A DNA stretch of 35,568 nt from Brevinematales bacterium (lineage in GTDB: Bacteria; Spirochaetota; Brevinematia; Brevinematales; Thermospiraceae), in assembly GCA_013177995.1 (NCBI GenBank), contig JABLXN010000019.1, positions 1 to 35,568 of the forward strand, given 5' to 3'. The notes beneath the pieces are model-generated. The model was given only the letters and a program-made list of their open reading frames with translations, was not told the DNA's origin and did no database searches. Each line of letters begins with the position of its first letter. Within the stretch, counting starts at the first letter, position 1. The translations under genes and the position numbers were made by a program. Shown piece after piece: positions 1 to 35,568 of this stretch.

Positions 1-49
1 TCTCTCTTGCTGTAATGCTTTCAAACTCAACTTTCTTTAATAGGCATCA

Positions 50-128
50 TAACAGAAAGCTTTTGTGTTGTTTCCTCGTTCATAAGAAATGTGGAAATAG
101 TTATTCAGTTTCATATGTGGAACGACAG
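50..128 (+). repeat. Dispersed repeat family 2, copy A (upstream of dapB promoter)
   Basis: About 78 bp match, with a few substitutions and small indels, the reverse complement of 29815-29899 (copy B). The best-conserved parts are GAAATGTGGAAATAG near 87-101, TATTCAGTTTCATATG near 102-117 and the box TGTGGAACGACA at 116-127. A shorter related stretch lies at 30510-30566 (copy C). In all three places a sigma-70 type promoter follows, its -10 lying about 50-62 bp after the box. The rest of 1-206 holds no gene that I can see. The repeat could be a mobile remnant or a shared regulatory module. Confidence 0.7.
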
Positions 129-154
129 GGAAAAAGCATACTCCCTTCTTTTAC

Positions 155-183
155 TTGATTTATTTTGCTTTCTTGCCTATAAT
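155..183 (+). promoter_or_regulatory. Promoter of the dapB-guaB unit
   Basis: A -35 TTGATT at 155-160 and a perfect -10 TATAAT at 178-183 are separated by 17 bp. The transcript should start near 190, leaving a leader of about 20 nt before dapB with a GAGAGG ribosome site at 199-204. Confidence 0.75.
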
Positions 184-209
184 ATGCAAAAGGAAAAAGA
201 GAGGTTGTG

Positions 210-2511
<2,302 letters not shown>

Positions 2512-2545
2512 CGGTATACATGGGGGGCATGGTGCGGAGGATGGT

Positions 2546-3481
2546 ATGTCAACCTATTTTTTCACCTTAGACGAGTTACTAAAGGAAATCAGAAATGGCA
2601 AAAGTTATCTTCTGATTGAACCTATCTACGATAGCCGACTCAATACCCTCGTAGGAACCGAAAAGGTACTCACAGAAAAGGACATCTATCGTGTCCAGGA
2701 ACGCTGTCCAGAACTCAAAACCAAAAAGATCCAGGTAAAGGAAGCCTTTCTTCATTACATCGACGAGAATAAACGCATCCAGTGGGCTGCTTATGCCGTT
2801 TCTTTTCTCTCTACCAATCCTATCATCTCCGGTCTCCCCCACCAGAAAAAAGACTTCATCAGCAAGTACCTCAAAGCCACCATTATGGATGAGGACTACC
2901 TTGTCTGGAAACTCTCCCAGATGAAAAACTTCTCAAAAAAGCTCTTTGAACAATCTCTTCTCTTTAGTGGGGTAGCCCTTGCTCTCTATCATAGCCATTC
3001 GATTGCTTCTCTTCAGGGAATGGTCAATGCCGCCCAGGTACACAAGATCATCCAGGGGGCTCTCCTTCTGGATGTGGGACTTCTCAAGTACAATGTTCAG
3101 TTAGTCGATGCCAAAAGGGCTTCACTTTCTCCCGATCAGCAAAGGCTCATGGATGACCATGCCCATGATTCTGCCCAGCTCATCCTCTCGGAAAAAAACC
3201 GTCACCAGATTGAGGATGATGTGATTGAGGCCATTGCCAACCACGAAGAGTACATTGATGGCACCGGGAAACCTGCAAAAAAAACCGGCTCCGAACTCAG
3301 TGAACTCAGCCGCCTTCTTTCGGTTGTCAACTATTTCACGCTTCTTGTTCGAGGAGAACTCACCCTGACACCGAAAAGTTATAGAGAATATTTCATCAAG
3401 TGCAAAGCAGAAAAAATGCACTTCGACCATCGTTTTCAGGAACTCATTGAACCCACCTTCAAACACCTTTTGACCTTATGA
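2546..3481 (+). CDS. Degenerate HD-GYP-like domain protein
   Basis: A 311-residue protein without signal peptide or membrane segment. The C-terminal half follows the HD-GYP pattern but key residues have changed. ALLLDVGLLKYN stands where an HD-GYP domain has LHDIGK, so the HD histidine is lost. DDHAHDSAQLIL keeps the next histidine. NHEEYIDGTGKP replaces HHE..DGxGYP, so the first histidine and the tyrosine are lost. The N-terminal 110 residues resemble nothing I recognise. Loss of metal ligands suggests that it no longer hydrolyses cyclic di-GMP and may act as a binding or scaffold protein; that is inference. The ATG follows GGAGG by 5 nt, and the stop overlaps the next start (ATGA), so it is translationally coupled to the helicase gene. 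Confidence 0.7.
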   Translation: MSTYFFTLDELLKEIRNGKSYLLIEPIYDSRLNTLVGTEKVLTEKDIYRVQERCPELKTKKIQVKEAFLHYIDENKRIQWAAYAVSFLSTNPIISGLPHQKKDFISKYLKATIMDEDYLVWKLSQMKNFSKKLFEQSLLFSGVALALYHSHSIASLQGMVNAAQVHKIIQGALLLDVGLLKYNVQLVDAKRASLSPDQQRLMDDHAHDSAQLILSEKNRHQIEDDVIEAIANHEEYIDGTGKPAKKTGSELSELSRLLSVVNYFTLLVRGELTLTPKSYREYFIKCKAEKMHFDHRFQELIEPTFKHLLTL

Positions 3482-4884
3482 AAAAGGAGTGGCCTATTCA
3501 GAAGGAAAGAGAAGCCTTTCTCAAAACAAAGGGCATCAATCATCTCTACGAGTTTCAAGAGAAAGCTCTCGCTCACTGGGATGAAGGAAGGGATATGCTC
3601 ATTGCCGTTCCTACAGGAAGGGGAAAGTCTCTCTGCTACCAGCTTCCTCCCATAGGTTCCCCTGGTCTCACCATCGTCATCTCTCCTCTCATCGCTCTCA
3701 TGCAGGATCAGGTCCAGAAACTTCAACAGAGTCATATCAAAGCTGAGTATCTCTGCAGCCTGCAACCACAAGAAGAACAGTCTCGCATTCTATCCTCTCT
3801 CTCGCAGCTCTCCTTTCTGTATATCACGCCCGAGAGGACTCGTTCCACTGCCTTTTTGGTGGCCCTTCAGGACATTTCTCTCCAGGCGATTGTCATTGAT
3901 GAGGCTCATTGTGTCTCCCTCTGGGGAAAAACCTTTCGCCCCTCGTATCGCCAGCTGAAATCCTTTCTCAAGAGATACCCTCATGCCCTTCGAATGGCTC
4001 TCAGCGCCACTATCACCCCTGTGGTCAAAAAGGATATCATCTTCTATCTCGGGCTTCGTTCTCCTGTGATCATCGAAGAACCTCCCCTGCGAAAAGACAT
4101 CTCTCTCCACCTCCAGGCGAAAGAGAATCTCTTCCCCATGGTAAAAAACATTCTTTCCACAAGCCCCTGTGGTATTGTGTATGTCCAATCTCGCTATACC
4201 TGCGAAGCGCTGTATTTTCTTCTGTCGCCGCATTTCTCCGTAGATAGGTATCATGCTGGCCTTGAAAAGACAAGGCGAGAACAGGCTCAAAAGCGTTTTC
4301 TCTCAGGAGAAGTTTCCTGGATGATTGCCACTTCCGCTTTCGGGATGGGGATTGACAAACCCGATATCAGAACCATTGTCCACCTCCAGCCTCCTCCTTC
4401 CATTGAGGACTACCTCCAGCAGATTGGCCGTGCAGGAAGAGATGGCAAGGGAGCCCATGCCTATCTTCTGTTTTCTCCTTCTCGTTTGGGAGAGGTAAAC
4501 AAACGACACCAGATGTCTTTCTCGCTGGTTCTTTTCTCCTTGCTCAAAGGACGTTTTGAGAGAGTGATCCGCCTGATGTATGAAAATCGCCTCTGGCAGG
4601 CTATGCGAAACTGGATAGGTGAGGGACTCTCTCTTTCGTTTTTAGAAGCGTATTTTGCCGGCAAAAAGAATAATCCTTTCTCGTATGGTCTCCCTTTTTC
4701 GACCTTTGTCTCCCTCCTGCAGGGAACAAACAACTGGCTTTTTCTCCCCCTCTATGGCAAAAAACGAGGTACATCTCAGGCCACCTTTACCCGCTGGCTC
4801 TGGTATAACCTCACCACCCATCGTCTCAGGATTCGCTTCGCTCACCACTTCCTATGGATGTATCCTGGAGGAAAGTATGAGTGA
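3478..4884 (+). CDS. RecQ-family ATP-dependent DNA helicase, short form
   Basis: Superfamily 2 helicase of 468 residues. Seen in order: motif I VPTGRGKSLCYQLP (about 39-52), motif II DEAHC (141-145), motif III ALSATIT, motif IV region GIVYVQSR, motif V ATSAFGMGIDKPDIR and motif VI QQIGRAGRDG. These mark the RecQ family, which unwinds DNA 3' to 5' in recombination and fork repair. The usual RQC domain with its four zinc-binding cysteines and the HRDC domain are absent. About 130 residues of unfamiliar C-terminal sequence follow motif VI. It is therefore RecQ-like, but not a full RecQ. The start overlaps the previous stop by 4 nt, and its own end overlaps the next gene by 8 nt. Confidence 0.88.
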   Translation: MKKEWPIQKEREAFLKTKGINHLYEFQEKALAHWDEGRDMLIAVPTGRGKSLCYQLPPIGSPGLTIVISPLIALMQDQVQKLQQSHIKAEYLCSLQPQEEQSRILSSLSQLSFLYITPERTRSTAFLVALQDISLQAIVIDEAHCVSLWGKTFRPSYRQLKSFLKRYPHALRMALSATITPVVKKDIIFYLGLRSPVIIEEPPLRKDISLHLQAKENLFPMVKNILSTSPCGIVYVQSRYTCEALYFLLSPHFSVDRYHAGLEKTRREQAQKRFLSGEVSWMIATSAFGMGIDKPDIRTIVHLQPPPSIEDYLQQIGRAGRDGKGAHAYLLFSPSRLGEVNKRHQMSFSLVLFSLLKGRFERVIRLMYENRLWQAMRNWIGEGLSLSFLEAYFAGKKNNPFSYGLPFSTFVSLLQGTNNWLFLPLYGKKRGTSQATFTRWLWYNLTTHRLRIRFAHHFLWMYPGGKYE

Positions 4885-5365
4885 TAATCTCTTTGAGACC
4901 CCTTTCTCCTTCTGGATATGGGCTATTGTGTATGATATCTTAGCCGGACTTCTTTTCTGGTTACCAAGGACTCTCCGTCAACAGATAGTGAAACCTCTCC
5001 GCCATGTCTTAGAAGAGGCTATCATTCTTGCCTATCTCACAGATGGAAGCGATATAGGATTTTTTGAGAGCTTTATTCTTGGGGCAGACAGAACAAGAGA
5101 AATGGTAGATGATGTGTACAAGATCCTCCAGGTTCATCAGCGTGCCAATCTCAAAGAAAGGCTCTGTACTCATCTCCCGGACAACCGCCTCCACGAAGAG
5201 AGTCAGGACATCCTCTGCGGTTTTGTTCAGGACAAAAAGCGCCATGTGGTGGACATTCTGAGAAACAGGGGGCAGATTATTCCCTATCTTCACAAGCGGT
5301 TAGCCGTGAGACGCCCCGTTCTTCATGCCCTTTTGTGGTTTGGATATTCGATCTTAGGACGATAG
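4877..5365 (+). CDS. Conserved-looking small protein of unknown function
   Basis: A 162-residue protein that I do not recognise. The ATG at 4877 sits behind GGAGGAAAG and overlaps the end of the helicase gene by 8 nt. Residues about 10-30 (FWIWAIVYDILAGLLFWLP) are hydrophobic enough for one membrane segment or a strongly amphipathic helix. The remainder is helical and charged, with clusters such as RANLKERL and QDKKRHVVDILRNRG. There is no lipobox, and no catalytic motif is evident. The next gene begins immediately after its TAG, so it belongs to the same operon. An open frame upstream (from 4655) lies within the helicase gene and is not used. Confidence 0.7.
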   Translation: MSDNLFETPFSFWIWAIVYDILAGLLFWLPRTLRQQIVKPLRHVLEEAIILAYLTDGSDIGFFESFILGADRTREMVDDVYKILQVHQRANLKERLCTHLPDNRLHEESQDILCGFVQDKKRHVVDILRNRGQIIPYLHKRLAVRRPVLHALLWFGYSILGR

Positions 5366-7243
5366 ATGAAAACACTGGAATTATTAGCCCCCGCCAAAGA
5401 CCTCGAGACCGCCAAAGCTGCCATAAGGGCTGGTGCTGATGCTATTTATATGGGGGGACCAGCCTATAGTGCCAGATCTCAAGCCCACAACCCCATCGAA
5501 GACATCACCGCCGCCATTGAATACGCGCACACCTTTTCGGCTCGTGTGTATGTTACCCTCAATACCCTTCTCTTTGATGAGGAATTGCCCATTGTGGAGA
5601 AAATGATTCATGAACTCTATCAGAGAGGAATAGATGCCCTGATCATCCAGGACATGGGGATTCTCTCCCTTGATCTTCCTCCTCTCCCTCTCTTTGCCAG
5701 TACCCAGTGTCATATTACTACCCCGGAAAAAGCCCGTTTTCTCGAAAATTTAGGCTTTCAAAGGCTTATCTTAGAACGCGCTCTCTCCCTCCCAGAAATA
5801 AAGTCCATTCGAGAGGCAACTTCCATTGAATTAGAGGCATTTGTTCATGGGGCCATCTGTATCAGTTATAGTGGGCAATGTTATCTGAGTTACGCATTGG
5901 GGGGACGAAGTGGCAATAGAGGAGAGTGTGCCCAGCCATGCCGTCTCTCTTATCAACTCTTAGATAGATACCACAACCCTATAGGCCGTCCTAAATACTG
6001 GCTCTCCCCAAAAGACCTCTGTCTTATCAATGACCTCGAAAACCTCATAGAAGCTGGTGTTACTTCTTTCAAAATCGAAGGAAGACTCAAAGACAGTACC
6101 TACGTCACCAACGTTGTTTCCGCCTACAGGGAAGCCCTTGATGAGATTATCACCAAAAACGGCTACACAAAGGCCTCTTTGGGCAGTATTTCTCGCTCGT
6201 TTGTTCCAAACCTCTCCAAATCTTTCAACCGTGGCATGACCTCTTACTGGCTTCACGGAAGAGAAAAGAAAACTGGAAGTGTCCTCTCCCTTTACACCCA
6301 GAAATCCATCGGAGAATTCATCGGCATTGTCACCTTTGCCAACCATCAATTCTTTCTTTTAGATAGAGAACATCACCTCGCCGCCGGTGACGGCATCTGT
6401 TACTTTGACAAAAATAAACATCTCCAGGGAACCCGCATCAATACCGTAAAAGACGGCAAGATCTTCCCTGATGTAGGGGCTTTTATCCGAAAGGGATATC
6501 CCATATACCGCAATCACGATGAAAACTTCTCTCACCTTCTCCATACTCATCCCCCTGAGAGAACTATACCCCTCTCCATCACCGTCGAAGAAACACCAGA
6601 AGGTCTCCGTCTCTTAGCCACAGATCCAGCAGGCATCACCGCTTGCCTTGAGATCACCACAGCAAAAACCCTGGCTGAAAACCCGGAGTTAGCCACGGAG
6701 AGCCTCACAAGACAGCTCACACGACTTGGCAATACCCCCTATAGGGCTTCTTCTATTGAAATCCAATGGCAAAAACCGCTCTTTTTCCCTGTGGCTCAGA
6801 TCAATCAGTGGAGAAGAGATCTGATAGACAAACTCCACGCTACACGACTCTCCCACTACCAGCGTCGTCTCTCTCCCCATCACCTTCCAGAAAAACTCTC
6901 TCAAGCCTTTTCTCCCCCTTTTGTTGACTACCGGCTCAACGTCCTGAACGCCAAAGCCTTTTCTCTTTATACCTCCTATAGTATTCAGCCCTCAGAAAGA
7001 GGGGCAGAAAGCGGACTTGATTTGACAGGCAAAGTGGTCATGACAACAAAAACCTGCTTACGGCTTGAGCTTGGCCTCTGTGAACAATTTTCCCCTTATC
7101 ACGACGATCCCCCAGAAATCCCCCCTCACACAAAACCCCTTGAACCCCTCTATCTCAGTACCTCACAGACCCTTCTCCGACTTGAATTTGACTGTAAGGC
7201 ATGCGAAATGCGAGTCATCCTGATCTCTCACAAAAAACGATAA
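5366..7243 (+). CDS. rlhA: U32-family protein, RlhA-like 23S rRNA hydroxylase
   Basis: A 625-residue U32-family protein that closely follows E. coli RlhA (YdcP) from its first residues: LELLAPAKDLETAKAAIRAG, then VTLNTLLFDEELP, LIIQDMGILSLDLPP and FKIEGRLKD. The U32 signature FVHGAICISYSGQCYLS lies near residues 165-181, followed by GRSGNRGECAQPC. The clustered cysteines (CISYSGQC...GECAQPC) are those associated with an iron-sulfur cluster in the family. RlhA hydroxylates C2501 of 23S rRNA using prephenate-derived chemistry. Length is close to the E. coli protein (about 650). The ATG follows the preceding stop directly, with AGGA 7 nt upstream. The last 16 nt overlap the convergent batD-like gene. 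Another U32 activity cannot be excluded from sequence alone. Confidence 0.82.
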   Translation: MKTLELLAPAKDLETAKAAIRAGADAIYMGGPAYSARSQAHNPIEDITAAIEYAHTFSARVYVTLNTLLFDEELPIVEKMIHELYQRGIDALIIQDMGILSLDLPPLPLFASTQCHITTPEKARFLENLGFQRLILERALSLPEIKSIREATSIELEAFVHGAICISYSGQCYLSYALGGRSGNRGECAQPCRLSYQLLDRYHNPIGRPKYWLSPKDLCLINDLENLIEAGVTSFKIEGRLKDSTYVTNVVSAYREALDEIITKNGYTKASLGSISRSFVPNLSKSFNRGMTSYWLHGREKKTGSVLSLYTQKSIGEFIGIVTFANHQFFLLDREHHLAAGDGICYFDKNKHLQGTRINTVKDGKIFPDVGAFIRKGYPIYRNHDENFSHLLHTHPPERTIPLSITVEETPEGLRLLATDPAGITACLEITTAKTLAENPELATESLTRQLTRLGNTPYRASSIEIQWQKPLFFPVAQINQWRRDLIDKLHATRLSHYQRRLSPHHLPEKLSQAFSPPFVDYRLNVLNAKAFSLYTSYSIQPSERGAESGLDLTGKVVMTTKTCLRLELGLCEQFSPYHDDPPEIPPHTKPLEPLYLSTSQTLLRLEFDCKACEMRVILISHKKR

Positions 7244-8850
7244 TGCTCTTTCAAAAGCCTCATGGTCTTCTGATACACCTCATCAAGAGACGATGAGGAT
7301 GTTATAGGAGCATACGCCATCGCTTCCAATGTGTGAAAAATCGTTTCCAACTCTTTTCCCTCCTCTTCTGTGAAACCCTTTTTCCGAAGAAGCTCAAGAA
7401 GTGTCTTTCTATCCACATGACGGGGAAGTTTTTCCCTATCAAGGAGAAAAGAGAAAAGAGCCCGATAGAGTTCCTGAGCAAAGCGCTTTCCATTTCCCTG
7501 CTTAAGCGCTTCAGAAGCAAGGGAAAAATAACTCTCCATCTGAGTAAGAGATCGAACATAGCCGGCATACACCCTATCCTCTCCTAATCTCTTCTCATGC
7601 TGGTGCCAGAGCACAAAGATCCACGGAGAAACCACTATAACCACGACCATCAGCCAGAAAAACCAGGAAAGGCCTATATACCCTATGTTCCGTGTGGATT
7701 TCAGCACCAAGGGAGAAAAACTCTCTTGAGGCTGGATCCCAGCAACTACCTGAACCCGCTTCCCCGGAAGCACAAGACGCCTTTTCTGTCCCCCCTCATC
7801 CAAGTAAGACAACTCACGAGAAGGAATCTCATACACCCCTTCTTTCAAAAAGGTGATCTGATACGAAAGTGTCTGTATAAATTCAGGTCCCCTCTTCCAG
7901 TTTGTAAGTCCATGAGAAACCTTGACAGGGGCAAAAGAAACATTGGAAAGAGACATCCCATGAAAAATATCAGAAAACATGTTGAGATTCCCGTTTCCTC
8001 GCAAGACCACACGATACTCCACACTCGTCCCCTGGGTCACCACAGAAGGAAAGGAGAAAATCTCTGCCTCCAATCTCCCTCGATACAGGAAAACAGGCAT
8101 CCGCCTGATATCAAGGGCAATATTTTCGGTAGGCACACTTATCTGGCCCACAGGAGACACCGCAATAAGCTGTGGGGGAGCAATGGCAAGAAGTCCCGGT
8201 TCCACTCCAAAGAGCACCCACCGATGAATCGCCTTCGCCCAGTACCCACCCCTTTTTTCCACCCCCGAAGAAAGAAATGACTTTCCATCGTAGAGAAGAC
8301 AGTTGTCCGCTACAATGCCTCTCACTTCCTGCAGGGGGTAAAAAAGAGCCTCCTTCTGATCGGACATGAGATATCCCGTGAGAATGACTGTCTCATTCTG
8401 AAAGGCTGCCACCTTGTCAGGCACGAGTTCGTACCAGATTCTTGGCAGGACGTATTCCATCTGTCTCTGAGCAGGAGCCGACGTTCTTTTTTTCTTCACT
8501 ACCATGAGAACCATCGGTTCTGTGCGATACACCTGATTTTTCTTATCCCGAATCTCAAACGAAGGAATAGTAAACTTTCCTTCCCGGGAAGGAAGAATGG
8601 CATAACTATACTGAAAACTTTTGCTTGCGGTCATTTTGCCATTGATCACCTGAAGAGAAGAAAATTGCGATACTCCCTGATACTGAAACGTAAGTCCATC
8701 CACCCTGGGAAGAACCGGCTCTTCTATCGCTTCTGTATGAGATATAACAAGTGTAGCCACCTCCTCAAGCCCAATCTCGTGTGGTTCAAGCGATACCTCA
8801 AAAGCCCATCCAGAAACCACAAAAACCATCAGCCAGAAGAGTCGTCGCAC
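7228..8850 (-). CDS. BatD-like exported membrane protein
   Basis: A 540-residue protein with an N-terminal signal peptide (MRRLFWLMVFVVSGWAFEV), a long extracytoplasmic beta-rich region up to about residue 390, and one strong membrane helix (LSWFFWLMVVVIVVSPWIFV, about 398-417). A charged cytoplasmic tail of about 120 residues follows. This is the architecture of BatD, a member of the Bat (aerotolerance) group often encoded with MoxR ATPases and VWA proteins. No BatA, BatB or MoxR gene is near. Instead it is the last gene of the 2-oxoacid oxidoreductase operon. The start is GTG with AAGGAG 7 nt upstream; that ribosome site overlaps the stop of the gamma-subunit gene. The biochemical role of BatD is not established. 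Confidence 0.72.
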   Translation of the reverse strand: MRRLFWLMVFVVSGWAFEVSLEPHEIGLEEVATLVISHTEAIEEPVLPRVDGLTFQYQGVSQFSSLQVINGKMTASKSFQYSYAILPSREGKFTIPSFEIRDKKNQVYRTEPMVLMVVKKKRTSAPAQRQMEYVLPRIWYELVPDKVAAFQNETVILTGYLMSDQKEALFYPLQEVRGIVADNCLLYDGKSFLSSGVEKRGGYWAKAIHRWVLFGVEPGLLAIAPPQLIAVSPVGQISVPTENIALDIRRMPVFLYRGRLEAEIFSFPSVVTQGTSVEYRVVLRGNGNLNMFSDIFHGMSLSNVSFAPVKVSHGLTNWKRGPEFIQTLSYQITFLKEGVYEIPSRELSYLDEGGQKRRLVLPGKRVQVVAGIQPQESFSPLVLKSTRNIGYIGLSWFFWLMVVVIVVSPWIFVLWHQHEKRLGEDRVYAGYVRSLTQMESYFSLASEALKQGNGKRFAQELYRALFSFLLDREKLPRHVDRKTLLELLRKKGFTEEEGKELETIFHTLEAMAYAPITSSSSLDEVYQKTMRLLKEHYRFL

Positions 8851-8860
8851 CCTTTTCTCC

Positions 8861-9391
8861 TTACAATAGCGTATATCCTCTCTCCAAGGCTTTGATATTG
8901 AGATCCACTACCTTTTGCCCTTTGGAAATAAACTTGTGTGTCAGAGCCTCCACAAGCCATTCCTTTTTGAGCCAGCCTTTGTGAAGGGCAGCGTAGGTAC
9001 CAAGAACCACGGTATTCAGCACCCTGATATTGCCTATCTCCTTCAAGGTCACTTCTTCAAAAGGAAGAGCCACAACCTCTGCAGCCACATCTATCACCTT
9101 GACCCCTTTATCGGCAAGGATAGTCCCCCCTCCTCGAACAAGAGAAGCAAACTTCTCAAAGGCCTGCTGACTGAGAGCAATAAGCGTATCGGCAACAGAA
9201 ATCACCGGAGAATAAATCTCCTGATCGGCGATCACCACATGACAGTTGGCTGCCCCTCCCCTCATTTCTGCCCCATAGGAAGGATAGTAAGTTACCTCAA
9301 GTCCAGCATGCATCGCCGCTTCCGCAAGCAAAAACCCCGCAGAAAGCACCCCTTGTCCCCCAAAACCAGAAATAATCACCTGTTCTTTCAT
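8861..9391 (-). CDS. 2-oxoacid:ferredoxin oxidoreductase, gamma subunit
   Basis: A 176-residue protein beginning IISGFGGQGVLSAGFLLAEA, the glycine-rich start of the gamma (POR/KOR C-type) domain. YYPSYGAEMRGGAANCHV and IALSQQAFEKF are further family landmarks. It is one of four separately encoded subunits of a CoA-acylating, thiamine-dependent enzyme that turns a 2-oxoacid into acyl-CoA, CO2 and reduced ferredoxin. Its ATG overlaps the beta-subunit stop by 4 nt (ATGA), so the two are translationally coupled. Length is normal for the family. Confidence 0.92.
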   Translation of the reverse strand: MKEQVIISGFGGQGVLSAGFLLAEAAMHAGLEVTYYPSYGAEMRGGAANCHVVIADQEIYSPVISVADTLIALSQQAFEKFASLVRGGGTILADKGVKVIDVAAEVVALPFEEVTLKEIGNIRVLNTVVLGTYAALHKGWLKKEWLVEALTHKFISKGQKVVDLNIKALERGYTLL

Positions 9392-10137
9392 AATGTCCTC
9401 TCATCTTTGAATGTTCCAAGGGGAAAAGTCTCCACCATCTTCTCAAGAATAAAGGTATTGGCCTCACGCGGTGACATCTCCCAGTTGGTATTACAGTTGG
9501 AAAGAATCTCTACAAAGGTGTATCCTTCTCCTTTCATCTGAAGTTCAAAGGCCTTTTTGATAGCCATTTTGGTCTGGACAACACCCTTGAAATCTGCCAC
9601 AGTAGTACGAACAGAATAACGAACAGCCGGAAATGCGGCCAACATCTCCGCCATCCGAATAGGAAAACCCATAGTAGAAGGATCTCGTCCGTTTGGTGTG
9701 GTTGGAGTTTTCTGACCAACAAGCGTTGTGGGAGCCATCTGTCCACCTGTCATCCCGTAGTTCGCATTGTTGACAAAAATCACGGTGATATTCTCCCCTC
9801 TATTGGCCGCATGAATCGTTTCTCCCATGCCAATAGAAGCAAGATCTCCATCTCCCTGGTAACTGATCACAAGCCTATCAGGCCATACCCGTTTGATGCC
9901 CGTTGCCACTGCGGCTGCACGTCCATGAGCCGCTTCACTCACATCAAAATCCCAGTAGTCATACGCAAGCACCGCACAACCAACCGGGGCAACCCCTATA
10001 GCCTTGTCCCGAAGTCCAAGCTCATCAATAGCCTCACAGATCACACGATGAATTACCCCATGCCCACATCCAGGACAATAATGCATGGGTACATCTTTCA
10101 TGCTTTTTGGTTTATCAAAGATTACTTTGGTTGCCAT
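9388..10137 (-). CDS. 2-oxoacid:ferredoxin oxidoreductase, beta subunit (thiamine diphosphate binding)
   Basis: A 249-residue subunit that binds thiamine diphosphate. HYCPGCGHGVIHRV near the N-terminus is the family hallmark. The cofactor motif is visible as YQGDGDLASIGMGETIHAANRGENITVIFVNN: GDGD with the downstream NN pair that holds magnesium. TGGQMAPTT then follows. EILSNCNTNWEMSPREA near the C-terminus matches KOR/VOR-type beta subunits. The gene overlaps the alpha-subunit gene by 16 nt and the gamma-subunit gene by 4 nt. The substrate (2-oxoglutarate or branched-chain 2-oxoacid) cannot be fixed from these motifs. Confidence 0.93.
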   Translation of the reverse strand: MATKVIFDKPKSMKDVPMHYCPGCGHGVIHRVICEAIDELGLRDKAIGVAPVGCAVLAYDYWDFDVSEAAHGRAAAVATGIKRVWPDRLVISYQGDGDLASIGMGETIHAANRGENITVIFVNNANYGMTGGQMAPTTLVGQKTPTTPNGRDPSTMGFPIRMAEMLAAFPAVRYSVRTTVADFKGVVQTKMAIKKAFELQMKGEGYTFVEILSNCNTNWEMSPREANTFILEKMVETFPLGTFKDERTL

Positions 10138-11195
10138 GGTTGAAGTCCTCCCCTGATCATTGATACTACCCCCTCATAAATCTTGGCGTCAGTAAACATT
10201 CTACCACCTAATTCACCACGAAAATAAATAGGAACGGTGTCTCCTACCGCCAGTGCCACATCCTCTACCATCTGTCCAGCACTCATTTCACAGACAAAAA
10301 CCCCCTTGACCTGTGCCGAAAGCGTCTGAAGTATCCGATAGGGAAATGGCCAAAGTGTAATCGGTCGGATAAGTCCCACCCGAAGTCCCTGTTGACGGGC
10401 CATACGAACCGCCCCCTTGGCCATACGACCAGTACTTCCATAGGCGACAATGAGATAGTCTGCATCCGCCGTCAAGAATTCCTCGTAGCGGACCTCCTGC
10501 AGACGAATGGCATCATAGGTAGCCTGAAGCAGGTCGTTATTTCTTGGCACTCCCTCATCATCCAACCAGAGAGAACGTACCACATTGGGCTCTCTTCCTG
10601 CGGCACCCGTCAGGGCCCAGGGTTTCTCCACCTGCGGTGTCACAAAATCCCTCACCTCTACCGGCTCTACCATCTGTCCTACAATCCCATCTGCCAAGAT
10701 AAGTGCCGGAACCCTATAACGATCAGAAAACTCAAAAGCAAGCATGGTGAGATCCATCATCTCCTGAGCTGAAGCCGGCGCCAAAACAAAAACATGGTAA
10801 TCCCCATGTCCTCCCCCCTTTGTTGCCTGAAAATAATCAGCCTGAGAGGCCGCAATATTCCCAAGACCAGGACCTCCTCTCTGAACATTGGCAAGCACAC
10901 AGGGAAGCCTTGCTCCGGCTAAATACGAAACACCCTCCTGCATGAGACTATAGCCGGGAGAAGAGGTGGTGGTCATCACACGTGCCCCCGCAGCCGCGGC
11001 CCCATACACCATATTGATCGAAGCCGTCTCACTTTCCGCCTGTACAAACACTCCACCAACCTCCGGCATTCGCTTAGCAAAATATGCCGGCACCTCATTC
11101 TGGGGGGTTATGGGATACCCGAAATAGTATCGACATCCTGCTCTGATAGCCCCTTCAGCCATGGCTTCATTGCCCTTCATAAGAAGCTTTGTCAT
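10122..11195 (-). CDS. vorB: 2-oxoacid:ferredoxin oxidoreductase, alpha subunit (VorB-like)
   Basis: A 357-residue alpha subunit. MTKLLMKGNEAMAEGAIRAG at the start, GYPITPQNEVP, FVQAESETASINMVYGAAAAG, TTSSPGYSLMQEG and QATKGGGHGDY closely follow proteins annotated as 3-methyl-2-oxobutanoate dehydrogenase subunit VorB. The related 2-oxoglutarate enzyme uses the same fold, so the symbol is tentative. The chosen ATG (11195) has GGAGG 6 nt upstream and starts one base after the delta-subunit stop. A longer frame reaching 11246 would run through the delta gene and is rejected. The order delta-alpha-beta-gamma is usual for the four-subunit form. Confidence 0.9.
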   Translation of the reverse strand: MTKLLMKGNEAMAEGAIRAGCRYYFGYPITPQNEVPAYFAKRMPEVGGVFVQAESETASINMVYGAAAAGARVMTTTSSPGYSLMQEGVSYLAGARLPCVLANVQRGGPGLGNIAASQADYFQATKGGGHGDYHVFVLAPASAQEMMDLTMLAFEFSDRYRVPALILADGIVGQMVEPVEVRDFVTPQVEKPWALTGAAGREPNVVRSLWLDDEGVPRNNDLLQATYDAIRLQEVRYEEFLTADADYLIVAYGSTGRMAKGAVRMARQQGLRVGLIRPITLWPFPYRILQTLSAQVKGVFVCEMSAGQMVEDVALAVGDTVPIYFRGELGGRMFTDAKIYEGVVSMIRGGLQPWQPK

Positions 11196-11196
11196 C

Positions 11197-11415
11197 CTAC
11201 ACCTCCATCTCAATACGGATAGCCACATCCGGACATACTGTAGCACACCGACGACACCCTGTACAGAGTGAAGAATCCTTCACCTCAATAGCCAAAAGCC
11301 CACGACTGTTGAGTTCACTTCCCTGGACAAGAATTTTGACAGGACACTCATCAATACAGAGATTGCACCCTTTACAACGGTCTTTTATCACCGTCACTCG
11401 AAATTTTGTTGCCAT
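11197..11415 (-). CDS. 2-oxoacid:ferredoxin oxidoreductase, delta subunit (2[4Fe-4S] ferredoxin)
   Basis: A 72-residue bacterial-type ferredoxin with two cluster motifs, CKGCNLCIDECP (about 14-25) and CTGCRRCATVCP (about 50-61). As the delta subunit it passes electrons from the thiamine site to free ferredoxin. ATG at 11415 gives MATKF and has AAGG 8 nt upstream. An in-frame GTG at 11424 would overlap that ribosome site, so the ATG is preferred. It is the first gene of the operon, about 50 nt downstream of a clear promoter. Confidence 0.92.
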   Translation of the reverse strand: MATKFRVTVIKDRCKGCNLCIDECPVKILVQGSELNSRGLLAIEVKDSSLCTGCRRCATVCPDVAIRIEMEV

Positions 11416-11462
11416 AACACGCACCTTCCCATATCCATACCTGAGGTATTTTTTTGGATTTT

Positions 11463-11491
11463 ATTATAATCTTCACCCGGGAAAAAAGCAA
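11463..11491 (-). promoter_or_regulatory. Promoter of the 2-oxoacid oxidoreductase-batD operon
   Basis: On the minus strand, -35 TTGCTT (11486-11491) and -10 TATAAT (11463-11468) are 17 bp apart. It lies in the divergent region 11416-11628, opposite the glycosyltransferase promoter. No other gene or structure is evident in that region. Confidence 0.75.
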
Positions 11492-11579
11492 ATTTTGGAT
11501 ATTATGAGAATGAGCCAAGGCTACTTTCAGGCACAAAAACAATTATTTCTTTCCCATCACTGGAAAAATTTCCCATCCC

Positions 11580-11608
11580 TTGCATTCTCCCCCTTTTCTC
11601 CTTATAAT
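11580..11608 (+). promoter_or_regulatory. Promoter of the glycosyltransferase gene
   Basis: A -35 TTGCAT (11580-11585) and a -10 TATAAT (11603-11608) are separated by 17 bp. The ribosome site AAGGAGG (11617-11623) follows at once, so the leader is very short, about 14 nt. Confidence 0.72.
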
Positions 11609-11628
11609 AACCCCACAAGGAGGATGTC

Positions 11629-12828
11629 ATGAATATCGCACTTTTTCTCGATTGTTTCACCCCGATGAAGAACGGGGTTATCACCTCTGCCCTGCAACTC
11701 AAAGAAGGCCTTGAAAAAAAGGGACACCACGTCTGTATTGTCTCGGTACTGGTCAAGGGCTATGAGAACAAAGACCCGGATGTACTTCTCATCCCCCAGA
11801 TCGAGCTTGATTTTGGATCCAAACAGGGGTTTGGGGCTGCCCTGGTAAATCACAAAAAAGTCCTCAATTTTCTCAAAGAACACAAGGTCGAACTCATCCA
11901 CTCCCATACCGAGTTTATGATAGGGCTTGCTGCCAAAAAAGCAGCCAAAAAGTTAGGTATCCCCCGCATCTCCACCACCCATACGATGTGGGAGATGTAC
12001 CACAACTACTCTCCCCTCCTTGGTATCAAACCGTTATGGCGTACCTACTTTCGTTATTATATGAAGGGAACAAGTGTGATTGTGGCCCCTTCAGTCAAGG
12101 CCAAAAAGTATGACAACCTCGTTGTTCCCGAGATTCCCGTTCAGATCATTCCCAACGGGATTGATATGGCCAAATTCAAACAAAAACCCATGACAAAAGA
12201 GGAGCTTCATGATCTCAGGGCAAGATATCACCTCACCCCCGAGGACAAGATCCTTATCTTTGTAGGTCGTATCGGTCCCGAGAAGCGTGTCGCTGAACTC
12301 TACCAGGCTATGGTTCCTGTGATGAAAAAACACCCCCATGTCAAAATGGTGTTTGTGGGAGATGGTCCTGCCCACGAGGAACTTCAGCAAAAGGCAAACC
12401 AAATGGGTCTTGCAAATCAAACTGTTTTCACAGGATTTGTTGACTGGAAAGAGGTGTACAGGCTTTATTCTATTGCCAATCTTTTTGTGACAGCCTCTCT
12501 CTCTGAAGTTCATCCCATGACCCTCATTGAGGCCGCCATCTGCGGCGTTCCTTCCATTGCCAGAAGGGATGATAGCTATTTAGACCTCATTGAAGAGGGC
12601 AAAAATGGCTACATGGCCAATACGGACGAAGAGATGACAGAACTGGTAGAAAACCTTCTCCTCGACGAGAAAAAACTCAAAGCCTTTTCTGAGGAGGCTC
12701 TCCGTATTTCCCAGAAATTCAGTGCAGAAAATCATGTTGCCCGCATGGAGAAACTCTACAAAAAGGTCCTTGAACTCTACCCCGACAGGCTCAACGACCT
12801 CTGGGACGAAAACCTCCTTGACAGGTAG
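11629..12828 (+). CDS. GT4-family glycosyltransferase, probably membrane glycolipid synthesis
   Basis: A 399-residue GT-B enzyme of family 4. The acceptor half begins MNIALFLDCFTPMKNGVITS, with IHSHTEFMIGLAAKK and ISTTHTMWEMYHNY following. The nucleotide-sugar half carries FVGRIGPEKRV, FVGDGPAHEEL and the retaining-GT motif SLSEVHPMTLIEAAICGVP, in which the two glutamates of EX7E are seen. The first 150 residues resemble 1,2-diacylglycerol 3-alpha-glucosyltransferases, so transfer of a hexose to diacylglycerol at the inner membrane is a reasonable guess, not proof. The ATG has a strong AAGGAGG 5 nt upstream. The following P-loop gene starts 22 nt after its stop and may be co-transcribed. Confidence 0.88.
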   Translation: MNIALFLDCFTPMKNGVITSALQLKEGLEKKGHHVCIVSVLVKGYENKDPDVLLIPQIELDFGSKQGFGAALVNHKKVLNFLKEHKVELIHSHTEFMIGLAAKKAAKKLGIPRISTTHTMWEMYHNYSPLLGIKPLWRTYFRYYMKGTSVIVAPSVKAKKYDNLVVPEIPVQIIPNGIDMAKFKQKPMTKEELHDLRARYHLTPEDKILIFVGRIGPEKRVAELYQAMVPVMKKHPHVKMVFVGDGPAHEELQQKANQMGLANQTVFTGFVDWKEVYRLYSIANLFVTASLSEVHPMTLIEAAICGVPSIARRDDSYLDLIEEGKNGYMANTDEEMTELVENLLLDEKKLKAFSEEALRISQKFSAENHVARMEKLYKKVLELYPDRLNDLWDENLLDR

Positions 12829-12850
12829 GTGACGAGTCTGTTTTCCCGGT

Positions 12851-13723
12851 ATGTCCAAAAAGAAGAAGTCACCCTCCCCTGCTCAGAAGGAGAATCCTTC
12901 TTCGGTTTACAACCTTGCCCTATTTGGACGTCCGGGAAGTGGAAAATCAACCCTGGTAAATGTCATCCGTTCCTTAGACAGATATGAAATTGTCCATGAT
13001 ATTGTCTCTTTTGTCCCTGAGCCAAAGAAGAAGTATATTTTTGAAGGCACAACCCTTGAGGAATTGAACGCCGCCAAACAAAAAGGGTTCAAAACTGTTT
13101 TTGTTCACCCAAGTTTTGAAGAGCGGCAAGAAACCGATTTTCTCCTGAAAAATCCCCATCAAAGAGAAGTCCTTTTTTCCCTTCAAAAACAGTGCGAGTA
13201 TTTCTTTGAAAATAGACGCTTCAGTTCCTCCGAGGAAAGAACCAAAATCATTAAACGCTTCTTGGGAGATGTTGTGGAAACCTCCTTTTTCATAGAAAAA
13301 ACCTATGCCTCTCCTCAAAAAAGCAACAAAAAACGTGAAGTCACCAGGTTCTTTTTTGCCACCTTTCACGCCATCATTCAGTTCAAAAGAAGGCTTTCGC
13401 TTCTCACCCAGAAGATCAATGACAAACAGTATCACTCCCAGACGGCCTCAAATTGTCTCTATTTTTACACAAGATATAAAGATGGTGGAACCTATCGAAT
13501 GTTCAAGGAAGCCTTTCGCAAAGCAAGAAAAATAGACCCTTCGCAGGGTTACTATCGATACCAGAGCCGACGCCATGACTACAAGGAAACAAGCGAATAT
13601 TTTAGCGATGGGCTTTTTGTTTTTGTAGTACAGAATGATATCATTGTCACCGCCGAGCTTGTTCCAGCCGACGAGACACTAAAAGCTATCAATAAGCAGA
13701 CAAGCGCCTCCCTACGAAAATGA
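12851..13723 (+). CDS. Orphan P-loop NTP-binding protein, function unknown
   Basis: A 290-residue soluble protein. A lysine-rich N-terminus (MSKKKKSPSP) is followed by a clean Walker A loop, LALFGRPGSGKSTLVNVI (about residues 24-41). No convincing Walker B aspartate or GTPase NKxD motif follows, so I cannot place it in a kinase, GTPase or AAA family. The middle is basic and phenylalanine-rich. The C-terminal part (YRYQSRRHDYKETSEYFSDGLFVFVVQNDIIVTAEL) looks beta-rich. The start is fixed by an in-frame TGA at 12830 and has no good ribosome site, so translation may be coupled to the glycosyltransferase gene. The 13724-13765 gap to truA shows no clear terminator. Confidence 0.75.
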   Translation: MSKKKKSPSPAQKENPSSVYNLALFGRPGSGKSTLVNVIRSLDRYEIVHDIVSFVPEPKKKYIFEGTTLEELNAAKQKGFKTVFVHPSFEERQETDFLLKNPHQREVLFSLQKQCEYFFENRRFSSSEERTKIIKRFLGDVVETSFFIEKTYASPQKSNKKREVTRFFFATFHAIIQFKRRLSLLTQKINDKQYHSQTASNCLYFYTRYKDGGTYRMFKEAFRKARKIDPSQGYYRYQSRRHDYKETSEYFSDGLFVFVVQNDIIVTAELVPADETLKAINKQTSASLRK

Positions 13724-13765
13724 AAGAAGTCTCTCCCTTGTCCTATGAGACACCCCTCTCCTCAG

Positions 13766-14503
13766 TTAGTAATACACCTCCACTAAAAAAAGAGCATGGG
13801 GAGGAGCTGTGAGAATATGTCGCTTCTCTCTTGGAGAAGTCGTGAGCTTTCGAACATCCTCAAGGGTAATTTCATGAAGCCCCACCTGGATAAGCGTCCC
13901 GGTAAGCATCCGTACCATCTTGTGAAGAAAACTATCCCCCTTGAAATGAAGAAAAATCTTTGAACCCTGTTGTTCTATCGTGATGCTATCCAATCGTTTG
14001 TAGGCCGACTTGTCCTTGGAAAGGGCTGTGGTAAAAGCACGAAAATCCCTTGTGCCTGTAAGAAGAGAAATGGCCTCTTCCATAGCCTTCAGGTCAAGTT
14101 TCTGACGAACATGGTAATAGTAACGCCTTTCAAAGATATTTTTCTTCTCATCATTCCAGATCTGGTAGCGGTAGTGCTTTCCTATCGCTAAATGACGGGC
14201 ATGAAAACGCGGTTCGGCTTCACGAATAGAGACAAGCTGGATATCATCGGGAAGATACTGTCTGAGATAGGCTTCCATCTCGGCAAGAGAAAGGGTACTC
14301 CGGGTGAAAAAGTTTGCCGATTGCCCAAGGGCGTGAACCCCTGCATCAGTTCTGCTGGCACCGATGAGATCGATCTCTTCCCCAGTCATCTGGTTAAGCA
14401 CATGTTCAATTCTTCCCTGTACGGTACTTTGCCCCGCTTGTCTCTGCCAGCCGTGGTATTTACCACCATCATATTCAAGAATAAGATGAATATTGCGCAC
14501 CAT
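13766..14503 (-). CDS. truA: tRNA pseudouridine(38-40) synthase
   Basis: A 245-residue pseudouridine synthase acting on uridines 38-40 of the anticodon stem-loop. The N-terminus LILEYDGGKYHGWQRQ and the catalytic block IGASRTDAGVHALGQ (the aspartate of RTDAGVHA is the nucleophile) are diagnostic. HARHLAIGKHYRYQIW and SFLHKMVRMLTGTLIQVG complete the family pattern. Length is normal. The ATG at 14503 has GGAG upstream and lies 9 nt after the mnmE stop. It is the last gene of a unit that begins with two tRNA genes. Confidence 0.95.
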   Translation of the reverse strand: MVRNIHLILEYDGGKYHGWQRQAGQSTVQGRIEHVLNQMTGEEIDLIGASRTDAGVHALGQSANFFTRSTLSLAEMEAYLRQYLPDDIQLVSIREAEPRFHARHLAIGKHYRYQIWNDEKKNIFERRYYYHVRQKLDLKAMEEAISLLTGTRDFRAFTTALSKDKSAYKRLDSITIEQQGSKIFLHFKGDSFLHKMVRMLTGTLIQVGLHEITLEDVRKLTTSPREKRHILTAPPHALFLVEVYY

Positions 14504-14512
14504 GGTTTTCTC

Positions 14513-15892
14513 CTATTTTCCTATACAAAAACGAGAAAAAATACGATCTAAAATAGCCTCATGGGAGGTCTTTCCCACAATCTCCTCAAGAGATTGCTTC
14601 GCCTTGTAGAGATGATGAACAATGTACTCTTCAGACGTCCCTGCGATGGTTTCGCGCTTTGCCTCTTCGAGAGCGTCGAGAGCCTGAGAAAGAAGAGCCT
14701 CCTGACGCTGGTTGGTGAGAAGAACATCCGCCTGAGGATTGTAGCCTAAAGCATAATAAAACGAGGCAAGCCTCTCATGAAGGATATCAATATTCGTATG
14801 GTTTCTCACAGAAATCCAGAGCGGATCCTCTACAAAGTCGTACTCATGAGCATGATGAGGTTCTTCAACCTTGTTGATAACAAAAAGGCAGCTTTTGTCT
14901 TTCACCAGATCCAGAATGGCCTGGTCTTCCTTCTGCGGAGGACGGCTTCCATCAAAGAGAACAACGCAGAGATCCGCCATTTCAATGGCCTTCTGGCTTC
15001 GACGAATACCTTCCTGCTCTACCCTGTCGGTGCTTTCATGGATCCCTGCGGTATCAATCAAACGAAAAGGAACATCCTGAATCTGAATCTCCACCTCAAG
15101 GGTATCCCTTGTCGTCCCAGGGATTTCGGTCACAATAGCCCTATCTTCACGAGCTAAGAGATTGAAAAGGCTTGATTTCCCCACATTGGGGGCCCCAACA
15201 AGGGCAACCCTGAGACCAAGGCTTAAGATCTGTCCCGCCCGTGCCGTTTTGAGAAGGTTGACAAGAGAAGAACGTATTTCCTCTATCTGTCCAAGAACCC
15301 TTTCGTACGAGAGAAAGGTTTCCTCTATATCGCTGTGGTCAATGGCGGCTTCCAGGAGAGCCATGAGTTCAAGAAGAGAAGAATGAATACGGGTAATCAC
15401 CCCGGAGAGTTTTCCCTGAAGTTGAGAAAGGGCGGCACTCTTGGCAAGCCTCGTATGAGCACGGATGAGATCATTCACCGCCTCTGCCTGGCTCAGATCC
15501 ATTTTCCCATTGAGGTAAGCTCGCTCGGTGAATTCCCCGGGCTTGGCCATAAAAGCCCCGGCTTTGACAAAAATCCTCTGGGCCTCCAAAAGAATCCAGG
15601 GGTTTCCGTGAAGCATCACCTCGACCATATCCTCGCCCGTATAAGACGAAGGAGAAGCATACTTGATCCACACGGCCTCATCAAGTATTTCGCCGTCCAT
15701 ATCCACAAGATACCCTACCGTAGCCCGACGGGGGGAGAGACTTTCCCAGCGACTTTTTCCCCGATAGAGTTTTCCAGCAAGCGAATGGGCATCCTTCCCG
15801 CTTATTCGTATCACCCCTATGGCCGACTCCCCTAAAGGGGTGGCCAAAGCCACAATGGTGGGTCTGTGATTAAAGCTGGATGTGTCGGTCAA
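14513..15892 (-). CDS. mnmE: tRNA uridine-5-carboxymethylaminomethyl(34) synthesis GTPase
   Basis: A GTPase that with MnmG makes the (carboxymethyl)aminomethyl group on U34 of certain tRNAs. The N-terminal formyl-THF-binding domain begins TIVALATPLGESAIGVIRIS. The G domain is inserted in helical sequence: GAPNVGKSS (about 235-243), the G2/G3 region IPGTTRDT and DTAG. The C-terminus ends in the invariant FCIGK. The guanine-specificity motif is NKVE in place of NKxD, which is unusual. The likely start is TTG at 15892 with AGGAG about 10 nt upstream, giving 459 residues, the standard size. An ATG at 15952 would overlap yidC by 83 nt and add a non-homologous leader. The gene overlaps yidC by 23 nt. 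Confidence 0.92.
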   Translation of the reverse strand: MTDTSSFNHRPTIVALATPLGESAIGVIRISGKDAHSLAGKLYRGKSRWESLSPRRATVGYLVDMDGEILDEAVWIKYASPSSYTGEDMVEVMLHGNPWILLEAQRIFVKAGAFMAKPGEFTERAYLNGKMDLSQAEAVNDLIRAHTRLAKSAALSQLQGKLSGVITRIHSSLLELMALLEAAIDHSDIEETFLSYERVLGQIEEIRSSLVNLLKTARAGQILSLGLRVALVGAPNVGKSSLFNLLAREDRAIVTEIPGTTRDTLEVEIQIQDVPFRLIDTAGIHESTDRVEQEGIRRSQKAIEMADLCVVLFDGSRPPQKEDQAILDLVKDKSCLFVINKVEEPHHAHEYDFVEDPLWISVRNHTNIDILHERLASFYYALGYNPQADVLLTNQRQEALLSQALDALEEAKRETIAGTSEEYIVHHLYKAKQSLEEIVGKTSHEAILDRIFSRFCIGK

Positions 15893-17510
15893 GGTTAATA
15901 ATCTCCTGCTCAATGATGGTGTAGATATTCTGGATGGTCCAGTAAAGCACAAGCCCTGAGGGCATATTCCAGAAGAGGAAAAGGAACACCAGAGGAAGAA
16001 GATACATATTGAGTTCCTGTCCCTTCATTGCAGGGTTTTTGGCTGTCTGGAGCTTCGTCTGGAGAAGCTGAATAGCCGTCATAATCAGGGGCAAAAGATT
16101 GAACTGATGGGGAAGAAGAGGAATATTCATTGTGAAAAGGGTATCAGGCTGGGTGAGGTCCTTTATCCAGAGGAAGGTAGCCCCTTTGAGTTCCACGGAA
16201 TGAGAAAGCACCCGATAAAGGGCAAAAAACACCGGAATCTGGAGAAGAAGAGGCAAACACCCGCCAAGCGGGTTGATTTTCTCTTTGCGGTAGAGTTCCA
16301 TGATCTTCTGCTGAAGGACCTGCTGATTGTCCTTGTACTTCTCCTGGATATTTTTGAGCTTTGGCTGAAGGAGTTGCTGCTTCTTCACAGAAACCGCCGC
16401 CTGAATAGAAAGAGGAGAAAGAAGAAGCTTCACAATGAGAGCGATGAGAATAATCACAATCCCCTTGTTGGCAATCCATCCCCCTAACACATTGAGAAGC
16501 CATACCATGGCCCATTCTATGGGCTTCATAAACCAGGCAAAAACCGTAGGCCACCTAAAAAGCTGCCCATAGGTCGGATTCACCTGTCTGAGGAGGGATT
16601 CCTTGCGAGGACCACAGTAATACTGGATGGTAAAGTTGGTAGTCTCTCCACTTCCTAAAAGAAGCACAGGAAGATACAGGGTAACGGCTGTTTTTTCTAC
16701 GGTTTTGTGGCGACTTTCCACCTCATAGGAAGCGGCAATCCCACTCGTTTTGGGTTCTGCAATAAAGACAAAATAATTATCCGCCAAAGAAACCCACTGG
16801 AAATTACTGAGAAACGTGGCATTCTGAGGAGCACTAAAAAGCCCCTTCTTGAGAAGAGAAACAAATTTTTTGCCAACGAGGGCCCCATAGGTTTGCATAT
16901 TGCCTGTTCCAGCCTCATTGGTACTCATAATATCCGGTCTCCACCGAAGAAGAAAGGATCTCCCCTGATGGTCAATCTTTACCGCTTCTTTGCTTCTATT
17001 GGAGATAACCACCTGCTGAACAAAGGCATAGTTAGAAAGAATCTCATAAGAAACCCGTACCTCTAAGGGAGTGGTATTCCAGACAAGAAGCCCCATCCAT
17101 TCGGCTTTTGTTTCTGTAGCCGCCACAAGAGAAAAGGGCAAGACATTCGTCGTCTCCTTTTCCCACTGAAGTGAACCATACCCTGCCCCCACCGGGGAAA
17201 GAAGAGATACAGATCCTTCTGACTGGTTCCATGGACCATCCACCGAAAGGTGTGAGACTCCCCCACCCTCCCCACTGAGTTCAATGGTAGCCAAAGAGGT
17301 TTTCAAAAGAACATTGGTAGGAGAGGCCTTTGAAAGAACCGTGATTTTCAGAGAAGTAGCTTCAGTAAGCGCATTGGTAGCGATTTCGCCTGAAGGAGCC
17401 GAAGAGGAAGGCTTTTTGGCCATCTGATTGAAAAGATAGAGATAAAAACCAAAAAAGACAACCATCAAAAGCACAGAGGTAAAAAAGCGTTTTTCAAAAT
17501 CACGATCCAT
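15870..17510 (-). CDS. yidC: Membrane protein insertase YidC
   Basis: A 546-residue insertase for inner-membrane proteins. The N-terminal anchor (about residues 9-27, TSVLLMVVFFGFYLYLF) is followed by a large periplasmic domain to about residue 330. The Oxa1 core then has the expected helices: NKGIVIILIALIVKLLLSPL, the cytoplasmic helical hairpin QPKLKNIQEKYKDNQQ, GGCLPLLLQIPVFFALYRVL and the C-terminal pair. The ATG at 17510 has AAAGGAGG 6 nt upstream. A longer frame to 17579 would extend into the tRNA-Leu gene and is rejected. It lies directly downstream of two tRNA genes with no terminator between, and overlaps mnmE by 23 nt, a neighbourhood common for yidC-mnmE. Confidence 0.95.
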   Translation of the reverse strand: MDRDFEKRFFTSVLLMVVFFGFYLYLFNQMAKKPSSSAPSGEIATNALTEATSLKITVLSKASPTNVLLKTSLATIELSGEGGGVSHLSVDGPWNQSEGSVSLLSPVGAGYGSLQWEKETTNVLPFSLVAATETKAEWMGLLVWNTTPLEVRVSYEILSNYAFVQQVVISNRSKEAVKIDHQGRSFLLRWRPDIMSTNEAGTGNMQTYGALVGKKFVSLLKKGLFSAPQNATFLSNFQWVSLADNYFVFIAEPKTSGIAASYEVESRHKTVEKTAVTLYLPVLLLGSGETTNFTIQYYCGPRKESLLRQVNPTYGQLFRWPTVFAWFMKPIEWAMVWLLNVLGGWIANKGIVIILIALIVKLLLSPLSIQAAVSVKKQQLLQPKLKNIQEKYKDNQQVLQQKIMELYRKEKINPLGGCLPLLLQIPVFFALYRVLSHSVELKGATFLWIKDLTQPDTLFTMNIPLLPHQFNLLPLIMTAIQLLQTKLQTAKNPAMKGQELNMYLLPLVFLFLFWNMPSGLVLYWTIQNIYTIIEQEIINLDRHIQL

Positions 17511-17552
17511 GGGAGGCCTCCTTTGAATTCGGTGGAGAGAGAAAAGCATCCT

Positions 17553-17638
17553 TGCCGAGAGCGGGACTCGAACCCGCACGGGTATTTCTACCCTAGGGAT
17601 TTTAAGTCCCTTATGTCTACCAATTCCATCATCTCGGC
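17553..17638 (-). tRNA. tRNA-Leu (anticodon UAA)
   Basis: The acceptor arms GCCGAGA and TCTCGGC pair over 7 bp. The anticodon loop reads CTTAAAA between GGGA and TCCC stems, giving UAA. There is a long variable arm (GGGTAGAAATACCC) and a T loop GTTCGAGTC. Discriminator A is at 17553. CCA is not encoded. The class II structure with UAA fits leucine. It is transcribed from the promoter at 17737-17765, after tRNA-Cys. Confidence 0.95.
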
Positions 17639-17648
17639 AAAGGGAATG

Positions 17649-17721
17649 AGGGGATGGCCGGAATCGAACCGGCTCAATAGCGATTTTGCAGACCGCTGCC
17701 TTCCCACTTGGCTACATCCCC
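17649..17721 (-). tRNA. tRNA-Cys (anticodon GCA)
   Basis: Acceptor GGGGATG pairs with CATCCCC. The anticodon loop CTGCAAA lies between GCGGT and ATCGC, giving GCA. The T loop is GTTCGATTC. The discriminator is U (17649), as cysteine tRNAs require. CCA is not encoded. It is the first transcribed feature of the unit. Confidence 0.95.
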
Positions 17722-17736
17722 TTGTATGAGATATAT

Positions 17737-17765
17737 ATTATATCACGTTTGGAGGAAGATGTCAA
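17737..17765 (-). promoter_or_regulatory. Consensus promoter of the tRNA-yidC-mnmE-truA unit
   Basis: The minus strand shows a perfect -35 TTGACA (17760-17765) and a perfect -10 TATAAT (17737-17742) with a 17-bp spacer, the ideal sigma-70 arrangement. It is 16 bp upstream of tRNA-Cys. Confidence 0.88.
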
Positions 17766-17800
17766 ATTTTTGGCAAGAGTGCCTCAAACCCCTTACCACC

Positions 17801-17839
17801 CAAAAAAGAAAAAGGGGCTACCCTTGAGATAGCCCCTTT
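17801..17839 (-). terminator. Intrinsic terminator of the first Spy-like gene
   Basis: A perfect 10-bp stem (AAAGGGGCTA at 17811-17820 with its complement at 17830-17839) encloses a 9-nt loop. On the minus strand it is followed by a T-rich tract (17801-17810). It lies 24 bp past the stop of the gene at 17863. Confidence 0.85.
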
Positions 17840-17862
17840 CAGGAGGTTTGGTGTTTGGGTTT

Positions 17863-18318
17863 TTACCATTTCCTTCCCATTTTGGTGCCACGACCGGCAC
17901 GAACGGGAGCATTCTGGAGTTGCTGTCTCTGTTCAGGCGTGAGAACCTTGATCATCTCCAGTTCAGCCTCAAAACGGCGCTGGGCAATCTTCTGCTGCAC
18001 AGCCTGCAACTTAGCATGGAGATCTTTTGCCTTCTTCTCATCAACGGTGGCTGCTGTCATCACCTTGTGAAGATCATAACGGATCTGATCAGCCTCTGCA
18101 TCAAGAGAAGCGATATCCTTGCGCAGGTTCTGCTGAATGGTGAAAATCTTGTCCCGCTGATCCTGCGTGAGGTTGGTGATCAATCCTATCCCTCGCACCC
18201 CATAACCGGCTTGAGGATCACCAGGCCCAGCGCCTCTTCCCATTCCAGGTCCCATCTGCCCGAACAGAAGGGAACTCCCAACAACACTCATGGCTACGGC
18301 CAACATGACTCTTTTCAT
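17863..18318 (-). CDS. Spy/CpxP-like (LTxxQ) periplasmic protein
   Basis: A 151-residue exported protein. Its signal peptide is MKRVMLAVAMSVVGSSLLFG. A Gly/Met-rich stretch (QMGPGMGRGAGPGDPQ) follows, then an all-helical body. The two LTxxQ-type repeats are LTQDQRDKI and LTPEQRQQL, as in Spy and CpxP, which act as periplasmic chaperones or envelope-stress sensors. The tail RAGRGTKMGRKW is basic. The ATG has AAGGAGGAG upstream. A second gene of the same kind lies at 18803 in the same orientation. The 201-bp repeat element occupies the space between them. A metal-binding role cannot be excluded given the methionines. Confidence 0.75.
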   Translation of the reverse strand: MKRVMLAVAMSVVGSSLLFGQMGPGMGRGAGPGDPQAGYGVRGIGLITNLTQDQRDKIFTIQQNLRKDIASLDAEADQIRYDLHKVMTAATVDEKKAKDLHAKLQAVQQKIAQRRFEAELEMIKVLTPEQRQQLQNAPVRAGRGTKMGRKW

Positions 18319-18389
18319 ACTCTCCTCCTTGCGGTGAGTTTTGTGTTTTCACCTTAATAAGACCTCAAAAAGAAAAAAAGTTGCAAAAA

Positions 18390-18590
18390 GAGACCCTTGC
18401 GCGGGTGTTTTCTTCCCATGTCTGGGTCAGGGGCTTTGCCCCTGAAACCCCGTTTTTTCCATTTACAAGGGCTTATTTGTCTTTTTTTGTTCAAAGGAAT
18501 AGTTTTATTTATTACGTTAAGGAACATTTTTATACTATTTTTGTTTTTTACAACTTTTTTGAGACCTTCGCACATTCGTGCAAAGGTCTC
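18390..18590 (+). mobile_element. 201-bp MITE-like repeat element, copy 1
   Basis: A non-coding element bounded by GAGACCCTTGC (18390-18400) and GCAAAGGTCTC (18580-18590), which are inverted repeats matching 10 of 11. A hairpin TCAGGGGC-TTT-GCCCCTGA lies at 18427-18445. The 3' end is a 13-bp stem (18561-18590) with loop ATTC and one mismatch. Copy 2 at 30285-30485 has exactly the same length. The last roughly 130 bp also match copy 3 (35442-35568, reversed). Both flanks are AAAAA, which could be a target duplication but is low-complexity. It sits between the two Spy-like genes. Confidence 0.75.
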
Positions 18591-18660
18591 AAAAAGAGAG
18601 GCTTATTCTCTCAATACCGTGAAGAAGACATTGGCATGGGAAAGAGAGGCTATATCCATG

Positions 18661-18729
18661 TTTCAACAAAACAGGGTTTGCTGAAAGATGGGAATAGCAC
18701 AAAGAAGCCCCTCTCCCAAAGAGAGGGGC
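18661..18729. repeat. Two hairpins in the gap between the Spy-like genes
   Basis: At 18661-18686 TTTCAACAAA pairs with TTTGCTGAAA across a 6-nt loop with one mismatch. A similar, perfect 12-bp hairpin is at 35104-35135. At 18707-18729 GCCCCTCTC pairs perfectly with GAGAGGGGC around CCAAA. The second could be a weak terminator on the minus strand. I see no gene in 18319-18802. Confidence 0.5.
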
Positions 18730-18762
18730 ACTTCTCATAGTGATACGAATTTTTCAATGAAA

Positions 18763-18794
18763 CAAAAAAGCCCCTGGAGAAAACTCCAGAGGCT
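18763..18794 (-). terminator. Intrinsic terminator of the second Spy-like gene
   Basis: An 11-bp stem (AGCCTCTGGAG with CTCCAGGGGCT on the minus strand, one G-T pair) and a TTTT loop are followed by six T (18763-18768). It lies 9 bp past the stop codon. Confidence 0.85.
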
Positions 18795-18802
18795 TACAAA
18801 AC

Positions 18803-19294
18803 TCACTGTCTTGCTGGCGGTTTTGTACCAGGCTTTTGAGGACCTGGTTTATTTCCACCCTGAGGGGCTGGAGGATTGGCTGGTCCAGGCTGCTGGGGCT
18901 TTGGACCAGAGCGTTTCATCCACTCCTTTCGCTGTTCAGCCGTAAGTACCTTGGCAATCTGAAGGTCAGCCTGCAGGCGAAGCCTTGCCATTTCCCGCTG
19001 CATGGTCTCAAGCCTCTCCTGAAGCTGGAGAACCTTCTGTTCATCGATAGGATCAGCGGCAAGAGCCTCTCGAAGCTGAATCCTGAGTTGATTCAGTTGC
19101 AGGATCCTCTCCCTGTTCTGGGCCTGGAAGTTGGTTTCAATAGCCTCAATCCTCTGCCTCTGTTCTAAAGAAAGGCTGATTTCGGCCCGCACCACAGGGA
19201 CAAAAAGTGGTTCATCCGCTGGGAGAGGTGCATCCTGTCCAAACAGGCTTCCACTCACGAGAAGAGCCAGCACAACAAAACTTATTCTTGACAT
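18803..19294 (-). CDS. Spy/CpxP-like periplasmic protein with Pro/Gly-rich tail
   Basis: A 163-residue exported protein. Its signal peptide is MSRISFVVLALLVSGSLFG. The helical core has two LTxxQ-like sites, LSLEQRQRI and LTAEQRKEW, separated by heptad-rich coiled-coil sequence (LQLNQLRIQLREAL). The last roughly 35 residues are a low-complexity proline/glycine/lysine tail (GPKPQQPGPANPPAPQGG...). The core aligns with the neighbouring gene at 17863, so the pair probably arose by duplication. The tail is private to this copy. The ATG has AAAGGAGG upstream. A weak -10 (TATAAC) can be seen near 19330, with no convincing -35. Confidence 0.72.
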   Translation of the reverse strand: MSRISFVVLALLVSGSLFGQDAPLPADEPLFVPVVRAEISLSLEQRQRIEAIETNFQAQNRERILQLNQLRIQLREALAADPIDEQKVLQLQERLETMQREMARLRLQADLQIAKVLTAEQRKEWMKRSGPKPQQPGPANPPAPQGGNKPGPQKPGTKPPARQ

Positions 19295-19370
19295 AGAAAC
19301 CTCCTTTTTTTGGTTTTCTCTCTATGTTATACGACAACACCCCCAAAAAAGTGAAATACCAGAAAAAAAT

Positions 19371-20087
19371 TTATACCTCCTTCTCCACCAGGTACTTCCA
19401 GTACTTTTTGGGCATCATCTGTCGCTGCTGACGTGGGTTCTTCCGTTCAGGGATGGCAATACTCTGGTAGAAACTTTTCCAGAGGGCCTGGATTTCTTTT
19501 TCCTTTTCACTTTCAAGACGAGAGAGAGTGTCCTGAAGGACAAAACCACTCGCCCAGTGGATCTCTTTATCAAAGAGAACAGCCACATCCCTTCTTACAT
19601 CATGGAGAATCCAGCGTTCCTGGGGAAGACGACGGCGAAAGTGTCCCCAGAGATAAGGAAGAATATGATAGGTTGGTTCAATAGGACCGTAGAGCCACCC
19701 CCCAATCTCCCGAAAACGAACCAGCCCCTGAAAACGGTGGACCTCAAAAAAGTAGGCCCGGCGTATTCTCATGACTTTGTGGACAATCTCGTGATGAAGG
19801 GCACGGCGAATCATGTTCCCTTTTTCCTTCAAAAGAAGCGCATAACGAAGGGACAAGCGTTCCCTTTCCAAGTCCTCAGAAAAGAAAAGCGCCATAAAAT
19901 CCGAGATAACCTCTTCACCATAAGAGAGGTGCATAGCGTGAAGCCATTTTTCCACCCTTTCTGGATCCGGGGATACCCTTTCTGTGGCAAAGAGAGAATC
20001 ATCTTCGCCTGTAAACTCTTCCTCTCTTTCGAGAGCCATCACCAACGCCGTAAAAAAAGACTCAAATCCTCCATCATGAACAATCAT
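19371..20087 (-). CDS. DUF4130 / TIGR03915-type protein (putative nucleic-acid metabolism)
   Basis: A 238-residue soluble protein. The N-terminus MIVHDGGFESFFTALVMALE follows the start of the TIGR03915 family. The C-terminal half matches the DUF4130 domain: VHRFQGLVRFREIGGWLYGP, EPTYHILPYLWGHFRRRLPQ, WILHDVRRDVAVLFD and HWASGF. The family is usually encoded beside a radical SAM protein (TIGR03916), and the pair has been suggested to act in DNA repair or modification; its chemistry is not established. No radical SAM gene lies in this window. The gene starts 6 nt after the panB stop, without a strong ribosome site, so translation may be coupled to panB. Confidence 0.78.
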   Translation of the reverse strand: MIVHDGGFESFFTALVMALEREEEFTGEDDSLFATERVSPDPERVEKWLHAMHLSYGEEVISDFMALFFSEDLERERLSLRYALLLKEKGNMIRRALHHEIVHKVMRIRRAYFFEVHRFQGLVRFREIGGWLYGPIEPTYHILPYLWGHFRRRLPQERWILHDVRRDVAVLFDKEIHWASGFVLQDTLSRLESEKEKEIQALWKSFYQSIAIPERKNPRQQRQMMPKKYWKYLVEKEV

Positions 20088-20093
20088 AGAAGA

Positions 20094-20888
20094 TCACTTC
20101 TGGTGAAACACGTGTTCTTCCGAGGGGAAAAGACCCATTTCCACTTCTTCTTTGTACTGGACAACGGCACTGAAGATAGTATTATAAAGGTTAGCGTAGG
20201 TTTTGTTGTGCTTGTACTGATGATCTGGCTCATACCCAAGCATATCCGTAATCACCAGCACCTGCCCATCGGTATAGCGTCCTGCCCCAATCCCTATCGT
20301 GGGGATAGAGACCATGTCGGTGATAAGCCTCGAGGCTTCTTCGGTTGTTCCCTCGAGCACGAGGCTGAAAATCCCCGCCTTTTCGAGGGCTTTGGCATCC
20401 TCACTCAGGTTTTCGATATCTGCCTCTGTGCGCCCTGCTACCTGATACCCACTTTTGAGTACCTGCTGGGGTCGAAGACCAATGTGGCCCATCACAGGGA
20501 TACCGAGAGAGACCATCTTCTCCACAAGAGGGGCTATGTCTTTTCCCCCCTCAAGCTTCACCGCATCTGCCCCCGCCTCCTTGAGAAAACGACCGGCATT
20601 GCGGATGGCCTCCTCTTCTGAAACGCCATAGGAGAGAAAGGGCATATCGGCTACCACCATGGTCTTGGGGGCACCTCGTTTCACAGCAGCCACATGAGCT
20701 ACCATGATATCCATCGTAACGGGAAGGGTTGTCGGATATCCGAGGATGGTGGTTCCCATTGAATCCCCAACCAGAATAATATCAATGGCCGCCGCCTCGA
20801 GTATGCGAGCGGTAAGATAATCATAAGCGGTAAGCATGGATATTTTGCGCTTACCCTTGAGGTTTCGGATACGGGAAGCAGTCACCAT
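20094..20888 (-). CDS. panB: 3-methyl-2-oxobutanoate hydroxymethyltransferase
   Basis: Makes ketopantoate from 2-oxoisovalerate and methylene-THF, the first step of the pantothenate/CoA pathway. The 264-residue barrel shows MLTAYDYLTARI, VGDSMG and VADMPF (magnesium ligands), DAVKLEGG, GHIGLRPQ and the catalytic LVLEGTTEE. The ATG at 20888 has GAGGAGG 5 nt upstream. A longer frame to 20927 would start inside the promoter. The substrate, 2-oxoisovalerate, is the same 2-oxoacid used by VOR-type enzymes encoded at 8861-11415. A standalone promoter precedes it. Confidence 0.95.
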   Translation of the reverse strand: MVTASRIRNLKGKRKISMLTAYDYLTARILEAAAIDIILVGDSMGTTILGYPTTLPVTMDIMVAHVAAVKRGAPKTMVVADMPFLSYGVSEEEAIRNAGRFLKEAGADAVKLEGGKDIAPLVEKMVSLGIPVMGHIGLRPQQVLKSGYQVAGRTEADIENLSEDAKALEKAGIFSLVLEGTTEEASRLITDMVSIPTIGIGAGRYTDGQVLVITDMLGYEPDHQYKHNKTYANLYNTIFSAVVQYKEEVEMGLFPSEEHVFHQK

Positions 20889-20909
20889 AACAACCTCCTC
20901 TTCCACCAC

Positions 20910-20938
20910 AGTATACCACTGAAACAAAAATCTGTCAA
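20910..20938 (-). promoter_or_regulatory. Promoter of panB
   Basis: On the minus strand, a perfect -35 TTGACA (20933-20938) and -10 TATACT (20910-20915) are 17 bp apart, about 22 bp upstream of the panB start. Confidence 0.85.
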
Positions 20939-20957
20939 GAAAGCTCCCGCCAAAAAC

Positions 20958-22322
20958 CTACACCCCTCCTACCTTGACATTGGTGACAAGAAGATGTGGT
21001 CCCCCTGTGGATACAGGAAGCCCACTCTGCCCTCCTTTGCCACACCCACCAAGCCCTCCATGATGTTCCAGATCGTTGCCAACGGCCCGGATATTTTCAA
21101 GGGTGTGGAAGACATTACCCGTAAGAACCACATCCCGAAGAAGTTCAGCTATTCGGCCGTTTCGGATACGGTAGGCATGGGCCGCAGAGAAGGTAAACAT
21201 CTCCAGGTTGGTCATCCCTCCTAAATAATCACAGGCATAGATGCCATCCTGAATACCCTCAATCATAGCCTCAAAAGGGGTGTCATGGGGTTCGATATAG
21301 GTATTGGTCATACGAACAATCGGCTGATAACGGGGAGAAATGGCACGGGCATTCCCTGTGGGGGCCTGTTTCATCTTCCAGGCTGTTTCACGAGAGTGAA
21401 GACGCCCGGTGAGAACACCTTGTTTGAGAAGGTAGGTTTTTTGCCCGGGTACTCCCTCATCATCATAGGGGGCATAACCAGCGAGTCCCGGGATACTGCC
21501 ATCATCCACGATCGAAAGAATCTCAGGACCAAAACGTCTGCCCTCTCTCATTACTTCAAGCATATCGGGATTTTCTGCCAAGAAATCCGCCTCTGAGAGG
21601 TGACCAAAAGCCTCGTGGGCAAACACCCCCGCAAGCCTTGGATCAAGAACTACCGTATAGATCCCGGCCTCAACCGGTGGGGCTTTCAGAAGATCAAGAG
21701 CCCGTTTCTTGATGGTTTCTGCCTTTGTTTCAAGACCAAGAACCAGTTCCATACCCCCATACTGGCCCACGGATTCTGATGCCTTCTGCAAAAGGGTACC
21801 ATCCCGTGCCGTCACCGACATAGAAAGGCCGGTAAAGGTCTTCTGTATCTGGATCCGACTCCCTTCGCTATTGAGAAACAGAGATTCGGTGGTGGTATCC
21901 CTGTAAGTCACAGCCTGCCTCGAGATAGAAGGGTGAGTGAGTATATCGTGGTAGCTTTGAACAAGCGCGATCTTTTGTTCAAGGGGATAGGCGTTTGGAT
22001 CAACCTGTTTTTCCGTTACAAGAGCCTGAACCGTCGGGGGAAGAGAGACTATCTTGAAAGACTCCTTTTGAAACTGTGCGGCAAGCCTAGCACTTGCCAG
22101 AGCCTCTCTTGCATAACGGGGATAGTCGTCCCCATTGAAACTCACAAACCCCCACCCTCCTTTGTAAAGCACCCGGATATTTCCCGACTGAGTGGTGCTT
22201 CTCTGAAGGTGTTCGATAACCCCATTGGCGTAGAGAAGCGACGTGGTATGGTTTTTTTGCAGGTGCACCTCATAATAATCGGCACTTTCAAGCAGGGAAG
22301 AAAACGCACTTATCTCTCTCAT
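20958..22322 (-). CDS. tldD: TldD-family metalloprotease
   Basis: A 454-residue member of the TldD/PmbA family. The zinc motif HEAFGHLSEAD (about 232-242) contains the HExxxH signature that distinguishes TldD from its partner TldE/PmbA. The C-terminal section with GGLGGCGKGGQSGLPVSTGG is also typical. TldD and TldE normally form a heterodimeric peptidase that trims peptides; no TldE gene is in this window. The ATG at 22322 follows GAGGACGGAGC. No strong promoter is visible, so read-through from the upstream small gene past its terminator is possible. Confidence 0.9.
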   Translation of the reverse strand: MREISAFSSLLESADYYEVHLQKNHTTSLLYANGVIEHLQRSTTQSGNIRVLYKGGWGFVSFNGDDYPRYAREALASARLAAQFQKESFKIVSLPPTVQALVTEKQVDPNAYPLEQKIALVQSYHDILTHPSISRQAVTYRDTTTESLFLNSEGSRIQIQKTFTGLSMSVTARDGTLLQKASESVGQYGGMELVLGLETKAETIKKRALDLLKAPPVEAGIYTVVLDPRLAGVFAHEAFGHLSEADFLAENPDMLEVMREGRRFGPEILSIVDDGSIPGLAGYAPYDDEGVPGQKTYLLKQGVLTGRLHSRETAWKMKQAPTGNARAISPRYQPIVRMTNTYIEPHDTPFEAMIEGIQDGIYACDYLGGMTNLEMFTFSAAHAYRIRNGRIAELLRDVVLTGNVFHTLENIRAVGNDLEHHGGLGGCGKGGQSGLPVSTGGPHLLVTNVKVGGV

Positions 22323-22352
22323 GCTCCGTCCTCGATAAGAAATGAATTTTTA

Positions 22353-22388
22353 TAAAAAAACAAAGGGACTACTCCTCAGAATAGTCCC
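22353..22388 (-). terminator. Intrinsic terminator of the small coiled-coil gene
   Basis: GGGACTATTC and GAGTAGTCCC pair on the minus strand with one mismatch around a TGAG loop. TTTGTTTTTTT follows. It separates this gene from tldD. Confidence 0.8.
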
Positions 22389-22406
22389 CAACGTATCAGA
22401 GAAATC

Positions 22407-22637
22407 CTATTTCGTTTTGGTAATGAGGCTCTCCAGATGTTTCACCTCCTCTGTGAGAGCATTGATTTTGGATGAAACAATGTGAAAACCCTCGATGATC
22501 TCTTTACTCAGCTGACCCATGAAGGTTTCGATCTTTTCCATGTGCTCACGTGTGGTCACAACACGGCCTTCAACCTTGTCAAGTTCAGATTTGATAGCGT
22601 TGACCTTTTCCATGATTTCGGTCATGCTTTTGTCCAT
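22407..22637 (-). CDS. Small coiled-coil protein, function unknown
   Basis: A 76-residue soluble protein with nearly continuous heptad pattern (MEKVNAIKSELDKVEGRV, MEKIETFMGQLSKEIIEGF, INALTEEVKHLESLI). Such short coiled coils usually oligomerise; nothing more can be said of function. The ATG at 22637 has GAGGAGG 6 nt upstream. A frame starting at 22664 would overlap the promoter and is rejected. It has its own promoter and terminator, so it is a single-gene unit, divergent from the peptidase gene. Confidence 0.8.
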   Translation of the reverse strand: MDKSMTEIMEKVNAIKSELDKVEGRVVTTREHMEKIETFMGQLSKEIIEGFHIVSSKINALTEEVKHLESLITKTK

Positions 22638-22664
22638 CGTTTTCCTCCTCTTTGATGATGTCAT

Positions 22665-22693
22665 ATCATACCGAAAAAACAGGAAAAAAGCAA
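22665..22693 (-). promoter_or_regulatory. Promoter of the small coiled-coil gene
   Basis: The minus strand has TTGCTT (22688-22693), a 17-bp spacer and TATGAT (22665-22670). It is back to back with the promoter at 22711-22739. Confidence 0.75.
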
Positions 22694-22710
22694 GACTTTG
22701 AAAAAAATTT

Positions 22711-22739
22711 TTGCTTTTTTTTCCGTTTGTGGGTATGAT
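22711..22739 (+). promoter_or_regulatory. Promoter of the M30-like lipoprotein gene
   Basis: TTGCTT (22711-22716), a 17-bp spacer and TATGAT (22734-22739). The hexamers are identical to those of the divergent promoter 18 bp away, so the two may be co-regulated. Confidence 0.75.
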
Positions 22740-22768
22740 ATACGTATAAAAGAAAGAAGGAGGTGGGT

Positions 22769-24388
22769 ATGAAAAGAAGTTTTCTTTTTAGCCTTCTGAT
22801 GATCAGTGCCTTTCTTCTGAGTGGGTGTTTTCTCTTTGAAGAGGAAAAACAACCGGATGTAGCGGCTATTCGCACAAACACCTATACAATCCCTACGGGG
22901 CACTCTCTTTATTTCGTTGTGCATAACCTGACCACATCTACGAAAAATGTCGCCGTATGGGGGGATAACCTCTCCCTGCCCTCCACAACCACAAAGTCCC
23001 TCTTTGGAGAGATAGGTGCTCTTTCTCCCTCTGTCTATCCTATCATGGGGCTTCCTTCCTCTTTTCCGCAGGTGATACCAACAGGAAACTGGCGTACTCA
23101 GAGCCCCTCAACCACAAAGGGGATGTTCACAGGGGAAACTTCCACACCCATTGACTACGGTTATAATCCCTCCAACTGGGTCATCGGTACCACAAAACTG
23201 AGCTTCTGGGTAGTAAACATGGTGGCTAATAAGTATAGTAATATCACCGCGACCCTGCGGGCGATCGGTACCAACATGACCACGGGAGCCTCACCAACTT
23301 CTGTGGCAGGGGGTGTGGCGTACATCTTTGTAGACGACAACGATTGGGGGACAAGAGTCACTCCTGCGATGATCACCAACCTTGCCACCAATTTCAATGG
23401 AGCTGGCGGAATCTACGCAAAACTCACCAACGTCCTTGGGGGATATGAGGATGGGGGTGGCCCCGATGGAGACGGGGGAGTGGATAACAATCGCAATATC
23501 TACATCCTTCTCCACGATATCCAGGACGGCTTCAGTGGAAGTGGTGGTTTTGTAGGTGGGTATTACGCGCCAATCAACGACTTTCCTACCAATTATCAAC
23601 CCCCTGATACTTATTATAGTTCTGCCAAGCAGATGTTTGTGATAGACGCCTACCCTACCCTCTCCTTGTATCCGGGTTTTGCGGTGAGCACCCTCATTCA
23701 TGAGGCCCAGCATATGATCAATTTTGGGCAAAAGTATTTCGTTGGTGGGGTTCAGGAAGAAACCTGGCTCAATGAGGCCTGCTCCATGATCGTTGAGGAT
23801 ATTTTAGATGAGTTTGTTCCTGCAAGTGACAGAGTTTATATGAATGGGAGCCGACTATCTTTCTTTGTCAGTGAGCCTGAGAGGGGACTTTTCCGATGGA
23901 ATGATGCCGATGTCCTCTATGACTACGGCAAGTCGTATGCGTATCTTGCCTTTTTAGCCCGAAATACAACCCCACGGATTGTGAAAGAAATCGTCTCCGG
24001 CGCAGGGAGAAACAAGGTGGGTGGAGCTGCTGTCGAGGCTGCCCTTTCAGCCGTCGGCGCAGGCAAAACCTTTGCAGAAAGTGTGAAACTCTGGCGAAAG
24101 GCAAGTATTTACAATACCACGGGTCTTTCCTCTTCATGGACAGGCTACCGAACCAATGCAACGGTCACAGGGTATGAACTTCGAGCCTTAGATCTCTCAA
24201 CCTACAACAATGATCGATCATCAACAGGACCTGTGTTTTATTATTTCCGTTCGAGTTCAAAGACATTCACCTTCTATCCTTATTCTACGTTTATTTTCAA
24301 GGGAGTACCCACAAGTGGCAATACGGTCACGGTGTATATCTCTGACGACCCACAGATAGAGGTAGAGGTTATTATCACCAATTTGTAG
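22769..24388 (+). CDS. M30-like zinc metallopeptidase lipoprotein
   Basis: A 539-residue lipoprotein with a signal peptide ending in the lipobox LLSGC (Cys20). The zinc-site motif LIHEAQHMINFGQ puts HExxH at residues 311-315. ETWLNEACSMIVEDI follows, and its glutamate (about 336) is the probable third ligand. The spacing and wording match hyicolysin-type (M30) peptidases. A Gly/Asp-rich stretch before it (EDGGGPDGDGGVDNNRN, about 228-244) may bind calcium. The N-terminal 130 residues and C-terminal 100 residues look beta-rich. The ATG at 22769 lies 5 nt after AAGGAGG; a GTG at 22763 is less likely. Probably anchored at the cell surface or in the periplasm. Substrate unknown. Confidence 0.82.
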   Translation: MKRSFLFSLLMISAFLLSGCFLFEEEKQPDVAAIRTNTYTIPTGHSLYFVVHNLTTSTKNVAVWGDNLSLPSTTTKSLFGEIGALSPSVYPIMGLPSSFPQVIPTGNWRTQSPSTTKGMFTGETSTPIDYGYNPSNWVIGTTKLSFWVVNMVANKYSNITATLRAIGTNMTTGASPTSVAGGVAYIFVDDNDWGTRVTPAMITNLATNFNGAGGIYAKLTNVLGGYEDGGGPDGDGGVDNNRNIYILLHDIQDGFSGSGGFVGGYYAPINDFPTNYQPPDTYYSSAKQMFVIDAYPTLSLYPGFAVSTLIHEAQHMINFGQKYFVGGVQEETWLNEACSMIVEDILDEFVPASDRVYMNGSRLSFFVSEPERGLFRWNDADVLYDYGKSYAYLAFLARNTTPRIVKEIVSGAGRNKVGGAAVEAALSAVGAGKTFAESVKLWRKASIYNTTGLSSSWTGYRTNATVTGYELRALDLSTYNNDRSSTGPVFYYFRSSSKTFTFYPYSTFIFKGVPTSGNTVTVYISDDPQIEVEVIITNL

Positions 24389-24396
24389 TTTCTATT

Positions 24397-24435
24397 CCCG
24401 AAGTCCTGAACATCAGGACTTCGGGATATTTTTTT
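24397..24435 (+). terminator. Intrinsic terminator of the M30-like gene
   Basis: A perfect 13-bp stem (CCCGAAGTCCTGA and its complement, loop ACA) at 24397-24425 is followed by a run of T to 24435. Confidence 0.92.
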
Positions 24436-24483
24436 GACTTGGGTGGCTTTTCTCAATTCACAAAAACAAGACACGATGGTACG

Positions 24484-24501
24484 TGAGAAAAAACTTTCTC
24501 A
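24484..24501 (+). promoter_or_regulatory. Leader hairpin before the beta-propeller gene
   Basis: TGAGAAA-AAAC-TTTCTCA forms a perfect 7-bp stem ending 2 nt before the AAGGAGG ribosome site. It could affect translation or mRNA stability. No convincing promoter is seen between the preceding terminator and this gene. Confidence 0.4.
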
Positions 24502-24516
24502 GTAAGGAGGTTATCT

Positions 24517-26424
24517 ATGAGGAAAGAATGGGGCTTTTGCAAGAAAGTGAGTATGGTGTATGCATTTTTTCTTGTACTCGGGGGATGCGCGGTGTCCAAG
24601 GGAACAACCGGGGGAACTTCTCCTTCTCCCACACCACCAACGCCTTTTGTATGGCAGGAGTGTGAAATAGAGGGTGAAGCCAGCGAAAATAGCTGGGTAT
24701 CCATCGCTTCCTCAGCTGATGGAATGAAGCTGGTGGCCTGTATAGGAGAGGGGTCCAGAGGATACCTCTATACCTCTTCTGATGGCGGGGTAAACTGGCA
24801 GGAACGAAAACAGGGTGGTTTCAAAAGCTGGAAAAGGGTAGCCTCTTCTGCTGATGGGATGAAAGTAGTAGCCCTGAGTTATGAGGAGGGAGATTTTGGT
24901 GGTTATCTTTACACCTCAACCGACAGCGGAAGTACCTGGACAAAACAAACAGGAGCAGGTGAGAGGTGGTGGGAGGCAGTGGACATCTCCAGTGATGGCA
25001 CAAAAATAGTAGCCTGTGTAGGTGATGCTCCAATGTATACCTCACTTGATGGGGGAGAAAGCTGGTATGACGGAAATGTTTCAGCCTCCTGGGATGATGT
25101 AGCCATGGCGGGTGATGGGAGTGTTATGGTGGGAGTGATCAGTGGGGATTATCTCTATCGCTCTATCAATGCTGGGACCAATTGGGTACCTCTTACCACG
25201 TTAGGGAAAAAGGACTGGACAGCCATCGATATTTCTGGTGATGGGAATAAAATCATAGCCAGTGTGTACAATGGCTCTGTGTGGATTTCTCTTGACAGGG
25301 GTGTAAGCTGGACAGAGTGTACCACCGCTGGAACAAGAGAGTGGCAGGACGTCTGTGTCTCTTCAGATGGAAGCACGTTTGTGGCCGTCGATAGAAGTAG
25401 TGTGTATGTATCCACAGATAACGGTGCCACCTGGGCAACCAAGACCGGAACAGGAAGCCTCACCTTCCCACAGGTAGCCCTCTCTTCAGATGGAATTCGC
25501 ATAGCCCTGAGTTCAATGAATCGGTTCTTGCAGACATCTTCTGATCAGGGAAACACCTGGGTAGAAAGAAAAACAGCTGGTCCCCGCTGGTGGGGAGATG
25601 TCGCTCTTTCTTCTGGGGGGGAATATATTGTAGCCGTAGTGGATGACGGCTTTGTGTACACTTCTCCCAATAGAGGGACGGGATGGTTTGAGGGTGGACA
25701 TAGAGAGACCTGGAAAGCGGTCGTCTCCTCAGATGATGGAACCCGAATGGTGGCCATCAATAGTACCGGCGTGCTTTTGTCTCTTGACAGAGGAACAAAC
25801 TGGACTGTGATCAATAGTGGTGCTCTCGGAGGGTTTCCATTACTCTCTATGTCTATCGATGGAAAGTTTTTAGTAGCCGGGTTCTATGGTGCTCCCTTGT
25901 ATCGCTCCATCGATGGAGGAACCAACTGGACACCCCTTTTAGATTTAGGAGCAGAGCCGTGGGAAGCGCTCGCCATCTCAGGAAATGGCACAAAAATCGT
26001 GGCCGCTGTCCAGAACCATTATCTGAGGATTTCCTCTGATGGGGGAATAACCTGGAAGACCAACACCTCCGCTGGGAGCCGACTGTGGACATCAGTAGCC
26101 TCCTCGGACAATGGCCAGAAACTCCTTGCCTCGGTAACCAACGGGTATCTCTATCTCTCTTCTGATGGAGGGGAGAACTGGACAGCCCTCTCCTCGATGG
26201 GGGTAAAAGGCTGGAGAAGCGTGAGTATCTCAGGAGATGGGCAGGTGATGGTAGCCGCTGTTTCCGGTGGCCCTCTCTATGTCTCCTTTGATGGGGGAAA
26301 CACTTGGCAGGAACAGACATCGACAGGCAACCATGAGTGGAAAAGGGTAATTCTCTCCCGGGATGGAAAAACTGTCGTCGCCCTCATGGCCAATGAAAGA
26401 AACCTTTTTGTAGGGCGACGATGA
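24517..26424 (+). CDS. Beta-propeller lipoprotein with 14 Asp-box-like repeats
   Basis: A 635-residue lipoprotein. The lipobox is VLGGC (Cys24), and a Thr/Pro/Gly/Ser linker follows to about residue 46. The rest is about 14 tandem repeats of roughly 42 residues. Each begins with W or F plus V-x-x-S-x-DG, and contains a hydrophobic strand (VA) and then Y-x-S-x-DGGxxW. The S-x-D-x-G-x-x-W core is the Asp-box (BNR) motif of sialidase and sortilin-type propellers. Examples are TSSDGGVNW, RSIDGGTNW and LSSDGGENW. The fourteenth repeat is cut short at FVGRR. No catalytic arginine triad or sialidase signature is seen, so a binding or adhesion role is more likely than hydrolysis. The ATG has AAGGAGG upstream. 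Confidence 0.82.
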   Translation: MRKEWGFCKKVSMVYAFFLVLGGCAVSKGTTGGTSPSPTPPTPFVWQECEIEGEASENSWVSIASSADGMKLVACIGEGSRGYLYTSSDGGVNWQERKQGGFKSWKRVASSADGMKVVALSYEEGDFGGYLYTSTDSGSTWTKQTGAGERWWEAVDISSDGTKIVACVGDAPMYTSLDGGESWYDGNVSASWDDVAMAGDGSVMVGVISGDYLYRSINAGTNWVPLTTLGKKDWTAIDISGDGNKIIASVYNGSVWISLDRGVSWTECTTAGTREWQDVCVSSDGSTFVAVDRSSVYVSTDNGATWATKTGTGSLTFPQVALSSDGIRIALSSMNRFLQTSSDQGNTWVERKTAGPRWWGDVALSSGGEYIVAVVDDGFVYTSPNRGTGWFEGGHRETWKAVVSSDDGTRMVAINSTGVLLSLDRGTNWTVINSGALGGFPLLSMSIDGKFLVAGFYGAPLYRSIDGGTNWTPLLDLGAEPWEALAISGNGTKIVAAVQNHYLRISSDGGITWKTNTSAGSRLWTSVASSDNGQKLLASVTNGYLYLSSDGGENWTALSSMGVKGWRSVSISGDGQVMVAAVSGGPLYVSFDGGNTWQEQTSTGNHEWKRVILSRDGKTVVALMANERNLFVGRR

Positions 26425-26430
26425 AAGAAG

Positions 26431-26459
26431 TTGAAAAAAAGGTGGTAGAATGCTATACT
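26431..26459 (+). promoter_or_regulatory. Promoter of the three-gene exported-protein unit
   Basis: TTGAAA (26431-26436), a 17-bp spacer and TATACT (26454-26459), just after the propeller gene. The leader to the next start is about 50 nt. Confidence 0.72.
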
Positions 26460-26517
26460 TTATAGAGAATAGAGAGGGTCTTCTCAAAAAGGCTCTCAGC
26501 ATAAGAGAGGAGTTTTT

Positions 26518-26877
26518 ATGAAACGGTTGGTTATGATTGGATTAGGAGTCGTGATGGCGTTTGGTATAGGGTATAGTGATCTCTCCAAACGTCCTCAAAC
26601 CAATATCACAGGGCTTCTCATTGCCGTGGGCAATGAACCTTTTGTCTCCTTTGCCATCAAGGTAAATGAAACCAATACCCTTCTCATTCATCCGGCCTTC
26701 CAGCAGAAGGTGAAGAAGCTTGCTCAGATCACCTATGAATGGAGAGGATATATCTACACGGGACAGGAGCTTTTAGACGCCTCTACGTCCGCTTCCATGA
26801 AAAAAGCCAATGCCCTTGTACTCTCTAACCAGGTATATTTTGTTCCCATGAAATGGAAAAAGGCCAAGAGCAGGTAG
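26518..26877 (+). CDS. Small exported protein of unknown function
   Basis: A 119-residue protein with a signal peptide (MKRLVMIGLGVVMAFGIGYS) and no lipobox. The mature part starts DLSKRPQTN and contains mixed strands and helices (GLLIAVGNEPFVSFAIKVNE, LLIHPAFQQKVKKL); the C-terminus is basic (MKWKKAKSR). I recognise no family. AGAGGAG precedes the ATG. The next gene starts 6 nt after its TAG, so the two are in one operon. Confidence 0.68.
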   Translation: MKRLVMIGLGVVMAFGIGYSDLSKRPQTNITGLLIAVGNEPFVSFAIKVNETNTLLIHPAFQQKVKKLAQITYEWRGYIYTGQELLDASTSASMKKANALVLSNQVYFVPMKWKKAKSR

Positions 26878-26883
26878 GATGAG

Positions 26884-27441
26884 ATGAAAAAGTGGCTTGC
26901 CATCAGTGGGCTTCTTCTGGTTTTTGTGGGGTGTGGGCCATCACAGAAGCCGGAGGTTTCTTCTGGACAGAGATCAGGGGATGTGTACCGTTTCAGTGAC
27001 CGTCCCTATGATACTGTCAAGGGAGTGGATAGAGAATTGTACAATTACCTTTTCAATATCATCCGTAACAAGCTTATCTACTATGTACTTGAAAGTTATC
27101 CACAGGCATCTGAGCCTTTTGGGGTAGTCCTTGAACTGGATATTTCAGGGAGTGGACGTGGTTTAGGGGAAAGAAGGCAGGCTCCTGCTATTCGCGGATG
27201 GTTTCTCTTTGAGAGGGATGCTGTCCCTGTCGAAGAGAGTTTTCTTATGGCTTACAGGGCCCAAAACCTTCCTGAAATGTACAGGGACTTAGCTAAAGCT
27301 ACCTTTTGGGTGGAGAAACAGGATAGCGAGTCATACCGGGTGTTTGTGAGGTACTGGAACAAAACCGTTATCAGGGAGTTTCTTCATCTTGTGAAACGAA
27401 GTGGAGGAAGCTATACCGTTGTACACACAGAGGCTTTGTAA
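26884..27441 (+). CDS. Lipoprotein of unknown function
   Basis: A 185-residue lipoprotein with lipobox VFVGC (Cys17). The mature protein contains an amphipathic segment, DRELYNYLFNIIRNKLIYYVLES, and an arginine/glycine-rich loop, SGSGRGLGERRQAP. The C-terminal half looks alpha/beta. No catalytic motif is visible and I cannot name a family. It lies between two other exported proteins, so a shared envelope process is plausible. Confidence 0.68.
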   Translation: MKKWLAISGLLLVFVGCGPSQKPEVSSGQRSGDVYRFSDRPYDTVKGVDRELYNYLFNIIRNKLIYYVLESYPQASEPFGVVLELDISGSGRGLGERRQAPAIRGWFLFERDAVPVEESFLMAYRAQNLPEMYRDLAKATFWVEKQDSESYRVFVRYWNKTVIREFLHLVKRSGGSYTVVHTEAL

Positions 27442-27444
27442 ACC

Positions 27445-28089
27445 ATGGGAACGAATACTCTCTGGCAGAGGAGAGGCATGAGCCTTCTCTCTTTTCTTGT
27501 GGTGGGTTTCATGTATGGTGGAACTCTCTATGAGGAGAGACAGGGAGGACAAAAAAGAATCTTTCGTCTTGAAGAAGAAAAAACTTCTCAAGGAATACGG
27601 GTAGTGGCAACGAGTACAGAGGAAACCCATGTCTTCTGGTTGGATGAACGCCACACGACCCAGAAATGGTTTTTTACCAACAAGAATACCCAGTTTGTCA
27701 TTGAGCGAGAAAAAAATAGGCTGGTAAGAAAAGAGCGTGGTATGGTGGTGACAAACTACACGATTGATGATGCCCCCTGGTATCAGTTTGTTGAGGTGAG
27801 CTTTCGGCCATGGATTTTGTCAGGAGAAAAGAATACAGGCATCTTCTGGATTATCCAGCCAGGGGTGATGACCCTCCATCGAATGGTGGCAAAAAAAGAA
27901 GGAGAAGAAACTCTCGAGATAGGGGGACAAAGAATTCCTGCCGTGAAGGTACGTATGACACTTCCTGGCGCTGCCTCAGCGTTCTGGGGAGCATGGTACT
28001 GGTTTGATAAAAGTGGCGTCTTCCTTCGCTACGAAGGGATCCGTCTTGTTGGTCAACCAAAAACTTTTGTCGAGAGACTATCCCCCTGA
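27445..28089 (+). CDS. Exported protein of unknown function
   Basis: A 214-residue protein with an N-terminal hydrophobic stretch (MSLLSFLVVGFMYGG) preceded by WQRRG, which looks like a signal peptide. The mature part is rich in beta strands. It resembles in outline periplasmic domains that handle outer-membrane lipids or polysaccharides (YEERQGGQKRIFRLEEE, IGGQRIPAVKVRMTLPG, YWFDKSGVFLRYEG), but that is weak. Start choice is uncertain. ATG 27445 keeps the positive N-region but has a poor ribosome site; ATG 27478 has AGAGGAG 4 nt upstream. Its TGA abuts the TGA of the convergent gene, forming TGATCA. Confidence 0.65.
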   Translation: MGTNTLWQRRGMSLLSFLVVGFMYGGTLYEERQGGQKRIFRLEEEKTSQGIRVVATSTEETHVFWLDERHTTQKWFFTNKNTQFVIEREKNRLVRKERGMVVTNYTIDDAPWYQFVEVSFRPWILSGEKNTGIFWIIQPGVMTLHRMVAKKEGEETLEIGGQRIPAVKVRMTLPGAASAFWGAWYWFDKSGVFLRYEGIRLVGQPKTFVERLSP

Positions 28090-29097
28090 TCAAGCAGAAA
28101 AGACAATATCAATAGAAGGAAATCCTATCACAAAACCAGAAACCACTTCGTCTTCCTCCTGATAGGGAGTAAAGATTTCTCCTGCCGTGCCGTAAAGACT
28201 TCGATTGGATTCAATGATAAAGGCCGACTGAATATATCCCATCCCCGCGGAGTATTTTCCCTCTTCTATGTGGTACATTTGCTTCTGAACAATACGAAGC
28301 TGCCCATGAACCGTGGCATAATAAGGGAAAAACGAGGTGTGCGTTCCGGAGCCTATGAGAAGAAAATAGGGAGAGAGCATCCAGTACTCATCAAAATCCT
28401 CCTCAAAGGCAAGTGGCCAGAGTTTTTCTCTTTCTATGGGATCATATTCATAGGACAAGAAAGCAAGAATTTCATCTTTACAATCAGGATAGGTTTTCAT
28501 CTCAAATTCCTGCCGTAAATCAAAGCGGGCAATACGCCGGCCAAGTTCTATTTTTTTTGCAATGATCTCCTGTTTTGATTTTTCCAGTACTCCCTTATTC
28601 TTGACATGAATATGAAGCTCATTATTCTCCGCGGTCATGGTAATCACCACCTGAAGATCTGGATCAATATAGAGAAGTGGACTCCCATCTGGGAGAACAG
28701 CCTTTTCCTGAAGAATTCGTCCCATAATATCCATGGAGAGCGGACTCTCACTATCAGGAATAAGCCCTACCTCAGCCGCAAGGTGCAGAACATTCTGTTT
28801 CTCAGCGTTTTTGATAAACTCCCGAAGAAGGGGATCTACCTTGATAGAGAGGTCAGGAATATAGGCATTGAGCATCTCGTGGAGCCTTTCAAAAACAAAA
28901 GCCTCCTGGGAAGAAAAGAATCGAAACTCACAGGAGAGCCTTTTTTTGCCTATCTCTGTGATGGTGGGAATCCAGTCCGAAGACGTGGGAGTCGCCGCAG
29001 AAAAATGGAATTCTCTCTCCTGAAACTTCACAACAAGAGGAAAGCTCTCCCACTTTCCGGATGGACGTTCCGAGAGGATGGTAACCTTGGTTTTCAT
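28090..29097 (-). CDS. Cytoplasmic-type protein of unknown function
   Basis: A 335-residue protein without signal peptide or membrane helix, which I do not recognise. Mixed helix and strand content, an acidic central region (YDPIEREKLWPLAFEEDFDEYW) and repeated aromatic strands (FFPYYATVHGQLRIVQKQMYHI) are evident. The last 60 residues look like a beta sandwich (YSAGMGYIQSAFIIESNRSL). AAGGAGAG lies 5 nt before the ATG. It follows the gene at 29113 by 15 nt, and the two form an operon with the promoter at 29748. Confidence 0.65.
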   Translation of the reverse strand: MKTKVTILSERPSGKWESFPLVVKFQEREFHFSAATPTSSDWIPTITEIGKKRLSCEFRFFSSQEAFVFERLHEMLNAYIPDLSIKVDPLLREFIKNAEKQNVLHLAAEVGLIPDSESPLSMDIMGRILQEKAVLPDGSPLLYIDPDLQVVITMTAENNELHIHVKNKGVLEKSKQEIIAKKIELGRRIARFDLRQEFEMKTYPDCKDEILAFLSYEYDPIEREKLWPLAFEEDFDEYWMLSPYFLLIGSGTHTSFFPYYATVHGQLRIVQKQMYHIEEGKYSAGMGYIQSAFIIESNRSLYGTAGEIFTPYQEEDEVVSGFVIGFPSIDIVFSA

Positions 29098-29112
29098 ACA
29101 AACTCTCCTTGT

Positions 29113-29730
29113 TTATGGGTAGAAAAATCGAATGCTTGTGATCGTTCCCACCACAGGGGTGGTAAAATGATACGGAAAATGAGGAAACTGGGCATGCCGC
29201 CACCGCAGTCTATCCCCCGTTCCCTTTTCCCAGCTATCATAAAACATGGTATAGCCCGTCCAGCGGGAATTGTCCATTTCAAGGACAATGGTCTTGAGCC
29301 AGGAAAGATCCCCATACCCCTGATTGGTACGATTGTCCCAGGTGAGGCATCGTATCTCATGAGGGATAAACTCATGCCAGGTATTGCTGATAGTGCTAAT
29401 ACGCCAGGAGAGAATATCAATCCTGGCAACATCATAGAGAGAAAAGATAAGTATCTGCAAAGAATTTTGCGAGGTATTGGTAAGCACTATCTTCGGAGAA
29501 CCGGCAAGCTTCCAGAGTCCTTCGTACCTATTGGTCACCCCATAGAGAGAAACTTCCACCCTGAAAAGGTGCATCTCAGGGAAGGTGTTGGTCGGGATAT
29601 CCCATCTTGTGAGTTCTTTCTCAGGCCATTTTACGTCGTTTATCTCAGGAGAAGGCACAACAGGTTCAACAGGCATCTTGGGCCCGGAAATTTCGGCAAG
29701 AAGAAAAAAGACCAACAGGATTTTCATCAT
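29113..29730 (-). CDS. Exported protein of unknown function
   Basis: A 205-residue protein with a short signal peptide (MMKILLVFFLLAEISG) and a proline-rich start of the mature chain (PKMPVEPVVPSPE). The remainder is rich in Trp, Tyr and Thr and looks like a beta sandwich (RVEVSLYGVTNRYEGLWKL, KTIVLEMDNSRWTGYTMFY). There is no cysteine for lipidation. Two adjacent ATG codons can serve; the first (29730) is 3 nt after AAAGGAG, the second (29727) 6 nt. It is first in an operon with the gene at 28090. Confidence 0.65.
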   Translation of the reverse strand: MMKILLVFFLLAEISGPKMPVEPVVPSPEINDVKWPEKELTRWDIPTNTFPEMHLFRVEVSLYGVTNRYEGLWKLAGSPKIVLTNTSQNSLQILIFSLYDVARIDILSWRISTISNTWHEFIPHEIRCLTWDNRTNQGYGDLSWLKTIVLEMDNSRWTGYTMFYDSWEKGTGDRLRWRHAQFPHFPYHFTTPVVGTITSIRFFYP

Positions 29731-29747
29731 GACTCCTTTCTTGTTTC

Positions 29748-29775
29748 ATTGTAATGCCAGAAGAAAAAAAAATCA
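29748..29775 (-). promoter_or_regulatory. Promoter of the 29113-28090 operon
   Basis: On the minus strand TTGATT (29770-29775) and TACAAT (29748-29753) are separated by 16 bp. Repeat family 2 copy B lies about 60 bp upstream. The -35 TTGATT is the same hexamer as in the dapB promoter, which also carries that repeat. Confidence 0.65.
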
Positions 29776-29814
29776 ACTGATAAGATTTTTCTCAAAGAGA
29801 AAAAAATATGCCCC

Positions 29815-29899
29815 TTGTCGTTCCACATATGAAACTGAATACCTATTTCCACATTTCTTAATGAACAGGGAAATAACACGAGAAAGCTCTGTTCTTTCA
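29815..29899 (-). repeat. Dispersed repeat family 2, copy B
   Basis: Read on the minus strand this matches 50-128: AACAGA-GCTTT, then GTTCAT, GAAATGTGGAAATAG, TATTCAGTTTCATATG and TGTGGAACGACA. Identity is very high over the inner 50 bp and lower outside. End positions are good to within one or two bases. Confidence 0.7.
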
Positions 29900-29945
29900 C
29901 TCCTTTTTTTTCTGTACCCCACTTCGACTTCGCTCAGTATCCACC

Positions 29946-30216
29946 GGGCCGCTTTTGCGGTCGTGTGTCTTTTGCCGCAAGGGGAAAGTCCTTCCGAAGT
30001 GAGGGTGCGTATCAGTTGAAAGTTGAAAGTTTGTAAAGTTTATAAAGTTAGTCGCAGGACTCAGGAGGACGAGTTGTGGTTGCCGAAGTCCCGAGGACGA
30101 GGCAATGTCGCCCACGGAGGAAGGACTTTCCCGGAAAGAGAAGATGTCTTTCTGTTTGCCCGCAAAAGCGGCCCATTGTCCGTCCGAGGCGCATGCGTAG
30201 CATGCGACGAGGACAA
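29946..30216. repeat. Large nested inverted-repeat structure
   Basis: An outer 15-bp pair, GGGCCGCTTTTGCGG (29946-29960) with its exact complement (30160-30174), encloses an inner 14-bp pair, GGGAAAGTCCTTCC (29982-29995) with its complement (30119-30132). Directly adjacent, a hairpin at 30176-30216 has outer TTGTCC/GGACAA and inner CGCATGC-GTA-GCATGCG. The centre holds AT-rich GTTGAAAGTTGAAAG-like sequence. GACTTCGCTCAG just before it (29926-29937) is of a kind often found in intergenic repeats. No protein is credible here. It may be a mobile-element remnant or a structured RNA. Confidence 0.6.
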
Positions 30217-30284
30217 CGCCCCTTTTGCCCGTACGGGAGTGCTTTGTGAAAGAAGAAAAATGGATAACAAAAATAGCCCAAAAC

Positions 30285-30485
30285 GAGACCCTTGCATGGG
30301 TGTTTTCTTCCCCTGTTTGGGTCAGGGGCTACGCCCCTCTCCCCCGATTTTTCTGTTCACAAGGGCTGGTTTGTCTTTTTTATTCAAAAAAATCGGTTTA
30401 TTTATTACGGCAAGGAACATTTTGATACTAATTTTTGTTTCTTTATTACTTTTTTGAGACCTTTGCACATTCGTGCAAAGGTCTC
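30285..30485 (+). mobile_element. 201-bp MITE-like repeat element, copy 2
   Basis: Bounded by GAGACCCTTGC (30285-30295) and GCAAAGGTCTC (30475-30485), the same length as copy 1. The hairpin AGGGGC-TAC-GCCCCT (30324-30338) keeps the stem of copy 1 with a different loop. The 3' hairpin (30456-30485) is a perfect 13-bp stem with loop ATTC. The five bases outside each end are AAAAC, a possible target-site duplication. It lies between the inverted-repeat structure and the ABC-transporter promoter. Confidence 0.78.
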
Positions 30486-30509
30486 AAAACTAAAAAAGAA
30501 AAGATGGTC

Positions 30510-30566
30510 GAACAACTATTCAGTTTTTGTGTGAAGATAACCATTCTGTATGAATGTGGAACGACA
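30510..30566 (+). repeat. Dispersed repeat family 2, copy C (partial)
   Basis: Contains ACTATTCAGTTTT near 30514 and the full box TGTGGAACGACA at 30555-30566, but the segment between them differs from copies A and B. The -10 of the next promoter is 52 bp after the box, against 50 bp in copy A. Confidence 0.5.
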
Positions 30567-30595
30567 AAGAAAAAGAATATACCCTCCCCTGTTTT

Positions 30596-30624
30596 TTGCT
30601 ATCAAGAAAACTTTATGCTATAAT
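30596..30624 (+). promoter_or_regulatory. Promoter of the ABC transporter-Omp85 operon
   Basis: TTGCTA (30596-30601), a 17-bp spacer and a perfect TATAAT (30619-30624). The ribosome site AAGGAG is at 30632-30637, so the leader is only about 13 nt. Confidence 0.72.
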
Positions 30625-30643
30625 AACAGCGAAGGAGTGGTAC

Positions 30644-31555
30644 ATGTCAGAGCCAGCCATCATTGTTGAGGGTGTGAGCAAGTCTTATGGGGGTTTTCAA
30701 GCCCTGAAACAGGTCTCTTTTACAGTGGAAAAGGGGGAGTGCTACGCTTTTCTTGGCCCCAACGGAGCAGGGAAAACAACCATGATGAAAATCCTCTACG
30801 GAAGGGTCTCTCACCATCCCTCAGAAGGGACCATCAAGGTTTTCGGGCTGGATCCTCATCGCAACTCCCTTGCTATCAGGTCTATCACCGGTATCGTTCC
30901 TCAGGATGATAACCTTGACTATGAATTGACCGTCGAAGAAAACCTTTTGATTTACAGTCGCTATTATGGCCTTGAGAAACACCTTGCCAGATCGAGAATA
31001 GACGATCTTTTGGATTTTATGGAGATTGCCGACAAGCGAAAGGCCAATATCCGGGAACTCTCAGGAGGTATGAGACGACGATTGATTATTGCCCGGGCTC
31101 TTCTTCATTCGCCCCAGCTACTTATTTTAGACGAACCTACCACAGGACTTGACCCCCAGGTGAGACACCATATCTGGGACAAACTTCGTGTTCTGCTTAG
31201 AGAAGGGGTAACCATCCTTCTCACCACTCACTATATGGATGAGGCGTTTCAGATAGCGGATAGGCTCCTCATTCTCCATGAGGGCCAGAAAATCACCGAA
31301 GGAAAACCTTCTGAACTCATCAAGGCCCACATTGAACCTTATGTGTATGAACTCCCCAATGAAAAGGCTACTCTCTGTACCCCAAAGGGGTATGTGAGAA
31401 TAGAAAAATCAGGAGAGATGATCCGTTACTATGCCCATGATATCAGTGTTCTTCAACACCTTGCTGAATGTTTTCCGCCAGGGACTGGTTTCATCCGTCA
31501 GGCAAACTTAGAAGATGTTTTTTTGAAACTCACAGGGAGAGAACTCCATGAATAA
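30644..31555 (+). CDS. ABC transporter ATP-binding protein (NodI/DrrA-like)
   Basis: A 303-residue ATPase. Walker A GPNGAGKTT lies at about residues 38-46, the Q-loop at VPQDD, the signature at LSGGMRRR, Walker B at LLILDEPTTGLDP and the switch histidine at TTHYMDEA. It resembles the NodI/DrrA/CcmA branch, which powers ABC-2 type exporters of lipids, oligosaccharides or drugs. The last 70 residues form the accessory C-terminal domain usual in that branch. The ATG at 30644 has AAGGAG 6 nt upstream; an earlier ATG at 30554 lies before the promoter. The stop overlaps the permease start by 8 nt. Confidence 0.92.
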   Translation: MSEPAIIVEGVSKSYGGFQALKQVSFTVEKGECYAFLGPNGAGKTTMMKILYGRVSHHPSEGTIKVFGLDPHRNSLAIRSITGIVPQDDNLDYELTVEENLLIYSRYYGLEKHLARSRIDDLLDFMEIADKRKANIRELSGGMRRRLIIARALLHSPQLLILDEPTTGLDPQVRHHIWDKLRVLLREGVTILLTTHYMDEAFQIADRLLILHEGQKITEGKPSELIKAHIEPYVYELPNEKATLCTPKGYVRIEKSGEMIRYYAHDISVLQHLAECFPPGTGFIRQANLEDVFLKLTGRELHE

Positions 31556-32318
31556 GACGCACCATCCCTTTCAACGCATCCTCAGTGTATGGTATCGACA
31601 TTTCCGTGTTTACACCAGCCATCTCCTCAGCAATGGTTTTCCCCCATTTTTTGAACCTTTGATCTTCTTGGCGGGGATTGGGCTTGGCCTTGGTCAGGTT
31701 ATCCGGGAGATGGACGGCATCCCCTATTTGGATTTTTTGGCCAGCGGGCTATGTATCTCCACAGCGATGATGACAGCGGCTTATGAATGTACCTTTGGCA
31801 GTTTCATCAGGTTAGAGTACGAAAAGATCTACGATGGCATCCTTGCCGCTCCCATTGCCCTTGCTGAGATGGTAATCGGGGAGATCCTCTGGGCTGGAAG
31901 CAAGGGGTTTTTCTTTTCCTTTGCCGTGGTAAGCGTGGTTTCTCTTTTTGGACTTCTCCGAACCCCATGGGTAGTGGCTATTCCTTTTGTAGGTTTTCTC
32001 ACAGGAGTTTTCTTTGCTTCGCTTAGCCTTTTTATCACCTCATTTGTCAAAAACATTGACCATTTCAGTTTCTATATGACAGGATTTCTCTCGCCCATGT
32101 TCTTTTTTTCAGGTATTGTTTTTCCAACCTCTTCACTTCCAGGGTGGCTCATACCGATGACTGAAGTACTTCCCCTCACTCACGCGGTGAGACTTGCCAG
32201 GGGTATCCTCTTCCAGAGGCCTCAACTGCTCGTGTGGGATAGTCTTTTTCTGGTTGGAGGGATTCTTCTTTTCACCATGCTGAGTATTCGGGGAATAGAA
32301 AAACGAATGATTCAATAA
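31548..32318 (+). CDS. ABC-2 type transporter permease (NodJ-like)
   Basis: A 256-residue inner-membrane protein with about six hydrophobic segments, typical of ABC-2 permeases. FFEPLIFLAGIGLGLG, LEYEKIYDGILAAPIALAEMVIGEI and MTGFLSPMFFFSGIVFPTSSLP are the characteristic blocks; the last corresponds to the ABC-2 signature. NodJ-type permeases are similar in size and wording. It forms an exporter with the upstream ATPase. The start overlaps that gene by 8 nt. The cargo is unknown. Confidence 0.9.
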   Translation: MNKTHHPFQRILSVWYRHFRVYTSHLLSNGFPPFFEPLIFLAGIGLGLGQVIREMDGIPYLDFLASGLCISTAMMTAAYECTFGSFIRLEYEKIYDGILAAPIALAEMVIGEILWAGSKGFFFSFAVVSVVSLFGLLRTPWVVAIPFVGFLTGVFFASLSLFITSFVKNIDHFSFYMTGFLSPMFFFSGIVFPTSSLPGWLIPMTEVLPLTHAVRLARGILFQRPQLLVWDSLFLVGGILLFTMLSIRGIEKRMIQ

Positions 32319-32330
32319 CAAGGAGAATAT

Positions 32331-33509
32331 ATGAAATGGGTATGGTATTTTGTTTTGCTGTTTCTTGCTATCGAAAATCTCTTTGGTATCACCATTGGAC
32401 GCATTTTTATCCGCGGGAATAGTGAAACCGACCCACAAACGATCCTTTTCTTTTTCCAAGAATATAAAGAGGGCAAAGAGTTTACCAAAAATGAACTTGA
32501 CACAGTTCTCAGTAACTGGGTACGCCGTTTGGAGAGAACCGGATGGTTTCGCAATATCCGGGCGACGACAGAAGAAACAAACGAAAATCAAGTGGACGTC
32601 TCACTGGAACTCACCGAACGATTTTTCTATACGGCTCAACTCTTCGACCATGCCATCGGGTTTGGAAAGCAAAACCTCTGGGGAAAAGGAAAAGAAATCT
32701 TCTTTGAGGTCGGTCCTCTTCAAAAAAAGATCACCCTCACCGATCATATGTATCACTTCTGGCCTCTTTTCTATCAGGTGTCCATAGGAACTACCGAAGA
32801 ATCTCTTGTAGAATATAGCGAGGATTTCTACAGGACCATCCCGACCCTGCGACAAAAGGGAGAGGCCATTATAGGCTGGTACCTCCGTCCTGATCATACC
32901 CTCAAGGGGGGCTTTTCTGGTCAGATTATCATGCAAACAAACCAGATGCCTTTAGAAACCGTCTCTTCTCTCTCCCTCGGATACCTCATCGATACCCGGC
33001 GTGGCTATCCGGCTTTCTCCTCAGGATGGCACTGGGAGAATACCATCCGTCTCTTTGTCCCCATGTATGCCATTTCGTGGGAAAGCACCGCTTCCACCCA
33101 TACCCCCATAGGAAAAACCTGGCAGATAGGGGCAAAATGGCATCACGGTCTTAGCTACGGCTCTCTTCCAGCCTCGGGAAAATATCTTCTTCGCACGATC
33201 AACGGTCTCCATACCCTTTCGCAGGAAAGAGGACTTTTAGGAGACAACTGCTGGGATGCTCACGGAGAGATCCGGTGGAAGTTCTGGGATGTTATCCCCT
33301 TTCTCATCTTTGATATCCAGCTTGAGGCAGTGGGTTTTCTTGAGGCAGGAGAAGCCTGGACGATGTGGGAAGAATTCGGCAAACACATCTTTGTCGTGTA
33401 TGGGGCCGGACTCCGCATCTACGTTGATCGTTTTGCCATCAGAACAGAGGCCGGTATTGACCAGAGAGGAGAAACTTCTGTTTTGAGTTCATTTGAACTT
33501 CCTTTTTAG
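32331..33509 (+). CDS. Omp85-family outer-membrane protein with one POTRA domain
   Basis: A 392-residue protein with a signal peptide (MKWVWYFVLLFLAIENLFG). One POTRA-like domain spans about residues 20-98 (TIGRIFIRGNSETDPQTI ... LERTGWFRNIR ... VDVSLELTER). A beta-barrel follows and ends in a C-terminal phenylalanine (SSFELPF), the signal recognised by the Bam machinery. VGFLEAGEAW and GAGLRIYVDRFAIRTEAGID match the last strands of the Omp85/surface-antigen barrel. BamA has five POTRAs, so this is a reduced relative rather than BamA. It starts 12 nt after the permease gene behind AAGGAG. That suggests an export path with the ABC transporter. Confidence 0.8.
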   Translation: MKWVWYFVLLFLAIENLFGITIGRIFIRGNSETDPQTILFFFQEYKEGKEFTKNELDTVLSNWVRRLERTGWFRNIRATTEETNENQVDVSLELTERFFYTAQLFDHAIGFGKQNLWGKGKEIFFEVGPLQKKITLTDHMYHFWPLFYQVSIGTTEESLVEYSEDFYRTIPTLRQKGEAIIGWYLRPDHTLKGGFSGQIIMQTNQMPLETVSSLSLGYLIDTRRGYPAFSSGWHWENTIRLFVPMYAISWESTASTHTPIGKTWQIGAKWHHGLSYGSLPASGKYLLRTINGLHTLSQERGLLGDNCWDAHGEIRWKFWDVIPFLIFDIQLEAVGFLEAGEAWTMWEEFGKHIFVVYGAGLRIYVDRFAIRTEAGIDQRGETSVLSSFELPF

Positions 33510-33528
33510 CGAGGTGAAAACGTAATAC

Positions 33529-33534
33529 TATAAT
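33529..33534 (+). promoter_or_regulatory. -10 element of the SpoIIE-type phosphatase gene
   Basis: A perfect TATAAT lies 28 bp before the start codon, with no convincing -35 at the expected distance (TTAGCG). It may need an activator, or the gene may be read from the Omp85 operon. Confidence 0.45.
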
Positions 33535-33562
33535 AAAGGGAACTCCAAAAAAAGGGGGCTCT

Positions 33563-35080
33563 ATGGAACCAGTCCACTCTGAAATCTCTGCCCTATTTCT
33601 TTTCCAGGCCCTGTTTCATCCTCTTCCTTTAGGCATTCTTGTGGTGAACAAAGAGAGTGAGGTTTCCTATGCCAATCCTTTTGTTTATACCATCCTCGGA
33701 CTGGAAAACGAGGCCCCTCTTCCTCCGCTTTCGAGTATGATTCCCTCCTTAGATCAGTCGAATCCCATTTCTTCAGCCACTCCTTCGTTCTCACGAGTGG
33801 ATCTCATCACCCCCATCAAGAGCCGAATCCCCATCACCCTCATCACCTATCCTCTCACTCTCCCTTATTTGGAGTTTGAAGGGTATGTTATTGCCTTTTT
33901 AGATCAGATGAGCACCTTTCAGATACAAACCCTTTTTGAAGAAGTCAATGCCCTCACCTCCACTCTCAACGAAGAGAGACACACCTTTGAACACCTCTTG
34001 AGTCGCCTTCAGAGTGGTATCATCTGGGGAAATACAGCCCACATCTGGTATGCCAACTCTCGAGCCAAAGGCCTGCTTGGACCACTTCTCTCTCCCCTGG
34101 CAGGAATTACAGACCTCTTTGCCGATAGCCAGAAACTCCTTCACTACTTAGAACGCAAGGTCTCCCTCTCCAACCTCGAAATGGAACTTGCCCTTCCAAG
34201 TCGAACCCTCCCATGCCTTGTCAATATCTCCTACCTCCCTACCAAAGAAGAACCTGGCTGGCTGATTGAGATCCTGGATATCGAAGAAAAGAAAAAGATC
34301 GAAAACTCCATCATGGATATGGCCCAGCTTTTCATCAGGGAAAGAAATGAGCTTCGAGAAAACCAGCGAATGATTTCACGAGAGCTTCATCTCGCCCGTG
34401 AAATCCAGTTTTCTCTTTTGCCCCACAAGGAATTCCCCTCTATCGCCTACCTCTATCAGCCCATGGAGGAAATCGGAGGGGATTTTCTGGATCTTTTCGA
34501 GCTGGATAACCATCATACAGGGATATTTATCAGTGATGTTTGCGGTCATGGGATTGCGGCTTCCCTTCTCACGGTGATGCTCAAACAAAAATTAGGGGAA
34601 CTCCGGGCCTTTGCCTTTCATCCTGATCATTTTCTAACCGCACTAAACAAAGCCCTTTTTCATCAACTTCGAGGGTATTTTCTGACGGCCATCTATGCTG
34701 TCTATGACCATCAGTCTCACCTCCTCTCCATCGCCAACGCAGGTCACCCCCATCCCTTTCTCTACACCAGACGACACTTTGCCACCATAGCTACCACTCG
34801 CTCCCAGCCCATTGGAGCCTTTCTCTCCACTGCCTATGAGGTCTCCTCCCTCACCGTCCGTCCTGGGGATAGAATCCTCTTCTATACCGATGGTCTTTTG
34901 GAAACCGAGAACCCCAACGGAGAAAGTTTTGAAGAACGAAGGCTTGTGGACTACTTAGAACACAATGCCTCAAAACCAGCCTATGACTTTTTGCAGGGTA
35001 TTCTTGATGAACTGCGAGATTTCCACGGGGAGAGAAATCTTGAAGATGATATTGCCCTCATTTGTTTAGATATTCCCTAG
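33563..35080 (+). CDS. PAS-SpoIIE/RsbU-type serine phosphatase
   Basis: A 505-residue soluble signalling protein. A PAS-like domain occupies about residues 12-110 (GILVVNKESEVSYANPFVYTILG), and a second, weaker one about 140-240 (SGIIWGNTAHIWYANSRAKGLLG). A coiled linker (about 245-285) leads to a PP2C-type SpoIIE domain to the end. Metal ligands are visible as IGGDFLDLF (about 302-310), SDVCGHGIAAS, FYTDGLLE and EDDIALI. Proteins of this layout dephosphorylate anti-sigma-factor antagonists. No STAS or anti-sigma kinase gene is in the window, so the partner is unknown. AAGGGGG precedes the ATG. Confidence 0.9.
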   Translation: MEPVHSEISALFLFQALFHPLPLGILVVNKESEVSYANPFVYTILGLENEAPLPPLSSMIPSLDQSNPISSATPSFSRVDLITPIKSRIPITLITYPLTLPYLEFEGYVIAFLDQMSTFQIQTLFEEVNALTSTLNEERHTFEHLLSRLQSGIIWGNTAHIWYANSRAKGLLGPLLSPLAGITDLFADSQKLLHYLERKVSLSNLEMELALPSRTLPCLVNISYLPTKEEPGWLIEILDIEEKKKIENSIMDMAQLFIRERNELRENQRMISRELHLAREIQFSLLPHKEFPSIAYLYQPMEEIGGDFLDLFELDNHHTGIFISDVCGHGIAASLLTVMLKQKLGELRAFAFHPDHFLTALNKALFHQLRGYFLTAIYAVYDHQSHLLSIANAGHPHPFLYTRRHFATIATTRSQPIGAFLSTAYEVSSLTVRPGDRILFYTDGLLETENPNGESFEERRLVDYLEHNASKPAYDFLQGILDELRDFHGERNLEDDIALICLDIP

Positions 35081-35103
35081 AGACCCACCAACGGCTATCA
35101 CCC

Positions 35104-35135
35104 TGTTTCAGCAAAAGCCCATCTTTGCTGAAACA
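35104..35135. repeat. Perfect 12-bp hairpin between convergent genes
   Basis: TGTTTCAGCAAA (35104-35115) and its exact complement (35124-35135) enclose an 8-nt loop. It lies 24 bp after the phosphatase stop and 50 bp after the stop of the minus-strand small ORF. No T tract follows on either strand, so it is not a standard intrinsic terminator. The hairpin at 18661-18686 has the same stem core. Confidence 0.6.
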
Positions 35136-35184
35136 TCGCCATAGCAAACATTCCCCTTTCTCCCAACCCCCTCTCCAATCCCCC

Positions 35185-35343
35185 TTAGACCACAATATCT
35201 ACCAGAAGCCCCTTTCCCTCCTCCATCTGAGCCTGAGAAACCTGCTGAAGGCTTGAGGATATCTCATGACGCGTCTGCATGATCTCATAAAGCATGGTAT
35301 CAAGCCGCCCCATAACCGAAAGAGCCTGCATCCGTTCTATCAT
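35185..35343 (-). CDS. 52-residue protein, possibly YjfB-like motility protein
   Basis: The small ORF MIERMQALSVMGRLDTMLYE ... EEGKGLLVDIVV is helical, then ends with a short strand. The overall pattern (N-terminal helices with LSVM, a glutamine-rich middle, and a terminal G-x-x-V-D-I-x-V) resembles the putative motility protein family YjfB (about 55-65 residues), but the match is weak by eye. AGAGGGG lies 6 nt before the ATG, a good ribosome site. A sigma-28-like -10 is found at the right distance upstream, which would fit motility control. Function remains unproven. Confidence 0.55.
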   Translation of the reverse strand: MIERMQALSVMGRLDTMLYEIMQTRHEISSSLQQVSQAQMEEGKGLLVDIVV

Positions 35344-35358
35344 CTTTTTCCCCTCTGT

Positions 35359-35399
35359 TTCCGATAGAATTTTTATCGGAACAAAAGAAAAAAAATAAA
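35359..35399 (-). promoter_or_regulatory. Candidate sigma-28 type promoter with overlapping inverted repeat
   Basis: The minus strand reads TCCGATAA (35373-35380), close to the flagellar sigma -10 GCCGATAA. The -35 position 15 nt upstream has TTTA instead of TAAA. The -10 sits in an 8-bp inverted repeat, TTCCGATA/TATCGGAA (35359-35366 and 35374-35381), which could instead be an operator or leader hairpin. The leader to the ATG would be about 22 nt. Confidence 0.4.
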
Positions 35400-35441
35400 G
35401 AGCCGATTCTCAGATGATCCCTTTTTTCCCTTCTAAAAACC

Positions 35442-35568
35442 GAGACCTTTGCACGAATGTACAAAGGTCTCAAGAAAGTAATAAAAAAACAAAAAGTAGT
35501 ATAAAAATGTTCCTTTCCATAATAAACAAGCCCATTTTTTTGGATAAAAAAGACAAATAAGCCCTTGT
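35442..35568 (-). mobile_element. 201-bp MITE-like repeat element, copy 3 (cut by window end)
   Basis: Read on the minus strand it ends in the same 13-bp hairpin (35442-35471; loop ATTC, one T-G pair) and matches copies 1 and 2 back to ACAAGGGCTTATTTGTC at the window edge. About 127 of 201 bp are visible. The base just outside the end is C rather than A, so the A-rich flank of the other copies is not part of the element. Confidence 0.75.

Follow-up and report, generated by a model that had tools for sequence, protein, structure and literature searches.

In Neisseria meningitidis, ISNme1, an IS5-family insertion sequence with the ends GAGACCTTTGCAAAA/TTTTGCAAAGGTCTC, has been proposed to move ATR, an A/T-rich type II MITE present in 19 copies (PMC4596501). 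In Porphyromonas gingivalis, BrickBuilt and MITEPgRS carry ends, for example GAGACCTTTGCA/TGCAAAGGTCTC, that match those of the IS5-family sequences ISPg1, ISPg9 and ISPg4 (PMC4596501). ISAba23 is a further IS5-family member of 1249 bp, with 16-bp inverted repeats and a 5-bp target duplication (PMC4110982). Correia elements are 204 bp long and number more than 120 in N. gonorrhoeae (PMC10969869, PMC3898611), and 150 and 711 copies of ERIC are reported from Salmonella and Photorhabdus, respectively (PMC10969869).

Here, we analyzed a repeat element in a window of 35,568 bases, which is the entire contig C11 of a genome assembly of 2,381,186 bases in 57 contigs. The element is very probably a non-autonomous IS5-type DNA transposon (type II MITE), moved in trans by the transposase of an insertion sequence on contig C27 or of a close relative. 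We regard it as a new family of type II MITEs that involves no new mechanism, and a literature search found no report of the 201-bp element. The ISNme1/ATR pair resembles it in its ends, IS5 family, type II character and A/T richness; ATR differs in its 19 reported copies and in belonging to another phylum. BrickBuilt and MITEPgRS are likewise intergenic with similar ends. However, BrickBuilt occurs in 19 copies, contains a 23-nt minisatellite and shows inconsistent duplications (CT, GAAA, AAAAA), whereas the present element lacks this minisatellite and is flanked by a consistent 5-bp duplication. ISAba23, compared as an insertion sequence alone, has ends that nearly equal the right end of the MITE and a published 5-bp duplication, although it is autonomous and comes from Acinetobacter, in another phylum. 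Correia elements are similarly abundant and similar in size, but they have 26-bp inverted repeats and a TA duplication. The copy number of the element is high yet inside the range reported for Correia and ERIC.

The features of the window are as follows.

18385..18389, no strand, AAAAA target duplication, left flank of copy 1 (exact 5 bp)
18390..18590, plus strand, MITE copy 1, full length, 201 bp (from the sequence)
18390..18402, plus strand, left terminal inverted repeat of copy 1, one mismatch against GAGACCYTTGCAC
18561..18590, plus strand, terminal palindrome of copy 1, 30 bp: inner arm (in left-end orientation), loop ATTC, outer arm
18578..18590, minus strand, right terminal inverted repeat of copy 1, which is the outer arm of the hairpin
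18591..18595, no strand, AAAAA target duplication, right flank of copy 1 (exact 5 bp)
30280..30284, no strand, AAAAC target duplication, left flank of copy 2 (single AAAAC in unoccupied counterparts)
30285..30485, plus strand, MITE copy 2, full length, 201 bp
30456..30485, plus strand, terminal palindrome of copy 2, 30 bp
30486..30490, no strand, AAAAC target duplication, right flank of copy 2 (same basis as the left flank)
35442..35568, minus strand, MITE copy 3, reversed, right-end part only (contig end)

The sequence bore out the earlier note in that copies 1 and 2 are both 201 bp long, with the termini GAGACCCTTGC...GCAAAGGTCTC. With two or fewer mismatches, GAGACCYTTGCAC matched the window nine times, against a mean of 1.75 after shuffling. 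The 11-bp terminal inverted pair that had been described is real, but the inverted repeat of the consensus is 13 bp. The flanks AAAAA and AAAAC, read before as 5-bp target duplications, are exact repeats on either side; the AAAAA of copy 1 is weak on its own because the sequence is of low complexity. Copy 3 does match over its terminal 127 bp, but only because contig C11 ends inside it, so that it is not a truncated copy. Further contigs also end within MITE copies (C6:1-127, C30:1-126 and C19:1-168, among others), the pattern to be anticipated where a repeat interrupts the assembly, which makes copy 3 uninformative as regards truncated elements. Our guess is that its length of 127 bp reflects the word length of the assembler.

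The expectation that three copies in one window would mean many in the genome was confirmed. As observed, the left-end pattern with three or fewer mismatches gave 131 genome-wide matches (65 and 66 on the two strands), while a reversed control pattern gave none. The right-end pattern gave 89 and 87 matches, some of which may have been counted on both strands because this end is nearly palindromic. A profile built from 28 copies was then used to scan 387,518 bases fetched around the listed end-pattern matches, yielding 169 non-overlapping matches, of which 112 reached both ends, 31 the right end only, 25 the left end only and one neither; part of the one-ended matches were cut by contig ends. 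Since the fetched places were the 100 listed for each end plus copies near those, there are at least 112 full-length copies. The initial DNA search of the genome with the element likewise gave a lower bound, with 40 of 224 candidates scored. Full-length copies measured 191–208 bp, thus below 500 bp, and contained no transposase gene. The consensus is 201 bp long, bounded by the 13-bp inverted repeat GAGACC[C/T]TTGCAC, inside the span of about 4–30 bp usual for MITEs, and these ends were near-invariant across 74 aligned copies rather than ragged. The mean A+T content of the 112 copies was 0.61, equal to that of their flanks (0.61).

In the proposed mechanism, an IS5-family transposase from C27:24319-25684 or a close relative would be supplied in trans, recognize the 13–14-bp ends GAGACC[C/T]TTGCACG and move the 201-bp unit. 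Insertion would occur at A/T-rich sites by a 5-bp staggered cut, leaving 5-bp direct repeats. Genome-wide, such repeats were present and variable: the flanks were exactly repeated over 5 bp in 57 of the 111 full-length copies with readable flanks, compared to 1.5 for swapped flanks. The remaining 54 had no exact 5-bp repeat, which counts against the proposed mechanism. The longest exact match was 5 bp in those 57, 4 bp in 13 and 6 bp in five copies, and lengths of 2–4 and 6–9 bp were far rarer than 5 bp. When one mismatch was tolerated, 68 of 111 flank pairs matched at 5 bp, against 10.3 for swapped flanks. The duplicated bases were A/T-rich (ATTTT six times, AAAAA five, ATTTC four, then 33 other sequences), with a symmetrical lean around the target, where C preceded in 25/57 and G followed in 21/57. 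The type II character of a MITE entails that duplications are better kept in younger copies, and this was observed: by quartiles of nearest-neighbour identity, from top to bottom, they were kept in 19/27, 14/27, 12/27 and 12/30 copies (P=0.009). Identity to the consensus, the better of two age proxies, showed the same trend less clearly (P=0.065).

Unoccupied sites were analyzed by joining the flanks without the element and comparing them with the fetched DNA; the sites given are among the matches listed. Copy 2 sits within another repeat, whose element-free copies have just one AAAAC at this position (C8:16072, C18:22949 and C21:5489). The copy at C7:14777 has two unoccupied counterparts, C21:5852 and C18:23312, each matching at 100 of 100 bases, and the counterpart of the copy at C18:14476 (AGTTT) lies inside the window at 29992-30090. 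The gene adjoining copy 1 (17863-18318) has homologues in two congeneric genomes, G001 and G002, with 70% and 66% identity, respectively. The 70-bp region upstream of this gene aligns with both genomes up to the insertion edge and no further, and copy 1 is absent from the corresponding place in both. A by-eye comparison indicated that G001 also retains the next gene along. No copy of the element was found by DNA search in G001 or G002.

The 3′ hairpin of 13 bp that had been noticed is real and has 13-bp arms with a 4-base loop. One pair is mismatched in copy 1, and among the 74 aligned copies this pairing is lost in 25. A palindrome makes up the final 30 bp; its inner arm GAGACCTTTGCAC is the left-end repeat in the same orientation, and its outer arm GTGCAAAGGTCTC serves as the right terminus of the transposon. 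The loop (e.g. window 18574-18577) reads ATTC in 88 of 112 copies and its reverse complement, GAAT, in 13, as if the palindrome were flipped now and then. We found 137 palindromes; 27 were outside full-length copies and mostly belonged to cut or deleted elements, and nine were bare enough for inspection. The one at C6:18667 is an internal deletion, because the left part of the element adjoins it. Among the other eight, three had no exact 5-bp repeats (C18:5502, C22:25640 and C36:11010) and five, bare of any other trace of the element, had them, as listed here.

C10:26909, bare palindrome, flanks AAACT
C54:36126, bare palindrome, flanks ACTTT
C45:42538, bare palindrome, diverged, flanks GATAA
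C21:5321, bare palindrome, flanks TTTTT
C45:27146, bare palindrome, flanks TTTTC

In a scripted set that included C6 and left out C45:27146, 4/8 palindromes had 5-bp repeats, against 0/56 swapped pairs. The bare palindromes are probably deletion products of inserted full elements. The left end and the inner arm are direct repeats of 13 bp, and a precise deletion between them would yield a bare palindrome with its 5-bp repeats kept. This route is favored because two ends only 4 bp apart should be hard to bring together. It is doubtful, though conceivable, that the 30-bp palindrome, two back-to-back transposon ends around a 4-base loop, moves as a unit of its own.

A transposase gene with matching ends, for which the earlier note had suggested a search, is present on contig C27.

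C27:24319-25684, IS5-family insertion sequence, 1366 bp (basis: transposase frame and inverted ends)

This sequence begins GAGACCCTTGCACGGGT and ends CGTGCAAGGGTCTC, and perfect 14-bp inverted repeats, GAGACCCTTGCACG, bound the gene. The transposase gene has 383 open codons, and the protein may start at residue 38, judging from its alignment with the nearest relative. The protein matched NCBIfam transpos_IS5_4 (NF033581) with 283.3 bits (cut-off 140) and the Pfam families DUF772 and DDE_Tnp_1 (PF01609, 118.6 bits, cut-off 23). Its own flanks, AGAAA and AAAAA, match at four of five bases, compared to exact 5-bp repeats in relatives. Only one complete copy and one 96-bp fragment (C12:73955-74050) were found in the genome, the latter adjoining a MITE copy. 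The insertion sequence shares its first 17 bp exactly with a MITE copy and agrees with the MITE at 14 of 15 bases on the right, while between the interiors only short, chance-level stretches were alike. This unlike interior indicates a type II relationship as PMC10969869 uses the term, and likeness confined to the ends does not by itself point to descent from the insertion sequence.

Like ends with 5-bp duplications also occur in relatives of the transposase. Of the two best relatives in the plasmid collection, the one on pDCAR1 of Solidesulfovibrio carbinolicus is 46% identical to the C27 transposase, and its element has the ends GAGACCAATGCACAG/CTGTGC..., reading GAGACCAATGCAC and GTGCAGTGGTCTC, with ATATC on both sides. 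The other, on p1 of Desulfolutivibrio sulfodismutans (44.5%), has the ends GAGACCGTTGCAC and GTGCAGCGGTCTC with ATATA on both sides. The ISAba23 transposase is 36% identical, and in a plasmid record (L194) this element spans 1249 bp between GAAACCTTTGCACGAA and TTCGTGCAAAGGTCTC, with no 5-bp duplication in that record. A relative from Candidatus Bealeia (L193, 40.6%) has AAGACCATTGCA at one end and no clear 5-bp duplication. By scan, no GAGACC-type ends were found around three homologues from the same order or phylum (L185–L187) or a broken congeneric one (L188). A search for the element's DNA in 60 relatives gave no meaningful match, with only low-complexity stretches of 21–37 bp in seven genomes. 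The exact palindrome was absent from the genome_contigs and viral_contigs collections, in which peptide patterns, a search that reaches close relatives only, also found no transposase relatives.

The most probable alternative is that the MITE was spread not by the C27 enzyme but by a relative that has since been lost or is absent from the assembly, and that the C27 sequence merely has the same ends. A single complete insertion sequence beside well over a hundred MITE copies, the confinement of the similarity to the ends and an assembly in 57 contigs are all consistent with such an enzyme. However, 17 bp at the left end are shared exactly and the C27 frame is unbroken. The only other DDE_Tnp_1 matches are one related pair, on C38 and, as a broken copy, on C36; they had no matching ends, and no GAGACC-type ends surround the C38 gene. 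Five rve proteins likewise had none, except for a full MITE beside one. We consider this alternative unlikely. A longer autonomous version of the element was also rejected, as the likeness of L069 and L072 beyond its left part is a duplicated stretch (91% over 1016 bp) with no transposase seen. That the C27 insertion sequence is the actual mover of the type II MITE, and still moves it, is what we infer.

L069 (C4:41413) and L072 (C6:60242) are cut left parts of the MITE, each followed by the same stretch of about 1 kb, 91% alike, which is probably the duplicated end of a surface-protein gene. The second DDE_Tnp_1 transposase, on C38 (L097), is open over 456 codons, and its C36 copy (L098, C36:10543-13710) is split in two frames, with a bare palindrome on one side and a full MITE on the other. 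A further insertion-sequence family of the genome comprises three nearly identical transposases that match rve weakly (L101, C54:86066; L102, C8:11213; L103, C12:109439) and are open over 409, 409 and 376 codons, respectively. An rve transposase of 607 codons followed by an ATPase-like frame (L099, C55:53217-56474) presumably resembles Mu-type phage genes A and B.

It is very improbable that the repeat is a structured element with a regulatory or RNA role (a terminator, promoter carrier or small RNA) that stays fixed at genes and was spread by duplication instead of transposition. Such an element would account for the strong hairpin at either end of the consensus and for the location of most copies outside long frames, since 94 of 106 copies examined had no frame of at least 200 amino acids overlapping by more than 40 bp (mechanical frames). 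However, the 5-bp duplications and unoccupied sites contradict fixed placement, and the duplications already largely refute this explanation. Moreover, the earlier statement that stems are kept while loops vary held only weakly: changes on both sides of a stem were seen in 2/24 pairs and 2/1773 cells, and covariation was close to that of shuffles. Pairing is kept because the sequence is kept, giving no convincing sign of selection on structure. In the window, no Rfam family reached its gathering score, with only chance-level matches below, and these results led us to reject an RNA element. A promoter and terminator scan inside copies 1 and 2 gave nothing convincing; copy 1 has no promoter-like site, and the sole terminator-like site lies outside the element. 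The neighboring genes of 106 copies were oriented '--' in 30, '++' in 17, '-+' in 34, '+-' in 17 and otherwise in eight, from which no clear rule emerged.

REP-associated tyrosine transposases recognize hairpins and leave no target duplication; a REP/BIME-like palindromic repeat moved by such an enzyme would suit the palindromic right end and an abundant, intergenic repeat, but it is scarcely credible given the exact 5-bp duplications of 57/111 copies and the presence in the genome of an insertion sequence of DDE type whose ends match.

The MITE interpretation agrees with the copy number, the constant ends, the 5-bp duplications, the unoccupied sites, the open transposase frame between matching ends and the like ends and duplications in relatives of that transposase. 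No host function was found by frames, covariation, Rfam or the promoter and terminator scan, and the most economical view is that of a selfish element surviving between genes.

Other repeats were also observed nearby. A second, larger, modular dispersed repeat occupies 29760-30284 of the window, and also about 41-128 and 30486-30563, with at least 70 genome matches at E<=1e-10 (40 of 116 candidates scored); it has repeatedly been a site of MITE insertion. At 18649-18698 and 35094-35145 are two inverted pairs of GCTGAAACANGGTNATAGC-like sequence (four matches, against 0.11 by shuffles), which look like a third, short palindromic repeat family and also lie near several MITE copies on other contigs.

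These results document a high-copy IS5-type MITE family alongside a plausible autonomous partner in one genome, and tie the 5-bp target duplication to GAGACC-type ends across several phyla. The MITE copies also explain break points of this assembly. The bare palindromes pose a testable question, namely the minimum length at which an IS5-type transposon is still mobile; if the 30-bp units jumped, they would be transposable elements of nothing but two ends.
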